Origin: Blautia sp. MSJ-9
GTDB lineage: Bacteria > Bacillota > Clostridia > Lachnospirales > Lachnospiraceae
NCBI RefSeq assembly: GCF_018919065.1
Contig: NZ_JAHLQG010000018.1
Span: forward strand, 99,637-163,636
Direction of reading: 5' to 3'
DNA: 64,000 nucleotides
This document shows positions 1 through 64,000 of the stretch, in pieces. Below the pieces are notes generated by a model. It was not told the DNA's origin. It saw only the letters and a list, made by a program, of their open reading frames with translations, and searched no databases. The stretch's first letter is position 1. Each line of letters begins with the position of its first letter. A program made the position numbers and the translations under genes.

Positions 1-2
1 TG

Positions 3-48
3 TCGCTGAAGCGACCCGCCGCAGGCGGAGAATCCTGCAAGCAGGATT
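3..48. repeat. Chain of three short GC-rich hairpins at the window edge
   Basis: Three perfect small inverted repeats follow each other almost without spacers: TCGC/GCGA at 3-14, CCGCC/GGCGG at 16-28 and AATCCTGC/GCAGGATT at 31-48. The last is followed by TTTTAT and could end a gene lying upstream of the window. The serial arrangement looks like an intergenic repeat rather than one simple terminator. No coding frame covers it. Confidence 0.5.
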
Positions 49-89
49 TTATATGAGGATTACTATAGTACGAAAATTGAAAATTACAG

Positions 90-119
90 TTGTGCAGGCA
101 TCATGGTGTGTAATATAAT
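90..119 (+). promoter_or_regulatory. Candidate uppP promoter
   Basis: A consensus -10 box TATAAT lies at 114-119. The best -35 is a weak TTGTGC at 90-95, giving an 18-bp spacer. The expected transcript start is near 126, about 45 bases ahead of the uppP start codon. The -10 is strong and the -35 is poor. Confidence 0.45.
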
Positions 120-170
120 CATATAAGCAGATAAAAGAAAATAAATGAATGCTTTAAGAAAGGAAAAATT

Positions 171-1079
171 ATGGATTTTATTGAACTGTTAAAGGTCATT
201 TTCCTTGGGATTGTAGAGGGAATCACAGAATGGCTCCCGATCAGCAGTACCGGACATATGATCTTGGTGGATGAGTTCCTGAAACTGAATGTGACAGAGG
301 ATTTTAAGAATCTGTTTTTCGTAGTGATCCAGCTTGGCGCGATCCTCGCGGTTGTAGTTCTCTACTGGAACAAATTGTGGCCGTTTTATATCAGACCAAT
401 TTCAAAGAAACAGCAGGCGGTGCTTAACAGGCATGGTGCAGTATCCAGAGGAATTCTTACTTTTGTGGAGAAGTTCTGTGATAAAGAGAAATGGGTACTC
501 TGGTTTAAAATTATAGTAGCCTGTATACCGACGATTGTTATCGCACTTCCATTTAATGATGTCATTGAAGAGAAATTTAATAACTATGTAGTAGTTGCCA
601 TTGCACTGATCGTATATGGTATCCTCTTCATTGTTATTGAGAACTATAACAAGAGAAGGAGACCAACCTGTACAAATCTGGAAAATCTGTCATTTAAGAC
701 TGCATTCATTATCGGTCTGTTCCAGGTACTCTCCGTAGTTCCGGGTACATCCCGTTCAGGTTCCACCATTATCGGTGGTATCCTTGCAGGAACCTCCCGT
801 ACAGTAGCAGCAGAATTTACGTTCTTCCTTGGAATCCCGGTTATGTTCGGAGCCAGTCTGCTGAAAATCCTGAAATTCGGTTTCTCTTTCACAGGAACAG
901 AGGCGCTGATCCTGATTGTGGGAATGGTAGTGGCATTTGTAGTTTCCATTATCGCGATCAAATTCCTGATGGGATACATAAAGAAACATGACTTTAAGGC
1001 ATTCGGATGGTACAGAATCGCACTTGGTATTCTGGTGCTTGGATACTTTATCGGAAAAACACTTCTTGGTTGTAAATAA
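171..1079 (+). CDS. uppP: Undecaprenyl-diphosphatase (UppP/BacA family)
   Basis: This integral membrane enzyme removes a phosphate from undecaprenyl diphosphate, regenerating the lipid carrier used for peptidoglycan and other surface polymers. Overproduction in other bacteria gives bacitracin resistance. The 302-residue protein is of normal family length. It carries the two family signatures: an early [14 protein letters not shown] segment at about residues 16-29, holding the glutamate-rich motif and a serine/histidine pair, and [10 protein letters not shown] at about residues 190-199. Hydrophobic segments fill the rest. The ATG is preceded by AAGGAAA. The gene stands alone between a weak promoter and a strong bidirectional terminator, so it is probably monocistronic. 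Family assignment is secure; the exact cellular role is inferred from the family. Confidence 0.95.
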
Positions 1080-1087
1080 TGTATAAG

Positions 1088-1155
1088 AAAAGCCCTGCTG
1101 TATAAGCGGCATGTACGTCATAAGCGTATATCCCGGACAGCAGGGCTTTTTATTA
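1088..1155. terminator. Bidirectional terminator between uppP and the molybdate regulator
   Basis: A 13-bp perfect stem, AAAAGCCCTGCTG at 1088-1100 pairing with 1138-1150, encloses a 37-base loop. It has a U tract on the plus strand and an A tract on the left, so it can stop both uppP and the convergent minus-strand gene. Confidence 0.85.
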
Positions 1156-1168
1156 TGTTACAGGTTTC

Positions 1169-2107
1169 TTATATGCAGATCATTTCGCCGGTATAAGAGG
1201 TATCATAACCTGTCAGATGATGAATCTCAGTTTTGAAATCTTCAGACTGTACAATTTCCACAAGAGCAGAGAACCCCGGCTTTCTCACAGATTCCGCAGG
1301 AATTGCCAGATACATCTGCATATCAGTCACAGGGACGAAATCAAGTCCCGGAAAGTAACGTGCGATCATTTCTTCTCCAAAAGCAACATTCGCTCTGTGC
1401 TCAAAAACAGCAGATGCAGATGACATATCAGAGACAGCTTCATTTCTGTATCCGCTGATTTTTTCAGAAGAGATTCCCCGTTCTTTTAACAGACGGTCCA
1501 GATAAACCCTGCGGGCACTTCCCTTTTCACGATTCATAAAAACAACTTTCGAATCCGTCAGGTCCTCCACAGAAGAAATCTTTTCAGGATTTCCGGCCTG
1601 TACATAGAAGCCGACAGAGTATTTATATAAAGAAAGAAGTATCAGCGGGATTCCGGGAACCAGGTGACGGATATCATCTATATCCAGACTGGTAGCAGCG
1701 ATATGTGCCTTTTCGAAATACAGGGAATAAAGTCCGTTATAGTCATTCATATGAGACTGCAGGACAGGAAGGCCATCAGGATGAGCGGACATTTTGCCGA
1801 GAAGAAGCTCCAGGGCGGCAGAAGTCTGGCCGCCTAAAATGATACCACTGGAATGAAGCAGATAATCTCTCTTCAGCAGAGAGCTCTCAGGTTCAAAATT
1901 AACAGAAGTGTATGGAATATCCTGCCCGCTTTCGGAATTGCCGGAACTGCTTCTGTTAAGATACTGTGTCAACTGCTCTTCGCTGACCCTGAGTTGTTTT
2001 CCGATTTTGGAAGATTCCAGCTCACCGCGCTTGATAAGTTCATAGACCGTTGTCTTTTTGATCTTCAGACGGTCTGCGACCTCCTGAGCTGTGTAAAGTT
2101 TATTCAT
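1169..2107 (-). CDS. HTH regulator with periplasmic-binding-like domain, probably molybdate/tungstate-responsive
   Basis: This is a one-component DNA-binding regulator. The N-terminal ~50 residues form an excisionase/MerR-like helix-turn-helix of the HTH_17 type (YTAQEVADRLKIKKTTVYEL, then a GELESSKIGKQLRVS wing). The remaining ~250 residues resemble the PBP-like domain seen in putative molybdate-sensing regulators. The ATG at 2107 overlaps the end of the upstream molbindin gene by eight bases; a TTG one codon earlier is possible. Its position, co-transcribed with a molbindin and divergent from modABC, argues that it controls molybdate uptake. A palindrome in the modA promoter is a candidate binding site. 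Ligand and direction of control are inferred from context. Confidence 0.8.
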   Translation of the reverse strand: MNKLYTAQEVADRLKIKKTTVYELIKRGELESSKIGKQLRVSEEQLTQYLNRSSSGNSESGQDIPYTSVNFEPESSLLKRDYLLHSSGIILGGQTSAALELLLGKMSAHPDGLPVLQSHMNDYNGLYSLYFEKAHIAATSLDIDDIRHLVPGIPLILLSLYKYSVGFYVQAGNPEKISSVEDLTDSKVVFMNREKGSARRVYLDRLLKERGISSEKISGYRNEAVSDMSSASAVFEHRANVAFGEEMIARYFPGLDFVPVTDMQMYLAIPAESVRKPGFSALVEIVQSEDFKTEIHHLTGYDTSYTGEMICI

Positions 2108-2312
2108 CAATACCTACCATGACATTAGTAGCCTTGATCACTGCATAAGCATCAGAACCTACTTTCAGGTTTAATTCTTCAACTGCTGCACAGGAGATGG
2201 TTGCTGTGATAATGTTTCCACCGCCGATATCAATAGAAACGATGGAGTTTACAGCTCCGTTATTGATACTTACTACTTTACCCTTTAACTGATTGCGTGC
2301 ACTTAATTTCAT
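2100..2312 (-). CDS. Molbindin (single TOBE/Mop domain protein)
   Basis: This 70-residue protein consists of one TOBE/Mop domain (SARNQLKGKVVSINNGAVNS... VGSDAYAVIKATNVMVGID). Such domains oligomerise and bind molybdate or tungstate in the cytoplasm, serving as a store or buffer. Length and sequence match stand-alone molbindins. A GAGG ribosome site lies eight bases ahead of the ATG. It is first in a two-gene minus-strand operon with the PBP-domain regulator, which overlaps it by eight bases, and it diverges from modABC. The leader from the predicted start to the ATG is about 110 bases. It contains small hairpins, but I cannot match it to a known Moco riboswitch. Confidence 0.9.
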   Translation of the reverse strand: MKLSARNQLKGKVVSINNGAVNSIVSIDIGGGNIITATISCAAVEELNLKVGSDAYAVIKATNVMVGIDE

Positions 2313-2426
2313 GATAATTACCTCGCTGTTTATTATTTTTTTCTATAGATTTATCTGATACCCGATCAAAGGCCGGAAAGTTGTTTATGGCAGTAAAAAT
2401 AAGGCTTTCGACCTTTTGTCATTTAC

Positions 2427-2487
2427 ATGATAACATATACAAATAAAATTGACAAGAATACAAAAGTTTTGTACAATAGATACAAAA
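2427..2487. promoter_or_regulatory. Back-to-back mod promoters with palindromic operator
   Basis: On the plus strand TTGACA (2449-2454), a 17-bp spacer and TACAAT (2472-2477) form a near-consensus promoter for modABC. On the minus strand TTGTCA (2455-2450), a 17-bp spacer and TATCAT (2432-2427) form a promoter for the molbindin-regulator operon, so the two -35 boxes overlap. A perfect 15-bp palindrome TACAAAAGTTTTGTA (2459-2473) fills the modA spacer and enters its -10. An extra TACAAAA half-site lies at 2481-2487, 22 bp (two helical turns) from the first. This geometry fits repression of modABC when metal is plentiful. The binding protein is inferred to be the adjacent regulator. Confidence 0.75.
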
Positions 2488-2521
2488 GGAAACAAAACTG
2501 AATAAAACAAAACGAAACTAA

Positions 2522-3439
2522 ATGAAAGACGGTAAAAATATGAGAAAGAAATTAATTGCAGCAATGATGGCAGGAGTACTGAGCGCAGGAATGCTCAGCA
2601 CAGGAGTTTTCGCAGCGGATACAGACTTAAAAGGTGAAGTCAACACATTCATCGCAGCGAGCTTAAGCAATGCAATGGAAGAAATCCAGAAAGACTTCAA
2701 TGAGACATATCCTGATGTTGAAATCCTCTACAATGCAGACAGCTCAGGTACATTACAGACACAGATAGAAGAAGGCGCACGCTGTGATATCTTTTTCTCA
2801 GCAGCTGATAAACAGATGAATGCTCTGGTAGACGAAAATTTGGCTAAGAAAGATACTGTAGAAGATATCCTTGAGAATAAAGTCGTTCTGATCAAACCTA
2901 AGGATGGAGAAACAAAAGTTACAGGATTTGAGAACATTACAGATGCAGCCAATATTGCACTTGCAGGTGACAGTGTTCCGGTTGGACAGTATGCCAGAGA
3001 AATTTTTGACAACCTTGGAATTACAGATGAAGTAAATAAGATGGAGATCAATGAAGGTAAGAACGTATCTGAAGTTCTTGCAGCAGTAAGTGAAGGAAGT
3101 AATGAGATCGGTATCGTTTATGCTACAGATGCAGCTTCCGTTGCAGATAAAGTAGACGTTATCGCAGAAGCTCCGGCTGATGCACTGAAGACACCTGTTC
3201 TCTATCCGGTAGGTCTTATCGAAGACAAAGAGGCATCTGAGGATGATACAGCAGCCACAGAAGCATTCCTTGAGTACATCAAATCTGACGACGCTATGAA
3301 AGTATTCGAGAAATATGGATTCACAGCATACAAAGCAGACGATGCTGATGCTTCAGAGGGAGATGAGACAGAAGCAACAGAAGAAGCAGATGACACAGAA
3401 ACAAATGCTGAGACAGAGACAACAGAGGAAGCTAAATAA
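2522..3439 (+). CDS. modA: Molybdate ABC transporter substrate-binding protein
   Basis: ModA captures molybdate or tungstate outside the membrane and delivers it to ModB. A signal peptide is present (RKK, a hydrophobic stretch, then VFAAD). The mature part shows the family's opening NTFIAASLSNAMEEI and later NADSSGTLQTQIEEGA, CDIFFSAA and GDSVPVGQYAREIF. Two starts are possible, ATG at 2522 or 2540, and neither has a clear Shine-Dalgarno; 2540 gives the more typical signal peptide. There is no lipobox cysteine, unusual for a Gram-positive binding protein. The last ~35 residues are a highly acidic Glu/Asp/Thr tail beyond the normal ModA fold. It is the first gene of modABC. Confidence 0.92.
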   Translation: MKDGKNMRKKLIAAMMAGVLSAGMLSTGVFAADTDLKGEVNTFIAASLSNAMEEIQKDFNETYPDVEILYNADSSGTLQTQIEEGARCDIFFSAADKQMNALVDENLAKKDTVEDILENKVVLIKPKDGETKVTGFENITDAANIALAGDSVPVGQYAREIFDNLGITDEVNKMEINEGKNVSEVLAAVSEGSNEIGIVYATDAASVADKVDVIAEAPADALKTPVLYPVGLIEDKEASEDDTAATEAFLEYIKSDDAMKVFEKYGFTAYKADDADASEGDETEATEEADDTETNAETETTEEAK

Positions 3440-3441
3440 GA

Positions 3442-4137
3442 ATGAGTGAATTTCTGGCAGAAATAAACTGGAGTCCCTTGTGGATTTCATTGAAAACAGG
3501 TTTCGCAGCTACTGTGATCGCATTCTTTCTGGGGATATTCTTTGCGAGACTGGTAATGAAGATGAAACCTGTTTCCAGAGGCATACTGGATGGTATCCTG
3601 ACCATGCCTCTGGTACTTCCCCCGACAGTGGCCGGTTTCATTCTGCTTTTGCTGTTCAGTCTGAGACGTCCGTTCGGGGCATTTCTGCTGGATAATTTTG
3701 ATATTAAGATCGTACAGACCTGGAAGGGCTGCGTGATCGCAGCGTCTGTAATTGCGTTTCCATTGATGTATCGAAATGCACGCGCTGCATTTGAACAGGT
3801 GGATGTGAATCTGATCGCAGCAGGCAAGACACTTGGCATGAGTGACAGAAGAATCTTCTGGACAGTTGTCATGCCGACAGCAGGACCCGGAATCGCATCC
3901 GGTACAGTCCTTGCCTTTGCCAGAGCAATCGGAGAATACGGCGCTACATCCATGCTTGCAGGAAATATTCTTGGCAAGACAAGAACTGTTTCTGTCGCCA
4001 TTGCTTCTGAAACTGCGGCGGGAAATTATGGAATGGCAGGTTTCTGGGTAGTTGTGATCTTGATCATTTCATTTGTGATCGTTGCGGCGATTAATATCGT
4101 TTCCGGTAAGGGAATGAAGATGGGCAGGTGGATGTAA
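3442..4137 (+). CDS. modB: Molybdate ABC transporter permease
   Basis: ModB is the membrane channel of the molybdate importer and works as a homodimer with ModC. The 231-residue protein has about five to six membrane segments. It carries the permease cytoplasmic loop that docks the ATPase (EQVDVNLIAAGKTLGMSD, with the AxxLGxxxxxxF-like pattern) followed by GIASGTVLAFARAIGEYGAT, typical of ModB. It starts three bases after the modA stop, and its stop codon overlaps the modC start, so translation is probably coupled. The assignment is secure. Confidence 0.95.
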   Translation: MSEFLAEINWSPLWISLKTGFAATVIAFFLGIFFARLVMKMKPVSRGILDGILTMPLVLPPTVAGFILLLLFSLRRPFGAFLLDNFDIKIVQTWKGCVIAASVIAFPLMYRNARAAFEQVDVNLIAAGKTLGMSDRRIFWTVVMPTAGPGIASGTVLAFARAIGEYGATSMLAGNILGKTRTVSVAIASETAAGNYGMAGFWVVVILIISFVIVAAINIVSGKGMKMGRWM

Positions 4138-5195
4138 TGGCAGTCAGTGTGGATATTGAGAAGAAACTTCATGGCTTCACTCTGAAAGTAAAGCTGGAGA
4201 GTGATGGTTCTCCAATGGGGATCCTTGGAGCATCCGGAAGCGGAAAAAGTATGACTCTGCGCTGTATTGCAGGAATCCAGACACCGGACTCAGGAAGAAT
4301 TGTTGTAAATGATAAAGTTCTTTTTGATTCAGAAAAGAAAATCAATCTTAAACCGCAGGAGAGGAAGGTTGGCTATCTTTTTCAGAACTATGCACTTTTT
4401 CCTACCATGACTGTAGAGAAGAATATCGCATGCGGATACAGAGGGGATAAGAAACAGCTTAAGGCAAAAGTGGCAGATTACATAGAGCGCTATCAGCTTA
4501 ACGGGCTGGAGAAGCGTTATCCGGGACAGCTTTCCGGAGGTCAGCAGCAGCGTGTCGCACTGGCACGAATGATGATCGGAGAACCGGAAGTCATCCTTCT
4601 GGATGAACCGTTCTCAGCACTGGATGGATATCTGAAAGATATCATGCAGCGTGATATGCAGAACTTTCTTAATGAGTACACAGGTGATATGATTCTGGTC
4701 ACTCACAGCCGTGATGAGGCTTACAAGTTCTGCGGATATCTGACAATTCTGGACAGCGGTCAGGCACTTACTACAGGAGAAACCAAGAAACTCTTTGAAC
4801 GACCCGGTATTCTGCAGGCAGCCAGACTGACAGGGTGTAAAAATTTCTCAACTGTACAGAAGATGGGAGAACACAGCATTTATGCAGTGGACTGGGATCT
4901 GATGCTGCAGACAAAAGATGTGGTGCCGGATGATGTTACCCATGTGGGAATCCGCGGTCACTGGATGAAAGGTGCATCTGAAGGCGGAGAGAACCACATG
5001 GAAGTGGAAGTTGTGGAATATATTGAAACGACCTTTGAACATCAATATTTACTGAAGAACAAGAAAGGCGGAGACTGTCAGCCGGTCTGGTGGATGTGCC
5101 CGAAAGGAGATTTCGAAGAAGACCCGCAGGCAAGAGTCCCGAAATATATCCTATTCCCGGCAGAGCATCTGATGTTGCTGAAAGATATAAAATAA
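4137..5195 (+). CDS. modC: Molybdate ABC transporter ATP-binding protein
   Basis: ModC hydrolyses ATP to drive molybdate import. From the ATG at 4137, Walker A is GASGSGKS (residues 31-38). The Q-loop FQNYALFP, signature LSGGQQQR, Walker B VILLDEP, D-loop SALD and switch histidine VTHS follow in normal order. The ~130-residue C-terminal extension is where a TOBE domain would sit, although the match is weak by eye. The ATG overlaps the modB stop as TAATG and has AGGTGG upstream; a GTG at 4128 is a less likely start. It closes the modABC operon ahead of a strong terminator. Confidence 0.9.
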   Translation: MAVSVDIEKKLHGFTLKVKLESDGSPMGILGASGSGKSMTLRCIAGIQTPDSGRIVVNDKVLFDSEKKINLKPQERKVGYLFQNYALFPTMTVEKNIACGYRGDKKQLKAKVADYIERYQLNGLEKRYPGQLSGGQQQRVALARMMIGEPEVILLDEPFSALDGYLKDIMQRDMQNFLNEYTGDMILVTHSRDEAYKFCGYLTILDSGQALTTGETKKLFERPGILQAARLTGCKNFSTVQKMGEHSIYAVDWDLMLQTKDVVPDDVTHVGIRGHWMKGASEGGENHMEVEVVEYIETTFEHQYLLKNKKGGDCQPVWWMCPKGDFEEDPQARVPKYILFPAEHLMLLKDIK

Positions 5196-5259
5196 GAACT
5201 ATAAAAGTCAGTGGAGACTCGTAAGCATCGCAGAAGACTTACCTGATTTGGTTAAAAAT

Positions 5260-5307
5260 GAAAAGTGCTGTATCTTCATTTCCAGGAAAGAAGATACAGC
5301 ACTTTTT
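5260..5307. terminator. Bidirectional terminator after modC
   Basis: A 17-bp perfect stem (AAAAGTGCTGTATCTTC at 5261-5277 with 5290-5306) and a short loop have T runs on both strands. It ends modABC and the convergent minus-strand gene at 5318. Confidence 0.9.
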
Positions 5308-5317
5308 GCAATCTGAA

Positions 5318-6046
5318 TTATGACAGATTACTGTTGAAAAGATAATCAATATAAGACACAGCTTCTGATAAATGAGGGGAGTTGGAAATCACTCCCAGAT
5401 AAACAGTGCCGTTCATGCCTGTATTTTTTAAATAGACAGATTCGGAAATATCCAGTCCCATGGGATATTCCTTTGTCTCAGCTGAGTAAGTAACAGAATG
5501 ATCCAGATATATATCTACTGAATTATCGTTCAGGATTTCTGTATTTGTCTGAAGAAATGGAGAAACTTCCTTATATAATCCGGGATTTTTTTGCTGAAGC
5601 AGTTTCTCAAGATCGCAGAGATAACCATTTTGGGAAAAGGCGTCAAATGCTTCTTTGTTCATGAATACAACATCAAGTGATTCACTGTCAATTGCTCCAA
5701 GGATCTTCATACGGGAGGCGTAGGTGTATTCGTGGTTAGGATTATTTTCGTTATCTGTAAGATATAAACCTTTGTACAGACGAACCTCATTTCTGGAATC
5801 ATTAATTTTCTGTGCGTCAAGAAAACCATTTCCAAGCTGTTCACTCAGTTTTTCGCCTGGAACGAAGTTTACAAAGGCAGCAGACAGAATCTGATTTTTT
5901 TCTGTAAAGTGTCCATACAGAATATATCCTATGATGTATATCACAATACATACAAAAATAATCGGCAGTTTATAATAATCCCAGATATACCTGATTTTTG
6001 CTTTTGTGCCTGGCAGACTGGAAATTCTGGTATGAGTGGAAGTCAT
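5318..6046 (-). CDS. Membrane-anchored protein of unknown function with an exported domain
   Basis: I do not recognise a named family. The 242-residue protein has a short basic N-terminus, one membrane helix at about residues 28-48 and an outside domain of ~190 residues. Segments such as SLDVVFMNKEAFDAFSQNGYLCDLEKLL resemble part of an extracellular solute-binding protein, but the domain is too short for a full two-lobed binding protein. A good AAAGGAG site precedes the ATG. It is third in a minus-strand operon behind a LacI regulator and a DUF624 protein, divergent from a sugar transporter. It may sense or regulate that system; this is inference from position only. Confidence 0.6.
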   Translation of the reverse strand: MTSTHTRISSLPGTKAKIRYIWDYYKLPIIFVCIVIYIIGYILYGHFTEKNQILSAAFVNFVPGEKLSEQLGNGFLDAQKINDSRNEVRLYKGLYLTDNENNPNHEYTYASRMKILGAIDSESLDVVFMNKEAFDAFSQNGYLCDLEKLLQQKNPGLYKEVSPFLQTNTEILNDNSVDIYLDHSVTYSAETKEYPMGLDISESVYLKNTGMNGTVYLGVISNSPHLSEAVSYIDYLFNSNLS

Positions 6047-6068
6047 AAACGAGTCTCCTTTATAAAAA

Positions 6069-6713
6069 TCATGTACGTAAAGGACTGGAAGTTTCTGAAA
6101 TACTTTTTTCCTCCAGAAGTTTCATAATGTTGGAAAGAAGACAGGAGCATAAAAATGCACAGAGTCCTTCGCCAAAGATAATTGCCGGTGTGAAGAAACG
6201 GATTACAACCACTGTCATTATAAAATAGATAACCATCATCAAAACTGTACAGAGGAGAAAACGCATTCCTGTGATAATGGAGTTTTTAAACATGGCAGGA
6301 ATAGTGTTTTCAAAGCGCGCCATTAATGGGAAAATGTAGAGAAGAACAATGGCATAGGCAATTACCGCAACAATAAAAACAGCTGTTATGATGGTCCAGA
6401 AAACATTTTCAAATCGCAGATGGTATAACACATAGCCGTCTATGCCAAGGATGATTCCGATTCCCAGTAAAATAAGCCATACGATTGTGCTCTGTCGGAA
6501 ATTACTCTTAAAGGAATGAAAGAAGTCTTTGGTGATGTTTCCTTCTTCATTTCGTGCCATTTTCAGAGTGACATAAAAAAGTGCAGTTGTGGAAGCACCG
6601 GCGGTAACAACAGGAATACAGCAGATGAACCATAAAATGTTCAGGTAAACGCTGAGTGCTGTTTTGGTTATAAACTGCATAACTGTATTATCCGGATTGA
6701 AGAAATTTTTCAT
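6069..6713 (-). CDS. DUF624 (YesL-like) integral membrane protein
   Basis: This 214-residue protein has about five hydrophobic helices and the DUF624 features: an N-terminal NILWFICCIPVVTAGASTTALFYV segment and a conserved FFHSFKSNFRQST loop. YesL-type proteins are found repeatedly beside carbohydrate ABC importers in Firmicutes, but their biochemical role is not established. Here it lies 34 bases downstream of a LacI regulator, with AGGAGG ahead of its ATG, and is followed by a single-pass membrane protein. The three-gene unit diverges from a sugar importer/GH32 operon, which fits an accessory role in oligosaccharide uptake. Confidence 0.85.
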   Translation of the reverse strand: MKNFFNPDNTVMQFITKTALSVYLNILWFICCIPVVTAGASTTALFYVTLKMARNEEGNITKDFFHSFKSNFRQSTIVWLILLGIGIILGIDGYVLYHLRFENVFWTIITAVFIVAVIAYAIVLLYIFPLMARFENTIPAMFKNSIITGMRFLLCTVLMMVIYFIMTVVVIRFFTPAIIFGEGLCAFLCSCLLSNIMKLLEEKSISETSSPLRT

Positions 6714-6747
6714 AATATAATTACCTCCTGTCAGATTGGGAACTGAA

Positions 6748-7821
6748 TCAGTCTCCGGTGGAGTCTCGATAAATGAGGCTGGTTTCTGTATATATGGTAC
6801 GATAGTTCAGAGACGGATTTTTGATCCGGGATATCAGAAGATGAACAGCGGAAAATCCCATGATCTGGCTGTGAATGTGGATGGTAGTCAGAGGCGGCAT
6901 AACAATCTTTGATTCCGGAGAATCATCGAAGCCACAGATATAAACATCTTCAGGAATGGAATATCCCAGTTTGCGAAGCACATGCATGGTATCAATGGCA
7001 ACAAAATCGTTGGCACATATGATTACTTCCGGAAGCTTTTCTAATTTCACGAAACACCGGGTAAGATAATCCTGATAATCTTCGGAACCGGGATTTTCTA
7101 CCCCTTCTTTGTTTTCCAGAATGCAATAATCTTCATTATAGTCCAGCCCAAGAAGAAACATGGCGTCACGAAATGCCATATAACGTTCCCAGAAGGACTG
7201 GCAGTGAAAACGTTCTCCTACAAAACCAAAACTCTTTTTTCCTCGTCGGATCATTTCCTGTATAAAACTGTAGATACAGGACTGGTTATCCATATAAAGC
7301 CGGTCTGCCTTTAAGGGGGCAGCAAGACCTGCGACTGGTGAATCAACAAAGAGAACAGGAATATCCAGATTGCAGACCATCTGACTGTAGGCGTGATCGA
7401 AAAGTTCATAACAGATGATTCCTGAAGTTCTGGAAGCGTCGAAGGTGACCGGAAGCTTCTGGCTCTTTAATTCATTTCCCAGAATACGGTGCATGGAAAG
7501 GCTGTATCCCATCTGAGAGATTTCTCTCTGGAATTTGTCAAGCATGGTAGAAGAAAAGTGGGAATCTCCCAGAAACTTCGTTGTCAGCAGTGCGATTTCC
7601 TTATTATTAGACTGTGGATCAGAAGCATTGTTCTGATTTGTGATATCTTCCAGTGTTGCAGCGTAGGAAAACTGTTTATATCCCATTTCTACTGCTTTTC
7701 TGAGAACCTTTTCTTTTGTGGCATCAGCCAGGATGCCGGTATTATTGATTGCTTTTGAAACTGTATTTCTGGATAGGCCGAGGGCATCGGCAATATCCTG
7801 TATGGTTACTCGTTCAGGCAT
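6748..7821 (-). CDS. LacI-family transcriptional regulator of the fructan/sucrose locus
   Basis: The N-terminal LacI helix-turn-helix is clear (VTIQDIADALGLSRNTVSKAINNTG, residues 5-29), with a hinge region to about residue 60. A periplasmic-binding-like sugar domain follows, with typical VIICANDFVAIDTMHVLRKLGYSIPEDVYICGFDD and ending LTTIHIHSQIMGFSAVHLL. The length of 357 residues is normal. AGGAGG precedes the ATG. The gene is divergent from the permease-permease-lipoprotein-GH32 operon and is presumably its repressor, relieved by a fructoside. The intervening 360 bp hold many TGTAAAA motifs that may be its or another regulator's sites. Confidence 0.9.
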   Translation of the reverse strand: MPERVTIQDIADALGLSRNTVSKAINNTGILADATKEKVLRKAVEMGYKQFSYAATLEDITNQNNASDPQSNNKEIALLTTKFLGDSHFSSTMLDKFQREISQMGYSLSMHRILGNELKSQKLPVTFDASRTSGIICYELFDHAYSQMVCNLDIPVLFVDSPVAGLAAPLKADRLYMDNQSCIYSFIQEMIRRGKKSFGFVGERFHCQSFWERYMAFRDAMFLLGLDYNEDYCILENKEGVENPGSEDYQDYLTRCFVKLEKLPEVIICANDFVAIDTMHVLRKLGYSIPEDVYICGFDDSPESKIVMPPLTTIHIHSQIMGFSAVHLLISRIKNPSLNYRTIYTETSLIYRDSTGD

Positions 7822-8180
7822 AATTACCTCCTGTGTTTTAATAATTTTATGGATTTTATGGAGTTATTTCTTATATATATAACTATTGTAATGTAAAATG
7901 GATGAAATGTCAAATGATAAATGTAAAAATGTAAAATAAAAGAATATCATAAATGTAACAGAACATAGATAAAAAGTATAAATATACAATAGAAAATAAA
8001 AATATAGTTGTGCAAAGTGTAAAAGTCATATTGACAAATGTAAAAATATATGGTAAAACAATGTTATAAATCAAAAAGATAATTTTACAGATGCACAAAC
8101 GATGATTGTAAAAAAAGTCAGAAGAATAGTTACAAATGTAAAATTATCAGGAGAAGGAGAAAGGAGGAGATTCTGAAACT
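7822..8180. promoter_or_regulatory. AT-rich divergent control region with a cluster of TGTAAAA motifs
   Basis: No gene is visible in this 359-bp gap. TGTAAAA occurs seven times on the plus strand (7892, 7922, 7930, 8018, 8039, 8107, 8137) and once inverted (TTTTACA at 8083), with partial copies at 7887 and 7954. A candidate promoter toward the sugar operon is TTGACA at 8031-8036, a 17-bp spacer and a weak TAAAAC at 8054-8059. TGTAAA is a common half-site of LacI-type operators, but here the copies are mostly direct rather than inverted. Confidence 0.55.
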
Positions 8181-9131
8181 ATGAGTGGAAAAACTATGAG
8201 CGTTTCAGAAAAGAAACAAGGAGAGAAAAAGCAGGGACTTCATAACACGCTGGTCTATGTGAAACAGCACTGGCAGCTTTATGTGATCTTTCTGTTTCCG
8301 GCACTTATCCTGACTCTGATATTCAAGTACATACCGATGGGCGGAATCCTGATCGCATTCCAGAGGTATAACCCGATCAGAGGAATTATGGGAAGTGAAT
8401 GGGTAGGACTGACATATTTCAAACGGTTTTTGTCATCTCCGGATTTTATGAGATATCTGGTAAATACACTGAAGCTTAGTATTTACGGATTATTGTGGGG
8501 ATTTCCAATACCGATCCTGCTTGCATTTCTGTTAAACAGAATTGAGAGTAAAGGAATTAAGAAAAAAGTCCAGCTTATCCTTTATATGCCAAACTTTGTT
8601 TCTGTAATTGTACTGTGCGGTATTGTAAGAATTTTTCTTTCCGTAACAGGTCCGGTAAATCTTTTACTGGGTACAAGCATTAACTTTATGACAATGCCGG
8701 AGGCATTCAGATCCATTTACATTATCAGCGGTATCTGGCAGGGTGCAGGATGGGCGTCCATTATGTACACAGCTTCACTTTCCAATGCAAGCCAGGAACT
8801 GAAGGAAGCGGCAGTCATTGATGGTGCCAACATTTTTCAGCAGATTAAGGCTGTAGAGTGGCCGGCGATCAAAGATATGGTAGTCATCCAGTTTATTCTC
8901 CAGGCCGGTAACATTATGAGTATTGGATTTGAAAAAGCATATGCACTTCAGACAGACCTGAACCTGCCTTCTTCAGAAATCATTGCTACATATGTATACA
9001 AAAAAGGTCTGTTGGATGGAGATTACAGCTTTTCTACAGCTGTAGGTCTGTTTAATACAGTGATTAATGTAATCCTGCTGATCATAGTAAATAAAGTTGT
9101 TGCAAAAATGAATGACGGTAAAGGTTTATAG
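8181..9131 (+). CDS. Carbohydrate ABC transporter permease (LplB-like)
   Basis: This is one of two membrane subunits of a CUT1-type sugar importer. It has a basic cytoplasmic N-terminus (~30 residues), then a helix containing FLFPALILTLIFKYIPMGG, the usual opening of LplB-type permeases, and six helices in all. The ATPase-docking loop is EAAVIDGANIFQQIKAVEWPAI. Length is 316 residues. GGAGG lies upstream of the ATG; a second ATG five codons on is possible. It is first in an operon with a second permease, a lipoprotein and a GH32 enzyme. No ATPase is encoded in the operon. Confidence 0.9.
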   Translation: MSGKTMSVSEKKQGEKKQGLHNTLVYVKQHWQLYVIFLFPALILTLIFKYIPMGGILIAFQRYNPIRGIMGSEWVGLTYFKRFLSSPDFMRYLVNTLKLSIYGLLWGFPIPILLAFLLNRIESKGIKKKVQLILYMPNFVSVIVLCGIVRIFLSVTGPVNLLLGTSINFMTMPEAFRSIYIISGIWQGAGWASIMYTASLSNASQELKEAAVIDGANIFQQIKAVEWPAIKDMVVIQFILQAGNIMSIGFEKAYALQTDLNLPSSEIIATYVYKKGLLDGDYSFSTAVGLFNTVINVILLIIVNKVVAKMNDGKGL

Positions 9132-9145
9132 GGAGGAAGAATATC

Positions 9146-10045
9146 ATGAAGAAAAAAAGCAGATTTGCCAGATACTCCCTGCAGGATAAGGCATTATTAT
9201 TAACAGGATATATTTTATTAGGACTTTTTGTAATTGCGATCGTAGTTCCAATGTGTTATATCGTAGTAGCATCCTTTATGGACCCGATCACTCTTCAGAA
9301 TAAAGGAATTACCTTTGATTTCAGCAAATGGACACTGACAGCTTATCAGAGAGTTATTTCCAATGCACAGATCTGGATCGGTTTTAAAAATGCGGTAGTT
9401 TATTCAGTTATTTTTACAATTGTATCTGTACTGATCACGTTGTTTGCAGCTTATCCTATGTCCAGAGCTGATTTTAAGGGAAGAGGATTTTTCAATGTTA
9501 TCTTTATGATTACCATGTTCTTTGGAGGCGGACTGATCCCTACATATTTGCTGATCAGCAACCTGGGACTTCTGGACAGCATGTGGGCGGTTATCCTGCC
9601 TGGTGCTTTCAGTGTATGGAATATGATCATTGCCAGAACATTTTATCAGGGAATTCCTTCTGAACTTCGTGAGGCAGCAGAAGTAGATGGTGCCAATGAG
9701 ATGGTATATTTCTTTAAAATCCTTCTTCCGGTATGTACACCGGTTATTGCAGTGCTGGCATTATGGCAGTTTGTAGCAATGTGGAACAGTTATTTTGATG
9801 CAATGATCTATCTGAATGATTCTGCAAAACAGCCATTGCAGCTGGTTCTCCGTTCTATTCTTATCCAGAACCAGCCGGAGTCAGGAATGATCTCAGATAT
9901 GCAGAGTACCGCAGCAAGAGCACAGCTCGCAGAACTTCTGAAATATGCAACAATTATTATATCAAGTTTACCATTGTTGGTAATGTACCCGTTTTTCCAG
10001 AAATATTTTGATGCCGGTATTATGGCTGGCTCTATCAAGGGATAA
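9146..10045 (+). CDS. Carbohydrate ABC transporter permease (YtcP-like)
   Basis: This is the second membrane subunit of the sugar importer, 299 residues with six predicted helices. The docking loop reads EAAEVDGANEMVYFFKILLPVCTPV. The C-terminus ends PFFQKYFDAGIMAGSIKG, characteristic of YtcP/YesQ-type permeases. It begins 14 bases after the first permease with a GGGAGGAAG ribosome site, so the two are co-transcribed. Substrate is inferred to be a fructo-oligosaccharide or sucrose from the downstream GH32 gene. Confidence 0.92.
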   Translation: MKKKSRFARYSLQDKALLLTGYILLGLFVIAIVVPMCYIVVASFMDPITLQNKGITFDFSKWTLTAYQRVISNAQIWIGFKNAVVYSVIFTIVSVLITLFAAYPMSRADFKGRGFFNVIFMITMFFGGGLIPTYLLISNLGLLDSMWAVILPGAFSVWNMIIARTFYQGIPSELREAAEVDGANEMVYFFKILLPVCTPVIAVLALWQFVAMWNSYFDAMIYLNDSAKQPLQLVLRSILIQNQPESGMISDMQSTAARAQLAELLKYATIIISSLPLLVMYPFFQKYFDAGIMAGSIKG

Positions 10046-10060
10046 AGAGAGGAGAAGAGT

Positions 10061-11734
10061 ATGAAAGCAAAAAAAATAAAAGCATTTATGGCAGCAGCAC
10101 TGGCAGTTTGTATGGTAGCTTCCATGACAGGATGTGGAAAGAGTAAAGTGGCACTTAATGACGGAGAATTTCAGGAAGTAGACAAAGCAGAACTGGAATT
10201 TCCACTGAAAGAAAAAACAGAGATTTCCGGTATGACAAGCTATCCGGCAAACACAGAGTCTGACCCGAATAAGAGAACCATCTTCAAACGTCTTCAGGAA
10301 AAAACAAATGTTGAAGTAAAATGGAATGCGATCCAGGCAGACCAGTGGAGTGATAAGATCTCTCTTGCAATGGCAAACCCCAAGGAATTATCGGATTTCG
10401 TATTTTCAGCAGGTTTCAGTGACAGTGATCTTCTGAAATATGCAGACCAGGGAATCATCATTGCTCTGGAAGATTACATAGATGCTTATATGCCGAATCT
10501 GAAAGCTGTTTTTGACAAGTATCCGGAATACAGAACCATGTGTACAGACACAGAAGGACATATCTGGGCACTTCCGTGGATCGAGCAGCTGGGTTCAGGC
10601 AAAACAGCAATCCAGACAGTGGGAAATATGAGCTTTATCAATAAGAAATGGCTGGATTTCCTGAATCTTGAAGTTCCTGAAACTGTAGATGAATTTGAAC
10701 AGGTTCTGATCGCATTCCGCGACCATGCCTCCGAACTTCAGGAAGAATTTGGTATTGATGGAAGTATTATCCCAATGTCCTGTATCGTAAATGACGGAGA
10801 TCAGGACCCATCTATCCTGATCAACGGATTTGGAGAAGGATACGGAGATGCAGATAAAACCAGACACATCGCAGTTACAGACGATAAGAAAGTAATCTGC
10901 TCTGCTACACAGGAAGGATACAAAAAAGGTATCGAATGGCTGCACAAACTCAATGACGAAGGTCTGATCGATCCGGAAGCATTTACACAGGAATGGTCCA
11001 CTTATGTATCCAAAGGAAAGTCCGGAAGATATGGCGTATGCTTTAGCTGGGATGTAGCAAACGTTGACAACCTGAAAGACTGGGTTCCGCTTCCTGTTCT
11101 TACAGCAGATACCAGAAACCTGACACCGCAGAATGGTTCCTTTACAAGTGGATTTGACCGTGGACGTTGTGTTGTAACAGCAGTTGCCAAGAATCCGGCA
11201 CTTGTATGTGCATGGTTAGACCAGATGTATGATCCGATACAGTCCCCACAGAACAACTGGGGAACTTACGGCGAAGATGATGACTTTGATATCTTCGAAA
11301 TGAGCAAGAACGCAGAAGGCGGAGATATGCTGAAACATGCACCTCTTGGAGATGCTTCCCCTGTAGAAGTAAGAGAGGCAGAGGCTGTAGGAGGACCGCT
11401 GGCAGTTCTGGATGAATATTATGATAAATATGTAACCTGTCCGGATGATGCACAGTATCGTCTTGACTGGATTGAAGACTACTTTACTCCGGACATGCAC
11501 ACAGAATATGTATATCCGAACGTATTTATGAACAGAGAAGATACAGAAGAATTGTCCAACCTTCAGGCTGATATTCAGAAAACGATCAATGCAAAGAAAT
11601 CTGACTGGATCATGAACGGATTTACAGATGCTGACTGGGATGAATATCTCAAGAGTCTGGATTCCTATGGACTGGAAGATTATCTGAAGATTTATCAGGA
11701 GTATCTGGATGCATATTATGCTGAACAGAAATAG
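10061..11734 (+). CDS. Extracellular sugar-binding lipoprotein
   Basis: This is the binding protein of the importer. A lipoprotein signal peptide ends in a lipobox (ASMTGC, lipidated Cys near residue 27), so it is tethered to the outer membrane face. The 557-residue length fits the large LipO/YtcQ class that partners LplB/YtcP permeases. Recognisable segments include TNVEVKWNAIQADQWSDKI and GHIWALPWIEQLG. The gene starts 15 bases after the second permease with GAGGAG upstream. Binding of fructosides is inferred from the GH32 enzyme that follows. Confidence 0.9.
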   Translation: MKAKKIKAFMAAALAVCMVASMTGCGKSKVALNDGEFQEVDKAELEFPLKEKTEISGMTSYPANTESDPNKRTIFKRLQEKTNVEVKWNAIQADQWSDKISLAMANPKELSDFVFSAGFSDSDLLKYADQGIIIALEDYIDAYMPNLKAVFDKYPEYRTMCTDTEGHIWALPWIEQLGSGKTAIQTVGNMSFINKKWLDFLNLEVPETVDEFEQVLIAFRDHASELQEEFGIDGSIIPMSCIVNDGDQDPSILINGFGEGYGDADKTRHIAVTDDKKVICSATQEGYKKGIEWLHKLNDEGLIDPEAFTQEWSTYVSKGKSGRYGVCFSWDVANVDNLKDWVPLPVLTADTRNLTPQNGSFTSGFDRGRCVVTAVAKNPALVCAWLDQMYDPIQSPQNNWGTYGEDDDFDIFEMSKNAEGGDMLKHAPLGDASPVEVREAEAVGGPLAVLDEYYDKYVTCPDDAQYRLDWIEDYFTPDMHTEYVYPNVFMNREDTEELSNLQADIQKTINAKKSDWIMNGFTDADWDEYLKSLDSYGLEDYLKIYQEYLDAYYAEQK

Positions 11735-11852
11735 AAACCTGTTCCTTTGATGGCACTGTCAGGCAATTTGTCTGTGAGAAAAAATAATGAAAATGTGAAT
11801 GATTTCTCCCGGTCAGATAATGTCCGGGAGAGACAGCGAGAGGTTAGAATTT

Positions 11853-13337
11853 ATGAAGAGTATTTTAGATAAGGCAAGAGAATACGAAGCAGTGAATGGT
11901 CAGAAAATACCCTCAGAGAAAAGACCAGCTTTTCATATAAGTCCATATGTAGGATGGATGAATGACCCAAATGGTTTTTCCTGGTATAAAGGACAGTATC
12001 ATTTATTTTACCAGTATAATCCATATAAAACACAGTGGGACAGTATGCACTGGGGACATGTGGTCAGTAAAGATCTGCTGCATTGGGAATATCTTCCGGC
12101 AGCTCTGGCTCCGGACGAAGAATACGATAAGATTGGATGCTTTTCGGGCAGTGCAGCGGAACTGCCTGACGGACAGCAGCTTCTGATCTATACATCTGTA
12201 GATCATGAAACTCTGGAAGATGGCACTGTAAGAGATATACAGACACAGTCAGTTGCTGTGGGAGATGGAACAGACTATAAGAAATATGACAAGAATCCTG
12301 TACTTACCGGATTGGATGTGCCGGAAGGCGGAAGTAAGGTGGATTTTCGTGATCCAAAGATATGGAAGGGAAAAGATGGGCTTTTTTACTGTGTGGTCGG
12401 CAACCGTCCTTCAGATGGAAGTGGACAGATTCTCCTTTACAGCAGTGAGGATGGATTTCAGTGGAAGTTTGTGAGCATACTTGCAGAGAATAAAAATCGA
12501 TATGGGAAAATGTGGGAATGTCCTGATTTCTTTGAACTAGACGGCAAATATGTTCTTCTGACCAGTCCGCAGGATATGCTGGCTGAAGGAATGGAGTATT
12601 ACAGTGGAAATGGAACTCTTTGTATTATTGGTGAAATGGATTCTGATACGCATACATTAAAAGAAGAGAACTATCAGTCTGTTGACTATGGCATTGATTT
12701 CTATGCAATGCAGACTGTAGAAGCACCGGACGGACGTCGTATCATGATTGGATGGATGCAGAACTGGGATACTCTTTCTCATCGATGTGAAGAGTCAAAA
12801 TGGTTTGCGCAGATGAGTCTTCCCAGAGAGTTATCTGTGAAGAATGGAAGACTGTATCAGAAACCGGTACGGGAACTGGATGCGATCAGAAAGAATAAAA
12901 CGGAATATAGAAATGTTGTAGTCGAAGACAAGCCGGTTATGCTTAAAGGGGTACAGGGACGTACTATAGATATGGAACTTGCCATCAGCCCGGAAGACAA
13001 AGAAACAGGTTATGGAAAATTTACAGTATGTTTTGCGCAGAATGAAAAATTCCATACAGAATTAAGTTTTTGTCCTGAAGATTCGGTGTTAAAGCTGGAT
13101 AGAAAACTTTCCGGAAGCAGAAGAGCAGTAGTTCACGAGAAAAGCTGTCTGGTAAATAGAAAGACAGATGAATTAAAACTTCGTATGATTCTGGACAGAT
13201 ATAGTGTGGAAGTATTTGTGAATGACGGTGAACAGGTAATGTCCATGGTAATCTTTACAGAACAGGAAGCAGATGGAATTTCCTTCCAGGCGAATGGAAA
13301 GGTAAAAATGGACATTACAAAATACGATCTGGTATAA
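11853..13337 (+). CDS. Glycoside hydrolase family 32 enzyme (beta-fructofuranosidase/sucrose hydrolase)
   Basis: GH32 enzymes hydrolyse sucrose, sucrose-6-phosphate or fructo-oligosaccharides with retention of configuration. All three family landmarks are present: WMNDPNG with the nucleophile Asp at residue 38, the transition-state stabiliser in FRDPKIW, and the acid/base Glu in WECPDFF. A C-terminal beta-sandwich includes DRYSVEVFVNDGEQVMS. I chose the ATG at 11853 because GAGAGG lies just upstream; the open frame extends earlier without a good site. No signal peptide is visible, so it is cytoplasmic and acts on sugar imported intact by the preceding ABC system rather than on a PTS product. 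Exact substrate is not decided by sequence alone. Confidence 0.93.
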   Translation: MKSILDKAREYEAVNGQKIPSEKRPAFHISPYVGWMNDPNGFSWYKGQYHLFYQYNPYKTQWDSMHWGHVVSKDLLHWEYLPAALAPDEEYDKIGCFSGSAAELPDGQQLLIYTSVDHETLEDGTVRDIQTQSVAVGDGTDYKKYDKNPVLTGLDVPEGGSKVDFRDPKIWKGKDGLFYCVVGNRPSDGSGQILLYSSEDGFQWKFVSILAENKNRYGKMWECPDFFELDGKYVLLTSPQDMLAEGMEYYSGNGTLCIIGEMDSDTHTLKEENYQSVDYGIDFYAMQTVEAPDGRRIMIGWMQNWDTLSHRCEESKWFAQMSLPRELSVKNGRLYQKPVRELDAIRKNKTEYRNVVVEDKPVMLKGVQGRTIDMELAISPEDKETGYGKFTVCFAQNEKFHTELSFCPEDSVLKLDRKLSGSRRAVVHEKSCLVNRKTDELKLRMILDRYSVEVFVNDGEQVMSMVIFTEQEADGISFQANGKVKMDITKYDLV

Positions 13338-13360
13338 AGTATCAGAAAATTGCAGAAGGA

Positions 13361-13397
13361 TAAAGGAATTCCTGTAATGGGAATTCCTTTATTATAT
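13361..13397 (+). terminator. Terminator after the GH32 operon
   Basis: AAAGGAATTCC (13362-13372) pairs with GGAATTCCTTT (13380-13390), with a 7-base loop and an AT-rich tail. It ends the importer/GH32 operon. Confidence 0.8.
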
Positions 13398-13441
13398 TAT
13401 AGAGAGTTATAGAGAAAATTATTCTGCTTATTATACAAAAG

Positions 13442-13494
13442 CAAGTAACGATAGCAATCCTCGTAAATATTTCTCTGCTTCGAAAAGTTACTTG
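13442..13494. repeat. Intergenic inverted repeat with CAAGTAAC ends
   Basis: CAAGTAAC at 13442-13449 is inverted as GTTACTTG at 13487-13494. The GCAAGTAACGA start also occurs in the 69-71-bp repeat family at 27176 and 51413, so this may be a diverged relative. It lies between the GH32 terminator and the end of the minus-strand CdaR-type gene and may serve as that gene's terminator. Confidence 0.45.
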
Positions 13495-13503
13495 ATTTTG
13501 GGA

Positions 13504-14592
13504 TTATAACAGATGATTCTTGGAATATTTAATATAATCCACAACCATCATCGCCAGTTTAAATGTCAGTGCATCCTCAAACGCGCGGATATCCAGTCCA
13601 AATTTTCTCTGCAGCTTCTCAAAGCGGTACACCAGAGTATTTCTGTGTACATAAAGCTGTCTGGAAGTCTCAGAGAGATTCAGGTTATTTTCAAAGAAAG
13701 TACGGATAGTGATCAGGGTTTCTTCGTCAATAGAATCCAGAGTTTCCTCTTTGAAGATCTCGTCGATAAACATTTCACATATGGAAACAGGAAGCTGGTA
13801 GATCAGTCTGCCGATTCCAAGCTGGTTATATCCGAATACATTTTTATCTGCGTAGAAAATCTTGCCTACTTCAAGGGCTGTATGTGCTTCCTTGTATGCG
13901 TCTGGAAGCCTGGAAATATCCTCTGCCAGATTACTGTAGGCAACCCATGCGGAAGTCATTGCTTCTGTATTTAACATATCTACAAGCATATATGCAATTG
14001 ATTCCAGATCCTCATAAGTTTCTGTAGACTGTAATTCTCTGATGATGATAATCCCTGTATCATCAATAGCTGTGATGAAATCTCTGGTACGAGCAGAGAA
14101 AATATTCCGGATCGTAGCGAGAGCGTTCTCATCCTTGGTCTGTTTGGTTTCCACAAGAAATACGGCACGCTGAACAGAAGTTGCAATGTGCAGTTTCTTG
14201 GCGCGGTTAAAGGCATCTACATCAGAATAACTACCAAGGAGAAGATTCTGCATAAAGGTATTCTTGTCGCTTTTCTCCGCATAGGCAGTCAGGAGACTCT
14301 GTACCTGGCATACGGCCAGCTCTCCGATGGTAGCAGTACTTTCTGCTTTTCCCCATACGATCAGAATATAGGAGATGGAATGGTTCTCCATGATCTTATA
14401 CAGGCAGCAGCTTGTATTGGAAACACACAGGGCACTGCTTTGGCGAAATTCTTCCAGTTTTGATTCTGCAGGAAGTTTTTTATCGCAGGTAGAGAGAAAG
14501 ATATGGTTATCAGAATCCAGCAAACAGAAATCAAGCTGGCTGATATTCTTCCAGTCTGTCAGGCATTTCTGTAAAATCTGTTGTATTTTCAT
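13504..14592 (-). CDS. PucR/CdaR-type helix-turn-helix regulator
   Basis: The C-terminal ~60 residues form the PucR/CdaR helix-turn-helix: FFENNLNLSETSRQLYVHRNTLVYRFEKLQ and then GLDIRAFEDALTFKLAMMV. The central part resembles the GGDEF-like domain of CdaR proteins (AVFLVETKQ... AIDDTGIIIIREL). I start it at the ATG at 14592, which has AAAGGA upstream, giving 363 residues; the open frame runs 27 codons further. CdaR-type proteins activate carbohydrate-acid or sugar genes. It lies downstream of, and on the same strand as, the shared sugar ATPase gene, which suggests control of that ATPase. This is inference. Confidence 0.8.
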   Translation of the reverse strand: MKIQQILQKCLTDWKNISQLDFCLLDSDNHIFLSTCDKKLPAESKLEEFRQSSALCVSNTSCCLYKIMENHSISYILIVWGKAESTATIGELAVCQVQSLLTAYAEKSDKNTFMQNLLLGSYSDVDAFNRAKKLHIATSVQRAVFLVETKQTKDENALATIRNIFSARTRDFITAIDDTGIIIIRELQSTETYEDLESIAYMLVDMLNTEAMTSAWVAYSNLAEDISRLPDAYKEAHTALEVGKIFYADKNVFGYNQLGIGRLIYQLPVSICEMFIDEIFKEETLDSIDEETLITIRTFFENNLNLSETSRQLYVHRNTLVYRFEKLQRKFGLDIRAFEDALTFKLAMMVVDYIKYSKNHLL

Positions 14593-14689
14593 TAGGTCAA
14601 TCCTTTCTTTTGGGGTATGAGTCAGCTTATAGCAATCCTTGCAAATTGTCTGATCGAAGTAATCAGGCAGCAATTCTATATTATAACAT

Positions 14690-14720
14690 AAAAACCCGGG
14701 GAAAACTCCCCGGGTTTATT
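14690..14720. terminator. Strong terminator after the MsmK/UgpC gene
   Basis: AAACCCGGGG (14692-14701) pairs with CCCCGGGTTT (14708-14717) around a 6-base loop. The minus-strand transcript continues into a T run, so it terminates the ATPase gene. Confidence 0.9.
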
Positions 14721-14735
14721 AAAGATTCCTGAAAA

Positions 14736-15848
14736 TTAGTTGCAGATTGTAAGTTCTGTTTCTTTATCAAAGAAATGAGATTTTTCCATATCGAATGCGA
14801 ATTTGATCGGATCACCGGTCTTAGCTGTTGTACGAGGATCAACTCGTGCTGTAACCTGAGTTCCGTTTACGTCGAAGTATAAGAATACTTCAGCTCCGAG
14901 AAGCTCGTAAACTTTAACTACGGATGTCATCGGTGCGCTTGGAGAAGCTTCGATGAACATCTGGGAATCATGGATATCTTCCGGACGGATACCGAGAACA
15001 ACTGTTTTACCTACATAGCCGCCATCTTTAAGAGCTTTTGCTTTAGCAGCCGGGATAGCCAGTTCATGCTCGCCAACTTTAGCGATAAGGTTGCCGCCTT
15101 TTTCGGAGATAACAGCGTCAAGGAAGTTCATCTGCGGAGATCCCATGAATCCTGCAACGAATAAGTTGCCTGGTTTCTGATACAGGTTCTGTGGTGTATC
15201 TACCTGCTGAACAACACCGTCTTTCATAACAACGATTCTGGTACCAAGAGTCATAGCCTCTGTCTGGTCATGTGTTACATAGATGATTGTAGCACCCAGT
15301 CTCTGATGGATCTTGGAAATCTCGATACGCATCTGTACACGAAGTTTAGCATCCAGGTTGGAAAGAGGCTCATCCATAAGGAATACCTTAGGATTACGTA
15401 CGATAGCACGTCCCATAGCAACACGCTGTCTCTGACCACCGGAAAGAGCCTTCGGTTTACGATCAAGAAGTTTCTCAAGGTCAAGGATTCTTGCAGCTTC
15501 ACGAACTGCTTTATCAATCTGATCTTTCGGAACTTTACGAAGTTTAAGTCCGAATGCCATGTTATCATATACTGTCATATGAGGATACAGAGCGTAGTTC
15601 TGGAATACCATTGCGATATCACGGTCTTTAGGCTCTACATCGTTCATAACTTTGTCACCGATTTTTAATGTACCGCCGGAAATTTCTTCCAGACCGGCAA
15701 CCATACGAAGTGTAGTAGATTTACCACATCCTGAAGGTCCTACGAAAATGATGAATTCTTTATCTTCGATTTCCAAATTGAAATCTTTAACTGCCTGGAA
15801 ACCATTTGGGTAAGTTTTGTTAATGTGCTGTAATGATAAGCTTGCCAT
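14736..15848 (-). CDS. msmK: Sugar ABC transporter ATP-binding protein (MsmK/UgpC family)
   Basis: This cytoplasmic ATPase powers CUT1 sugar importers and in several Firmicutes is shared by many of them. The 370-residue protein has Walker A GPSGCGKST (about 37-45), Q-loop FQNYALYPHM, signature LSGGQRQR, Walker B VFLMDEP and switch VTHDQTEAMTLG. A C-terminal OB-fold/TOBE regulatory region (VVLGIRPEDIHD) follows. TTTGGAGGAA precedes the ATG. It is monocistronic, with its own terminator. Both CUT1 importers in this window (8181-11734 and 45075-48255) lack an ATPase, so this protein is the obvious shared partner. That sharing is inferred, not shown. Confidence 0.92.
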   Translation of the reverse strand: MASLSLQHINKTYPNGFQAVKDFNLEIEDKEFIIFVGPSGCGKSTTLRMVAGLEEISGGTLKIGDKVMNDVEPKDRDIAMVFQNYALYPHMTVYDNMAFGLKLRKVPKDQIDKAVREAARILDLEKLLDRKPKALSGGQRQRVAMGRAIVRNPKVFLMDEPLSNLDAKLRVQMRIEISKIHQRLGATIIYVTHDQTEAMTLGTRIVVMKDGVVQQVDTPQNLYQKPGNLFVAGFMGSPQMNFLDAVISEKGGNLIAKVGEHELAIPAAKAKALKDGGYVGKTVVLGIRPEDIHDSQMFIEASPSAPMTSVVKVYELLGAEVFLYFDVNGTQVTARVDPRTTAKTGDPIKFAFDMEKSHFFDKETELTICN

Positions 15849-16252
15849 GATTATTATTCCTCCAAAATTATTTCATAGTGTTTTTGCTGATTGATTACTC
15901 GTTTTTTCATCTGTAGACAGTATAGCGAAAAGGAGGAGGGATGGCTAGGGAAGAATCGTACAAAGATTTTTTTTGTTTCTTGTCATTCTGACGAAAAGCC
16001 GGAATCAGTATTCGGGGATTCCATCAAACTGTCAAAAGGCATGAGAAAAACGCAGGACAAAATGACGAAATTCTGTCTGCGTTTCTCAAAATTGGAGTTA
16101 AAATATGGTTCTTTTTACTACCTGTTACTCAAAATATATATAAGATTATGGTTTGGCTGAATCAAGTCAAAAATCTCTGACAATATGAAGGAACGGATGA
16201 GAAGAGACGAATATCGGGCTAAAATTACAGGAGGATCAGAAAAAGCAAATCA
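15849..16252. other. 404-bp gap upstream of the sugar ATPase gene; no gene seen
   Basis: It holds the GGAGG site of the ATPase gene and a minus-strand TATACT (15924-15919) that may be its -10 box; no good -35 is visible. The short open frames here have no ribosome sites or recognisable similarity. No clear terminator for the minus-strand binding-protein gene ending at 16253 was found. Confidence 0.4.
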
Positions 16253-17272
16253 TCAGGAAGCATTTTGCGCAAATTCTGTGTTGACCAGTTCTGTATACGG
16301 TGTACGTTCTTTCAGTTCACCTGCATCTTCCAGGATATCCTGCAGCAGTTCAAAACCATCCTGCCCGAACACCAGATTTTCTTTCCAGGTGTCCTGATCG
16401 TAATAACGTTTTACAATGGCTGTGATGGTATCCAGATCTGTTTCAGGGAACTGTGGCTCGATTACTTCTGCAATCTCCTCTGGAGTATGACTCTGAACGT
16501 AGTCCATACCTTTCTGCAGAGCATCAGTGAATTTCTGCATGATATCAGGATTTTTTTTCATATAGCTGGTTTTGGCACTGTAGGAGGTATAAGGCACATA
16601 GCCGGAGTCAACACCAAGGGATGCCACGACATACCCAGCGCCCTGCTTTTCAAGAGCAGTAGCAGACGGCTCAAATTCTACAGTGAAATCTGCCGAATCA
16701 TCTCCTGTAAAAGCAGCCGCAGTAGCGCCGAAGTCAATGCTCTGGTCAATAGACAGATCTTTCTGAGGGTCAAGGCTATTCTGCTTCAGAATATATTCAA
16801 ATACCATTTCCGGCATGCCACCCTTACGTCCGCCTAATACTTTTTTATTTTTTAAATCTTCCCATTTAAAATCAGGCATTTCTTCCCGTGCCACCAGGAA
16901 ATTTCCTGCCCTCTGGGTAAGCTGCGCAAAATTAACAACAGGGTCAGTAGCTCCCTCTTGATAAGCATAAATAGAAGCTTCAGCTCCCATAAATCCAATA
17001 TCTGCTTCTCCGGAAATCACAGCAGTCATTGTTTTATCCGCTCCAAATCCAGTAACAAGCGTCAGATCAAGTCCCTCATCTTTAAAATATTCTTTTTCAA
17101 TTGCCACATACTGCGGTGCATAGAAAATAGAATGAGCAACCTCATTTAAAGTAACCTTTGTAAGTGTCTTATCATCTGAACTGTCTTTTTTCTTCGCAAA
17201 TGCTGTTACCGGCACTGCAGTCACGGCAAGTATAACCGAAGCTGCCAGTGCAATCCATTTTTTATTTTTCAT
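16253..17272 (-). CDS. NitT/TauT-type ABC substrate-binding protein (orphan)
   Basis: This secreted binding protein is of the NMT1/SsuA-like class that carries nitrate, sulfonates, thiamine precursors and related molecules. The signal peptide is MKNKK, a hydrophobic run, then VTAFAKKK. The mature start TLTKVTLNEVAHSIFYAPQYVAIEKEYFKDEGLDLTLV (residues ~34-70) and the GADKTMTAVISGEADIGFMGAE segment are typical. There is no lipobox Cys. Length is 339 residues. No matching permease or ATPase gene lies nearby, so its partners must be elsewhere or lost. An AAAGGAG site precedes the ATG. The ligand cannot be told from sequence, and I see no TPP riboswitch ahead of it. Confidence 0.85.
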   Translation of the reverse strand: MKNKKWIALAASVILAVTAVPVTAFAKKKDSSDDKTLTKVTLNEVAHSIFYAPQYVAIEKEYFKDEGLDLTLVTGFGADKTMTAVISGEADIGFMGAEASIYAYQEGATDPVVNFAQLTQRAGNFLVAREEMPDFKWEDLKNKKVLGGRKGGMPEMVFEYILKQNSLDPQKDLSIDQSIDFGATAAAFTGDDSADFTVEFEPSATALEKQGAGYVVASLGVDSGYVPYTSYSAKTSYMKKNPDIMQKFTDALQKGMDYVQSHTPEEIAEVIEPQFPETDLDTITAIVKRYYDQDTWKENLVFGQDGFELLQDILEDAGELKERTPYTELVNTEFAQNAS

Positions 17273-17423
17273 GCAGATACTCCTTTTGAAGACTTCTGCT
17301 GTTAGAATATGCAGAAAGTATGGGCAGCGTTCGTATTTATTATTGTATGATCAGAAAGAAAACGATATAGAGATTTGGCGTTTTTTAGTATAAAAAAGTA
17401 GTATAAAAAAGTATCGAATGTTG

Positions 17424-17452
17424 TTGACAAGCCTGAATACATTTGATAAGAT
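17424..17452 (+). promoter_or_regulatory. Promoter of the manganese-exporter operon
   Basis: TTGACA (17424-17429), a 17-bp spacer and TAAGAT (17447-17452) preceded by an extended -10 TGA. It sits 18 bases ahead of the riboswitch. Confidence 0.75.
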
Positions 17453-17469
17453 TTGTCAAGTAACTTAAT

Positions 17470-17631
17470 ATTCCATGAGGGAGTAGTTAGCGCGAAAGTG
17501 TGATTTGTCAACATTCTGATTATATTAGAGAGTATAATCTGGCAAATCTTAAATAATGAGACTCATGTATATCGATTAACAGCTGGTGTATGATGCATTG
17601 GCTGGTAATTGATATACATGAGTCTTTTTTT
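17470..17631 (+). ncRNA. yybP-ykoY-type manganese riboswitch with terminator
   Basis: The leader carries the class landmarks in order: GGGAGTAG (17479-17486), GTCAACAT (17507-17514) after a hairpin, and TGAGACT (17557-17563). The last merges into a terminator stem GACTCATGTATATC (17560-17573) paired with 17611-17624 and followed by a T7-T8 run. This motif is known to bind Mn2+ and to switch on Mn exporters, either by antitermination or by exposing the ribosome site. The two genes downstream are a CaCA-type exchanger and a GDT1/UPF0016 protein, the latter a known Mn-export family, which supports the call independently. I recognised the motif by eye and have not run a covariance model. Confidence 0.88.
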
Positions 17632-17705
17632 ATCTGCTGGGTATACTCGTAATAGCAGATATTTCGGTTGACAGTGCTGTTGTGGAGAATAAAAAGGAGG
17701 AAAAA

Positions 17706-18707
17706 ATGGAAAAATTCATTAACAATGCCCCATTTGCTCTTGTGCTTGTATTTCTTGTAATAGGTTTTGTACTGCTTATTAAGGGCGCAGACTTTTTTGT
17801 AGAGGGAAGCTCAAGCGTGGCAAAGAGACTGCATGTTCCATCTATTATTATCGGACTTACCATCGTTGCAATGGGAACATCACTTCCGGAGACAGCGGTC
17901 AGTGTATCGGCTTCACTTACCGGCAATAATGAACTTGCAGTAAGTAATGTAGTCGGTTCCAATATATTCAACCTGATGGTTGTTATCGGCGTGTGTGCAA
18001 TGATCGCTACAGTAGATGTTGCAAAAGAAACAATAAAGAGAGATATCCCGTTTTCACTTATCTGTGCAGGTCTTTTATTACTTTTTGGAATTGCCGGATT
18101 TGGTGATAAAGCAGGTATGACACTTGGACATCTTGATGGTGTGATATTTCTTGGTGCGTTTGCAGGATATATTTTCTACATGATCAAGATTGCATTAAAG
18201 GCAAGTAAGGAAGGCAAGAAGGTTGAGATTGAAGGTGGTTCAGATGAAGATATCAAGCTGATTTCAGTGCCGCTCAGTATTTTATTCATTATTGGTGGTG
18301 CAATTGCGATTGCAATCGGTGGAGATGTGACTGTAGATGCTGCTTCAAGAATAGCAAGTGATCTTGGAATGAGTCAGACACTTATTGGACTTACAATTGT
18401 TTCAATAGGAACATCACTTCCGGAACTTGTGACTTCAATAGTTGCAGCCAGAAAGAACGAAGTCGATATGGCACTTGGCAATGCGATTGGTTCAAATGTA
18501 TTTAACATACTTATGGTACTTGGTATTGCATCAGCGATCAGTCCAATCAGCATAATTACTGAGAATATTATTGATCTGTGTGTACTTATTGTATTTACAG
18601 TGTGTGTATGGATCTTTGCAGGAACCAAGAAGAAAATCGGAAAAATAGAGGGATTTGCTATGGTTGCGCTTTATGCGGCATATGCGGTTTACATTATAAT
18701 AAGATAA
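17706..18707 (+). CDS. Calcium/sodium antiporter-family cation exchanger (CaCA, YrbG-like)
   Basis: This membrane exchanger is of the Ca2+:cation antiporter superfamily. Two inverted homologous halves each carry the alpha-repeat signature: GTSLPETAVSVSASL with NVVGSNIFN in the first, GTSLPELVTSIVAA with NAIGSNVFN in the second. About ten membrane helices are expected, and the length of 333 residues is normal. The ATG at 17706 is chosen for its AAGGAGG site; the open frame begins earlier inside the leader. Because a manganese riboswitch controls it, it probably exports Mn2+ or a similar divalent ion here. That substrate is inferred from regulation. Confidence 0.88.
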   Translation: MEKFINNAPFALVLVFLVIGFVLLIKGADFFVEGSSSVAKRLHVPSIIIGLTIVAMGTSLPETAVSVSASLTGNNELAVSNVVGSNIFNLMVVIGVCAMIATVDVAKETIKRDIPFSLICAGLLLLFGIAGFGDKAGMTLGHLDGVIFLGAFAGYIFYMIKIALKASKEGKKVEIEGGSDEDIKLISVPLSILFIIGGAIAIAIGGDVTVDAASRIASDLGMSQTLIGLTIVSIGTSLPELVTSIVAARKNEVDMALGNAIGSNVFNILMVLGIASAISPISIITENIIDLCVLIVFTVCVWIFAGTKKKIGKIEGFAMVALYAAYAVYIIIR

Positions 18708-18723
18708 AGGAGATATCAGACAA

Positions 18724-19413
18724 ATGTTATTATTTTTAAAGGTATTTTTTACTGAATTCATAGCAGAAATGGGAGACAAAACTCAGTTCATGCTTATCGC
18801 TCTTACTTCTAAGTACAGGTTAAAAGATATTATATTTGGAACTGCTGCAGCAATCCTTGTACTTAACGGACTGGCTGTTTTGGCAGGCGGACTTGTCAGC
18901 GAATTCATTCCTGACTGGCTCATTAAGACAGCAGCAGCACTGGCATTTCTTTACTTTGCTGCATCAACGATTGCCGGTGATGATGACGATGAAGAGGAAG
19001 AGGGCGGTAAATCAAAAATTAAATTCGCTCCACTCGCAGTTTTCTGTACATTTTTCCTGGCAGAACTTGGAGACAAGACGCAGCTTACTGCTATTACATT
19101 TGGCGCTAATGAAGGTATAGAGTCAGCACTTGTTGTGTGGATCGGATGTTCCCTGGGACTTTTTGCTGCGGATATCCTTGGAATGTTAGTCGGCTATCTT
19201 TTAAAGAGCAAGACTCCGGATGGACTGCTTAATACACTTGCATTTGTGATATTCTCTGTATTCGGTGTATACACATTCTATCAGGGACTTAAGATTATCA
19301 GCGCAGGCGTCTGTCCAATCCCGGTATGGCCGATACTTATATCTGTAACTGTTGTTTTTGCTGTTTTATGTGTCTGTCTTTTTATAAGAAAAGAGAAGAA
19401 GAAAATTAAATAA
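18724..19413 (+). CDS. GDT1/TMEM165 (UPF0016) family cation exporter
   Basis: This 229-residue membrane protein has the duplicated family signature E-x-G-D-K-T: EMGDKTQFMLIALTS near residue 15 and ELGDKTQLTAITFGA near residue 115. A charged acidic linker (DDDDEEEEGG) separates the two three-helix halves. UPF0016 proteins export Mn2+ (bacterial MneA/Mnx types) or exchange Ca2+/Mn2+ for protons. It starts 16 bases after the antiporter gene with AAGGAG upstream. Both genes share the manganese riboswitch and so probably form one detoxification operon. Confidence 0.9.
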   Translation: MLLFLKVFFTEFIAEMGDKTQFMLIALTSKYRLKDIIFGTAAAILVLNGLAVLAGGLVSEFIPDWLIKTAAALAFLYFAASTIAGDDDDEEEEGGKSKIKFAPLAVFCTFFLAELGDKTQLTAITFGANEGIESALVVWIGCSLGLFAADILGMLVGYLLKSKTPDGLLNTLAFVIFSVFGVYTFYQGLKIISAGVCPIPVWPILISVTVVFAVLCVCLFIRKEKKKIK

Positions 19414-19508
19414 ATCGATGAGGAAAGCTATAGAAAGCAAGTCTATTATGTTTCATCAGTATTATTGTACGAAGAAATATGAAACTTAAAATTCAGGAGG
19501 ACAACTAT

Positions 19509-19667
19509 ATGAAAATTGTAATTATTAACGGGGATGAAAAAGTGATAGATGTGGCATGGGCAGCGGGTTTTACAAGCTTGTCTGTATTTAATCGCTTTTT
19601 TAAAAAACAGATGGGACAGACACCATCAGAATATAGAAAGAACCAGTCAAAGCCATCTATAAACTGA
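19509..19667 (+). pseudogene. AraC-family tail fused to a foreign start (remnant)
   Basis: The 53-codon frame has a good AGGAGG site and begins MKIVIING, the usual opening of NAD(P)H-dependent flavin reductases. It then switches to the second helix of an AraC DNA-binding domain (DVAWAAGFTSLSVFNRFFKK, then QMGQTPSEYRK). The N-terminal sensing domain and first HTH helix of AraC are missing. It looks like a deletion fusion of two unrelated genes. Whether the peptide is made is unknown. Confidence 0.7.
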
Positions 19668-19703
19668 AAATAAGTAGAAATTCTCAGCAAGAAAGAATCC
19701 TGC

Positions 19704-19737
19704 AAAAAAGCTCTGCCGATCTGACAGAGCTTTTTAT
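19704..19737. terminator. Bidirectional terminator
   Basis: AAAAAGCTCTG (19705-19715) pairs with CAGAGCTTTTT (19725-19735). It lies between the AraC remnant and the convergent SBP-GGDEF remnant and can serve both. Confidence 0.85.
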
Positions 19738-19740
19738 TTT

Positions 19741-20317
19741 CTAACGAATATTTTTCTGATCTTTCTTTGTACGGATTTTATCGTCATACATTTTCTGGTC
19801 TGCTTCATTCAGCAGATCTAAGAGGGTAAGTCCGGAATAATCTTCGGAGTATGCATATCCGCAGGCATAATTTATCTGGAATTCTCCACGCAGGCCATGG
19901 AATTTCAGGATCATAACGTCCCTGTTCTTCTTTGGCAAACAGAATATCCTGAGCACGTTCGGCAGTGTAGGAAAGATCGCCCATAATATCAATCTCGCCG
20001 TTTTTGAGCATTTCAAGAAGTTCATTGAAGCTGCCGTTTACATATTCATATTCCCATCCTGCATAATAGGCAATCTGCTGGAGATATTCATAACCGTAGC
20101 CTGATTTTGGTTCATCGCCTTCGCCTTCCTGATAACCAGGATAATTCAGATATCCAACCCGGACTTTCTTTAATGTATGAGTTTCCTTCAGGGATTCTTT
20201 CTGTGTTTCTGGCGTTGCTTCGGCAGCTCTGGAAAGAACAGGGGGCGATGCAAAGATCAGGATTGCCATGATCAGTAAAATACTGACTTTTAATGTGTGT
20301 TGTAATTTCTTTTTCAT
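19741..20317 (-). pseudogene. Remnant of a solute-binding-domain diguanylate cyclase (SBP_bac_3-GGDEF)
   Basis: The first ~135 codons encode a signal peptide and the N-terminal part of a type-3 solute-binding domain (KKVRVGYLNYPGYQEGEG... GYGYEYLQQIAYYAGWEYEYV... GEIDIMGDLSYT). Near position 19917 the meaningful reading moves to another frame, which encodes the last ~55 residues of a GGDEF domain (ACGYAYSEDYSGLTLLDLLNEADQKMYDDK). The rest of the sensor, the membrane helix and the GGDEF active site are missing. The intact ancestor would be a membrane diguanylate cyclase that makes cyclic di-GMP in response to a bound solute. The large internal deletion plus frame change makes this copy non-functional. 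Confidence 0.8.
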
Positions 20318-20506
20318 ACGTTAGCCTGTAAATCTTTCTCTGTTAATGTGTTTTTGGATGTGTGTATTTCTATATTTTATAGTGATAAAGTACTTGACGT
20401 CAATATATTTGTATATATTGTTGAAAATATAATAGTATTTTTATATTATAGTAAGAAATTCTGACAATTACATAAAGATGTGTGCTATAATAAAAAAGCA
20501 AAACTT

Positions 20507-20555
20507 AACCGAATCAAGTAAGTTCTCGGTTTCAATTGCGAAAAGTAATAAGCAA
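20507..20555 (+). repeat. Dispersed intergenic repeat, family B copy 1
   Basis: It begins AACCGAATCAAGTAAG, is followed by TTTCAATTGCGAAAAG, and closely matches 29551-29600; a diverged copy is at 39096-39140. It lies in an otherwise empty 324-bp gap (20318-20641) that is very AT-rich and also holds a TTGACGTCAA palindrome near 20393. Confidence 0.6.
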
Positions 20556-20641
20556 TGGATGAGGACTTAGGAATGGTATTTGCATTATGCACAGCAGGCA
20601 GTAATTTGCTTCGCCTGACATTAATACTGGAGGAAAATAAA

Positions 20642-20821
20642 ATGGCCAAAAACGAAAGATTCAAAAAAGTTTATTCTCAGGGTGCAATGACAGGAACAGA
20701 AATCTGGGTTGACAGAGAAACAGGTGTGAATTATGTATTCCATTTCAGTGGATATGCAGGTGGACTGACACCATTACTGGATAAAGACGGAAAGCCTGTT
20801 GTTACTTTGGTTGAGGACTGA
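20642..20821 (+). CDS. DUF6440-family small protein
   Basis: This 59-residue protein has an ATG at 20642 with GGAGG upstream; the frame extends 29 codons further without a good start site. The sequence (RFKKVYSQGAMTGTEIWVDRETGVNYVFH, then GLTPLLDKDGKPV) matches the small DUF6440 family common in Lachnospiraceae, whose function is unknown. The motif of an invariant ligand-like 'W.D..TGV.Y' followed by 'G.TPLLD..G.P' suggests a compact beta fold. It is followed by a peptidase gene 100 bases later. Confidence 0.75.
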   Translation: MAKNERFKKVYSQGAMTGTEIWVDRETGVNYVFHFSGYAGGLTPLLDKDGKPVVTLVED

Positions 20822-20925
20822 TGTTACGGGAAATTCGAACAATTCTGGGTTTTGGAATTTCGACATATAAAAAGAGAAATATAAATAAAGAGAAAGATAT
20901 TATCTGATTGGAGGATACAAATACA

Positions 20926-22284
20926 ATGGATATGAAAGAACAAATTCATGGATTAACAGATGAAATGCTTACAAACCTTGGCAGACTGGTAGCTATTGAC
21001 TCTCAGCTTGGCACCCCGGCAGAGGGAATGCCATTTGGCGAGGGACCTGCGAAAGCGCTTGAAGAGGGACTTAAAATTGCAGAAGAACTCGGTTTCAAGA
21101 CAGTAAATCTGGACAACTACTGTGGTTATGCAGAGATGGGCGAGGGCGAAGAAATCGTAGGTATTGCCGGACATCTCGACATTGTACCGGTAGGAGGAGA
21201 CTGGACCTATGATCCATTTAAGCTGACACGAGAGGGTGACTATGTTTATGGCCGTGGAACAACCGATGACAAAGGCCCTGTTCTGGAGGCACTTTATGCT
21301 ATGAAACTTCTCCGCGATTTTGGGGTGAAATTGAACAAAAGAGTCCGTCTCATCATGGGATGTAACGAGGAAACAGGCTCCAAATGTATGGAACATTATA
21401 ATGAGGTAGCAGAAGAATTATCCTGCGGTTTCACACCAGATGCCAACTTCCCATGCATCCACGGTGAAAAGGGCCATATGGGAATGATGGCATATTCCAA
21501 GAACACAAAGATTATTTCAGCAGATGGCGGCTTCGTTTCCAACGCAGTATGCGATTCCTGCACCATCGTTGTTCCGGCAGAAGCAGGACTGAAAGAAAAG
21601 CTGGAAGCGTCACTTTCCGAAACAAAACTTCAGGAATACAAACTGACAGAAGAAAATGGACAGCTCAGCATCTATGCAAAAGGCGTTCCTGCACATGCCA
21701 GCACCCCGACTCTCGGAGTGAATGCAGCAGGTGTTACTTTTGAGTGCTTGGAGAAAGCAGGATTCGAGGATGATTTTGTGAAATTCTATAATACACATAT
21801 CGGAACCTCCTGCGATGGTTCCGGAATCGGACTGAAATTTGCGGATGAGTACGGAGACCTTACTTTATGTAATGGAATCATTAAGACAGAAAATGGAGTA
21901 GTTTCCTGCACCATCGATATCCGTGTTCCTGTAACCTTAAAAGCATACGAAGTCCGCAAAATGTGCGCAGACAGACTGGAAGACGAAAACGGCCGCATGG
22001 AAATCCTGGAGATTGGTGATCCGTTATTCTTTCCAAGAGAATCTCCGCTTGTAAATGCCTTATACAAAGCTTATACAGATGTAACAGGCGATACAGAAAA
22101 CAAGCCAATGGTAATCGGCGGCGGAACTTACGCAAAATCCCTCAAGAACATCATCGCATTCGGACCGGAGAAAATGGGAATCGACTACAGAATCCACAGC
22201 GCAGACGAGTATATTCTGGTGTCTGGTATGGAAGAAGCAGTTCTGATCTATATGGAGGCTATCAAAAATCTTTTGGCTATCTGA
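20926..22284 (+). CDS. M20-family dipeptidase (PepV-like)
   Basis: This is a cytoplasmic zinc metallopeptidase of clan MH, similar to PepV/Sapep dipeptidases that cleave Xaa-His or other dipeptides. The metal-site motifs are visible: GHLDIVPVGGDW (metal His and catalytic Asp), GRGTTDDKGP (bridging Asp), CNEETGSKC (catalytic Glu and metal Glu), and a late GGGTYAKSL with an IHSADEY His. A lid domain inserted in the middle holds GVPAHASTP. The ATG at 20926 has GGAGG upstream, giving 453 residues, a normal PepV length. It is likely monocistronic. Confidence 0.9.
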   Translation: MDMKEQIHGLTDEMLTNLGRLVAIDSQLGTPAEGMPFGEGPAKALEEGLKIAEELGFKTVNLDNYCGYAEMGEGEEIVGIAGHLDIVPVGGDWTYDPFKLTREGDYVYGRGTTDDKGPVLEALYAMKLLRDFGVKLNKRVRLIMGCNEETGSKCMEHYNEVAEELSCGFTPDANFPCIHGEKGHMGMMAYSKNTKIISADGGFVSNAVCDSCTIVVPAEAGLKEKLEASLSETKLQEYKLTEENGQLSIYAKGVPAHASTPTLGVNAAGVTFECLEKAGFEDDFVKFYNTHIGTSCDGSGIGLKFADEYGDLTLCNGIIKTENGVVSCTIDIRVPVTLKAYEVRKMCADRLEDENGRMEILEIGDPLFFPRESPLVNALYKAYTDVTGDTENKPMVIGGGTYAKSLKNIIAFGPEKMGIDYRIHSADEYILVSGMEEAVLIYMEAIKNLLAI

Positions 22285-22298
22285 AAATTTGCATAATT

Positions 22299-22328
22299 AT
22301 TCAGCTGCTTCGCAACTGGCAGCTGAAT
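22299..22328. other. Hairpin downstream of the dipeptidase gene
   Basis: ATTCAGCTG (22299-22307) pairs with CAGCTGAAT (22320-22328) around a 12-base loop containing GCTTCGC. There is no proper T run, so it may be a weak terminator or mRNA 3' end structure. Confidence 0.45.
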
Positions 22329-22373
22329 GGTTATAAATTCGCTTCTGTAAATGATAAAAAGAAAGGAATCTAT

Positions 22374-23450
22374 ATGTTTACAAAAGAAGAAACGAATTTT
22401 TGTAAAGGAATAGCCATTGTTATGATGCTGTTTCATCATCTGTTCAATGACTTCGAAGAGTACGCCGGATATATTGTGGATTATCGGCCATTTACGCCGG
22501 ATTGTCTGACTTTTCTGGCTCTGTTGTGCAAAGTATGTGTAGCAGTTTTTGTATTCTTAAGTGGCTATGGCATTACTTTTGTTTATCACAAAACATTCGG
22601 GGACAGAGAACCGGAGAAAAAAGAACTGGTGGCTTTTACGTGGAACAGATACTGGAAACTTATGGCAGGGTACTGGTTTATTTTTATTCTTGCTTTGTTA
22701 TGTCAGCCATTGGGAAGAACAATTGCGGATGCATACGGAACGGCAACAAAGGATATTATATTTTACTTTGTGATTGATTTCCTGGGATTGTCTTATCTGT
22801 TTTCAACACCTACATTAAATCCTACCTGGTGGTATATGAGTCTGGCAATTTTCATTATCTTTGTGATGCCTTTTATCATACGTCTGATGCGGAGATACGG
22901 GGCACTCACTGTAGTGGCAGTATTGACTGGCGGAGTTTATTTGCTGGGAACGGCGAATCCTTCCACATTTTATCTGTTCAGTCTGCTTTTGGGGGCGGCC
23001 TGTATGGAAACTGGATTCTTCCACAAACTGACACAGATAACGGATAAGAACAAGATAAGAAAATATACAGTATTTATTGTGGAACTGGTGATACTTTTTA
23101 TACTTTTACGTTATCGTACGAATTACAATCTGAACGGAATTGTTGATGGATTACTTGCGCTGGTCATAGCCTGTGCAGTACATACGGTTCTGATAGATAT
23201 ACCGGTAGTATCACCTGCTGTTTGCTTTATTGGAAAGTATTCACTGAATATCTTTTTATTCCATACTTTATTATATTCCTATTATTTCCTGAGATTCTTT
23301 TTCTCATTCCATTACTGGGTTCTGATCGTGCTGTCACTGCTGGTGGTATCGCTTCTGGTATCTGTAGGAATTGAGTTTGTAAAAGAGAGAAGCGGATATA
23401 CAAAAGTGATGAGAAAAGCAGGGGAAAAAGTGCTTCTGTTTTGGGAATAA
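22374..23450 (+). CDS. Membrane acyltransferase family 3 protein
   Basis: This 358-residue integral membrane protein has about ten helices and the acyltransferase-3 (OafA/NolL-type) opening, FCKGIAIVMMLFHHLFNDF, where the histidine pair is the family's conserved site. YGITFVYH and TWWYMSLAIFIIFV lie where the family has its conserved loops. Such enzymes transfer acetyl or other acyl groups to cell-surface sugars. The ATG has AAAGGAAT upstream. No neighbouring polysaccharide genes point to a specific acceptor, so the substrate is unknown. Confidence 0.82.
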   Translation: MFTKEETNFCKGIAIVMMLFHHLFNDFEEYAGYIVDYRPFTPDCLTFLALLCKVCVAVFVFLSGYGITFVYHKTFGDREPEKKELVAFTWNRYWKLMAGYWFIFILALLCQPLGRTIADAYGTATKDIIFYFVIDFLGLSYLFSTPTLNPTWWYMSLAIFIIFVMPFIIRLMRRYGALTVVAVLTGGVYLLGTANPSTFYLFSLLLGAACMETGFFHKLTQITDKNKIRKYTVFIVELVILFILLRYRTNYNLNGIVDGLLALVIACAVHTVLIDIPVVSPAVCFIGKYSLNIFLFHTLLYSYYFLRFFFSFHYWVLIVLSLLVVSLLVSVGIEFVKERSGYTKVMRKAGEKVLLFWE

Positions 23451-23519
23451 ATAGGTTTTGGAAGATAGGATTTCAGGCATTGCAGAATTAATTTGCGGTA
23501 AAATAGAGAAAATATAAGC

Positions 23520-23556
23520 AGAGCAGTATTTCGGAGAGGAAGTACTGCTTTGTTTA
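23520..23556 (+). terminator. Probable terminator after the acyltransferase gene
   Basis: AGCAGTATT (23523-23531) pairs with AAGTACTGCT, with one mismatch, and is followed by TTGTTTAT. Confidence 0.6.
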
Positions 23557-23619
23557 TGGTTTGATTGTGGATATCTGTTTGATATGCAATGAAAGAAATA
23601 TGACAAAGGAGAGCAAAAC

Positions 23620-24174
23620 ATGAAATTAGCAGTATTTTTCCCGGGCATCGGGTATCATTGTGACAAACCACTTTTATATTATTCACGGAAACTGGCCCAG
23701 GAATGTGGATATAAAGAGACAATTACATTGAGCTATTCTTATGATGGTGGAAACATCCGCGGAAATGAAGAAAAAATGCAGCAGGTATTTGAGATTCTGT
23801 ATGCACAGGCGGAGAAAAGTCTTTCTGCGATTGATTTTAACAAATACGACGAAATATTATTCATCTCAAAAAGCGTAGGTACGATCATCGCATCAGCATA
23901 TGCAGAAAAACACAACCTCAAATGCCGCCAGATTCTGTATACACCTCTGGAATACACATATGATTATAAACATGATAATGCAATCGCTTTTATCGGAACA
24001 TCAGATCCATGGAGTATAGTTCCTGAAGTACAGGAACTTTCTCAAAAACAAAAAGTGCCAATATATGTTTATGAAAACACAAATCACTCACTGGAAACAG
24101 AAGATACACTGGAAAATCTGAAAATTCTTCAGGATGTTATGCTAAAGACAAGGGAATATTTAATTAAAAGGTGA
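23620..24174 (+). CDS. Small alpha/beta-hydrolase-like protein
   Basis: This 184-residue soluble protein has the layout of a small alpha/beta hydrolase. An N-terminal strand ends in FPGIGYHCDKP. The probable nucleophile elbow is ISKSVGT, with Ser at residue 85; this departs from GxSxG in having Ser rather than Gly at the first position. An acid candidate lies in GTSDPW, and a histidine candidate in NTNHSLE near the C-terminus. AAAGGAG lies upstream of the ATG. It sits eight bases ahead of a truncated LysR gene. The substrate is unknown. Confidence 0.7.
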   Translation: MKLAVFFPGIGYHCDKPLLYYSRKLAQECGYKETITLSYSYDGGNIRGNEEKMQQVFEILYAQAEKSLSAIDFNKYDEILFISKSVGTIIASAYAEKHNLKCRQILYTPLEYTYDYKHDNAIAFIGTSDPWSIVPEVQELSQKQKVPIYVYENTNHSLETEDTLENLKILQDVMLKTREYLIKR

Positions 24175-24181
24175 AAAAAAC

Positions 24182-24433
24182 ATGGACTTACGAGTATTAC
24201 GCTACTTCCTGACAGTAGCAAAAGAACAAAGCTTCACAAAAGCCGCCGAACAACTTCATATCACCCAGCCCACTCTTTCCCGACAGCTTGCGGCTCTGGA
24301 AGAGGAACTGGAAACGCCTCTTTTCAAACGTGGTGGTCATCACATTACCCTCCCGAAATACTGGCGCAGACACATTCCACATTCCCGTGCAGTGAATAAA
24401 TTTATCGATGAAATCAATGCTTTTCAGGCATAA
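24182..24433 (+). pseudogene. LysR-family regulator with internal deletion
   Basis: The 83-residue frame starts with a complete LysR helix-turn-helix (MDLRVLRYFLTVAKEQSFTK, then AAEQLHITQPTLSRQLAALE). After HHITL it jumps straight to what looks like the C-terminal tail of a LysR protein (RRHIPHSRAVNKFIDEINAF). The ~200-residue effector domain is missing, although the frame stays open. A LysR without its sensor domain should not respond to ligand; it could be dead, or could act as a small DNA-binding protein. Confidence 0.75.
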
Positions 24434-24482
24434 AAAGTAATTCAATATAAGTATTAGACATAATGACATTTGCAGATTAAAA

Positions 24483-24522
24483 TAATGTGCAGGATATGAA
24501 AAAAGTATCCTGCACATTTTTT
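24483..24522. terminator. Terminator upstream of the flavodoxin gene
   Basis: A 13-bp stem, AATGTGCAGGATA (24483-24495) with 24506-24518, carries a T6 run and ends the LysR-remnant transcript. The flavodoxin ribosome site follows at once. Confidence 0.85.
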
Positions 24523-24542
24523 ATCAAGGAGGATTCTTTATC

Positions 24543-25013
24543 ATGGCAAAAAAATTAGTAGCATATTTCAGTGCAAGCGGAACAACAAAGAGAGTAGCAG
24601 AAATGGTTGCAGAAGCAGCAGGCGCAGACCTGTATGAGATTGAGCCAACCGTACCATACACAAAAGCAGACTTAAACTGGATGGACAAAAATTCCAGAAG
24701 CAGCGTAGAAATGAAAGACAAAACATCCAGACCGGAAATCAAACCAACAGATGCAAAAGTAGCAGATTATGATGAAATCCTCATCGGTTTCCCAATCTGG
24801 TGGTATGTAGCTCCGACTATCATCAACACATTCCTGGAAGCTTATGATTTCTCAGGAAAGAAGATTACACTCTTCGCAACATCCGGCGAAAGCGGATTCG
24901 GAAAAACCGTTCAGGAATTACAGCCATCCGCACCAGGCGTAGAAATCCGCGAGGGCAAACTCCTTAATGGTGGAAACAAACAGGCAATTGAGAACTGGGT
25001 TAAATCTTTATAA
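24543..25013 (+). CDS. Flavodoxin family protein
   Basis: This is an FMN-binding electron carrier or flavin-dependent reductase of 156 residues. The phosphate-binding loop is YFSASGTTKRVAEMV at residues 8-22. The second FMN loop is in the region FPIWWYVAPTIINTFLE (about 85-101), and ATSGESGFGKT is near 120. AAGGAGG precedes the ATG by ten bases. It directly follows a terminator, so its promoter must be very close or readthrough is used. The next genes encode a carboxymuconolactone decarboxylase/cupin protein and an aldo/keto reductase, a group often seen together in redox-related clusters. Confidence 0.88.
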   Translation: MAKKLVAYFSASGTTKRVAEMVAEAAGADLYEIEPTVPYTKADLNWMDKNSRSSVEMKDKTSRPEIKPTDAKVADYDEILIGFPIWWYVAPTIINTFLEAYDFSGKKITLFATSGESGFGKTVQELQPSAPGVEIREGKLLNGGNKQAIENWVKSL

Positions 25014-25178
25014 TATAGAAAATGAGAGTTAGATTTTCGGAATAAAATTTCATATCTAAATGAGTAAACAATGGTCTGTCAAGTTTATAAATATGAAAAT
25101 TTACAAACTGAAAATTAGTAATTGTGAACGAATGAAATAATTAGTAGAAATCATAACTCATAGCAGGAGGAAATTATT

Positions 25179-25946
25179 ATGGCAAAGATCGTACAGACAG
25201 TAGGCAGAAATGCACTCGGAGAATTTGCTCCGGAATTTGCACATTTCAACGATGATGTACTCTTCGGAGAAAACTGGAATAATCAGGACATTGACATAAA
25301 AACAAGAAGCATCATCACAGTAGTAGCATTAATGGCATCCGGAATCACAGATTCATCCCTGAAATTTCATTTACAGAATGCAAAAGATCACGGAGTAACA
25401 CAGAAAGAAATCGCAGCGATCATCACACATGTAGCATTCTACACAGGATGGCCAAAAGGATGGGCAGTATTTAACCTTGCAAAAGAAATCTGGCAGAACG
25501 GTGAGGGAGATCTTTCATATGAAGACGAAGCCATGAGAGCACATGCCAAATCCATGGTATTCCCAATCGGTGCACCAAACGATGCATTTGCTCAGTATTT
25601 CTTAGGACAGAGCTATCTGGCACCTGTATCCACAAGTCAGGTCGGAATCTTCAATGTAACATTTGAGCCGGGATGCAGAAACAACTGGCACATCCACCAC
25701 GCAAAGAGTGGCGGCGGACAGATCCTCGTATGTGTTGCAGGACGCGGCTACTATCAGGAAGGAGGAAAAGAAGCCATCGAACTGAAACCAGGCGACTGCA
25801 TCAACATTCCGGCAGAAGTAAAACACTGGCACGGCGCAGCACCGGACAGCTGGTTCTCCCACCTTGCAGTTGAAGTTCCGGGCGAAGAGGGCTCCAACGA
25901 ATGGTGCGAAGCTGTTTCAGATGAAGAGTATAGTAAATTAAAATAA
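25179..25946 (+). CDS. Carboxymuconolactone decarboxylase-like/cupin fusion protein
   Basis: Two domains are fused in 255 residues. Residues ~20-105 are a CMD/AhpD-like helical domain (RSIITVVALMASGITDSSLKFHLQ, then HGVTQKEIAAIITHVAFYTGWP); the AhpD-type CxxC redox pair is absent. Residues ~140-250 are a cupin with metal-site motifs: WHIHHAKSGGGQILVCVAGRGYYQEGG in the first, PGDCINIPAEVKHWHGA in the second. An AGGAGG site is present. Such fusions lie with flavodoxin and aldo/keto reductase genes in many gut Firmicutes; their reaction is not established, so the name reflects domains only. Confidence 0.85.
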   Translation: MAKIVQTVGRNALGEFAPEFAHFNDDVLFGENWNNQDIDIKTRSIITVVALMASGITDSSLKFHLQNAKDHGVTQKEIAAIITHVAFYTGWPKGWAVFNLAKEIWQNGEGDLSYEDEAMRAHAKSMVFPIGAPNDAFAQYFLGQSYLAPVSTSQVGIFNVTFEPGCRNNWHIHHAKSGGGQILVCVAGRGYYQEGGKEAIELKPGDCINIPAEVKHWHGAAPDSWFSHLAVEVPGEEGSNEWCEAVSDEEYSKLK

Positions 25947-26010
25947 GAATCTGACTGAATCAGGGAAGTTATTTGCTTCTATAGCAGAGAACCATTTGAT
26001 TCAATCAAGT

Positions 26011-26045
26011 CAAGTAGTGAGGCAGATAATTTTATCTGCCTGATG
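26011..26045 (+). repeat. Dispersed hairpin repeat, family A copy (partial)
   Basis: CAAGTAGTGAGGCAGATAAT, followed by TTTATCTGCCTGA, forms the hairpin GGCAGATAattttATCTGCC. It matches the 3' half of the longer copies at 27176 and 51413. Confidence 0.6.
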
Positions 26046-26147
26046 TTAAGTAGATCCTCCTTAGATTGATTTAATTGTGAAAACAATCATTCATAAAGGG
26101 GGATTTACTTCTATCTGAAATTAACAAAACAGGAAATGAGGATAAAA

Positions 26148-27152
26148 ATGGAATACACAAAACTTGGAAATACCGACATAGAGGTATCAAAATTATGCGT
26201 CGGATGCATGAGCTTCGGTAAAGCAGGCACCATGCACGACTGGACACTGGACGAAAACGACAGTGAAAAAGTAATCAGACATGCCCTTGACCTGGGCATC
26301 AACTTCTTTGATACAGCCAACGGATACTCTGCAGGAACCAGCGAAGAATACCTTGGCAGAGCCTTAAAGAAAAACATTGCACGTGACAAAGTAGTCATCG
26401 CATCCAAAGTTTACTTCAATGAGGGCAGACTTTCCCGCCCTGCCATCATGAGAGAAATCGACGGCACTCTTAGCCGTCTGGGAACAGACTATCTCGACCT
26501 TTACATCATCCACAGATTTGACTTTGAAACCCCGATCGAAGAAACCATGGAAGCACTTCATGATCTGGTAAAAGCAGGTAAAGTCAGAGCCATCGGAGCA
26601 TCTGCCATGTACGGCTATCAGTTCTACAACATGCAGCTTGCTGCAAAAGAACACGGATGGACCCAGTTCTCCACCATGGAAAACCACTACAATCTCCTCT
26701 ACCGTGAAGACGAACGTGAACTGATCCCAATCTGCAAACAGATGAATGTGTCCTTAATGCCATACAGCCCTCTTGCAGCCGGGCACCTCACAAGACCACA
26801 GTGGAACACAGACACACTGAGAAGCAAAACCGACAGAGTAGCCATGGGAAAATATGACAAAATGGAAGAGTATGACATGAAGATTGTTAACCGTGTCCAC
26901 GAACTCTCTCAGAAATACAACTGCAAAATGTCCCAGATCGCCATCGCATGGCAGTGGGCAAAAGGCATTGCCTCACCAATCATCGGAGCTACAAAAGCTT
27001 CTTACCTCGACGACGCAGTTGGTGCCCTTGATGTGAAACTTACTCCAGAAGATATTGCATATCTGGAAGAAATGTATGTTCCACATCCGATCGTAGGTGC
27101 TATCAACCACAACCCTGCACAGGGCGTGATTCTGCTGGATGAGAAGAAATAG
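26148..27152 (+). CDS. Aldo/keto reductase
   Basis: This is an NADPH-dependent aldehyde/ketone reductase with a TIM-barrel fold. The catalytic tetrad is recognisable: Asp and Tyr in FFDTANGYSAGTSEEYLG, Lys in KVVIASKVY and His in LYIIHRFD. The cofactor-binding end carries SPIIGATKASYLDDAV. I start at the ATG at 26148, which follows GAGGATAAAA; an ATG four codons earlier is possible. Length is 334 residues, normal for the family. It is the last gene of the flavodoxin/CMD-cupin/AKR group. The physiological substrate is unknown. Confidence 0.9.
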   Translation: MEYTKLGNTDIEVSKLCVGCMSFGKAGTMHDWTLDENDSEKVIRHALDLGINFFDTANGYSAGTSEEYLGRALKKNIARDKVVIASKVYFNEGRLSRPAIMREIDGTLSRLGTDYLDLYIIHRFDFETPIEETMEALHDLVKAGKVRAIGASAMYGYQFYNMQLAAKEHGWTQFSTMENHYNLLYREDERELIPICKQMNVSLMPYSPLAAGHLTRPQWNTDTLRSKTDRVAMGKYDKMEEYDMKIVNRVHELSQKYNCKMSQIAIAWQWAKGIASPIIGATKASYLDDAVGALDVKLTPEDIAYLEEMYVPHPIVGAINHNPAQGVILLDEKK

Positions 27153-27175
27153 TTTCACTATACAGAGAATATTTT

Positions 27176-27244
27176 AACCGAAACTGAGGAGCAGTTAATC
27201 GGTTATGAGCAAGTAACGAAGCGGATTACGAATATCCGATTGAC
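27176..27244 (+). repeat. Dispersed hairpin repeat, family A full copy
   Basis: This 69-bp unit has two stem-loops. The first has AACCGA outer and ACTG/CAGT inner pairing with CGGTT. The second is CGGAT/ATCCG after GAGCAAGTAACGAAG. It aligns along its length with 51413-51483. No coding frame is visible. Confidence 0.7.
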
Positions 27245-27261
27245 ACTGTATAATAATAAAT

Positions 27262-27312
27262 AAGTGGCCGTATTAATTTATTCTTACAAAATTAATGCGG
27301 CCATGATTTTTA
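27262..27312. terminator. Bidirectional terminator between AKR and the sensor kinase
   Basis: GGCCGTATTAATTT at 27266-27279 pairs with AAATTAATGCGGCC ending at 27302, followed by ATGATTTTTA. It serves both convergent genes. Confidence 0.8.
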
Positions 27313-28674
27313 TAGTAATGGCAGCCAAACTGTAGCTTTTGCACCGCAGGGAGTGTTTTGGCTAAAAAGTGTTTTTCCACCATGTGCCGCCGCGATTTGT
27401 TCGACTACATGCATTCCAAGAATGTGCGGTGTATTTTTCTGTATTTCATCAGAATTCAGCACTGCCAGAACTTCCGGCGGGTAACCTTTTCCGTTATCTG
27501 ATACTGTTATCAGGAAAAACTTTCCGTCAATGTCGGTTTTTACAGAGATTTTTACATCTTCGGAATTATGCCGTACACTGTTATTCAACAGATTTTCCAT
27601 CAATCGTCCAATCAACCCTTCATCAACAGAAATCTGCGCATGTTCAGCCTCAGCACTTTGTATCAGCGAAATCTCACATTTCTCCGCCAGTGGATTGTCG
27701 TAAAACTGCGCCGCCAGTTTCCGGATCAGCGGTCCTGCAGAGTACTCTTTCTTACGAAGCGGTTGTGCCCCATATTCCAGTTTACTTGTCAGATTCAGAT
27801 CATCAATAAGACTGCGTAGTTTCTCGCTCTGTCCGCATATTCCAGAGGCTTTCTGCCGTGCGGCATCCGGAAGTGTTTTATCCTGCATTAACTGTTCCGC
27901 CCATCCAAGGATCAGTGCCAGAGGTGTCCGCACATCATGACTGACACCTGCAATCCACTGCGTTCTCGTATCATCTCTCCGCACAAGCATTTCATTCCTC
28001 TTCTGAAGATGAGAACTTGTCTGATTTAGTTTCTCAGCCAATTCCCCTGTAAATCCATTTGTCGGAAGCTGTACAGTCTGTCCGTCAGCCAGTGCATCCA
28101 GTCCTGCAGCAACTGTTTCCAGTCGTTTCGTTCCCCTCCATCCCAGCCAGAGGCAGAAAAGCAGTCCTGCAAACAATAATACAAGAACTACTACAGGAAG
28201 ATTGTGTACCATACTGAGCAAAAGAGCTGGAGTACTGTAGAAATTATATTTCCACAGACTCCCCTTTGGAAGCCCGATTACAAACATCCCATAATCTTTT
28301 GTCTGACAGAACACAGGGTAATCATCCAGATACCAGCGAGTAAAATTGGCGATATCATTGACCGTGTAATGCCTATTCAGTTCAGATGGAAGCTGATAAT
28401 CCCATTTAACATTTCCGTTATTATCCAGCACCATGCACCACGCATATCCATCCATCCATTCCTGCGGGGTATGCTGCGAGCCAAAAACAAGCCCGTCTTT
28501 TGTTTTAATCATAGAATCAGCAATATCACTGAATGTATACTCCCTTTGCGGCAGATAAGTCGCCTCATACCAGATCGTCCATCCCAGAAAACCAATACCT
28601 GAAACGAATAATAGCATTACAAATCCAACTGCAGCCAGTACGTATCTGCGGATCAGACGTACAAAAGTTTTCAT
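27310..28674 (-). CDS. Sensor histidine kinase (lantibiotic-type, SpaK/NisK-like context)
   Basis: This is a membrane sensor kinase of 454 residues. A helix at about residues 12-32, an extracellular ~125-residue sensor region, a second helix near 160-180 and a HAMP-like linker lead to HisKA with the phospho-His in GVSHDVRTPLALILGWAEQL. HATPase_c follows, with N-box LLNNSVRHN and G1 DNGKGYP. It follows the response-regulator gene on the minus strand with a gap of 103 bases. The divergent ABC cassette resembles lantibiotic self-protection transporters, so this pair probably senses a cell-wall-active peptide. The signal itself is inferred from context. Confidence 0.88.
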   Translation of the reverse strand: MKTFVRLIRRYVLAAVGFVMLLFVSGIGFLGWTIWYEATYLPQREYTFSDIADSMIKTKDGLVFGSQHTPQEWMDGYAWCMVLDNNGNVKWDYQLPSELNRHYTVNDIANFTRWYLDDYPVFCQTKDYGMFVIGLPKGSLWKYNFYSTPALLLSMVHNLPVVVLVLLFAGLLFCLWLGWRGTKRLETVAAGLDALADGQTVQLPTNGFTGELAEKLNQTSSHLQKRNEMLVRRDDTRTQWIAGVSHDVRTPLALILGWAEQLMQDKTLPDAARQKASGICGQSEKLRSLIDDLNLTSKLEYGAQPLRKKEYSAGPLIRKLAAQFYDNPLAEKCEISLIQSAEAEHAQISVDEGLIGRLMENLLNNSVRHNSEDVKISVKTDIDGKFFLITVSDNGKGYPPEVLAVLNSDEIQKNTPHILGMHVVEQIAAAHGGKTLFSQNTPCGAKATVWLPLL

Positions 28675-28777
28675 GCTAATCCTCCTTTTACATCCGAATT
28701 TCTTGTTTCCGTGTTGTCATCAATTGTTATAGATAAAAAATTTATTCTGTAAAATTATCTAACAAGTCCATTTGTCA

Positions 28778-29482
28778 TTACACCAGTTTATACCCAATTC
28801 CGCGTACAGTAAGAAGAAACTTAGGTGTACTCGGATGTTCTTCCAGTTTCTGCCTCAAATGACGGATATGCACACCAAGACTGTTCTCATAACCATAATA
28901 ATCCGCACCCCACACAGCCGAACAAAGTGCATCAAAAGTCACAAGATGCCCACGGTTCTCCGCCAGTTTACATAAAAGTGCCAGTTCTGTAGCCGTCAAA
29001 GCAGTACTGCTTCCGTCTGGCATCGTAACAAGTGCATCATTCAGATCCACACTTCTTTCACCTAATTTCAGTGTTTTCTTCCCTGCATCTGCAAGTTCAG
29101 CACGATAAGAGCGTTGCAGGATATGCTGAATCCGGAGAAGCAATTCCTGCATCAGAAAAGGCTTCGTCAGGTAATCATCTGCGCCAAGCCCAAGCCCGAA
29201 CAGCCGGTCCGCATCTGCATCCCGTGCAGAGAGAAACAGAGCCGGGATATCCGCCTCCGCCCGCAGGCTACGAAAAAGAGAAAAGCCATCTCCATCCGGA
29301 AGATTGATATCCAGGATCATCAGCTCGGGTCTTTCTGCAGCAAATACTTTTCTGGCTTCCGCGCAGTTTTTTGCAGTCTGAATATGGCAGTAACCGGCTC
29401 CGGATAGCTGTTCACAGAGCAGGTGAAGTAAGTCGGTATTGTCATCTACGATCAGAATCCGAACTTCATAAATACTATTCAT
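28778..29482 (-). CDS. OmpR-family response regulator
   Basis: The receiver domain (residues 1-120) has the phospho-acceptor Asp in LMILDINLPDGDG, the acidic pair in IVDDNTD and the switch Lys in YLTKPF. A winged helix follows (FDALCSAVWGADYYGYENSLGVHIRHLRQKL), ending in a typical LLTVRGIGYKLV. Length is 234 residues. It partners the downstream histidine kinase and is divergent from the ABC cassette at 29907. Phased TTAAG repeats in the shared intergenic region are candidate binding sites. Confidence 0.92.
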   Translation of the reverse strand: MNSIYEVRILIVDDNTDLLHLLCEQLSGAGYCHIQTAKNCAEARKVFAAERPELMILDINLPDGDGFSLFRSLRAEADIPALFLSARDADADRLFGLGLGADDYLTKPFLMQELLLRIQHILQRSYRAELADAGKKTLKLGERSVDLNDALVTMPDGSSTALTATELALLCKLAENRGHLVTFDALCSAVWGADYYGYENSLGVHIRHLRQKLEEHPSTPKFLLTVRGIGYKLV

Positions 29483-29550
29483 AATTCTATGCCTCTTTCT
29501 ATTTTATTTTCGAAGATTGCTATAGTCTAATCAGATAACTTCCCTGCTTT

Positions 29551-29600
29551 AACCGAATCAAGTAAGCACTTTGCTTCGATTGTGAAAAGCAAAAAAGCAA
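29551..29600 (+). repeat. Dispersed intergenic repeat, family B copy 2
   Basis: It starts AACCGAATCAAGTAAGCACT and continues TTGCTTCGATTGTGAAAAGC. The first 16 bases are identical to 20507-20522 and the later part is similar. It lies in the 424-bp gap between the divergent regulator and ABC genes. Confidence 0.6.
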
Positions 29601-29668
29601 CAGGCGACAGTTAAGATTTGCTTTACTATAACACATTTAAAAACTCTCCAGTCGGAAAATCCGAAATC

Positions 29669-29706
29669 TTAAGGGAAAATTAAGCCTGGATTCGGAGGGG
29701 ATTAAG
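29669..29706 (+). promoter_or_regulatory. Helically phased TTAAG repeats upstream of the ABC cassette
   Basis: TTAAG occurs at 29669, 29680 and 29702, i.e. 11 and 22 bp apart, so all lie on one face of the helix; another is at 29611. Direct repeats spaced one turn apart are the usual layout for OmpR-family regulators. They lie about 200 bp ahead of the first ABC gene and close to the regulator's own promoter side. No convincing -35/-10 pair was located, and the rest of the gap (29483-29906) holds no gene I can support. Confidence 0.45.
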
Positions 29707-29906
29707 GCAGCAGGTGTAATCTGAGTGTGTTCCGAAAAAGTTATTGTTTACACGCTGTTATTCTTTGAAGTGTTTTCATATGGATGTGGCAAAATTCCGG
29801 GATGTACGGCGAAAATTTATGCGATTAGTATAAAATCTGCATATCTCAAAATGTATTGCTATGAAATAAACAATAACTGGAAAAACGAATTAAAGGAGAG
29901 GATATC

Positions 29907-30830
29907 ATGAAAAATGTTATTGAAACTCATAATCTCTGTAAAAGTTATCACGGACGAATGGTAGTGGACAATCTAAATTTGAACGTCCTGCAGGGCAGCG
30001 TTTACGGCTTCATAGGACCAAACGGCGCCGGAAAATCTACCAGTATGAAAATGCTACTTGGACTGACACACCCCACCAGTGGCAGTGTGAAACTGCTGAA
30101 CCAGACAATGAATGAAGAGAATCGCATAGCCTTACTGCGCCAGACAGGCAGTCTGATTGAATCTCCATCCGGTTATCTGCATCTGACAGCAAAGGAGAAT
30201 CTCTCAATCATCGCAGAATTGAAGGGGATTTCCCATAAAGACATCGACAGAGTACTGGAAATCGTGAAATTAACTGCCGATGCCAACCGAAAAGTTGGCC
30301 AGTATTCTCTTGGAATGAAACAGCGTCTCGGCATTGCCATGGCACTCCTTGGAAAACCAAGACTGCTGATTTTGGACGAACCCACCAATGGCCTCGATCC
30401 CGCAGGAATTCAGGAAATGCGCAGTCTCATTGCCTCCATGCCGGATCGTACCGGAGCAACGATTCTGATTTCTAGCCATCTGCTCAGTGAAATGGAACAG
30501 ATGGTCACTCAGGTTGGAATCCTAAATCACGGCAAAATGTTATTCGAGGGACCACTCCAGGAACTCCAGAAACACAGCCATGGAAATATCCAGCTAAAGG
30601 TATTAGACGTACCAAAAAGCATCGAGGTACTGAACCGTCAGGGAATCCGCACCACAATGATGCAGCAGCCCAATCTCCTGGAATTGCCGCCGTTATCAGA
30701 TGAAATTCTGGCGGTTCTTGTCAGAGACCTTGCGGAAAGTGGAGCCGGAGTTGTGGGACTCACTACTCAGACCAAAAGTCTGGAAGAAATTTTCCTCAGT
30801 CTGACCCAAAGCAGCGGGGAGGTGGCATAA
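29907..30830 (+). CDS. Lantibiotic/bacitracin-protection ABC transporter ATP-binding protein
   Basis: This is the ATPase of an exporter of the BcrA/LanF class that protects cells from lantibiotics or bacitracin. Motifs include Walker A GPNGAGKST (about 39-47), signature YSLGMKQRLGIAMAL, Walker B LLILDEPTNGLDP and ISSHLLSEME. The C-terminal ~80 residues (KVLDVPKSIEVLNRQGI...) are typical of this class. An AAGGAG site precedes the ATG. The operon runs ATPase-permease-permease without lantibiotic biosynthetic genes, so this looks like a resistance rather than producer-immunity module. Confidence 0.88.
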   Translation: MKNVIETHNLCKSYHGRMVVDNLNLNVLQGSVYGFIGPNGAGKSTSMKMLLGLTHPTSGSVKLLNQTMNEENRIALLRQTGSLIESPSGYLHLTAKENLSIIAELKGISHKDIDRVLEIVKLTADANRKVGQYSLGMKQRLGIAMALLGKPRLLILDEPTNGLDPAGIQEMRSLIASMPDRTGATILISSHLLSEMEQMVTQVGILNHGKMLFEGPLQELQKHSHGNIQLKVLDVPKSIEVLNRQGIRTTMMQQPNLLELPPLSDEILAVLVRDLAESGAGVVGLTTQTKSLEEIFLSLTQSSGEVA

Positions 30831-30831
30831 G

Positions 30832-31584
30832 ATGACGGGAACTTTTCACATAGAAATACAAAAAGCCCACCGCCGTCATGACATATGGATCTGCCTGTTG
30901 GTTTCCATGATCATGGTAGTGTGGGTAGGAGGTCTGTCACCGTCTGTCCCGGACGAACTGGCAAATGCATACAGTGCACTGTTTTACAGTATTCCTGTTA
31001 TCAATTCTATTATATTGCCAGTGTTTATGGCATTGCTTGCCAGTCGATTGTGGGACATGGAAATAAAAGGAAATACCACAAAACTTCTCTATACGTTACA
31101 GAGTCGCCGGAGCCTGTTTAAAGGAAAAGTTATATTTGGCGTTATGGAAATTTTTCTGACGGTGTTTATGGAAATGGGAGCTGTTCTTTTACTGGGAAAA
31201 ATACATGGTTATACAGAAACTTTTCCGGCAGGACAGTTTATTTATCTGGCAGTCTGCACGACAGCAGCAGGACTAATGCTTTTCTTTTCTGAATTTTTTA
31301 TTATGCTGATATGGAACAATCCGCTTCCGGCACTTTGCGTAGGAATCGTAGGGGCATTGTTAGGACTGTTCTCAGCATTTATGCCGCCGATTGTCAGTTA
31401 CTTTGTGCCATGGGGATATTTTATTCCGTTAAGTTCTTATGAAGTTGCAAAATGGGATCAGGCTACACATACAGTGACTTATGGAACCCGAAGTTTTAAC
31501 TGGGGACTACTGGCATTTACATTTGCTCTGGCAGCATTATTTTTTTATGCGTCATGGCGCAGAGTACAGAAACAGGAGGTGTGA
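30832..31584 (+). CDS. ABC permease subunit, lantibiotic protection type (MutE/EpiE-like)
   Basis: This membrane subunit of 250 residues has about six helices. The opening TFHIEIQKAHRRHDIWICLLVSM and the conserved WDMEIKGNTTKLLYTLQSRRSLFKGKV loop are typical of the E-type subunits in lantibiotic immunity exporters. It starts one base after the ATPase stop, with GGGAGG within the end of the ATPase gene, and the next permease follows two bases on, so translation is coupled. Confidence 0.85.
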   Translation: MTGTFHIEIQKAHRRHDIWICLLVSMIMVVWVGGLSPSVPDELANAYSALFYSIPVINSIILPVFMALLASRLWDMEIKGNTTKLLYTLQSRRSLFKGKVIFGVMEIFLTVFMEMGAVLLLGKIHGYTETFPAGQFIYLAVCTTAAGLMLFFSEFFIMLIWNNPLPALCVGIVGALLGLFSAFMPPIVSYFVPWGYFIPLSSYEVAKWDQATHTVTYGTRSFNWGLLAFTFALAALFFYASWRRVQKQEV

Positions 31585-31586
31585 TC

Positions 31587-32321
31587 ATGTTGAAACGTTG
31601 CATTATTGCAGAAAATCGTAAACTTCATGCATCCCCGATCTGGGTGATGTTCTTTCTTCTTCCGATCATTTCTGCCGGATACGGAACCTTTAACTATCTG
31701 CAGAATTTAGAGATACTGAAAGACAAATGGTACAGTCTCTGGACTCAGCACACCTTGTTTTATTCCATGTTTTTCTTCCCTGCCATGGTCGCCGTCTATG
31801 CGGCATACCTCTGGCGTCTGGAACATCTGGGTCACAACTGGAATATCATCATGGCAAGTCCGGTGAAACCGTTGGATCTGTTTGCTGCAAAATTTGTAGT
31901 CGTAGCAAAACTGGCTCTGTTGACACACGGATTTGTATTCTTATTGTACACATTCTGCGGCAAAACATTCGCCCATCTCCCCGGATGGCCGCCCATAGAA
32001 CTGTCATTTTTTCTTTTACGCGGCGCTCTGGGAGCTCTCGCAGTCATCGCCGCCCAACTCGTCCTGTCCATGCTCATCCGCAGCTTCGCCGTTCCGGTAT
32101 TCCTAGCCCTAATCGGAGGCATCTCCGGCATCCTTGCCAGTTCCAAAGGCTTTGCCCTGCTCTGGCCCTACTCACTGATGCAGGCTGGCATGAACGCCAA
32201 CAAAAGCAAAGATGTACTGGACGGAGGATATGGACTATTCATTGCCAGTTGCGTGATCTGGTTGATCGCGATGTTCATACTGGCAGACATTCTTCTGAAG
32301 AAAAAAGACGTCCGGGCATAA
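31587..32321 (+). CDS. ABC permease subunit, lantibiotic protection type (MutG-like)
   Basis: This is the second permease, 245 residues from the ATG at 31587, which has AGGAGG upstream; an earlier in-frame start overlapping the previous gene is less likely. It shows six hydrophobic segments and the G-type opening LKRCIIAENRKLHASPIWVMFFLLPI, with LEHLGHNWNIIMASPVKPLDLFAAKF as the ATPase-facing loop. It completes the ATPase-E-G set. Base composition in its 3' third is richer in C than its neighbours, a possible sign of transfer. Confidence 0.85.
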   Translation: MLKRCIIAENRKLHASPIWVMFFLLPIISAGYGTFNYLQNLEILKDKWYSLWTQHTLFYSMFFFPAMVAVYAAYLWRLEHLGHNWNIIMASPVKPLDLFAAKFVVVAKLALLTHGFVFLLYTFCGKTFAHLPGWPPIELSFFLLRGALGALAVIAAQLVLSMLIRSFAVPVFLALIGGISGILASSKGFALLWPYSLMQAGMNANKSKDVLDGGYGLFIASCVIWLIAMFILADILLKKKDVRA

Positions 32322-32326
32322 AACCA

Positions 32327-32372
32327 AAATGCCACCGCATTGATTTAACATATGTCAATGCGGTGACATTTT
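32327..32372. repeat. CACCGCATTG hairpin repeat, copy 1
   Basis: AAAATGCCACCGCATTGA (32327-32344) pairs with TCAATGCGGTGACATTTT (32355-32372). It lies at the convergent junction of the ABC operon and the nuclease gene and may act as a terminator. Related hairpins with the same CCGC-CATTG stem are at 33943, 35922 and 40836. Confidence 0.75.
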
Positions 32373-32393
32373 GCTATCTGATATTTCAACTAA

Positions 32394-33233
32394 TTAGTTG
32401 TTTGTGATAATTGTCTGACGATATTTCTCACGTTTATCCTCCGGAACTTCCAGAGCGTTCATTGCCTGGTCAATCGTCCAACTCATATTTTTCATAAGTT
32501 TTTTGATGGAGTCGGTCTGGTTGAGTTCGATACCTTTTTCAATACCCTTTTCCATTCCTTCATCCATTAACATCTGCCCAAGTCTGGTCATGCGCATTAC
32601 CTCCTTAATCTCATCTAACTCAGCCTTATCCAAAAACTTATCAGCCAGTGTATACAACATAGCCGTTGCTTTTTCAGCACTCAGTTCAATATTTGGCTTT
32701 GCCAGACTAATAGCTTCTTTAAACATATCCTTGCGGCTCATCTTTCCGGACATCAATGGTGTCAGAGAAAGAGCAGCGTAATCATCTTCAGTAAAAGCTT
32801 CACCGTTATCCTGCTTCTGTTTTAACTTCTGGAATACTTCATCTGCATTCTTATCTTTCAGATAAATTGGTTGAACCCTGTAAGTATATAACCCACAGTC
32901 CAGCTCTGACTTTACATTGGTAATCCCACCAGAATAAATGACGTAGGTAATTACTTTCTTTCCTGTCTTGTTGGAATACACTGCATCATAAGCATGAAAT
33001 CTGCGCAAATCGGCTTCTTTTTTATCCGTGGTCTGAAATTCCGTATGTACATAGAAACCACCAGTAGTCAAAAAAGTAAAGTCCATATACAAAGAATGAA
33101 TTGTCAGTTCTACCAGCTCTGTAGGACCAATTTCTTCATACTGATAATCAATCCCAAGTGTCTTCAGAATTGTATTCCGAAAATAGTCAAAGCCCATCTT
33201 CATAACAGCATCTTCTTGTTTAGTGTTTGCCAT
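32394..33233 (-). CDS. Rpn-like PD-(D/E)XK nuclease-family protein
   Basis: This 279-residue protein belongs to the large group annotated as Rpn recombination-promoting nuclease or PD-(D/E)XK transposase-like proteins. The nuclease core is at the N-terminus: LTIHSLYMDF followed by GGFYVHTEFQTTDKKEADLRRFHAYDA, where E-x-Q is the usual catalytic signature. A helical C-terminal region has GMEKGIEKGIELNQ repeats and ends IDQAMNALEVPEDKREKYR. In Rpn proteins such tails are variable. A truncated second copy lies 3 kb away in the same direction. Its function in this organism is unknown; a role in recombination or phage defence is family-level knowledge only. Confidence 0.8.
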   Translation of the reverse strand: MANTKQEDAVMKMGFDYFRNTILKTLGIDYQYEEIGPTELVELTIHSLYMDFTFLTTGGFYVHTEFQTTDKKEADLRRFHAYDAVYSNKTGKKVITYVIYSGGITNVKSELDCGLYTYRVQPIYLKDKNADEVFQKLKQKQDNGEAFTEDDYAALSLTPLMSGKMSRKDMFKEAISLAKPNIELSAEKATAMLYTLADKFLDKAELDEIKEVMRMTRLGQMLMDEGMEKGIEKGIELNQTDSIKKLMKNMSWTIDQAMNALEVPEDKREKYRQTIITNN

Positions 33234-33350
33234 GAGGCACTCCTTTAATTGGTTAAGTATAGTCCTCGTTTGTGCCTTGAAAATGTCTTCGGTTGTTCTT
33301 TTATCTTTTTATCATTTGTAAGGATTTCCAATTGTCCTCCTTTATATGTT
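33234..33350 (-). repeat. Duplicated upstream region of the nuclease gene
   Basis: About 110 bases upstream of the intact nuclease gene are closely matched by 36573-36695 upstream of the broken copy (shared GTTAAGTATAGTC, GAAAATGTCTTCGGTTGTT, TATCATTTGTAAGGATTTCC). So the duplication includes the promoter. The rest of the 306-bp gap to 33539 is AT-rich and I see no gene in it. Confidence 0.7.
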
Positions 33351-33539
33351 TATCTTATCAGAAAACATCATACTTCACCATACAACAATTATGAAAAAAC
33401 ACTTAAATTTTTATTCTATTCTATTGCTTGTCTTGAAAAATATTTTACAAATTCGCTTTGTTCTATATTCTTACGATACTTTTACCAGATAGTATGCTAT
33501 ACTTAGACCAACAAAAATGAATGCGAAAGGAGAGCTGCT

Positions 33540-33911
33540 ATGTTTTATATATTTAACGTTTTGTTTTCAATAATATTTTTCTGTATTTTGGGCTTAATAA
33601 TCTATAATATTGCGAAAAACATAAGTACATGGAACCAAAATAATCATTCAGAAAGACTTACAGTTCCAGCAAAAATCGTTGCAAAACGAACTAAAGTTTC
33701 GCAGCATCAGCAGCCTAATGCAGGAGATCCAACCGGAGCACACGGATTTACTGTTATGTCATCTACTTCTTACTATGTAACCTTTGAACTGGAAAATGGC
33801 GAACGGATGGAACTGTCAGTGAAAGGACCGGAATATGGGATGTTAGCAGAGGGAGACATCGGAACATTAAGCTATCAGGGAACAAGATATCTTGGATTTG
33901 AACGGAAATAA
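33540..33911 (+). CDS. DUF2500 family membrane protein
   Basis: This 123-residue protein has one N-terminal helix (residues ~4-25), then a soluble part matching DUF2500: RLTVPAKIVAKRTKVSQHQQ, SSTSYYVTFELENGERMELSV and EGDIGTLSYQGTRYLGFER. The function of the family is unknown; it is widespread in Firmicutes and enterobacteria. AAGGAGAG precedes the ATG. It is probably monocistronic, ended by a hairpin at 33943. Confidence 0.88.
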   Translation: MFYIFNVLFSIIFFCILGLIIYNIAKNISTWNQNNHSERLTVPAKIVAKRTKVSQHQQPNAGDPTGAHGFTVMSSTSYYVTFELENGERMELSVKGPEYGMLAEGDIGTLSYQGTRYLGFERK

Positions 33912-33942
33912 AAGAGATTAAGTTCACAATACATTAATTTAG

Positions 33943-33989
33943 AAATCACCGCCGCATTGATTGATGAGACAATGTGACGGTGGTTTTTT
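33943..33989 (+). repeat. CACCGCCGCATTG hairpin repeat, copy 2 (terminator of the DUF2500 gene)
   Basis: ATCACCGCCGCATTG (33945-33959) pairs imperfectly with CAATGTGACGGTGGT, followed by TTTTTTA. It has a clear terminator shape and belongs to the same hairpin family as 32327, 35922 and 40836. The following stretch to 34166 is AT-rich with no gene. Confidence 0.75.
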
Positions 33990-34166
33990 ATAAGAAAACT
34001 GCCCATTTTTCCAGTTAGAAATTATGAAAAGACAGGTTGACTTTTCGACAGTACATTGTTTACTCTGAAAAAAAGAAAAATTTTTCATTAAAACTGCAAC
34101 TTCACACCCACAAAATCCGTCTTATTTTATGAAAACATAAATAAAAGAAATGCGAGGTGAAAAAAA

Positions 34167-34733
34167 GTGGAAGATACAGCAATCATCAACCTGTATTTTG
34201 ACAGATCAGAAGAAGCCATACAAGCAACTGCGCAAAAATATGGCAGGTACTGCTTCGGTATCGCCTGGAATGTCCTGTATGACAAAGAAGACTCCGACGA
34301 ATGCGTCAATGATACCTGGCTAGTCACATGGAACTCCATACCGCCAAGAAAACCAACAATCCTGTCTGCCTTTCTTGGAAAAATAACCCGAAATCTGGCA
34401 ATAGACTGTTTTCGCAGGAAAAAAGCTGCAAAGCGGTCTGCAGACCACGTATCAGAATTATGCAAAGAACTGGAAGAAATAGAAGATGCAACCGCGTACT
34501 CTTTAAATGATGAGATTCAACGAAAAGAGATTTTAGAAATCCTTGAAAAATTCTTGGATTCCCTGAAACAAGGTGACCGTGACATCTTCATCCGGCGCTA
34601 CTGGTATATGGACAGCATCAGCGAAATTTCAGCCCGTCATGGAATTTCAGAAAGCAGAGTCAAATCCAGCCTCTATCGAAGCAGAAAGAAATTATGGGAA
34701 AGGGTGAAGCATTTATATGGAAAAAGGATTTAA
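34167..34733 (+). CDS. Sigma-70 family RNA polymerase sigma factor (ECF-like)
   Basis: This 188-residue sigma factor has only regions 2 and 4. Region 2 includes CVNDTWLVTWNSIPPRKPTILSAFLGKITRNLAIDCFRRKKA. Region 4 includes DIFIRRYWYMDSISEISARHGISESRVKSSLYRSRKKL. GAGGTGAAAAAA precedes an ATT/GTG-type start; the start given here is the GTG of ...AAAGTGGAAGAT. The anti-sigma gene overlaps its end by 17 bases, the usual arrangement for a sigma factor held inactive by a membrane partner. Confidence 0.9.
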   Translation: MEDTAIINLYFDRSEEAIQATAQKYGRYCFGIAWNVLYDKEDSDECVNDTWLVTWNSIPPRKPTILSAFLGKITRNLAIDCFRRKKAAKRSADHVSELCKELEEIEDATAYSLNDEIQRKEILEILEKFLDSLKQGDRDIFIRRYWYMDSISEISARHGISESRVKSSLYRSRKKLWERVKHLYGKRI

Positions 34734-35916
34734 AACATTAGAACTGATTGGTGATCTGAACGATAAATACATCTATGAAGCCTCCAGACCATGGAAAAAA
34801 CAGCGCCGTTTTTCCCGGATACAAAAAAGCTGGAAAATAGCAGTAGCCGGAATCATACTGCTTATCATGGTTGGATGTACACTGAGGTACCAGGAAGATG
34901 TAAAAGCAGCATTACAGAGAGTAACCTCGTGGATCGGACAGGCGCTGGGAATCGAGAATGGTGACACCGATTCTTATACAAATGTTGTAGGAAAAAGTAT
35001 TTCAAGAGATGGAATCACCATAACCCTGAATGAGATTGTAATGGACAGCAAAAATCTATGGATCGCATATTCCGACAGTGAAGATTTAAACAACAGGAAT
35101 CACACTGGAAAAGAACAAATTAAAAAAGACCTGACCTCTCAGGACACAGACTCAGATACACTGGATACAATAGAGGATAAAATCTTATTTACAGAAGTAC
35201 GAATTAACGGTCAGGAAATCCAGCAAGGCTTAGGTCAAAGAACGGTTAATGATAATGCTCTGTCAGAAAATCCGATAACAGTAGAAGACTTTACAATTGG
35301 AGAAGAAATCAACACAGAGGGAACTGTAAATATAGAGTTCAAAGTATGGCCAATCGCAATGTCCGATGTCGAAACATGGGAAAATATCCAGAAAATACAG
35401 GCCAATACAGAACCTTATACATTTAAACTCACAACATCAAAAGAAGAACTGGAGAAAAGCACCGTAGATTTGAACCTGGATCAGAACATTAAATTCGATT
35501 CCAACATCCTGAACCTCACAGAATTCAGATGGAATCCATTCGAAAGTACAATTTACGGAACATATGATGGAACAGTGTATATTGACAGTGACTATTATCT
35601 GATCGGAGCAGACGATCAGGGAAACAAAATCTGCTATCAGGAGACAGGAAGAAATGGCGAAGAAACTGCATTCCAACAAACCATAGACCCTGAATTCACC
35701 GGCTACAAAGAAATCTCCCCGGAAGCAAAATCAATCACACTACAATTATATGAAGTAAAAAACGATACAACCCATCAGATATTCGAAGAAAAAACAGATA
35801 AAGATTCCTCAGATGATGTCTGCGAAGAATTCGCAGGCTACGTATATGATGATGGTGAAAACCCCACAGACGCCGCAATACCAATAGGAGACAATTTTAC
35901 AATACAGATAAGATAA
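34717..35916 (+). CDS. DUF4179 membrane protein, probable anti-sigma factor
   Basis: This 399-residue protein has a ~45-residue basic cytoplasmic N-terminus, one helix (IAVAGIILLIMVGCTL, about 47-62) and a long extracytoplasmic part. That part starts with the DUF4179 pattern SISRDGITITLNEIVMDSKNLWIAYS. DUF4179 proteins are usually encoded next to ECF-type sigma factors and act as anti-sigma or signal-sensing partners. It overlaps the sigma gene by 17 bases and is translated from a ribosome site inside it. The signal is unknown. Confidence 0.85.
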   Translation: MEKGFKTLELIGDLNDKYIYEASRPWKKQRRFSRIQKSWKIAVAGIILLIMVGCTLRYQEDVKAALQRVTSWIGQALGIENGDTDSYTNVVGKSISRDGITITLNEIVMDSKNLWIAYSDSEDLNNRNHTGKEQIKKDLTSQDTDSDTLDTIEDKILFTEVRINGQEIQQGLGQRTVNDNALSENPITVEDFTIGEEINTEGTVNIEFKVWPIAMSDVETWENIQKIQANTEPYTFKLTTSKEELEKSTVDLNLDQNIKFDSNILNLTEFRWNPFESTIYGTYDGTVYIDSDYYLIGADDQGNKICYQETGRNGEETAFQQTIDPEFTGYKEISPEAKSITLQLYEVKNDTTHQIFEEKTDKDSSDDVCEEFAGYVYDDGENPTDAAIPIGDNFTIQIR

Positions 35917-35921
35917 AAAAT

Positions 35922-35966
35922 CCCGCCACATTGCCCCGGTAATAGGACAATGCGGCGGTACATTTT
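35922..35966. repeat. CCGCCACATTG hairpin repeat, copy 3
   Basis: CCGCCACATTG (35923-35933) pairs with CAATGCGGCGG (35948-35958), followed by TACATTTTA. It lies between the convergent DUF4179 gene and the broken nuclease gene, the same position that copy 1 occupies relative to the intact nuclease gene. Confidence 0.75.
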
Positions 35967-35971
35967 ACCAG

Positions 35972-36572
35972 TTAATTGTTTGAAATAATTATCTGACGAT
36001 ACTTCTCACGTTTATCTTCCGGAACTTCCAGGGCATTCATTGCCTGATCAATCGTCCAGTTCATATTTTTCATAAGTTTTTTGATGGATTCGGTTTCTTT
36101 AAGTTCCATGCCTTTTTCCATTCCCTCATCCATTAACATCTGCCCAAGTCTGGTCATTCTTAATACCTCCTTAATTTCGTCTAACTCAGTCTTATCTAAA
36201 AACTTATCAGCCAGTGTATACAACATAGCTGTTGCCTTTTCGGCACTAAGTCCCATATTTGGCTTTGCCAGACGAATAGCTTCTTTAAACATATCCTTGC
36301 GGCTCATCTTTCCGGACATCAATGGTGTCAGAGAAAGAGCTGCGCAAATCTGCCTCTTTTTTATCCGTGGTCTGAAATTCCGTATGTACATAGAAACCAC
36401 CAGTAGTCAAAAAAGTAAAGTCCATATACAAAGAATGAATTGTCAGTTCTATCAGCTCTGTAGGACCAATCTCTTCATACTGATAGTCAATTCCAAGAGT
36501 TTTGAGAATGGTATTCCGAAAATAGTCGAAGCCCATTTTCATAACAGCATCTTCATGTTTTGTGTTTGACAT
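35972..36572 (-). pseudogene. Broken second copy of the Rpn-like nuclease gene
   Basis: The 5' part (36572 to about 36345) and the 3' part (about 36345 to 35972) are near-identical to the intact gene at 32394-33233, but the middle is missing. Compared with the intact copy, about 227 bp are deleted between GCAGCG near 32775 and CTGCGC near 33001. These share a short (C)TGCG/GCAGCG-like sequence, which suggests a microhomology deletion. The loss is not a multiple of three, so the frame breaks just after EFQTTDKKEADLR. Most of the nuclease core after E-x-Q is gone. Confidence 0.88.
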
Positions 36573-36695
36573 GAGTAACCTCTCTTATTCGTTAAGTATA
36601 GTCTTCATTTGTGCTCTGAAAATGTCTTCGGTTGTTTTTTTATCTATTTATCATTTGTAAGGATTTCCGATTGACCTCCTTTATATGCTTATTTT
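36573..36695 (-). repeat. Duplicated upstream region of the broken nuclease gene
   Basis: It corresponds to 33234-33350. Together with the gene bodies, the two copies form direct repeats of roughly 0.7-0.95 kb flanking the DUF2500 gene and the sigma/anti-sigma pair. Confidence 0.7.
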
Positions 36696-36810
36696 ATCAA
36701 AGAATCACCGATTTCTCTAGATGAAAATTGTGAAAAGACAGATCAAAAAATATATAATTTTCAAATTTATGTATGATTGGTATAATGATTTATACAAAGG
36801 AGGCATTTAT

Positions 36811-37086
36811 ATGTTATACGATGTTGTTCAGGTAATTCCGTATAAAAATTATACAGTGTATGTATATTTTGAAGATGGAAAAATAGTATGTTACGATGCA
36901 AAGCCATTGTTAGATAAAAAAGTATTTGCTCCATTAAAAAATATAGATTTTTTTATGAATGCATGCACTATTTTAAATAACACATTGGCGTGGGATGTAT
37001 CCGGGAAGAGGGATTGTAGTAAATGTCTGGATATTGATCCTGATATGCTGTATAATCTGGAAAAAGTTGAAGAGAAAATGGTATAA
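36811..37086 (+). CDS. DUF2442 family protein
   Basis: This is a 91-residue protein with the ATG at 36811 preceded by AAAGGAGG; the open frame extends further upstream without a start site. The pattern YTVYVYFEDGKIVCYDAKPLLDKKVFAPLKN, then LAWDVSGKRDCSKCLDIDPDMLYN, matches DUF2442 (NE0471 N-terminal-like fold). Many members sit in toxin-antitoxin-like pairs with DUF4160 proteins; none is seen here. A TATAAT at 36781-36786 ahead of it is a plausible -10. Function is unknown. Confidence 0.82.
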   Translation: MLYDVVQVIPYKNYTVYVYFEDGKIVCYDAKPLLDKKVFAPLKNIDFFMNACTILNNTLAWDVSGKRDCSKCLDIDPDMLYNLEKVEEKMV

Positions 37087-37152
37087 ATTTACGCTGGTTA
37101 TATGAAAAATGAAACTGCTATAGCTATACAAACTAACCGAGGTGATTCCAAA

Positions 37153-37812
37153 ATGAAAAACAAAATCCTGGTAATCGAAGATGACAGAGCGATTTCTGAA
37201 TTACTATGTATGAACCTGACCATAGCCGGATACGAAACAATAGCTGCCTATGACGGAATAGAAGCCCAGCGTTTATTGCTATGGAACGAAGATGCAGACC
37301 TTGCAGTCGTCGATATTATGCTTCCCGGCAAAGACGGCTTTGCTTTGATGGAAGATTTCCGCGCAAAGAATCTCCCGGTAATTTATCTCACTGCAAAAGA
37401 TGACGTAGCATCCAAGGTAAAAGGCCTGAAACTCGGCGCAGAAGACTACATGGTAAAACCATTCGAAATGCTGGAACTTCTTGTACGAATCGAAAAAATT
37501 CTCGAAAGAACCGGTCGTGCAAAGAGAATTCTCACGATCAAAAACATTCAGGCAGACCTCCAGAGCCATCAGGTCTTGAAAGATGGAATCCCTGTAAATT
37601 TGAAACCACTGGAATATGACCTCTTTATCCTGCTCTTACAAAACAAAAATATCGCACTTGGAAGAGAAGAATTATTAAAACGCGTCTGGGGTGAAGAATA
37701 TCTGGGAGAGAGCAGAACTGTAGACGTGCACATCGGTCAGCTCCGCAAGAAACTGGAACTATATAATGAAATAAAAACAATTCCAAAACTGGGCTATCGA
37801 CTGGAGGATTAA
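37153..37812 (+). CDS. OmpR-family response regulator
   Basis: The 220-residue regulator starts at the ATG at 37153, which follows CCGAGGTGATT. The receiver domain has VIEDDRAISELL, the phospho-acceptor Asp in LAVVDIMLPGKDG and the Lys in YMVKPFEML. The winged helix has EELLKRVWGEEYLGESRTVDVHIGQLRKKL and ends TIPKLGYRLED. The histidine kinase gene follows after five bases. A DUF6034 lipoprotein lies downstream and is a likely target or sensor partner. Confidence 0.92.
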   Translation: MKNKILVIEDDRAISELLCMNLTIAGYETIAAYDGIEAQRLLLWNEDADLAVVDIMLPGKDGFALMEDFRAKNLPVIYLTAKDDVASKVKGLKLGAEDYMVKPFEMLELLVRIEKILERTGRAKRILTIKNIQADLQSHQVLKDGIPVNLKPLEYDLFILLLQNKNIALGREELLKRVWGEEYLGESRTVDVHIGQLRKKLELYNEIKTIPKLGYRLED

Positions 37813-37817
37813 CTGCT

Positions 37818-39089
37818 ATGAAGTTGTGGAAACGGACAGTAGCACTTATGCTGATAACACTTTTGTGCTCTCTGATACCGGTCGGCGTCCTGAGCCTGTA
37901 TGTCACAGGAAAAAGAAGCCTGAATAATGCTGCTGAAACCTATGGACGACAGCTTACAAATGGAAAAAATCTCCTGGAACAATTCTGGGACAGCAGCAAA
38001 TATGAGCAGATGTCTGAAACAGGAAAAAAATCTTATCTGGAATTCCAGTTTCTGAGATGCTGCGGTGAGGAAATGATACTCATTAATTCCGAAAGCAAGG
38101 AAGCCGTAGTAAACCGCACAAATTATAATATTGTCAGCATAGATAACCTTGATCTAAGCGACAAAACTGATTCCTATGAATACAAAATCCAGAAACTGAA
38201 TCACAAATACTTACTTTTACAGCAGGGGTTGCTTACAAACCCAGAGGGTTACGAAATACTTTCGGTTCGTGATGTTACCTCTATGTTTACGGAACTGAGA
38301 CAGACGGCGGTCTGGTTTCTGGGAATCTATCTGGCAGTATTTTGCATTGCAGGCTTGTTTATTTATCTGATGATGAGACGAACCGTACAGCAAATGGAAA
38401 GATTGCAGGAAGTAGCCGGAAAACAGGAAATGCTCATGGGAGCACTTGCCCATGAGATGAAAACACCACTTACTTCTATTATCGGATATTCAGACACCCT
38501 GCGTCATGTAAAACTAAACGATGAACAAAAAGACCGCGCCCTGGAACATATAAGCCGCGAGGGAAAAAGACTTGAAAAACTTTCCGGAAAAATGCTCCAG
38601 ATGCTGGGACTCCATCAGAATGATTCAATAAAAATGGAGTCACACACGATAGGAGAACTGCTGGAACGAGTGACTGAACTGGAAGCAGAACAGGCAACGC
38701 AGAGACAAATACAATTACAGACAGAATACGAAGATTTTTTCCTGAAAATGGATGATGAATTAATGGAAAGTCTTCTTGTAAATCTGATAGATAACGCTTT
38801 CCGTGCTACAGAAGCAGGAGGTCATATTACCATAAAAGCATATAAAGAATCCCGTAGAAAAATTCTGGAAGTCACAGATAACGGTCGGGGAATCCCACAG
38901 GAAGAACTGGGAAAAATCACGGAAGCTTTTTACATGGTAGACAAATCCAGAAGCCGTCAGGAGGGCGGAGCAGGACTTGGACTTGCCTTATGTGTCAAGA
39001 TTGCAGAAGTCCATGGAGGCAGACTGGATATCACAAGTCAGATAGGAACGGGAACGAAAGTAAGAGTAATATTTGACAAAAAAAGATAA
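37818..39089 (+). CDS. Sensor histidine kinase
   Basis: This membrane kinase of 423 residues has helices near residues 9-29 and 165-187, flanking a ~135-residue extracytoplasmic sensor region. HisKA has the phospho-His in GALAHEMKTPLTSIIGYSDTL, followed by N-box LVNLIDNAFRATEAGG, G1 VTDNGRGIPQEEL and G2 GGAGLGLALCVKIAEVHGG. It pairs with the regulator immediately upstream. The sensed signal is unknown. Confidence 0.92.
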   Translation: MKLWKRTVALMLITLLCSLIPVGVLSLYVTGKRSLNNAAETYGRQLTNGKNLLEQFWDSSKYEQMSETGKKSYLEFQFLRCCGEEMILINSESKEAVVNRTNYNIVSIDNLDLSDKTDSYEYKIQKLNHKYLLLQQGLLTNPEGYEILSVRDVTSMFTELRQTAVWFLGIYLAVFCIAGLFIYLMMRRTVQQMERLQEVAGKQEMLMGALAHEMKTPLTSIIGYSDTLRHVKLNDEQKDRALEHISREGKRLEKLSGKMLQMLGLHQNDSIKMESHTIGELLERVTELEAEQATQRQIQLQTEYEDFFLKMDDELMESLLVNLIDNAFRATEAGGHITIKAYKESRRKILEVTDNGRGIPQEELGKITEAFYMVDKSRSRQEGGAGLGLALCVKIAEVHGGRLDITSQIGTGTKVRVIFDKKR

Positions 39090-39095
39090 GGATTT

Positions 39096-39140
39096 AACCT
39101 GATCAAATGAATATTCTGCTTCAATTATGAATAACTGACA
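39096..39140 (+). repeat. Dispersed intergenic repeat, family B diverged copy
   Basis: AACCTGATCAAATGAATATT, then CTGCTTCAATTATGAATAA, resembles 20507-20555 and 29551-29600. It is more diverged than the other two. Confidence 0.4.
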
Positions 39141-39238
39141 GGTCCAGATGGATTCACTCGTTATTACATGGACAATATTGAACAAATGAAATTTACAACT
39201 TGTTTACATCTTGATGAATACATTAGAAATACAGTATG

Positions 39239-39273
39239 GTACTCTTTTCTTATAAGAAGAGGGTACCTTTTTT
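39239..39273 (+). terminator. Terminator after the two-component operon
   Basis: GGTACTCTTTTCTTA (39239-39253) pairs with TAAGAAGAGGGTACC ending at 39268, with no spare loop bases beyond the turn and a T6 tail. Confidence 0.85.
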
Positions 39274-39310
39274 AACTAAACTGCGAAGCAGATGATTTTA
39301 TCCGCTTGAC
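39274..39310 (+). repeat. Dispersed hairpin repeat, family A shortened copy
   Basis: AACTAAACTGCG is joined directly to AAGCAGATGATTTTATCCGC and TTGAC. Compared with 51413-51483 the middle (GAGCAGTT...GTAGC) is missing. The remainder of the 39090-39418 gap holds another hairpin-like AATTTTATCTGAC segment near 39338 and no gene. Confidence 0.6.
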
Positions 39311-39418
39311 TGAATCAGGAATGTAAAGAATGCTGATAATTTTATCTGACAGACCAGATTAAGCAGCAAAGAAAATATTTTATCTGCGCAGCTACATACG
39401 CGAAAGGATGAGAAAGAA

Positions 39419-40795
39419 ATGAAGAAAATAAAAATATTTGTGGGAGCTCTTTTATGTATGAATCTTTTTACAATATCAGGATGTGACAAAGTCGTTCATT
39501 CTGCTGTTGTAGAAGAAAAGGATAAGACTGCTGCAAAGACAGAGGAAAATAAAGAGAAAGAAACAGTTCAGAAAACAGTCACTGAACAGGTGCAGGCTCC
39601 GGAAACTTACCAGACAACCATCCAGTCCGATTTAAGATCCGCAGAACGAACAGATCAGGAAAATCCTATGAAATTTACCCTGACAGCCGATGCTCCGATA
39701 GAAGTGCCGGATGTGGATGCCATATGCTTGAAAAATGTAAAAAAAGCGACAATTTCTGAAGAAGAACCGCAGAAAGTACTGGATACCTTTGCTCAGGGGC
39801 AATTGCGGAAACAAAATAATGATGGCTTGGTAGAAACATATGAGGTGAATGGACTGACGTACCAATATACCGGTACATTCCAAAATTTAGAAGAACTTAG
39901 TCTTTGGGAAAAATATTCTGCCTTTGATGATGTGAAAGAAGAAAACCTGTCTCAGGACGAGAAAGAACAAAGAGCAGAACGCTTCCAGAATTATATAAAA
40001 GCAGGAAACCAGAATGTGACTGAAGAAGATGCAGAAAATTATGTAAAGAATATTGTTTCCGGAGAATGGCGCCTGTTTGACAGTGCATCAAAAGAACTCA
40101 CAGAAGAAAACAGCACTTTGGAAAAGGACACTTTTTTCTTTGAAAGAATGGTCAATGGCGTACCTGTTAATTATATACGGAATTCTTATTTGCCATATGA
40201 TGAATTATCCCGTCCCTGGATAGATGAAGACGATAATTTTCATGAAGCGCAGTGCGATGGGTGGGATAATGAATCGCTGACAATGATTTTCTGCAGCGGA
40301 ACACTTCAGAGTTTCCAACACAGTGATCCAATTGAGGTATCAGATGCTTCGGACGAAGCATTGTTTCTTTTGCCATTTGATGAAATCAAAGATATTTTTG
40401 AAAAAACAATCACCCTGCAGATTATGACAGAGCAGGAAAACCGTCTGCTGGCAGTAGATGGCACAAGTTTCTTCGCACGTTATCCCTCTATTGATGCACT
40501 GACAGTTGAAATGACGATAACAAAAGTTCAGCTTGGATATATGCGTGTGCGGGAGGGCAACAGCAACACAGAGGGAAGCTTGATCCCGGTATGGGATTTC
40601 TATGGAACCTGGAATTCCCAGGAACCGGTGGCTTACACAGATAGCGGTGATGAAATGGTTATAGACAGCGTTACTATGGATCGCATAGGGGTACCTCTTC
40701 TCACAATCGATGCACAAGACGGCAGTATCGTACAAAGAGTACAGAATGGACCATCATCAGGTACATTCCCTGGTGGTGTTGGAGAGTGCGAATAG
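39419..40795 (+). CDS. DUF6034 family lipoprotein
   Basis: This 458-residue lipoprotein has an N-terminal hydrophobic stretch followed by a lipobox (FTISGC, Cys near 22) and a charged low-complexity linker (EEKDKTAAKTEENKEKETVQ). The folded part resembles DUF6034 (APIEVPDVDAICLKNVKKATIS... ERMVNGVPVNYI). DUF6034 proteins often sit behind a regulator-kinase pair in Lachnospiraceae, as here. GAAAGGATGAGAAAGAA precedes the ATG. It may be a sensor accessory or a target of the kinase system. Function is unknown. Confidence 0.8.
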   Translation: MKKIKIFVGALLCMNLFTISGCDKVVHSAVVEEKDKTAAKTEENKEKETVQKTVTEQVQAPETYQTTIQSDLRSAERTDQENPMKFTLTADAPIEVPDVDAICLKNVKKATISEEEPQKVLDTFAQGQLRKQNNDGLVETYEVNGLTYQYTGTFQNLEELSLWEKYSAFDDVKEENLSQDEKEQRAERFQNYIKAGNQNVTEEDAENYVKNIVSGEWRLFDSASKELTEENSTLEKDTFFFERMVNGVPVNYIRNSYLPYDELSRPWIDEDDNFHEAQCDGWDNESLTMIFCSGTLQSFQHSDPIEVSDASDEALFLLPFDEIKDIFEKTITLQIMTEQENRLLAVDGTSFFARYPSIDALTVEMTITKVQLGYMRVREGNSNTEGSLIPVWDFYGTWNSQEPVAYTDSGDEMVIDSVTMDRIGVPLLTIDAQDGSIVQRVQNGPSSGTFPGGVGECE

Positions 40796-40835
40796 AACGA
40801 ATAAATAAGAAATGACATCTCCTATGGCACGAGAT

Positions 40836-40905
40836 AAAAAACGCCACATTGCCCTATAATTGGACAATATGGCGGTACACTTTATCAGTTAGTTGTTCAT
40901 AGCAA
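40836..40905. repeat. CGCCACATTG hairpin repeat, copy 4, with a nuclease-gene tail
   Basis: CGCCACATTG (40842-40851) pairs with CAATATGGCG (40865-40874). The following GGTACACTTTATCAGTTAGTTGTT resembles the sequence between copy 3 and the end of the nuclease pseudogene, including its final Asn-Asn-stop codons on the minus strand. After that the similarity stops. This looks like a further, almost completely lost copy of the nuclease unit. Confidence 0.6.
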
Positions 40906-41006
40906 TTCCATAGAATAATCAGAATATGAAATATTTTCTGGCTTTGCTATAATTTTGTTTATATTTTCAAAAATCCTGTTCATGTACAAACAAAACAGGT
41001 CAAAAG

Positions 41007-41076
41007 TATAATAAGGGAAACCGCTGAAATCAGGTTTCCGTAATGGACATTTCTGTGATGGCAGAAATGTCTTTTA
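41007..41076 (+). ncRNA. Candidate small RNA with promoter and terminator
   Basis: TATAAT at 41007-41012 is preceded at 18 bp by TGTACA (40983-40988). Directly after it come two tight hairpins: GGAAACC/GGTTTCC (41016-41039) and GACATTTCTG/CAGAAATGTC (41046-41071) ending in TTTTAC. Together this is the layout of a ~60-nt RNA. The first stem starts slightly ahead of the expected transcript start, which weakens the case. The alternative is two tandem 3' hairpins of the upstream gene, but that gene ends 200 bp earlier. The rest of the 40796-41262 gap has no supported gene. Confidence 0.4.
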
Positions 41077-41262
41077 CATATAACGGCAGATTTTGAAGTA
41101 GTTAGCGTAAAAGTTCATAACGTAATGAATGTAGGATACAAATTTTTTCATTTGGTTTTCCTCCTTTTCTTTATCTTACAGGCACATTATAGTATGGGAA
41201 AGAGAAGATTACCTGCCAAATGAGAGGAAAAAGTAGACAAAACTTGCAGGAGATTAAATAAT

Positions 41263-42093
41263 ATGTTTCCGGTATATGAAGAAAAAAAGGAAAATCTGCA
41301 TTTGAGGTTAATGGCATCCGGACATGCTTCCCCTCATCTGCACAATTCAATTGAGTTTATTTATGTGACAGAAGGTACGCTGGAACTGGGAATGGGACAG
41401 GAATTATTTCATATGGAGACAGGGGATTTTGCAGTTATATTTCCGGATGTGATTCATCATTACCAGGTCTTTTCAGATGGAGTGAATAAGGCATGTTATC
41501 TTTGGGCACAGCCATCTCTTGGAGAACAGTTTGCTGCTACAATGCAGAATTTTTGTCCGGTGAATCCGGTGATAAAGAAGAAAGAAGTATCACCTGACAT
41601 TGTAAATGCGATCCACTGTCTGAGGGAAAACAAGAAACAGAAAAAGAGAGATGCAGTCGTTGAGCAGGCGTATGTACAGATTTTACTGGCCAGAAGTATT
41701 CCCTGTTTTAGTTTAACAGAGAAAGAGAATGTAGAGAGCAATGACATCATTTATCAGACGGTATCTTACATTGCAAAGTATTATAAGGAAGAGATTTCAC
41801 TGGAAACGATGGCCAGAGATTTGGGAATTAGCAAGTACGCACTGTCCAGAGTATTTTCGGGAACTTTTCACCGTAATTTCAAGCAGTATTTGAATGAGCA
41901 GAGATTAAACTATGTCTGTGTGCATCTGGAATGTACGGATAAAAGCATTACAGATATTTGTCTGGATGCAGGATTTGAAAGCCAGAGAACCTTTAACAGG
42001 GTTTTCCGTGAAAGATATAAAGTAACTCCGAGAGAGTACAGGAATCTTTACAGGGAACAATATAGAGTTCAGCCTCAGGATAGTAATATGTGA
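41263..42093 (+). CDS. AraC-family regulator, probably of the adjacent sugar symporter
   Basis: This 276-residue protein has an N-terminal cupin-like sensing domain (SGHASPHLHNSIEFIYVTEGTL, then METGDFAVIFPDVIHHY) and a C-terminal AraC DNA-binding domain. The latter has two HTH motifs: EISLETMARDLGISKYALSRVFS and SITDICLDAGFESQRTFNRVFRERYKVTPREYR. A GCAGGAG site precedes the ATG. It lies 275 bp upstream of a GPH symporter whose promoter carries a likely activator site, so it is a prime candidate for the regulator binding there. Confidence 0.9.
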   Translation: MFPVYEEKKENLHLRLMASGHASPHLHNSIEFIYVTEGTLELGMGQELFHMETGDFAVIFPDVIHHYQVFSDGVNKACYLWAQPSLGEQFAATMQNFCPVNPVIKKKEVSPDIVNAIHCLRENKKQKKRDAVVEQAYVQILLARSIPCFSLTEKENVESNDIIYQTVSYIAKYYKEEISLETMARDLGISKYALSRVFSGTFHRNFKQYLNEQRLNYVCVHLECTDKSITDICLDAGFESQRTFNRVFRERYKVTPREYRNLYREQYRVQPQDSNM

Positions 42094-42199
42094 AATATAA
42101 AGGTAAATCACAGGGGATAAAATATCCGATTACCCCATGTTAGAGAAATATATGCAATGTGCACAATATTCACAGTATAAAATTGTTTATATTTATTAT

Positions 42200-42300
42200 T
42201 GCGCAGATTTTGCGTAAAGAGAAAGTTAAAAACTCTTTAATTTTGTGCATATTTTGTCTCATTCGGTTTATATAGTTTCGATTTCTTTTACTTTATAATA
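42200..42300 (+). promoter_or_regulatory. Symporter promoter with the conserved upstream module
   Basis: TTTTGTGCATATTTTGTC (42242-42259), GTTTATAT (42267-42274) and TATAAT (42295-42300) are present with no good -35; the GTTTATAT box covers the -35 position. The same three elements occur with identical spacing at 52614-52672 ahead of the GH2 beta-galactosidase gene. A diverged copy of the first element, TTGCGCAGATTTTGCG, lies at 42200-42215. The arrangement fits activation by an AraC-family protein contacting RNA polymerase at the -35 region. Confidence 0.75.
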
Positions 42301-42367
42301 ATCACCGAACAAAGGCGAAAACCGCCTGAACGGAGAAATCGGTATAAACTATGAGAGGAAGTAGAAA

Positions 42368-43735
42368 ATGGAAGAAAAAAAGTACTTAAAATGGTATAAT
42401 AAAGTCGGATATGGATCGGGTGATGTGGCAGGTAATGTTGTCTATGCGTTCTTATCCTCCTTTGTAATGCTGTATCTGACCAATACGGTTGGACTGAATG
42501 CAGGTATCGTCGGAACTCTGATTGCATTATCAAAGTTATTTGACGGTGTAACAGATATCTTCTTTGGCTCTATGATTGACAAGACCCATACCAGAATGGG
42601 TAAAGCAAAACCATGGATGCTTTACGGCTATATCGGATGTGCCGCAACCCTGATCGGTATCTTTGCAATTCCTGAAAGTCTTGGAAAAACAGCACAGTAT
42701 GCATGGTTCTTTATTGCATATTCCTTACTGAACGCAGTTTTCTATACAGCAAACAACATTGCATATTCAGCGCTGACAGCACTGATCACAAAGAACAGCA
42801 AAGAACGTGTGGAAATGGGATCCTACCGTTTTATCTTTGCATTCTCAACCAGTCTTCTGATCCAGTCTGTTACAATTAAATTTGTAGAGATCATGGGCGG
42901 CGGAGCAGCAGGATGGAGAACGGTAGCCATCATTTACGCGATCATCGGTCTGGTCGTTAATACAATTTCTGCATTATCTGTTAAAGAACTTCCGGAAGGA
43001 GAATTAAATGATGGTGTGGATAATTCTTCAGATGAGAAATACTCTCTTGTTGAAGCAGCAAAACTGTTATTTGCAAATAAATATTACATTATGATCTGTG
43101 TTACTTATATTCTTCAGCAGATTTATTCAGCTATGTTGAATATGGGTATTTACTATATGATGTATGTTCTGTTAAATGAAAACCTATTCCCTGTATTTTC
43201 ATGGGCAATCAATATTCCCCTGATCATTGCTCTTCTGATCACACCATCACTGGTGGCAAAATGGCAGGGATTGTACAAGTTAAATGTTACCGGCTATGCA
43301 ATTGGAACCATCGGAAGAGGACTTGTGATCGTCGCCGCATATATGCACAGTGTTCCGCTTATGCTGGCGTTTACAGCAGTTGCAGCTTTTGGTATGGGAC
43401 CATGGCAGGGAGACATGAACGCGGTAATTGCCAACTGCTCTGAATATACATACCTTACAAAAGGCAAACGTGTAGACGGAACAATGTATTCCTGTACATC
43501 TCTTGGAATCAAACTTGGAGGCGGACTTGGAACAGCTATCACAGGATGGCTTCTGGCATTCAGTAAATTTGACCAGAATCTGGCAACACAGCCAGCTTCC
43601 TGTATCAGTATGCTTCATATTATGTATCTCTGGGTACCGTTTGTTATCTGTATTATTATTACATTTATCATGTCAAGAATGAACGTAGAGAAAGCAAACA
43701 AAGAGTTGGTATCCGGAAGAAGATTAAACGGATAA
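42368..43735 (+). CDS. GPH-family sugar:cation symporter (MelB-like)
   Basis: This is a glycoside-pentoside-hexuronide:cation symporter of the major facilitator superfamily, 455 residues with 12 expected helices. The opening LKWYNKVGYGSGDVAGNVVYAFLSSFVMLYLTNTVG and the loop DGVTDIFFGSMIDKTHTRMGKAKPWM are family hallmarks. It is probably an importer of a galactoside or related disaccharide. That substrate is inferred because its promoter module is shared with the GH2 beta-galactosidase gene. GAGAGGAAG precedes the ATG; a terminator follows, so it is monocistronic. Confidence 0.9.
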   Translation: MEEKKYLKWYNKVGYGSGDVAGNVVYAFLSSFVMLYLTNTVGLNAGIVGTLIALSKLFDGVTDIFFGSMIDKTHTRMGKAKPWMLYGYIGCAATLIGIFAIPESLGKTAQYAWFFIAYSLLNAVFYTANNIAYSALTALITKNSKERVEMGSYRFIFAFSTSLLIQSVTIKFVEIMGGGAAGWRTVAIIYAIIGLVVNTISALSVKELPEGELNDGVDNSSDEKYSLVEAAKLLFANKYYIMICVTYILQQIYSAMLNMGIYYMMYVLLNENLFPVFSWAINIPLIIALLITPSLVAKWQGLYKLNVTGYAIGTIGRGLVIVAAYMHSVPLMLAFTAVAAFGMGPWQGDMNAVIANCSEYTYLTKGKRVDGTMYSCTSLGIKLGGGLGTAITGWLLAFSKFDQNLATQPASCISMLHIMYLWVPFVICIIITFIMSRMNVEKANKELVSGRRLNG

Positions 43736-43768
43736 TAAATAAAAATTATATAAAGACTAAAAAGATGA

Positions 43769-43806
43769 TTCCCCTCTGTTTTGGTAAAAGCAGAGGGGAA
43801 TTATTA
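43769..43806 (+). terminator. Terminator after the symporter gene
   Basis: TTCCCCTCTG (43769-43778) pairs with CAGAGGGGAA (43791-43800), with an ATTATT tail. Confidence 0.85.
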
Positions 43807-43843
43807 AATAGAGATAAATGGGAATTTTGTACTATAACAATGC

Positions 43844-43885
43844 AAGAAAATATTGCTATAAGAAAATATTGCTATAAGAAAATAA
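43844..43885 (+). repeat. 16-bp tandem repeat in the AraC gene leader
   Basis: AAGAAAATATTGCTAT is repeated exactly at 43844-43859 and 43860-43875. A partial third unit follows up to the ribosome site of the AraC gene. Confidence 0.8.
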
Positions 43886-43901
43886 TATATGGGGTGAGCA
43901 A

Positions 43902-44831
43902 ATGTCAAACAGGAGAAGAGAAGCCAAATTCAAATATTGCCAGATTCCTGATGGGGAGGATTTGCTGGCAGTGCTTGGAAGTGCAGGGATTAAAACATAT
44001 GGTCTGGATGAGGTGAGAAGAACCGTTCTGCCAAATCATTTCCATAATCTGCTGGAGATTGGAATCTGCAGAAGGGGCAGAGGGACAGTAGTATTTAATA
44101 ATGACAGAAGATTTTATACAGAGAATTCAGTGATCATTATTCCTGCAAATTTTCCTCATAATATTATTAATGCAGAGGGGGAGAAAAGTTTCTGGGAATT
44201 CATTTATGTTGATACCATGGAATTTTTATTAAGTGCAAAGTTCAGAAAAAGAGATGCTAAGCGTTTTCAGAACCGGATTGAAAGCGGGCCTATCAAAAGA
44301 CAGAAGGAAGAAGTTCCGCTGCTTGTGCGTGAACTTGACTGCCTCATGGATCAGATCAGAATACAGGATTATGGATACAGAAATTGTGTAAAGGGACTTT
44401 TATTTACGGTACTTATGGAAATCGTGAAAATTAATTCGGATGAATTTGTAAATGAGAAACGTCAGGACACAATGGAATATGTAAATGATGATAAGTCCGG
44501 AAAGCTGCAGCTTGCACTGTCATTTGTGGAGGAACATTTTGCAGAAGACATCAAAATATCTGATATTGCGGAAGCAACATTTATCAGTGAAAGCTATCTC
44601 AGAAGGTTATTTTCCGAAAAATACAAAATGACTCCTGTCCAGTATGTAAATTATATTCGGATACAGGAAGCCTGTAAGCTGTTAAAAAATAAAAAATTTA
44701 ATATCAGTGAAGCGGCACAGAAAGTAGGATTCAATAATATGTCTACATTTATAACAAATTTCAGGAAAGTAAAAAATCAAACACCTGGACAGTGGATAAG
44801 GGAGGTACATAAAAGCATAGAGGAAAGGTAA
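43902..44831 (+). CDS. AraC-family regulator upstream of the galactoside ABC operon
   Basis: The 309-residue regulator has an N-terminal cupin-like domain (LPNHFHNLLEIGICRRGRGTVVFNN, then NSVIIIPANFPHNIIN) and a C-terminal AraC domain with HTHs DIKISDIAEATFISESYLRRLFS and NISEAAQKVGFNNMSTFITNFRKVKNQTPGQWI. GGGGTGA precedes the ATG. It lies 240 bp ahead of, and in the same direction as, a sugar-binding lipoprotein gene whose promoter lacks a -35 box. It therefore probably activates that operon. Confidence 0.9.
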   Translation: MSNRRREAKFKYCQIPDGEDLLAVLGSAGIKTYGLDEVRRTVLPNHFHNLLEIGICRRGRGTVVFNNDRRFYTENSVIIIPANFPHNIINAEGEKSFWEFIYVDTMEFLLSAKFRKRDAKRFQNRIESGPIKRQKEEVPLLVRELDCLMDQIRIQDYGYRNCVKGLLFTVLMEIVKINSDEFVNEKRQDTMEYVNDDKSGKLQLALSFVEEHFAEDIKISDIAEATFISESYLRRLFSEKYKMTPVQYVNYIRIQEACKLLKNKKFNISEAAQKVGFNNMSTFITNFRKVKNQTPGQWIREVHKSIEER

Positions 44832-44891
44832 CGGTTTGGGGTCTTTCTAGTTATGAAGAAAGTATAGATAAGTAGTAAAACTGAGAAAAGT

Positions 44892-45017
44892 AAAAGATAT
44901 GCGCAAAAACCGAAAATAAATTTGCACACGAGGATGAAATATTCATTTATTGTATCGAAAACGATAACTTTTTGAACAAGATATTAGGTATAATTTATAC
45001 AAGTTGAATCGGTTTAA
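44892..45017 (+). promoter_or_regulatory. Control region of the galactoside ABC/GH42 operon
   Basis: TATAAT at 44989-44994 has no matching -35, as expected for an activated promoter. TATCGAAAACGATA (44953-44966) is a perfect inverted repeat just upstream of the -35 position. TTGAATCGGTTTAA (45004-45017), near the transcript start, is a partial LacI-type operator with a central CG. On the minus strand TTTTGCGCATATCTTTT (44908-44892) matches 14 of 17 bases of the motif shared by the symporter and GH2 promoters. No gene lies in the 44832-45074 gap. Confidence 0.55.
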
Positions 45018-45074
45018 CAGAAAATATTGTACATAATAACCAAAAATAATGCGCAAAATATAGGAGGAATGAGA

Positions 45075-46436
45075 GTGAAAAAGCGAACAAAAATTATTGC
45101 TCTTCTTATGGCGACTATCGTAGGCAGCAGTCTTTTAGCTGGATGTGGAGCAGGAACGGACACAAAATCATCAAAATCAGACAGTTCTTCTGATACAGAG
45201 AAAGCAGACAGCGCAGATAAGACATCTTCAGACGGTGATGATCAGACTCTGACAGTGTGGGCATGGGACCAGTCATTTAATATTTATGCCATGAAAGAGG
45301 CAGAGAAGATCTATCAGAAAGATCATCCGGATTTCAAGTTGAATATTGTAGAAACTCCATGGGATGACATGCAGACACAGCTGGGAACAATCGTTGGCTC
45401 AGGAAATTACTCTCAGCTTCCTGATATCTGTCTGATGCAGGATTTCGCATTCCAGAAATATGTAACAACTTACCCGGATCTGTATCAGGACATTACAGAT
45501 TCAGGAATTGATTTTTCAAAGTTTGCAGAGAGCAAGCTGGCAGCTTCTACAATTGATGGAAAGAATTATGGTGTTCCGTTTGATAACGGTGCTGAAGTTG
45601 CATGTTACAGAACAGACATTCTCGATCAGGCAGGCTATACACTGGATGATCTGACAGATATTGACTGGAATAAATTTATTGAAATCGGAACAGATGTTTA
45701 TGAAAAAACAGGATATTCTTTACTTTCTGTTCAGGCAGGAAGTTCAGACCTGATCTATCAGATGATGCAGTCAGCAGGATTCGGAACATGGAAAGATGAC
45801 GGCACTCCTGATATTGCCGGAAATGAACATATTAAGCAGTGCATTGAGATTTACCAGGAAATGGTCGAAGCGCATGTCCTTGCAGTTGTAAACAGCTGGG
45901 ATGAATATGTAGCAACCTTTACAAGTGGAAAGACAGCAGGCGTTATCAATGGATGCTGGATCCTTGCATCTATCCAGACAGCAGAAGACCAGTCCGGAAA
46001 CTGGGGACTGACAGATATGCCGGCAATTCCGGATGCGGAAACTGCTACCAACTATTCCAATCAGGGTGGTTCCACATGGGCGATCACTACAAACTGCAAG
46101 AATACAGAACTTGCAGAAGATTTCCTTGCAAAAACATTTGCAGGAAGTGTAGAACTGTATGATACCATTCTTCCAAGCTCCGGAGCACTGGCTACATGGC
46201 TTCCGGCAAGTGAGAGTGAAGTTTACAGTGAGCCGCAGGAATTCTTCGGCGGACAGGCAATTTACAAACAGATTTCCGACTTTGCTTCCAAGACACCAAC
46301 TGTAGATCTGGGCGTATATTACACTGAGGCAAATCAGGCACTTGCTACAGCAGTGGCAAATGTATCCGGCGGATCAGACATTGATTCTGAACTGAAAACA
46401 GCACAGGATACAGTAGAATTTAATATGGGACAGTAA
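45075..46436 (+). CDS. Sugar-binding lipoprotein of a CUT1 ABC importer
   Basis: The mature protein starts at a lipobox (SSLLAGC, Cys near 24) followed by a Ser/Asp/Lys linker. Typical family segments are LTVWAWDQSFNIYAMKEAEKIYQKDHPDFKLNIVETPWDDM and GKTAGVINGCWILASIQ. I start it at the GTG at 45075, seven bases after a perfect AGGAGG; the ATG at 45069 is too close to that site. Length is 454 residues. It heads an operon with two permeases, a LacI regulator and a GH42 beta-galactosidase, so a galactoside is the likely ligand. Confidence 0.9.
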   Translation: MKKRTKIIALLMATIVGSSLLAGCGAGTDTKSSKSDSSSDTEKADSADKTSSDGDDQTLTVWAWDQSFNIYAMKEAEKIYQKDHPDFKLNIVETPWDDMQTQLGTIVGSGNYSQLPDICLMQDFAFQKYVTTYPDLYQDITDSGIDFSKFAESKLAASTIDGKNYGVPFDNGAEVACYRTDILDQAGYTLDDLTDIDWNKFIEIGTDVYEKTGYSLLSVQAGSSDLIYQMMQSAGFGTWKDDGTPDIAGNEHIKQCIEIYQEMVEAHVLAVVNSWDEYVATFTSGKTAGVINGCWILASIQTAEDQSGNWGLTDMPAIPDAETATNYSNQGGSTWAITTNCKNTELAEDFLAKTFAGSVELYDTILPSSGALATWLPASESEVYSEPQEFFGGQAIYKQISDFASKTPTVDLGVYYTEANQALATAVANVSGGSDIDSELKTAQDTVEFNMGQ

Positions 46437-46445
46437 TTCAGACAG

Positions 46446-46484
46446 AGAGATGCTCCTGTATAAAAAGTGCATGAGCATCTCTTT
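46446..46484 (+). other. Intra-operon hairpin between binding protein and permease genes
   Basis: AGAGATGCTC (46446-46455) pairs with GAGCATCTCT (46473-46482) and is followed only by TTCC. Such hairpins commonly protect or attenuate the mRNA so that the binding protein is made in excess over the permeases. Confidence 0.65.
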
Positions 46485-46562
46485 CCATATCATCTTTTCC
46501 ATAACAATTTCTATGATCATATGAGTGTGAAAGAATATCGTAATGAAAGCTGGTGTAAATCT

Positions 46563-47453
46563 ATGAATAAAAAGAAAGGTCTCAGTATGAGACAGAAACA
46601 GAATGCAACCGGATGGTTATTCCTGGTTCCTGCGATCATACTGATCTGCGGATTCAGTATCTATCCGATGATCAGTGCCCTGATCACTTCTTTCAAAACA
46701 GGAACCGGTACAAACATGACATTTACCGGACTTACAAACTACATAAGATGTTTCAAAGATGATGTATTTATTCAGTCTCTGAAGAACTGCTTTTTCTATC
46801 TGATCATTCAGGTTCCGGTCATGCTGATCCTGGCATTGGCTCTGGCATCTATCCTGAACAATCCGAAGATTAAAGCAAGAGGATTCTTCAGAACAGCAAT
46901 TTTCCTCCCATGTGCAACTTCCCTGGTTGCCTATGCGATTATTTTCCGTTCTTTATTTGCAACAGACGGATTTATCAACACCATCGCTGTAAAACTTGGA
47001 ATTCTTGACAGCGCATACAATTTCCTGGCAAACCCATTAAGTGCAAAGATTGTTATCATTATTGCACTGGTATGGAGATGGACAGGATACAACATGGTAT
47101 TCTATCTGGCAGGACTTCAGAACATTGAATATTCTGTTTATGAAGCAGCCAAGATTGACGGCGCTTCTGCAATCCAGACTTTCTTTAAGATTACAGTACC
47201 TTTACTGAAACCTACGATCCTGATGACTGCCATCATGTCCACAAATGGTACACTGCAGTTATTCGATGAATCTATGAACCTGACACACGGCGGTCCTGGA
47301 AATGCTTCCATTACCATGTCTCATTATATTTATAATATGTCATTCAAGGGTGTACCTAACTTCGGATACACTTCAGCAATGTCATTTATTATCCTGATCA
47401 TGGTGGCAATCCTGGCACTTGTACAGATGAAAGTAGGTGATGATCGTGAATAA
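46563..47453 (+). CDS. Carbohydrate ABC transporter permease (MalF/UgpA-like)
   Basis: This is a membrane subunit of the CUT1 importer. The frame is open from 46467, but the first 32 codons look non-coding; I prefer the ATG at 46563, and the ATG at 46587 is also possible. Six helices begin with TGWLFLVPAIILICGFSIYPMISALITSF. The docking loop is YEAAKIDGASAIQTFFKITVPLLKP, and LTHGGPGNASITMSHYIYNMSFK is typical of UgpA types. No ATPase gene is present; the MsmK/UgpC protein at 14736 is the probable partner. Confidence 0.88.
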   Translation: MNKKKGLSMRQKQNATGWLFLVPAIILICGFSIYPMISALITSFKTGTGTNMTFTGLTNYIRCFKDDVFIQSLKNCFFYLIIQVPVMLILALALASILNNPKIKARGFFRTAIFLPCATSLVAYAIIFRSLFATDGFINTIAVKLGILDSAYNFLANPLSAKIVIIIALVWRWTGYNMVFYLAGLQNIEYSVYEAAKIDGASAIQTFFKITVPLLKPTILMTAIMSTNGTLQLFDESMNLTHGGPGNASITMSHYIYNMSFKGVPNFGYTSAMSFIILIMVAILALVQMKVGDDRE

Positions 47454-48255
47454 TAAAGTAAAAATGACTCTTATGTATATTTTTCTTGGAATCTGTACTG
47501 TAATTTCCGTGTTCCCGTTATTATGGATGATCATTGCAGCAACGAACAAGAGCGTGGATGTTATTGCAGGTAAGCTTACTTTCGGTTCTTACCTGATGGA
47601 GAACTACAGAAACCTGATCAGTCAGCAGCCATTGTGGGGAAACTTCCTCAATTCCTGTAAATATACAATCCTTGTAACTGTTTTCTCCCTGATCGTAAGT
47701 TCTCTGGCAGGTTATGCCTTTGAGATTTATCGTGACAAGGCAAAAGAGAAAATGTATGCCATTGTACTGATGTCCATGATGATTCCGTTTGTTGCACTGA
47801 TGGTACCGTTATTCAGAATGTACTCCCGTCTGGGACTCTTAAATACAGCAGTAGGCTTTATGCTTCCGTCTCTGGCAACACCGCTTCTGATCATGATGTT
47901 CAGAACTAATGCCAAAGCATTTCCGGTAGACATTATCGAAGCTGCACGTATTGATGGTCTTAGCGAATTTGGAATTTTCTTCCGTATGTATATTCCATCC
48001 ATGAAATCCATTTTTGCAGCAGCAGGTGTAGTTACATTTATGAATGCGTGGAATAACTATTTGTGGGCAAAAGTAATCATGTCTGATAATACAACTCAGA
48101 CAATGCCTATGCTGATCTCCAACCTGACATCCGGATATGTGACTGACTACGGTATGGTTATGCTGTCAGTTCTTATCACGACAATTCCGACTGCAATTGT
48201 ATTCTTCTTACTGCAGAAGAACTTCGTAGAAGGTATTACCGGATCAGTAAAATAA
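47440..48255 (+). CDS. Carbohydrate ABC transporter permease (MalG/UgpE-like)
   Basis: This is the second permease, about 271 residues with six helices. The docking loop is EAARIDGLSEFGIFFRMYIPSMKS, and the C-terminus is FFLLQKNFVEGITGSVK, the usual ending of MalG-type subunits. It overlaps the end of the first permease gene; ATG at 47440 and GTG at 47446 are both plausible, with AGGTGA just upstream, so translation is coupled. It completes the importer. Confidence 0.9.
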   Translation: MIVNNKVKMTLMYIFLGICTVISVFPLLWMIIAATNKSVDVIAGKLTFGSYLMENYRNLISQQPLWGNFLNSCKYTILVTVFSLIVSSLAGYAFEIYRDKAKEKMYAIVLMSMMIPFVALMVPLFRMYSRLGLLNTAVGFMLPSLATPLLIMMFRTNAKAFPVDIIEAARIDGLSEFGIFFRMYIPSMKSIFAAAGVVTFMNAWNNYLWAKVIMSDNTTQTMPMLISNLTSGYVTDYGMVMLSVLITTIPTAIVFFLLQKNFVEGITGSVK

Positions 48256-48278
48256 GACAGACGAAAGGATGCACATAC

Positions 48279-49274
48279 ATGGATAATAAAGTAAATATCA
48301 GCCAGGTGGCCAAGGATGTAGGTGTATCAGTTTCGACAGTTTCGAGAGCTTTGTCCGGCAAAGGGCGGATCTCAGAATCTACAAGAGAGAAAATCAACAG
48401 CTATCTTTCAGAAAAACAGCTCATCCCTAACACAAGGGAAAAACGCTATACAGACATTGTTACGAAGATGATATCTGTGGTGTTGCCCGGAGAAGAAAAC
48501 TTTGCCTCTATGCCATATTTTTTAAACATTTTGCTGAGTGTATATGATTATTTTTCCATCCGTGGCTACCAGGTAAATCTGATCAAGGTGACACCAACAG
48601 ATATTTCCAATCTGACACATGCAGTGGAAGAACATGTCATGGATGGCGTGATCCTTACACGTATGGTGGAGAACAATGACGAGATTGTCTATCTGAAAAA
48701 AGCAGGCGTTCCATTTGTAGTGATCGGGCCTTATGATGATCCATCTGTACTTCAGGTGGATACAGATAATGAAGCTGCATGCTGTGATATTACGAATGTA
48801 CTGCTTCAGAAAGGCCTGGACAAAATGGCAGTTATGTGTGCGAGACAGGAACATTACATTAACAGAAAGCGATTCCAGGGAATATTGAAAGCCTATATGG
48901 AAAGCTATATGCTTCTTGACCGTAGATACGTTTTTTATGATACAGAATTCGAGAATATAGCAGAAATGGCGATAGAGAAAGTACTGGCATCTGATGTGAA
49001 CTGTATCCTGTGTATGGACGACAACATCTGTTTGGTGATCTTAAGAATTCTACGCAAAAAGGGAATTCCGGTTCCTGAGAGAATAAAAGTGGCGTCTCTT
49101 CATAACAGCAATCTGCTGGATGAATGGTATCCACCTGTCAGCTGTGTTCATTTCGATGTAGATGAGCTTGGAAAAGAGGCAAGCAGGATTCTATATGTAT
49201 ATCTTACAGAAAATAGGAAGCTGCCTAAATCCATTCTGGGATATGAACTGCAGATGAAAGCTTCTACAAATTAG
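48279..49274 (+). CDS. LacI-family transcriptional regulator of the galactoside operon
   Basis: The 331-residue LacI protein has HTH NISQVAKDVGVSVSTVSRALSGKG (residues 5-28) and a sugar-binding core ending PVSCVHFDVDELGKEASRILYVYL. The region around residue 230 (VNCILCMDDNICLVILRILRKKGIPVPERIKVASLHNS) is standard. A GAAAGGA site precedes the ATG 24 bases after the permease stop. It lies inside the operon it probably represses; a partial LacI-like operator is at 45004-45017. With the AraC protein at 43902 the operon has both an activator and a repressor candidate. Confidence 0.9.
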   Translation: MDNKVNISQVAKDVGVSVSTVSRALSGKGRISESTREKINSYLSEKQLIPNTREKRYTDIVTKMISVVLPGEENFASMPYFLNILLSVYDYFSIRGYQVNLIKVTPTDISNLTHAVEEHVMDGVILTRMVENNDEIVYLKKAGVPFVVIGPYDDPSVLQVDTDNEAACCDITNVLLQKGLDKMAVMCARQEHYINRKRFQGILKAYMESYMLLDRRYVFYDTEFENIAEMAIEKVLASDVNCILCMDDNICLVILRILRKKGIPVPERIKVASLHNSNLLDEWYPPVSCVHFDVDELGKEASRILYVYLTENRKLPKSILGYELQMKASTN

Positions 49275-49294
49275 TACACAAATATCATTTGTCA

Positions 49295-49318
49295 AAGCGG
49301 ATGAATGAATCCGCCTGA
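49295..49318 (+). repeat. Dispersed hairpin repeat, family A minimal copy
   Basis: AAGCGGATGAATGAATCCGC followed by CTGA keeps the CGGAT/ATCCG hairpin seen in the longer copies. Confidence 0.5.
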
Positions 49319-49326
49319 TATACAAA

Positions 49327-49370
49327 CGATGTCAGATCATAAAATTTGCTCTTGATCTGGCATCGTTTTT
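49327..49370 (+). terminator. Terminator-like hairpin between the LacI and GH42 genes
   Basis: CGATGTCAGATCA (49327-49339) pairs with TGATCTGGCATCG (49353-49365), followed by T5. The GH42 ribosome site AAGGAGG comes only six bases later, so this would cut or reduce transcription into the GH42 gene unless it is overridden. Confidence 0.75.
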
Positions 49371-49386
49371 ACATAAGGAGGTTTTT

Positions 49387-51414
49387 ATGGACTTTAGAAC
49401 AGATAAGCTGCTCCATGGCGGCGATTATAATCCGGACCAGTGGTTAAAAAGACCTGATATTCTTGAGAAAGATATAGAAATGCTTGCAGAATCAGGATGC
49501 AACGTGGTAAGTCTTGGAATTTTTTCATGGGCAACACTGGAACCGGAAGAGGGAGTTTTTAACTTTGGATGGTTACAGGAGATTATTGATAAGCTTTATA
49601 AAAGAGGAATTTATACAATTCTCGCAACTCCGTCAGGTGCGAGACCGAAATGGATGGCAGATAAATATCCGGAGGTTCTTCGTGTAGATGAAACACGACA
49701 CAGAAATCTCTTCGGTTTCAGACATAATCATTGTTATACATCTCCTGTATACAGAGAAAAAGTACATATCATAAACAAAAAGCTGGCGGAAGAAGTGGCC
49801 ACACATCCAGGAGTAATTTTGTGGCACATTTCCAATGAATACGGTGGAGAGTGTCATTGTCCGCTCTGCCAGGATGCATTTCGTAAATGGCTGAAAGAGA
49901 AATACCAGACAATCGAAAATCTGAATGATCAGTGGTGCACTACATTCTGGAGTCATAACTATAACAGCTTTGATCAGATCGAGAGTCCGTCCAGAATCGG
50001 AGAAACTCAGCTTCATGCGTTAAACCTGGACTGGAAGCGATTTGTTACCCATCAGACTGCGGATTTCCTCCATCATGAAATTCAGGCAGTGAGGGATGGC
50101 GGAAGCAATCTTCCTACAACAGCAAATCTCATGTATCATTATAAGGGACTGGACTATTTTAAGATTGCAAAAGAAATTGATATCGTTTCCTGGGATACTT
50201 ACCCGACATGGCATAAAGAAGATGCGATTGACACAGCTGATGATAACGGACTGTATCATGATCTGATGCGATCTCTGAAAGGGAAACCATTTATTCAGAT
50301 AGAATCCTGCCCGGCGGCTACTAACTGGCAGGGTGTAAGTAAACTGAAGAAGCCGGGTGTCCTTTTTGCACAGTCTATGGAAGCAATCGCACATGGAAGT
50401 GAGGGGGCACTTTATTTCCAGATCCGTCAGAGCAGGGGAGCTTCTGAGAAGTTCCACGGAGCAGTGATCGATCATTATGGTGGAAAAGATACAAGAGTAT
50501 TTAAAGAGGTTTCTGAAACCGGAGAGGCTCTGAAAAAGATAAAGGAACTGGCCGGAACAGTCGTAAACAGTAAAGCAGCGATCATCTATGACTGGGGCAG
50601 CCAGTGGGCAATGGAAGATAGTCAGGGACCGAGAAACAAGGGACTTCACTATATGGAAGTGCTGAGAAAATTTTACAGAGGTTTCCGCAGACAGGGACTG
50701 AATGTAGATCTGATAGATATGACCTGTGATCTGGACAAATATAAGATACTGGCACTGCCTATGGTATATATGTTTAAAAAGGGATTTGCAGAGAAAGTCC
50801 GTGCTTTTGTGGAAAATGGCGGTTATCTGATCACAAGTTACTGGTCAGGAATCGTGGATGATACAGACAGATGTTATCTGGAGGGAACTCCTCACGGACT
50901 GATGGATGTATTGGGGATCAGAAGTACAGAGCTTGATGCTCTTTACGACTGGGAAGAAAACAGACTGATTCCTGTACAGAATAATGAACTTGGACTGGAC
51001 AGAACCTATACCTGTAAATATCTGTGTGATCTTGTGGAACTTCGCGGCGCACGTTCACTGATGACTTATGGAGAGGACTTCTATAAAGGATATTCCTGCC
51101 TGACAGTCAATGAGTACGGAAAAGGAAAAGCATGGTATGTAGCTGCTGACGCTGAAAGAGATTTCTATGATGATTTCATTGGAAAAGTAGTTGCTGACAG
51201 TGGTATTTCCTGCGGAGTAAAAGGAGAAATCCCGGATACACTGGAAATCACAGTAAGAGAGAATGACGATGTGAAATACTATATCTATCAGAACTTCGGA
51301 ACAGAAGCAGTTGAACTTCCATTGCCGGAGGAAAATGTAGAATGGATTTATGGAACTGGAGAAGATAAGCTAAAAGTTTATGGGCTTGCAATCGCAAAGA
51401 TAAAAATAGTTTAA
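49387..51414 (+). CDS. Glycoside hydrolase family 42 beta-galactosidase
   Basis: This cytoplasmic retaining beta-galactosidase has 675 residues, with a TIM barrel followed by trimerisation and beta domains. The acid/base is Glu151 in HISNEYGGECHC and the nucleophile Glu305 in FIQIESCPA, in the positions typical for GH42. Cys116, Cys156, Cys158 and Cys161 match the zinc-site pattern known in this family (ECHCPLC). AAGGAGG precedes the ATG by eight bases; there is no signal peptide. It follows the ABC importer and LacI genes and probably hydrolyses imported beta-galactosides such as galacto-oligosaccharides. Confidence 0.95.
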   Translation: MDFRTDKLLHGGDYNPDQWLKRPDILEKDIEMLAESGCNVVSLGIFSWATLEPEEGVFNFGWLQEIIDKLYKRGIYTILATPSGARPKWMADKYPEVLRVDETRHRNLFGFRHNHCYTSPVYREKVHIINKKLAEEVATHPGVILWHISNEYGGECHCPLCQDAFRKWLKEKYQTIENLNDQWCTTFWSHNYNSFDQIESPSRIGETQLHALNLDWKRFVTHQTADFLHHEIQAVRDGGSNLPTTANLMYHYKGLDYFKIAKEIDIVSWDTYPTWHKEDAIDTADDNGLYHDLMRSLKGKPFIQIESCPAATNWQGVSKLKKPGVLFAQSMEAIAHGSEGALYFQIRQSRGASEKFHGAVIDHYGGKDTRVFKEVSETGEALKKIKELAGTVVNSKAAIIYDWGSQWAMEDSQGPRNKGLHYMEVLRKFYRGFRRQGLNVDLIDMTCDLDKYKILALPMVYMFKKGFAEKVRAFVENGGYLITSYWSGIVDDTDRCYLEGTPHGLMDVLGIRSTELDALYDWEENRLIPVQNNELGLDRTYTCKYLCDLVELRGARSLMTYGEDFYKGYSCLTVNEYGKGKAWYVAADAERDFYDDFIGKVVADSGISCGVKGEIPDTLEITVRENDDVKYYIYQNFGTEAVELPLPEENVEWIYGTGEDKLKVYGLAIAKIKIV

Positions 51415-51483
51415 CCCAATAAACTGCGGAGCAGTTATTTGGTTATGAGCAAGTAGCGAAGCGGATGATTTTATCCGCTTGAC
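51413..51483 (+). repeat. Dispersed hairpin repeat, family A full copy
   Basis: This 71-bp unit overlaps the GH42 stop codon. It consists of AACCCAATAAACTGCGGAGC, CAGTTATTTGGTTATGAGCA, AGTAGCGAAGCGGATGATTT and TATCCGCTTGAC. It aligns closely with 27176-27244 and shares its second stem with 26011, 39274 and 49295. Confidence 0.7.
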
Positions 51484-51516
51484 AATTTTAGCTGTCAAAA
51501 AGTGATATAAAAATAA

Positions 51517-51560
51517 GAAAAGGTGACTGTTGGATGAATTTTCCATACGGTCACCTTTTG
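51517..51560. terminator. Bidirectional terminator between GH42 and the minus-strand AraC gene
   Basis: AAAAGGTGAC (51518-51527) pairs with GTCACCTTTT (51550-51559), with additional internal pairing. Confidence 0.8.
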
Positions 51561-51613
51561 AATTAAAAAGATTATTATAAGCATCAATATAGCCAGATAA
51601 CATATATAAAATT

Positions 51614-52489
51614 CTATTTAGGTTGAATTTCTTCGTTGATCAACAGCTGCTTACGAAACTGTGAGGGAGAAACTCCAAACTGTTTTTTGAAAAAACGACT
51701 GAAATAAAGAGGATTCTCATATCCTACCAGATTTGAAATCTCCGAAACATTATAATTGGTCGTTTCCAGCAGAGATTTTGCATTGGTTGTTCGCAGAAGC
51801 TGAACATACTGAGCCGGAGTGGTATTTGTATATTGTTTGAAATTCTGGATAAACCAGCTGACACTGATATTGTGGGAAGCGGCATAATCTTCAATACTCA
51901 CTGGTTTATTATAATGAGCCCGGAAATATTCCACAGCCTGAGCCATGTCATCCATGATCATAGGATTCTTTTTTCTTGGTTTGGTAAGAAGCTGTCGGTG
52001 GATCAGAATGAAAAGCTGTCGCAGGTAGTTGACCAGTAGCTCTTCGTAATCCTCCTGTTTGAGCTGCAGTTCCTGGATCATATTCTGATATAACTGCTTA
52101 TACTCCATGGAAATACCGGAACAGATTACATGCACATCGTCTGCAATCCCATATTTTCGCAGGATATTTTTGACATTATTTCCTGTAAAATGCACCCAGT
52201 ACACTTCCGGGTGTTCCGCACCGTAATAGTAGTAGCGCTGTTCCTCTTTCGGACGGTACAGAACCATATTTCCGGCAGATACAATCTGTTCTTTACCATT
52301 AAAATAGAAATGAGCTTTTCCGGAGGCAATATATAATAGCTGATAATCCACACGTCCGCGGGGACGGTGAGTGGGAAGTTTCTTTACTGTATAGAGACGG
52401 TAGGTACCGCAGCTTCCGACAAATAGAGAATGTTTTTTATCCTTAAAATCAACACGGGACTGATGCCAGTATGCGGAGTTTGTATACAT
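51614..52489 (-). CDS. AraC-family regulator divergent from the GH2 beta-galactosidase
   Basis: The 292-residue protein starts at the ATG at 52489, which follows AGGAGG; the frame extends 34 codons further without a start site. The N-terminal cupin-type domain contains RGRVDYQLLYIASGKAHFYFNGKEQIV. The C-terminal AraC domain has HTHs VSIEDYAASHNISVSWFIQNFKQ and VSEISNLVGYENPLYFSRFFKKQFGVSPSQFRK. It diverges from the lacZ-like gene and shares a 316-bp control region with it, so it is a candidate for binding the conserved module at 52614. Confidence 0.9.
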   Translation of the reverse strand: MYTNSAYWHQSRVDFKDKKHSLFVGSCGTYRLYTVKKLPTHRPRGRVDYQLLYIASGKAHFYFNGKEQIVSAGNMVLYRPKEEQRYYYYGAEHPEVYWVHFTGNNVKNILRKYGIADDVHVICSGISMEYKQLYQNMIQELQLKQEDYEELLVNYLRQLFILIHRQLLTKPRKKNPMIMDDMAQAVEYFRAHYNKPVSIEDYAASHNISVSWFIQNFKQYTNTTPAQYVQLLRTTNAKSLLETTNYNVSEISNLVGYENPLYFSRFFKKQFGVSPSQFRKQLLINEEIQPK

Positions 52490-52613
52490 AAGAAAACCTC
52501 CTGTATAAAGTGAAAAAAGTATATTTAAAAACTTTTCTGATATAACATGGTGAATCGAAAAGTAGAGCTGGATTTCAAAAAAGTAAATCAATCTATCTTT
52601 TAAAATTATATCA

Positions 52614-52672
52614 TTTTGTGCATATTTTGTCGAATACAGTTTATATGTTTTTTAAATAAAAAACAGTATAAT
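52614..52672 (+). promoter_or_regulatory. GH2 promoter with the conserved upstream module
   Basis: TTTTGTGCATATTTTGTC (52614-52631), GTTTATAT (52639-52646) and TATAAT (52667-52672) repeat the symporter promoter with exactly the same distances: 25 bases from the first element to the second and 53 to the -10. No -35 box is present. The rest of the 52490-52805 gap has no gene; the leader to the GH2 gene is about 125 bases. Confidence 0.78.
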
Positions 52673-52784
52673 CATTGCTGAAAACGGAGCAAGCAGTAAC
52701 GTACAATCCGAGTGTGAAAAGAAGCAAAAAAACATCTGCAGTAAAAATGAAAAATAATTGGGAACACACGCAAGATATGATTAA

Positions 52785-55889
<3,105 letters not shown>

Positions 55890-55960
55890 AAATCTGCCTC
55901 CTGCGTAATTGGTATAATTATTTACGAAACGTCGCGTAGGTAAAAAAATAAATTTGCATT

Positions 55961-55997
55961 AAAAATCAGTCAGAAACAATTTTCTGGCTGATTTTTC
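55961..55997 (+). terminator. Terminator after the GH2 gene
   Basis: AAATCAGTCAGAAA (55963-55976) pairs with TTTCTGGCTGATTT, with one G-T mismatch, followed by TTTCT. Confidence 0.85.
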
Positions 55998-56049
55998 TAT
56001 GATATAATATTTGCAAATAGGGAAATTTCCTGGTCGACCAGAGAGGATT

Positions 56050-58233
56050 ATGAGAATGAAAAAGTATGAAAACAGTGCCGAGGTTTATAAAAGAAAATTA
56101 GAGAGCATGGATGAAATCCTGCACCAGATTTCTTTGATGGACCAGGTATCTGAAGAGACAGAACTGATGAAAATGATTCCGGCACTGTTAGAGGCACTGG
56201 GAAAATATACAGATGCTGAGAATGTTTATATGTATGAGTGGGATTCAGAGGAACGTGATAAATATAGCAACACACTGGAATGGTGCAAAGAAGGCGTGAA
56301 ACCCCGTAACTGCAATCTGAGACAGGTTCCTGCAAAATATCTGTCGGGGTGGAAGAATGAATTTAAGAAGGGAAAGGCCATAATCATAGTAGACAGGGAG
56401 AAAATAAAAGAGATTGCTCCTTGCGGTTATGAGCTGATGAAGAAACGGGGGATTCGGACAGAAATCGCTGTTCCGATCTTTGCCAGCCATAAGCTGACAG
56501 GTTTCATCGGTGTGGATAATCCAAATCTGGATGACGGAGAGCTTTCCATGAAGCTGCTGACGGATGTGTGCGGACACCTGGGAAGCGTACGCCAGAATCT
56601 GAAACTGATTTCTGCCCTGGAACAGAAGCAGAAGAAAATAGAAGAGGCATTGGCCAGTCAGATACTGAATAATGAAATCATTTCCGCAATCGGGAAAATG
56701 TACTGGTTAATATATCGAATGGATCTTCAGACAGATACCTATGAGGAAGTTGCAAGCGGAGATACAATTCATTCTCTTACAGGAAAAACAGGAAGATCTT
56801 CAGAATTTTTCGGGAAAGAAGTATTGGAAACAATTGTTCCGGAGTATCGCCAGGTTATGCAGGAATTTCTGGATATCTCTACTCTGGCAGAGAGACTTAG
56901 GAATAAAGAAACGATTTCTCATGAATATCTTTCCGCAGAAGGAGACTGGCATCAGGGAAGATTTATTGTGAAAAAACGTGATGCAGAAGGTACAGTAACA
57001 AATGTGCTTTATTTGGTAAGAGAAATCAATGAACAGAAGAAAATAGAATTCGAATATCAGAAACAGCTGATGAAAACGGCAGAAGAAGCGAAACGTGCAA
57101 ATATAGCGAAAACTGATTTTCTGCGCAGAATGAGCCACGATATCCGCACGCCTATAAATGGAATAAGAGGGATTGTAGATATAGGTGATTATTTTGCACA
57201 GGACCTGGAGAAGCAGAAGGAATGCAGGGCAAAGGTGAGGGATGCTTCCGGATACTTGCTGGAGCTGGTTAATAATATTCTGGATATGAATAAGCTGGAA
57301 TCCGGCGAGATCAGACTGGAAGAGAAATCATTTGATTTAAAGAAACTGTTGCAGGAAGCAGATGAGATTATAGAAGTTCAGGGGGAAGAATGTGGTCTTT
57401 CTTATTCTTCTGATTATGGAGACATCCGTCATCAAAGGCTAAAGGGAAGTCCGGTACATCTGCGGCAGATATTGCTGAATATTCTTGGAAATGCGGTCAA
57501 GTATAACAAAGAGGGTGGATATATCAGGGTATGCTGCAGGGAAACTTCCTGTCAGAATGGCAGAGCTGTTTTTGAGTGGACCTGTGAAGATAACGGGTAT
57601 GGAATGAGTGAAGAATTTCAGACGCATATGTTTGAACCATTTGCTCAGGAAAATATCGAAGTGCGGACAAAGTATGCCGGTACAGGTCTGGGACTTGCAA
57701 TTACAAAAGAACTGGTAGAGCATATGGGCGGCAGGATTTCGGTGGAAAGCATAATGAATCAGGGAACGAAATTTTATGTGACTTTGTCATTTAAAACGGA
57801 CGAGGAACAGACGGAATCGCCGGAAACAGAATCCCAGACAGATTCGGTCAGTCTGCAGGGAAAGAGAGCACTGCTGGTAGAAGATAATGATATGAATATG
57901 GAGATTGCGGAGTTTTTGTTGCAGAACGAAGGAATCATTGTTACAAAAGCCTGGAATGGAAGAGAGGCAGCAGAAATATTTGAAAGCTCTGTTCCGGGGA
58001 CTTTTGATATGATCTTCATGGACATTATGATGCCGGAAATGAATGGAATTGAGGCAACGAAAATGATCCGTACCATGGAGCGAAAAGATGCGCAGACCAT
58101 ACCAATCTTCGCAATGACAGCCAATGCGTTTATAGATGATATAGAAAGAAGTAAGGCGGCAGGGATGAATGAACATTTTACCAAGCCGCTGGACATGAAA
58201 GCAATCTGCTCTACGATTAAAAAATACTATTAA
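56050..58233 (+). CDS. Hybrid sensor histidine kinase/response regulator with GAF domain
   Basis: This soluble hybrid kinase has about 727 residues. A GAF-like domain spans about residues 25-185 (EELIKMIPALLEALGKYTDAENVYMYEW-type start, GIRTEIAVPIFASHKLTGFIGVDNP). Next come a PAS-like segment, HisKA with phospho-His in RRMSHDIRTPINGIRGIVDIG, HATPase_c with EDNGYGMSEEF and GTGLGLAITKEL, and a C-terminal receiver with phospho-Asp in MIFMDIMMPEMNG. No membrane helix is visible, so it senses a cytoplasmic signal. No cognate output protein is adjacent. AGAGGATT precedes the ATG at 56050; the ATG at 56056 is also possible. Confidence 0.9.
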   Translation: MRMKKYENSAEVYKRKLESMDEILHQISLMDQVSEETELMKMIPALLEALGKYTDAENVYMYEWDSEERDKYSNTLEWCKEGVKPRNCNLRQVPAKYLSGWKNEFKKGKAIIIVDREKIKEIAPCGYELMKKRGIRTEIAVPIFASHKLTGFIGVDNPNLDDGELSMKLLTDVCGHLGSVRQNLKLISALEQKQKKIEEALASQILNNEIISAIGKMYWLIYRMDLQTDTYEEVASGDTIHSLTGKTGRSSEFFGKEVLETIVPEYRQVMQEFLDISTLAERLRNKETISHEYLSAEGDWHQGRFIVKKRDAEGTVTNVLYLVREINEQKKIEFEYQKQLMKTAEEAKRANIAKTDFLRRMSHDIRTPINGIRGIVDIGDYFAQDLEKQKECRAKVRDASGYLLELVNNILDMNKLESGEIRLEEKSFDLKKLLQEADEIIEVQGEECGLSYSSDYGDIRHQRLKGSPVHLRQILLNILGNAVKYNKEGGYIRVCCRETSCQNGRAVFEWTCEDNGYGMSEEFQTHMFEPFAQENIEVRTKYAGTGLGLAITKELVEHMGGRISVESIMNQGTKFYVTLSFKTDEEQTESPETESQTDSVSLQGKRALLVEDNDMNMEIAEFLLQNEGIIVTKAWNGREAAEIFESSVPGTFDMIFMDIMMPEMNGIEATKMIRTMERKDAQTIPIFAMTANAFIDDIERSKAAGMNEHFTKPLDMKAICSTIKKYY

Positions 58234-58253
58234 ATTTGCAAGTGAATTGCCAT

Positions 58254-58297
58254 GAAAAAACTACAGCGTCTTTGAAACGGATGATGTAGTTTTTTTA
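58254..58297. terminator. Terminator after the hybrid kinase gene
   Basis: AAAACTACA pairs with TGTAGTTTT (58257-58293), with a T7 tail. It lies in the convergent gap before the AraC gene. Beyond it GCAGCAGAATC and GATTCTGCTGC (58381-58453) form a second, larger inverted repeat that overlaps the AraC gene end. Confidence 0.8.
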
Positions 58298-58434
58298 TAT
58301 TACAGAAAAAGTCAATATCTGTATCATGTAAATCAATACAGGAATCGTCTTTCAGACAGGTTTCGAATATAATTAGCCATGCAGCAGAATCAGAAGCGTT
58401 CATTTCACATTTCAATATGATTGAAATGACAGAA

Positions 58435-59340
58435 TCAGAGATTCTGCTGCTTAAGAGAATTGTATTCACCGGGATTGCAGCCAAACTGTTTACGGAATGC
58501 CTGAGCAAATCGGCTTGCATTGCTGAATCCTGTCATATCTGCAATCTGGATCATGGAGTACTGACTGCTCTGTACCAGAGACAGGCTCCGGTTGACACGG
58601 TATTCTTCCAGATATCCGGTAACTGTTTTGCCTGTCATTTTTTTGAACAGGCGGCAGCAGACTTCTCTGGACAGATGAACCTGATCGGCCAGTTCCTGCA
58701 GAGAAATTACAGACTCAAAATGTGTATTAAGATAATTCAGCATCTGCTCCAGTCTTTCCAGTTCAAGCTGGTTGGACGGAATGAATTTTGTGAATTCTTT
58801 CTGATGTTCGCAGAGGATCAGACTGTACACTTCGCAGAGAAGACCTTTGATTTTCAGTTCGTAGCAGTAGGACTTCTGATCAAAGATTTCCTCTATTTCA
58901 TTGAGCTTCTGGATCACGCTGTTTGTACATTTGCATTCTTCATTCAAAAGAATGCAGGGAACAGCAGAATTCTGCAGGAATGGACGGAAACAGTTGCGTT
59001 CCACATCACTTCCAAATTCACCGTATATAAAATCCGGACGTGCCAGAAAGGTGCTGTATCTGGTGTGGCTGTTGTTTGGTGAATGACAGCTGTGTGGTAC
59101 ATTTCGGTTCAGTACAAGAGCCGCTCCAGGCTTGACAGTATAACTTTTCTGGTAAACCTGATAGATTGCCTCCCCTTCTCTGGGAACACTGATCTCCAGG
59201 TCATTATGCCAGTGAATAGGAACACTTTTTCCCTCAAAAGCCCAGAGGTCATCATGACTGACTGTCATGGGAAACGTGGCAGTTCCATGTTCACAAAGTT
59301 CACGGTTGGTGTCATCCACCAGAATTTTACGCATAGCCAT
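58435..59340 (-). CDS. AraC-family regulator divergent from a MATE exporter
   Basis: The 301-residue protein has an N-terminal cupin-like domain (WHNDLEISVPREGEAIYQVYQKSYTVKPGAALVLNRNVPH) and a C-terminal AraC domain. The first HTH includes VISLQELADQVHLSREVCCRLFKKMTGKT; the second includes SMIQIADMTGFSNASRFAQAFRKQFGCNPGEYN. It diverges from the MATE exporter gene with an 80-bp gap and is its probable regulator. Confidence 0.9.
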   Translation of the reverse strand: MAMRKILVDDTNRELCEHGTATFPMTVSHDDLWAFEGKSVPIHWHNDLEISVPREGEAIYQVYQKSYTVKPGAALVLNRNVPHSCHSPNNSHTRYSTFLARPDFIYGEFGSDVERNCFRPFLQNSAVPCILLNEECKCTNSVIQKLNEIEEIFDQKSYCYELKIKGLLCEVYSLILCEHQKEFTKFIPSNQLELERLEQMLNYLNTHFESVISLQELADQVHLSREVCCRLFKKMTGKTVTGYLEEYRVNRSLSLVQSSQYSMIQIADMTGFSNASRFAQAFRKQFGCNPGEYNSLKQQNL

Positions 59341-59385
59341 TTTACAATTCTCCGATTTTGATTTGAAAATAATAATTTTATTATA

Positions 59386-59404
59386 GCGTTAGATACATTA
59401 ACGC
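59386..59404 (+). promoter_or_regulatory. Inverted repeat ahead of the MATE gene
   Basis: GCGTTA (59386-59391) and TAACGC (59399-59404) are separated by seven bases, 17 bases ahead of the start codon and just before the AGGAGG site. It may be an operator or a leader hairpin that affects translation. Confidence 0.4.
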
Positions 59405-59420
59405 GCAAGGAGGAGTAAAC

Positions 59421-60779
59421 ATGGCAAGATCAAAAGAAATGGACCTGACCACAGGAAATCCGTTCTGGTCACTGCTGAAATTCGCAATCCCTGTTATCCT
59501 GGGAAATCTGTTCCAGTTATTTTACACACTGGCGGATTCAGTGATCGTAGGAAAAACGCTGGGAGCGGATTCTCTGGCAGCAGTGGGTTCTACCAGTATC
59601 ATTATTTATTTTGTATTCTGTTTTATCAATGGATTTACAGGCGGATTCGGTATCTGTCTTGGACAGAAATGCGGAGCAAAAGATGAAAAAGGAATGCGCA
59701 AAAGTGTGGCAGTTTCCACATTGCTGAGTATTGCATTTACAGTAGTACTGACACTGATCTGCTGTCTGCTTGCCCGACAGATCCTTGTATGGATGCAGAT
59801 TCCATCTGACATTTCAGAGGAAGCATATGAATACATGTTTATTGTTTTGCTTGGAACAGGTGCAACTGTTTTCTATAACATGATCTCCAATATGCTTCGT
59901 GCATTGGGTGATAGTAAAACACCGCTGTATTTTCTGGTATTTTCATCTGTGCTGAATATTTTTCTTGATGTCCTGTTTATTGTACCGTTACATATGGGCG
60001 TGGCGGGAGCAGCGTGGGCAACTATTCTGTCACAGTTCCTTTCTGCAGTACTGAGCCTGATCGTAGGACTGAAGAACTTTCCAATTCTGCATCTGCACGG
60101 AGAAGATTTTACAGATTTAAAAGATGCAACAATCCTGCATTTAAAGACTGGATTTCCAATGGGATTCCAGATGTCCGTTATGTGTATCGGTCAGCTTGCC
60201 ATGCAGACAGTTGTAAACTCACTGGGTACTGCAGCAGTTGCAGGATACACCGCAGCATCCAAGGCTGATCAGCTCTCTGTATTGGTAAACAATGCAATGA
60301 TGACGGCAATCTCCAACTATGTAGCCCAGAACTTTGGCGCCGGTAGAAGAGACCGTATCCGTCAGGGCGTACGCGCCTGCCTGATCCAGACAGAAACTTT
60401 CAACCTGATCATGTGTATCGGCATCCTCCTGCTCCGTCATCCGATCGTAAGAATGTTCCTTACAGACCCGACAAAGGAAATTTATCACTATTCAGATATG
60501 TACCTGACAGTTGTAGCACCATGTTACTTCATACTGGGTCTGCTTGCAGTATACCGTACTTCTATCCAGAGCATGCAGAATGGACGTGCACCGTTTGCTG
60601 CCTGCATGATCGAACTGGTAATGCGAATTGCAGCAACCGTAGGACTTTCAGGAGTTATTGGATATACATCTGTATGCATTGCCAGCCCAATGGCATGGAT
60701 CGGAGCCTGCTCACTGCTGATTCCGGTTTACTATAAAATGATGAAAACATCAAAAAACCTTAAAGCATCAACAATATAA
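59421..60779 (+). CDS. MATE family efflux transporter
   Basis: This multidrug and toxic compound extrusion protein has 452 residues and 12 helices in two related halves. Typical segments are NPFWSLLKFAIPVILGNLFQLFYTLADSVIVGKTLG at the start and AWATILSQFLSAVLSLIVG in the middle. It uses a Na+ or H+ gradient to export cationic compounds or metabolites. AAGGAGGAG precedes the ATG. A divergent AraC regulator and an NhaC-type antiporter downstream (50-base gap) are its neighbours. The substrate is not predictable. Confidence 0.9.
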   Translation: MARSKEMDLTTGNPFWSLLKFAIPVILGNLFQLFYTLADSVIVGKTLGADSLAAVGSTSIIIYFVFCFINGFTGGFGICLGQKCGAKDEKGMRKSVAVSTLLSIAFTVVLTLICCLLARQILVWMQIPSDISEEAYEYMFIVLLGTGATVFYNMISNMLRALGDSKTPLYFLVFSSVLNIFLDVLFIVPLHMGVAGAAWATILSQFLSAVLSLIVGLKNFPILHLHGEDFTDLKDATILHLKTGFPMGFQMSVMCIGQLAMQTVVNSLGTAAVAGYTAASKADQLSVLVNNAMMTAISNYVAQNFGAGRRDRIRQGVRACLIQTETFNLIMCIGILLLRHPIVRMFLTDPTKEIYHYSDMYLTVVAPCYFILGLLAVYRTSIQSMQNGRAPFAACMIELVMRIAATVGLSGVIGYTSVCIASPMAWIGACSLLIPVYYKMMKTSKNLKASTI

Positions 60780-60829
60780 GAATAGAAAAAGAACTGTAGC
60801 TGATATATAATAATCTCCGGAGGTATACT

Positions 60830-62143
60830 ATGGAATTATTATTACTTGGAATATTTGCGGCAGTTCTTTTATTATGTGTTTTTACCGGGATTTCTATTAT
60901 TTATGCCATGATTCTGGGACTGGTGCTGTTTTTGACATATGGACTGGTAAAGAAGAAAACATGGAAGCAGATGATGGTTTTTTCCTGGCAGGGAGTGAAG
61001 ACTGCGAAGAATATTCTGCTGACTTTTATTCTGATCGGAATCATGACTGCCGTGTGGAGGGCAAGCGGTTCGATCGCATTTATTGTCTATTATGCGTCTG
61101 GAATATGTGCGCCGTCGATTATGTTGCTGGCATCATTTCTGCTATGCTCGTTGGTGTCCTTTCTGACCGGAACTGCATTCGGAACAGCGGCTACTATGGG
61201 CGTGATCTGTATGACAATGGCGAAGAGTATGAATGTTTCAGAAGTTCTTGCAGGAGGTGCCATACTTGCCGGGATTTATTTTGGAGACAGATGTTCACCT
61301 GTTTCTACCAGTGCGCTGCTTGTAAGCGAATTGACGAAAACAGATTTATACGAAAATCTGAAAGGCATGGCGAAGACTGCAATTGTGCCATTTATTATCT
61401 CCTGTACAGTTTACTGGACTTTGGGCCTGCGGACACATACAGGAACCGCAGATGGAGAAATCAGGACGATACTGGGAGAGTTCTATCATTTATCAGTATG
61501 GACATTACTTCCTGTTGTAGTAGTGCTTGTTCTTTCAGCAATGCGTGTTGATGTGAAGAGAACTCTGGCGGCGAGTGCGCTGAGTGGAATATTTGTCGCA
61601 GTCCTGATACAGAAATATCCAATTTCCGGACTTTTATCATTATGTATTTCTGGTTTTCAACCGGATAACATACAGATTAACCGACTGATGGGCGGAGGCG
61701 GAATTCTTTCCAATATAAAAGTTATTGCTATCGTAGGCATTTCCTCCTGCTATTCCGGAATTTTCAAAGGAACAGATTTCCTCCATGGAATCGAAGATTT
61801 AGTTGGAAAATTAAACAGCAAAATCACGCCATTCGGAACAACCCTGCTGACATCTGTTGTGACAGCAGCTGTATCCTGCAACCAGACCCTATCAATCATG
61901 CTGACCAATCAACTTTGCGGAGGAAACAACCAAGATAAAAAAGAATTTGCACTTTCACTGGAAAATTCAGCAGTTGTAGTTGCACCGCTGATTCCGTGGT
62001 CAATTGCATCAGCGGTACCTCTGGCATTTATCGGTGCACCAACAGTGAGCGTGTGCGCGGCAATTTATCTGTATCTGTTACCGATGTGTTATTTCTTTAT
62101 GTCAAATAAAGCTGCCAATAGAAAGAAGAAACGAGTATCATAA
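60830..62143 (+). CDS. NhaC-family Na+/H+ antiporter-like transporter
   Basis: This 437-residue membrane protein has about 11-12 helices. The NhaC-family core is recognisable in TGTAFGTAATMGVICMTMAKSM, then LAGGAILAGIYFGDRCSPVSTSALLVSELT, and in the C-terminal half TAAVSCNQTLSIMLTNQL with ENSAVVVAPLIPWSIA. NhaC members exchange Na+ for H+ or carry organic acids or amino acids such as malate-lactate. A CCGGAGG site precedes the ATG. It may be co-transcribed with the MATE gene; I see no terminator between them. The actual substrate is unknown. Confidence 0.85.
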   Translation: MELLLLGIFAAVLLLCVFTGISIIYAMILGLVLFLTYGLVKKKTWKQMMVFSWQGVKTAKNILLTFILIGIMTAVWRASGSIAFIVYYASGICAPSIMLLASFLLCSLVSFLTGTAFGTAATMGVICMTMAKSMNVSEVLAGGAILAGIYFGDRCSPVSTSALLVSELTKTDLYENLKGMAKTAIVPFIISCTVYWTLGLRTHTGTADGEIRTILGEFYHLSVWTLLPVVVVLVLSAMRVDVKRTLAASALSGIFVAVLIQKYPISGLLSLCISGFQPDNIQINRLMGGGGILSNIKVIAIVGISSCYSGIFKGTDFLHGIEDLVGKLNSKITPFGTTLLTSVVTAAVSCNQTLSIMLTNQLCGGNNQDKKEFALSLENSAVVVAPLIPWSIASAVPLAFIGAPTVSVCAAIYLYLLPMCYFFMSNKAANRKKKRVS

Positions 62144-62151
62144 ACGGACAC

Positions 62152-62180
62152 TTTACTTTGCTAAAGGATTGTACTATAAT
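62152..62180 (+). promoter_or_regulatory. proC promoter
   Basis: TTTACT (62152-62157), a 17-bp spacer and TATAAT (62175-62180). The leader to the proC start is ~117 bases. Confidence 0.65.
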
Positions 62181-62303
62181 ATGCGAAAAAGCAGAGAAAA
62201 ATAAAAAGTTACATGATGCAGGACTTCACACTCTGCGGGGCAGGACTGCATGCAGTATTTTCTGGAATTACTATTAAGAACAGATGCGAGAGGAGTTATG
62301 CTT

Positions 62304-63098
62304 ATGAAAATCGGATTTATCGGATGTGGAAATATGGGTTCAGCAATGATCAGCGGTATGCTGAAAAAAGGACTTTACAAAAAAGATGAGATTATTGTTT
62401 CCAATCTTACAGAAGAAGGAAGCAGACGAAGCAAAGAAAAGCTGGGTGTGGTGACAACTCTGGATAACCGTGAAGTAGTAAAAAGTACAAAGCTGGTTTT
62501 CCTGGCAGTAAAGCCACAGTTTTATGAAGAAGTACTGAATGAAGTAAAAGACGAACTGACACCGGAACACACAGTCGTAGGCATTGCACCGGGGAAAACT
62601 CTTGCGTGGCTGGAGGAGAAATGTGGACAACCTCTGAAAGTAGTAAGAATGATGCCAAATACTCCTGCGCAGGTTGGCGAGGGCATGACAGGCGTATGTG
62701 CCAATGAGAAAGTATCATCAGAAGAATTAGCTCAGATCTGCGAGATAACTAATAGCTTCGGTCGTACAGAAGTAGTACCGGAACGTCTGATGGATGCTGT
62801 AGGTGCTGTGAGTGGATGTTCACCGGCGTATGTGTTTATGTTTGTAGAAGCAATGGCAGATGCGGCAGTAGCCCAGGGAATGCCAAGAAAACAGGCATAT
62901 CAGTTCGCTGCACAGTCTGTACTTGGCAGTGCGAAAATGGTACTGGAAACAAGAATGCATCCAGGTGAACTGAAAGATATGGTATGCTCCCCGGCAGGAA
63001 CTACCATTGAAGGAGTTCGAATCCTTGAACAGAACGGATTCAGAAGTGCTGTTTTTGAAGCTCTGAATGGAGCGGCTGAAAAAGGAAAGAAGATGTAA
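62304..63098 (+). CDS. proC: Pyrroline-5-carboxylate reductase
   Basis: ProC performs the last step of proline synthesis, reducing pyrroline-5-carboxylate with NAD(P)H. The Rossmann loop IGFIGCGNMGSAM is at the N-terminus, VRMMPNTPAQVGEGMTG lies in the middle and the family signature PGELKDMVCSPAGTTIEGVRILE is near residue 225. The ATG at 62304 is chosen because GAGAGGAG lies nine bases upstream; two earlier in-frame starts exist. Length is 264 residues, normal for ProC. It is monocistronic, followed by a long inverted repeat. Confidence 0.95.
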   Translation: MKIGFIGCGNMGSAMISGMLKKGLYKKDEIIVSNLTEEGSRRSKEKLGVVTTLDNREVVKSTKLVFLAVKPQFYEEVLNEVKDELTPEHTVVGIAPGKTLAWLEEKCGQPLKVVRMMPNTPAQVGEGMTGVCANEKVSSEELAQICEITNSFGRTEVVPERLMDAVGAVSGCSPAYVFMFVEAMADAAVAQGMPRKQAYQFAAQSVLGSAKMVLETRMHPGELKDMVCSPAGTTIEGVRILEQNGFRSAVFEALNGAAEKGKKM

Positions 63099-63120
63099 TT
63101 TTATTTGTATAAGAGGGACA

Positions 63121-63324
63121 CTCTGAAATATTGTTCTGTTGATATGCGGTTTCGGGATTTAGTAACTCTAAGCCCCTGAAAATTCGCTAAAACCATAAAA
63201 AATCCGCCCAAACTCGCCGCTATGCGGCTCAGACAGTGGGCGGATTTTTTATAACGCGAATTTCCAGAACCTAAGAGTTACTACGATCCCTGCAAATGCA
63301 TATCAACAGAACAATATTTCGGAG
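63121..63324. repeat. About 204-bp near-perfect inverted repeat (MITE-like element)
   Basis: The left arm 63121-63220 and right arm 63224-63324 are inverted copies that stay aligned over nearly their whole length with a few mismatches and small gaps. The outermost 22-23 bases (63125-63147 against 63299-63320) match perfectly. Further matched blocks are AGTAACTCT, AAATTCGC and ATAAAAAATCCGCCCA, leaving a loop of only a few bases. The inner block alone forms a bidirectional terminator with T6 runs and could end proC. No gene is encoded. The remaining sequence to 63424 holds the promoter of the next gene. Confidence 0.88.
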
Positions 63325-63365
63325 CTGTTTTATTTATTAAGATATGCACAAAACAAAAGAAGCCA

Positions 63366-63409
63366 TTGACAAAAGAAATATATCTGCTACAATACAGGTA
63401 AACGTTTAC
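63366..63409 (+). promoter_or_regulatory. Promoter and LacI-type operator of the last gene
   Basis: TTGACA (63366-63371), a 16-bp spacer and TACAAT (63388-63393) are followed by the perfect palindrome GTAAACGTTTAC (63398-63409) with the central CG of LacI/CcpA-type operators. The operator covers the expected transcript start, so binding would block transcription, most simply as self-repression by the LacI gene downstream. Confidence 0.8.
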
Positions 63410-63424
63410 TTAAAGGTGAGATAA

Positions 63425-63892
63425 ATGATTCAGAAAAATCAACACAGGGTAACGATTAAAGATGTTGCCAGGCAGGCGGATGTGTCGATTGCTACGGTTT
63501 CCAAGATTATTAATGGAAAAGATGAACATATTTCAGAGGCAACCAGACAGAAGGTCTTTGAAACAATTGATCATCTGGGATATGTTCAGAACAGTATGGC
63601 AAAGGGGCTGAAGGAATCAAATACAAAAACACTGGGGCTTGTGATACCGGATATTGGAAATGCTTTCCCTGAAATGGCGAAAGGTGCACAGGACGAGGCT
63701 TTTGCCCATGGATATACAGTATTGTTTGGAAGTACAGATAATAACTATATACAGGAAGAGAAGTTTCTGGATGCGCTGAAATCCAAGATGGTAGAAGGAA
63801 TTATATATGTCAGTTCTGATCCGGCAACAAGTAAGAAACTGCTCGCAGATATATCAGTTCCTGTTGTATTTATCGACAGAAAAACCTGCTAA
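63425..63892 (+). pseudogene. LacI-family regulator, truncated after about 155 residues
   Basis: The HTH VTIKDVARQADVSIATVSKIINGKD (residues 9-33) and the start of the sugar-binding domain (KTLGLVIPDIGNAFPEMAKGAQDEAFAHGYTVLFGSTDN... VEGIIYVSSDPATSKKLLADISVPVVFIDRK) are intact. The frame stops two codons after IDRK, where LacI proteins normally continue for another ~180 residues. No continuation is visible in any frame in the 108 bases left. A terminator-like hairpin starts at the break, so the gene seems interrupted by inserted or rearranged DNA. AAAGGTGAG precedes the ATG. Confidence 0.8.
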
Positions 63893-63924
63893 CAAAAGTC
63901 AAGTACTTTTAAGCAGGTTTTTAA
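63884..63924 (+). terminator. Terminator-like hairpin at the break of the LacI gene
   Basis: AAAACCTGCT pairs with AAGCAGGTTTTT, and inner AAAAGT pairs with ACTTTT, over about 63884-63924, with a T run. It overlaps the last codons of the truncated LacI frame. It may mark the end of an inserted element beyond the window. Confidence 0.7.
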
Positions 63925-64000
63925 AATTATTTCTTTAATCTATTTTTGTGTACAACAAGAAGACTGGCGTTATTTCCAGTCTGTATAATTACATCAGATG

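Follow-up and report, generated by a model that had tools for sequence, protein, structure and literature searches.

A predicted two-box operator shared by a GPH symporter gene and a GH2 beta-galactosidase gene in Blautia sp. MSJ-9, and its likely AraC-family regulator

Introduction

In the 64,000-nucleotide stretch of Blautia sp. MSJ-9 DNA analysed here (the window), the genes for a GPH-family symporter and a GH2 beta-galactosidase lie 10 kb apart, each with its own copy of the same short promoter module. Which protein reads this module, and how did two separated genes come to share it? The genes concerned are the following:

41263..42093, forward strand: AraC1, AraC-family regulator upstream of GPH, with HTH_18 and AraC_binding domains
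42368..43735, forward strand: GPH-family sugar:cation symporter (PF13347; TIGR00792, 256.4 bits, cut-off 231.35)
43902-44831, forward strand: AraC2, between the two targets
45027-49274, forward strand: ABC sugar importer and LacI-type gene, between the two targets
49387-51414, forward strand: GH42 beta-galactosidase, between the two targets
51614..52489, reverse strand: AraC3, AraC-family regulator and likely reader of both sites, with an ATG start at 52489
52806..55889, forward strand: GH2 beta-galactosidase, with GH2 and Bgal_small_N domains; open reading frame listed from TTG 52791

Domain and family profile matches confirm the symporter, GH2 and AraC genes as called in a previous sequence-only reading. 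AraC3 combines an N-terminal cupin-type ligand domain (AraC_binding, 1.3e-11) with a C-terminal double helix-turn-helix domain (HTH_18, 1.4e-20; HTH_AraC, 2.7e-18). By eye, its likely start is the ATG rather than the listed TTG, and that of GH2 is likewise the ATG at 52806, preceded by GGGAGGAAATC. The GH2 protein scores below the cut-offs of two NCBIfam equivalogs (Bga2A, 815.5 bits against 999; PRK10340, 846.5 against 1284), and the solved chains nearest to it are beta-galactosidases.

The two-box module in the window and the genome

The module consists of two boxes followed by a predicted -10 element:

42241..42258, forward strand: left operator box of the GPH copy, TTTTGTGCATATTTTGTC, exact match; whole-site matrix score 38.4
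42266..42273, forward strand: right operator box of the GPH copy, GTTTATAT, after a 7-base gap to the left box
42294..42299, forward strand: predicted -10 element of the GPH gene, TATAAT, at the favoured offset of 53
52614..52631, forward strand: left operator box of the GH2 copy, TTTTGTGCATATTTTGTC, exact match; whole-site matrix score 41.0
52639..52646, forward strand: right operator box of the GH2 copy, GTTTATAT
52667..52672, forward strand: predicted -10 element of the GH2 gene, TATAAT, with offset statistics from relatives

In both copies GTTTATAT begins 25 bases and TATAAT 53 bases from the start of the left box, the spacing originally claimed; the earlier coordinates were correct for the GH2 copy and one base high (42242) for the GPH copy. 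The forward -35 positions, taken at 17-base spacing, hold TATAGT (two of six matches) and TATGTT (one of six), neither of them good, in agreement with the claim that no -35 box is present. The upstream regions of the two genes do not align beyond about 53 bases, so that the kept module does look like the functional footprint it had been taken for. Among the repeat offsets scored, the 11 bases of the repeat in the left box were best (13.5), followed by 16 (10.2), 25 (9.3), 27 (9.0) and 21 (8.5); the proposed 11-base repeat thus stands as the best-scoring offset, and its use by a protein is putative.

The module is rare. No third match to TTTTGTGCATATTTTGTC with at most three mismatches was found in the window (0.20 expected), and 3 of 100 shuffles gave two or more such inexact matches. 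The organism's own genome (3.67 Mb, 84% complete) has 18 further places that match the 18-base box by itself with two or three mismatches, against 7 for a backwards control, while the two-box module with up to three mismatches occurs only at the GPH and GH2 genes (backwards control, 0); a looser pattern gave no additional copies in this 84% complete sequence. With a weight matrix built from the sites of relatives, window excluded, the next-best place in the window after the GH2 and GPH copies scored 6.8; the highest score in 40 shuffles of four loci was 0.9. The matrix scan found no copy ahead of the genes at 43902..51414 (AraC2, the ABC importer and LacI-type gene, and GH42). The best match ahead of AraC1, at 40953, has 6 mismatches and 6.8 bits and is not claimed as a site.

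The site and AraC3 in related genomes

The best 80 of 537 loci of AraC3 relatives were selected on protein alone, being fetched by the AraC3 protein sequence. The site lies divergently upstream of AraC3 (within 400 bases, at most six mismatches) in 73 of these best 80 loci, and in 70 at no more than four mismatches; the opposite-orientation control gave 1 of 80, at six mismatches. GH2 or GPH lies no more than 1.5 kb from AraC3 in 71 loci, and every one of these has the site, while seven of the nine without such a neighbour lack it, two of these seven at a contig edge. Over the 1.36 Mb of the best 80 loci, at up to four mismatches, 70 sites were in place and 9 elsewhere, and the reversed pattern gave none. 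The sequence-only reading had suggested searching related genomes for both boxes at fixed spacing; such a pattern-only search found them in 35 of 299 family genomes, own genome included (41 matches, 32 of them adjoining AraC3; reversed pattern, 0). Within the genus, 9 matches came from 8 of 64 genomes, counting the organism's own, and all but the window GPH copy adjoin AraC3. The sampled genomes are related, so these counts are not independent events.

Sites were thinned until the remaining rows differed from one another in more than 9 of 90 bases (107 to 89 for AraC3-adjacent sites, 21 to 19 for detached ones), and promoter-offset statistics used 92 adjacent and 14 detached sites, with L091 left out; L068, L080, L092 and L094 were counted as adjacent rather than detached, which added three sites there, the fourth being a near-duplicate of one already present. 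A target -10 matching at least five of six positions occurs at offset 53 in 69 of 92 sites (runner-up offset, 11 of 92), and the gap between the boxes is 7 bases in relatives, as it is in the GPH copy.

Detached sites precede fitting genes in several loci, namely GPH (L162), galK-galT (L102) and alpha-L-fucosidase (L099), and an AraC1 relative in five (L078, L082, L103, L105 and L106). The target -10 is missing from its expected place in 4 of the 14 (L075, L090, L103 and L105), two of which precede AraC1 relatives. Sites without a sensible target occur in L060/L093, L075 and L090. Pattern matches in L091 (ahead of dnaA, by eye), L058, L075:7962 and L090:5653 were judged chance or unexplained, as were those in L060/L093, beside GntR-like and SIS-like genes (by eye).

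Which regulator reads the module, and how

The presence of the site beside AraC3 in nearly all of the best 80 loci, including all of those with GH2 or GPH, points to AraC3 rather than AraC1 as the likely reader of both copies. We consider it probable (roughly 0.75) that AraC3 binds both and would co-activate the GPH importer and GH2 with a galactoside such as lactose. Adjacency alone may be compatible with another protein as the reader of the site. The previously proposed AraC-type regulator and split importer/hydrolase regulon find support here. The same proposal had treated the AraC gene beside each target as a candidate reader, and here the evidence favours AraC3 for both. That AraC1 (41263) reads the GPH copy while AraC3 (51614) reads the GH2 copy seems unlikely: the AraC1 gene does end 147 bases ahead of the GPH site, and many genomes have an AraC1 relative in the vicinity of GPH, but both boxes are the same in the two sites, and an AraC1 relative was seen in just 10 of the 73 loci that have the site (up to 10 kb on each side). 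In the five loci where a site precedes the AraC1 relative, it does so as if AraC1 were a target, two of them having no -10 at offset 53.

As for mechanism, AraC3 would contact both boxes, the left one upstream and the right one overlapping the poor target -35, and would recruit RNA polymerase to the TATAAT lying 20 bases downstream. This overlap of the right box with the target -35 position would also suit repression by AraC3 at both sites, relieved by sugar, and AraC itself can repress. Class II activators overlap the -35 too, however, and the one or two matches of six in the window's forward -35 hexamers make these promoters look activator-dependent; in relatives the forward -35 matches at four or five of six in 40 of 92 sites, which weakens that argument there. 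Taken together, we regard repression as improbable.

At the GH2 copy, a second promoter is predicted on the opposite strand:

52628..52633, reverse strand: predicted -35 of the AraC3 gene, TCGACA, overlapping the left box of the GH2 copy
52605..52613, reverse strand: predicted extended -10 of the AraC3 gene, TGATATAAT, with its hexamer 17 bases from the -35

Judged by sequence, then, this promoter of the regulator gene is a good one, and it overlaps the operator at this copy. This divergent promoter is absent from the sequence-only reading. Among AraC3-adjacent sites, the minus-strand -35 matches TTGACA at five or six of six positions in 87 of 92, the TG of the extended -10 is present in 91 of 92, and a divergent -10 with at least four of six matches is found in 90 of 92, against 4 of 14 detached sites. 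Because of this overlap, part of the conservation of the GH2 copy (TGTCYA and the flank ATTGTATCA) also belongs to the AraC3 promoter. Five of the 14 detached sites nevertheless keep a five-of-six minus-strand -35, so TGTCYA is more than promoter alone. Bound at the GH2 copy, AraC3 would cover its own -35 and spacer and so would hold down its own production. In the GPH copy, which is detached, the AraC3-directed promoter is, judging from its sequence, decayed; this copy would act one-way, the target side alone being kept.

How the two copies arose

The common arrangement in relatives is one site, then GH2, then GPH. In the genus, 20 of 23 other GPH genes lie directly behind GH2, and none has a site in the fetched stretch, so the second copy in the window looks like the price of separation. 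Absence of the motif from orthologous promoters had been named as a refutation of the shared module; the GH2 copy survives this comparison, while the GPH copy, unique within the sampled genus, has no counterpart there because GPH usually sits directly behind GH2, and the comparison therefore bears on the GH2 copy. The lack of a site at GPH in the rest of the sampled genus might suggest that the window's copy arose by chance or by recent copying and does nothing. This is very improbable, given that boxes and -10 are complete and correctly spaced in surroundings that do not align, that the window GPH has no GH2 directly upstream, and that detached-target sites are found in other lineages too.

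Rather than an operon having split, two galactoside loci, each once with AraC3, may have merged with loss of the GPH-side AraC3, a history that we hold as a serious if tentative possibility. It would fit the order AraC1, AraC3, site, GPH in L105 and L078, and the order AraC3, site, GPH, AraC2, ABC importer in L122, which resembles the window block. In trees, the window AraC1 groups with L100 and L103; for AraC3 and GH2, the window proteins fall together with those of Fusicatenibacter SUG199 and G009 (B. massiliensis), neither of which has a GPH behind GH2 in the fetched stretch. For AraC3 (36 of 107 distinct relatives), GPH (36 of 94) and GH2 (26 of 81), the trees were built from the rows with the greatest similarity to the window, and for AraC1 from all 30 rows. 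Clade tests decide nothing between the genus operon type and L100/L103/L105, either for AraC1 (p-AU 0.08 and 0.19, respectively) or for GPH (0.47 and 0.15). A search of the interval from AraC1 to the GPH site found no AraC3 remnant, which counts against a merger.

Comparison with known systems

The system predicted in the window is an AraC-type sugar switch of known kind. As in the Escherichia coli araBAD/araC system, where an operator region is common to both divergent promoters, an AraC-family regulator is divergent from its target. Of the NCBIfam equivalogs, AraC is also the one that AraC3 matches best (NF007860, residues 41-282), though at 101.8 bits the match is far below the cut-off of 208 bits, and AraC3 differs in having galactoside genes as targets. 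AraC proper binds two half-sites as a 21-base direct repeat; a repeat like that of araI1-I2 is not specially supported here, offset 21 scoring below 11, 16, 25 and 27. In the lac operon, importer and beta-galactosidase are controlled together by the LacI repressor, whereas here the regulator is of AraC type and encoded next to the hydrolase gene, and the two targets have promoters of their own. BgaR is an AraC-type protein encoded beside a beta-galactosidase gene. BgaR-PbgaL of Clostridium perfringens is a lactose-responsive regulator and promoter that provides a lactose-inducible system in clostridia (PMC10312008). The Eub-2 locus of Eubacterium rectale A1-86, predicted for arabinogalactan, contains GH2, GH53, GPH and AraC genes, thus bringing GH2, GPH and AraC together in a related gut Firmicute, as here; unlike the site predicted in the window, an operator is not described in the available part of that account (PMC5320581). 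No description of the present operator and regulon was found in searches of open-licence papers.

Significance

More broadly, it may or may not prove, with the chances evenly balanced, that a 33-base two-way lactose switch extends across the Lachnospiraceae, its operator being both the activator site for GH2 or GPH and the -35 of the activator's own gene. Occupancy would then start sugar use and throttle the regulator, and detached copies would be one-way plug-ins that let genes leave the operon and keep their control. The same operator occurs here with the divergent regulator gene at GH2 and without it at GPH, an arrangement that invites comparison. With the operator defined and a cognate regulator proposed, the regulon can be predicted directly in many genomes, its inducer can be tested, and inducible promoters can be designed for commensals in which these are scarce. 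How Blautia and its relatives use lactose and galactosides is relevant to the effects of diet and milk glycans in the gut.

The two copies and their surroundings

Inspection of the sequence had suggested that one promoter module (an 18-base left box, a 7-base gap, a right box and TATAAT at offset 53) precedes two separated genes, and both copies are indeed present, exact and equally spaced, although the copy before the GPH symporter gene (GPH copy) starts at 42241 rather than at the 42242 first given; the copy before the GH2 beta-galactosidase gene (GH2 copy) lies at 52614. The lack of a forward -35 likewise holds, with the window copies matching TTGACA at 1 and 2 of 6 positions. The genes concerned are:

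41263: AraC1, AraC-family gene
42368-43735: GPH-family symporter, above the TIGR00792 cut-off, target gene
43902: AraC2, AraC-family gene
51614: AraC3, AraC-family gene, divergent from GH2
52806-55889: GH2 beta-galactosidase, target gene

The best structure-bank match of the symporter is a melibiose carrier. Between GPH and GH2 lie AraC2, an ABC sugar importer, a LacI-type gene and a GH42 beta-galactosidase. The genome from which the window comes (3.67 Mb in 57 contigs, 84% complete) has 18 other places that match the left box by itself with 2-3 mismatches (backwards control, 7). The two-box module at up to 3 mismatches is confined to the two window places, and its backwards control has no match anywhere at that threshold.

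Other elements were seen nearby. TGCGCAAAA words stand 5' of the ABC importer gene (45027) and TTGCGCA/TTTTGCG words 5' of the GPH site (positions 44900, 45050 and 42199-42217); in another locus (L122) the same importer gene has words like these in front of it. These are possibly the operator of AraC2 or of the LacI-type gene (48279), in which case GPH may have a second regulator. An inverted repeat noticed by eye, TATCG-AAAA-CGATA (about 44952-44970, 5' of the importer gene), is of an operator type that a LacI-type protein could read. A DUF6034 protein (39419-40795) is encoded behind a two-component system (37102-39089), and histidine-kinase-like and DUF6034-like genes of low identity occur in two fetched loci (L119, L121).

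Conservation of the site

A search of related genomes for both boxes at fixed spacing, proposed with the sequence-only reading, bore it out for the GH2 copy. The pattern was found in 8 of 64 genus genomes (9 matches) and 35 of 299 family genomes (41 matches), the window's own included in each, and the reversed pattern had no match in the same 299. All genus matches but the GPH copy adjoin an AraC3 relative, and most of these precede GH2. At two of them (L023 and L027, from G014 and G044, the latter Blautia luti) AraC3 and the site are retained and GH2 was not seen; by eye, what follows is a reading frame like that of a group II intron, together with a fucosidase-like remnant. By our count AraC3 adjoins 32 of the 41 family matches, the remaining nine being the GPH copy, two upstream of AraC1 relatives (G290, G167) and six with no clear target (G295, G165, G222, G265, G146, G149).

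To avoid circularity, loci were also chosen by AraC3 protein alignment alone, taking the best 80 of 537 relatives. Within 400 bases upstream of AraC3, on the divergent strand, the pattern occurred with 0, 1, 2, 3, 4, 5 and 6 mismatches in 13, 31, 12, 9, 5, 2 and 1 loci and was absent from 7, two of which (L101, L123) run up against a contig edge. A single match, at 6 mismatches, turned up in the opposite orientation. The site is present in every one of the 71 loci that have GH2 (62) or GPH (9) within 1.5 kb of AraC3. The nine other loci comprise the seven site-less ones and two with a site: L162, whose AraC3 copy has 6 mismatches and whose GPH, about 7 kb off, has its own site, and L173 (Blautia luti), where no GH2 was seen. 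Outside the AraC3 position, the 1.36 Mb of fetched loci held nine more sites at up to 4 mismatches and no reversed pattern. Two genomes share a 3-mismatch site beside genes named by eye as GntR-like and SIS-like (L060, L093).

A predicted second promoter overlapping the site

The consensus of 92 different AraC3-adjacent sites is TTTTGTGCATRTTTTGTC, 7 bases, RTTTATGK, 20 bases and TATAAT. Counted from the start of the box, offset 53 has a target -10 that matches TATAAT at 5 or more of 6 positions in 69 of the 92 (11 of 92 at the next best offset), and a TTGACA-like element (at least 4 of 6), 17 bases before it, inside and behind the right box, is found in 40. The opposite strand carries promoter sequence for AraC3: a -35, TRGACA (reverse complement of TGTCYA), matching TTGACA at 5 or 6 of 6 in 87 of 92; 17 bases from it a TACAAT-like -10 (at least 4 of 6 in 90); and TG of a TGn in front of that -10 in 91. 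The GH2 copy reads TCGACA-N17-TATAAT on this strand.

Fourteen detached sites, away from AraC3, served as control. They keep the minus-strand -10 in 4 and the -35 in 5, and the target -10 (at least 5 of 6) in 10; at the GPH copy the minus-strand promoter has decayed (GAGACA, AAGAGT). Part of the conserved sequence is thus the regulator's own promoter, partly shared with the operator.

Proposed regulator and targets

Given that every protein-selected locus was chosen for its AraC3, what is informative is that the sequence upstream of this gene predicts the site and that the site accompanies a target. AraC1 relatives occur in 10 of 73 site-bearing loci among those fetched, and in five loci (L078, L082, L103, L105, L106) the site precedes one, which suggests that AraC1 is itself a target in some loci, though L103 and L105 have no -10 at the expected place. 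Taken together, these points assign both window sites to AraC3 as the predicted reader; of the neighbouring AraC genes proposed as regulators, AraC3 beside the GH2 copy thus probably stands and AraC1 at the GPH copy probably does not.

Sites in relatives precede GH2 and GPH, and also galK-galT (L102, same genome as L087), an alpha-L-fucosidase (L099, PF01120), a LacI-like gene with ABC importer genes (L099, named on weak similarity) and a Bmp-type binding protein (L162). GH2 and GPH are both on the target side in 49 of 73 site-bearing loci. This content fits lactose or another beta-galactoside and, where the fucosidase is involved, possibly a fucosylated glycan of milk or mucin. By eye, the gene behind GH2 in B. 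massiliensis (L095, G009, from 11271) resembles the L099 fucosidase and stands in place of GPH.

Close GPH genes occur in 22 of 64 genus genomes, own included. Of the 23 outside the window (24 match rows, one gene being in two pieces), 20 immediately follow GH2, and the upstream sequence retrieved, 1.5 kb at most, holds a site for none of the 23. GPH in the window stands apart from GH2 and has a site of its own. In the trees, AraC3 and GH2 of the window join those of Fusicatenibacter SUG199 and B. massiliensis (support 99 and 100), and in neither is GH2 followed by GPH over the stretch fetched. GPH belongs to a 14-row clade (99) within which it is not separated from L100, L103, L105 and genus operon types, and AraC1 groups with L100 and L103 (88). 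Clade tests rejected neither the split of an operon nor the merger of two loci.

A proposed galactoside switch

Sugar-bound AraC3 would sit on both boxes and bring polymerase to the target TATAAT. Two polymerase footprints would overlap at the GH2 copy, so GH2 activation and AraC3 transcription are proposed to be mutually exclusive; the GPH copy would work one way only. BgaR is a lactose-responsive regulator (PMC10312008), and PMC5320581 gives an E. rectale locus with GH2, GH53, GPH and AraC. Among the 120 matches listed of 5152 relatives, the few with names are labelled simply as AraC-family or helix-turn-helix regulators. As far as we searched, no published description was found of the operator, the proposed regulator or the double use of bases. 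Switches of this kind are known. The regulatory finding is confirmed and sharpened: an AraC-type, probably self-limiting galactoside switch common to two separated genes in the window and conserved across many family genomes.
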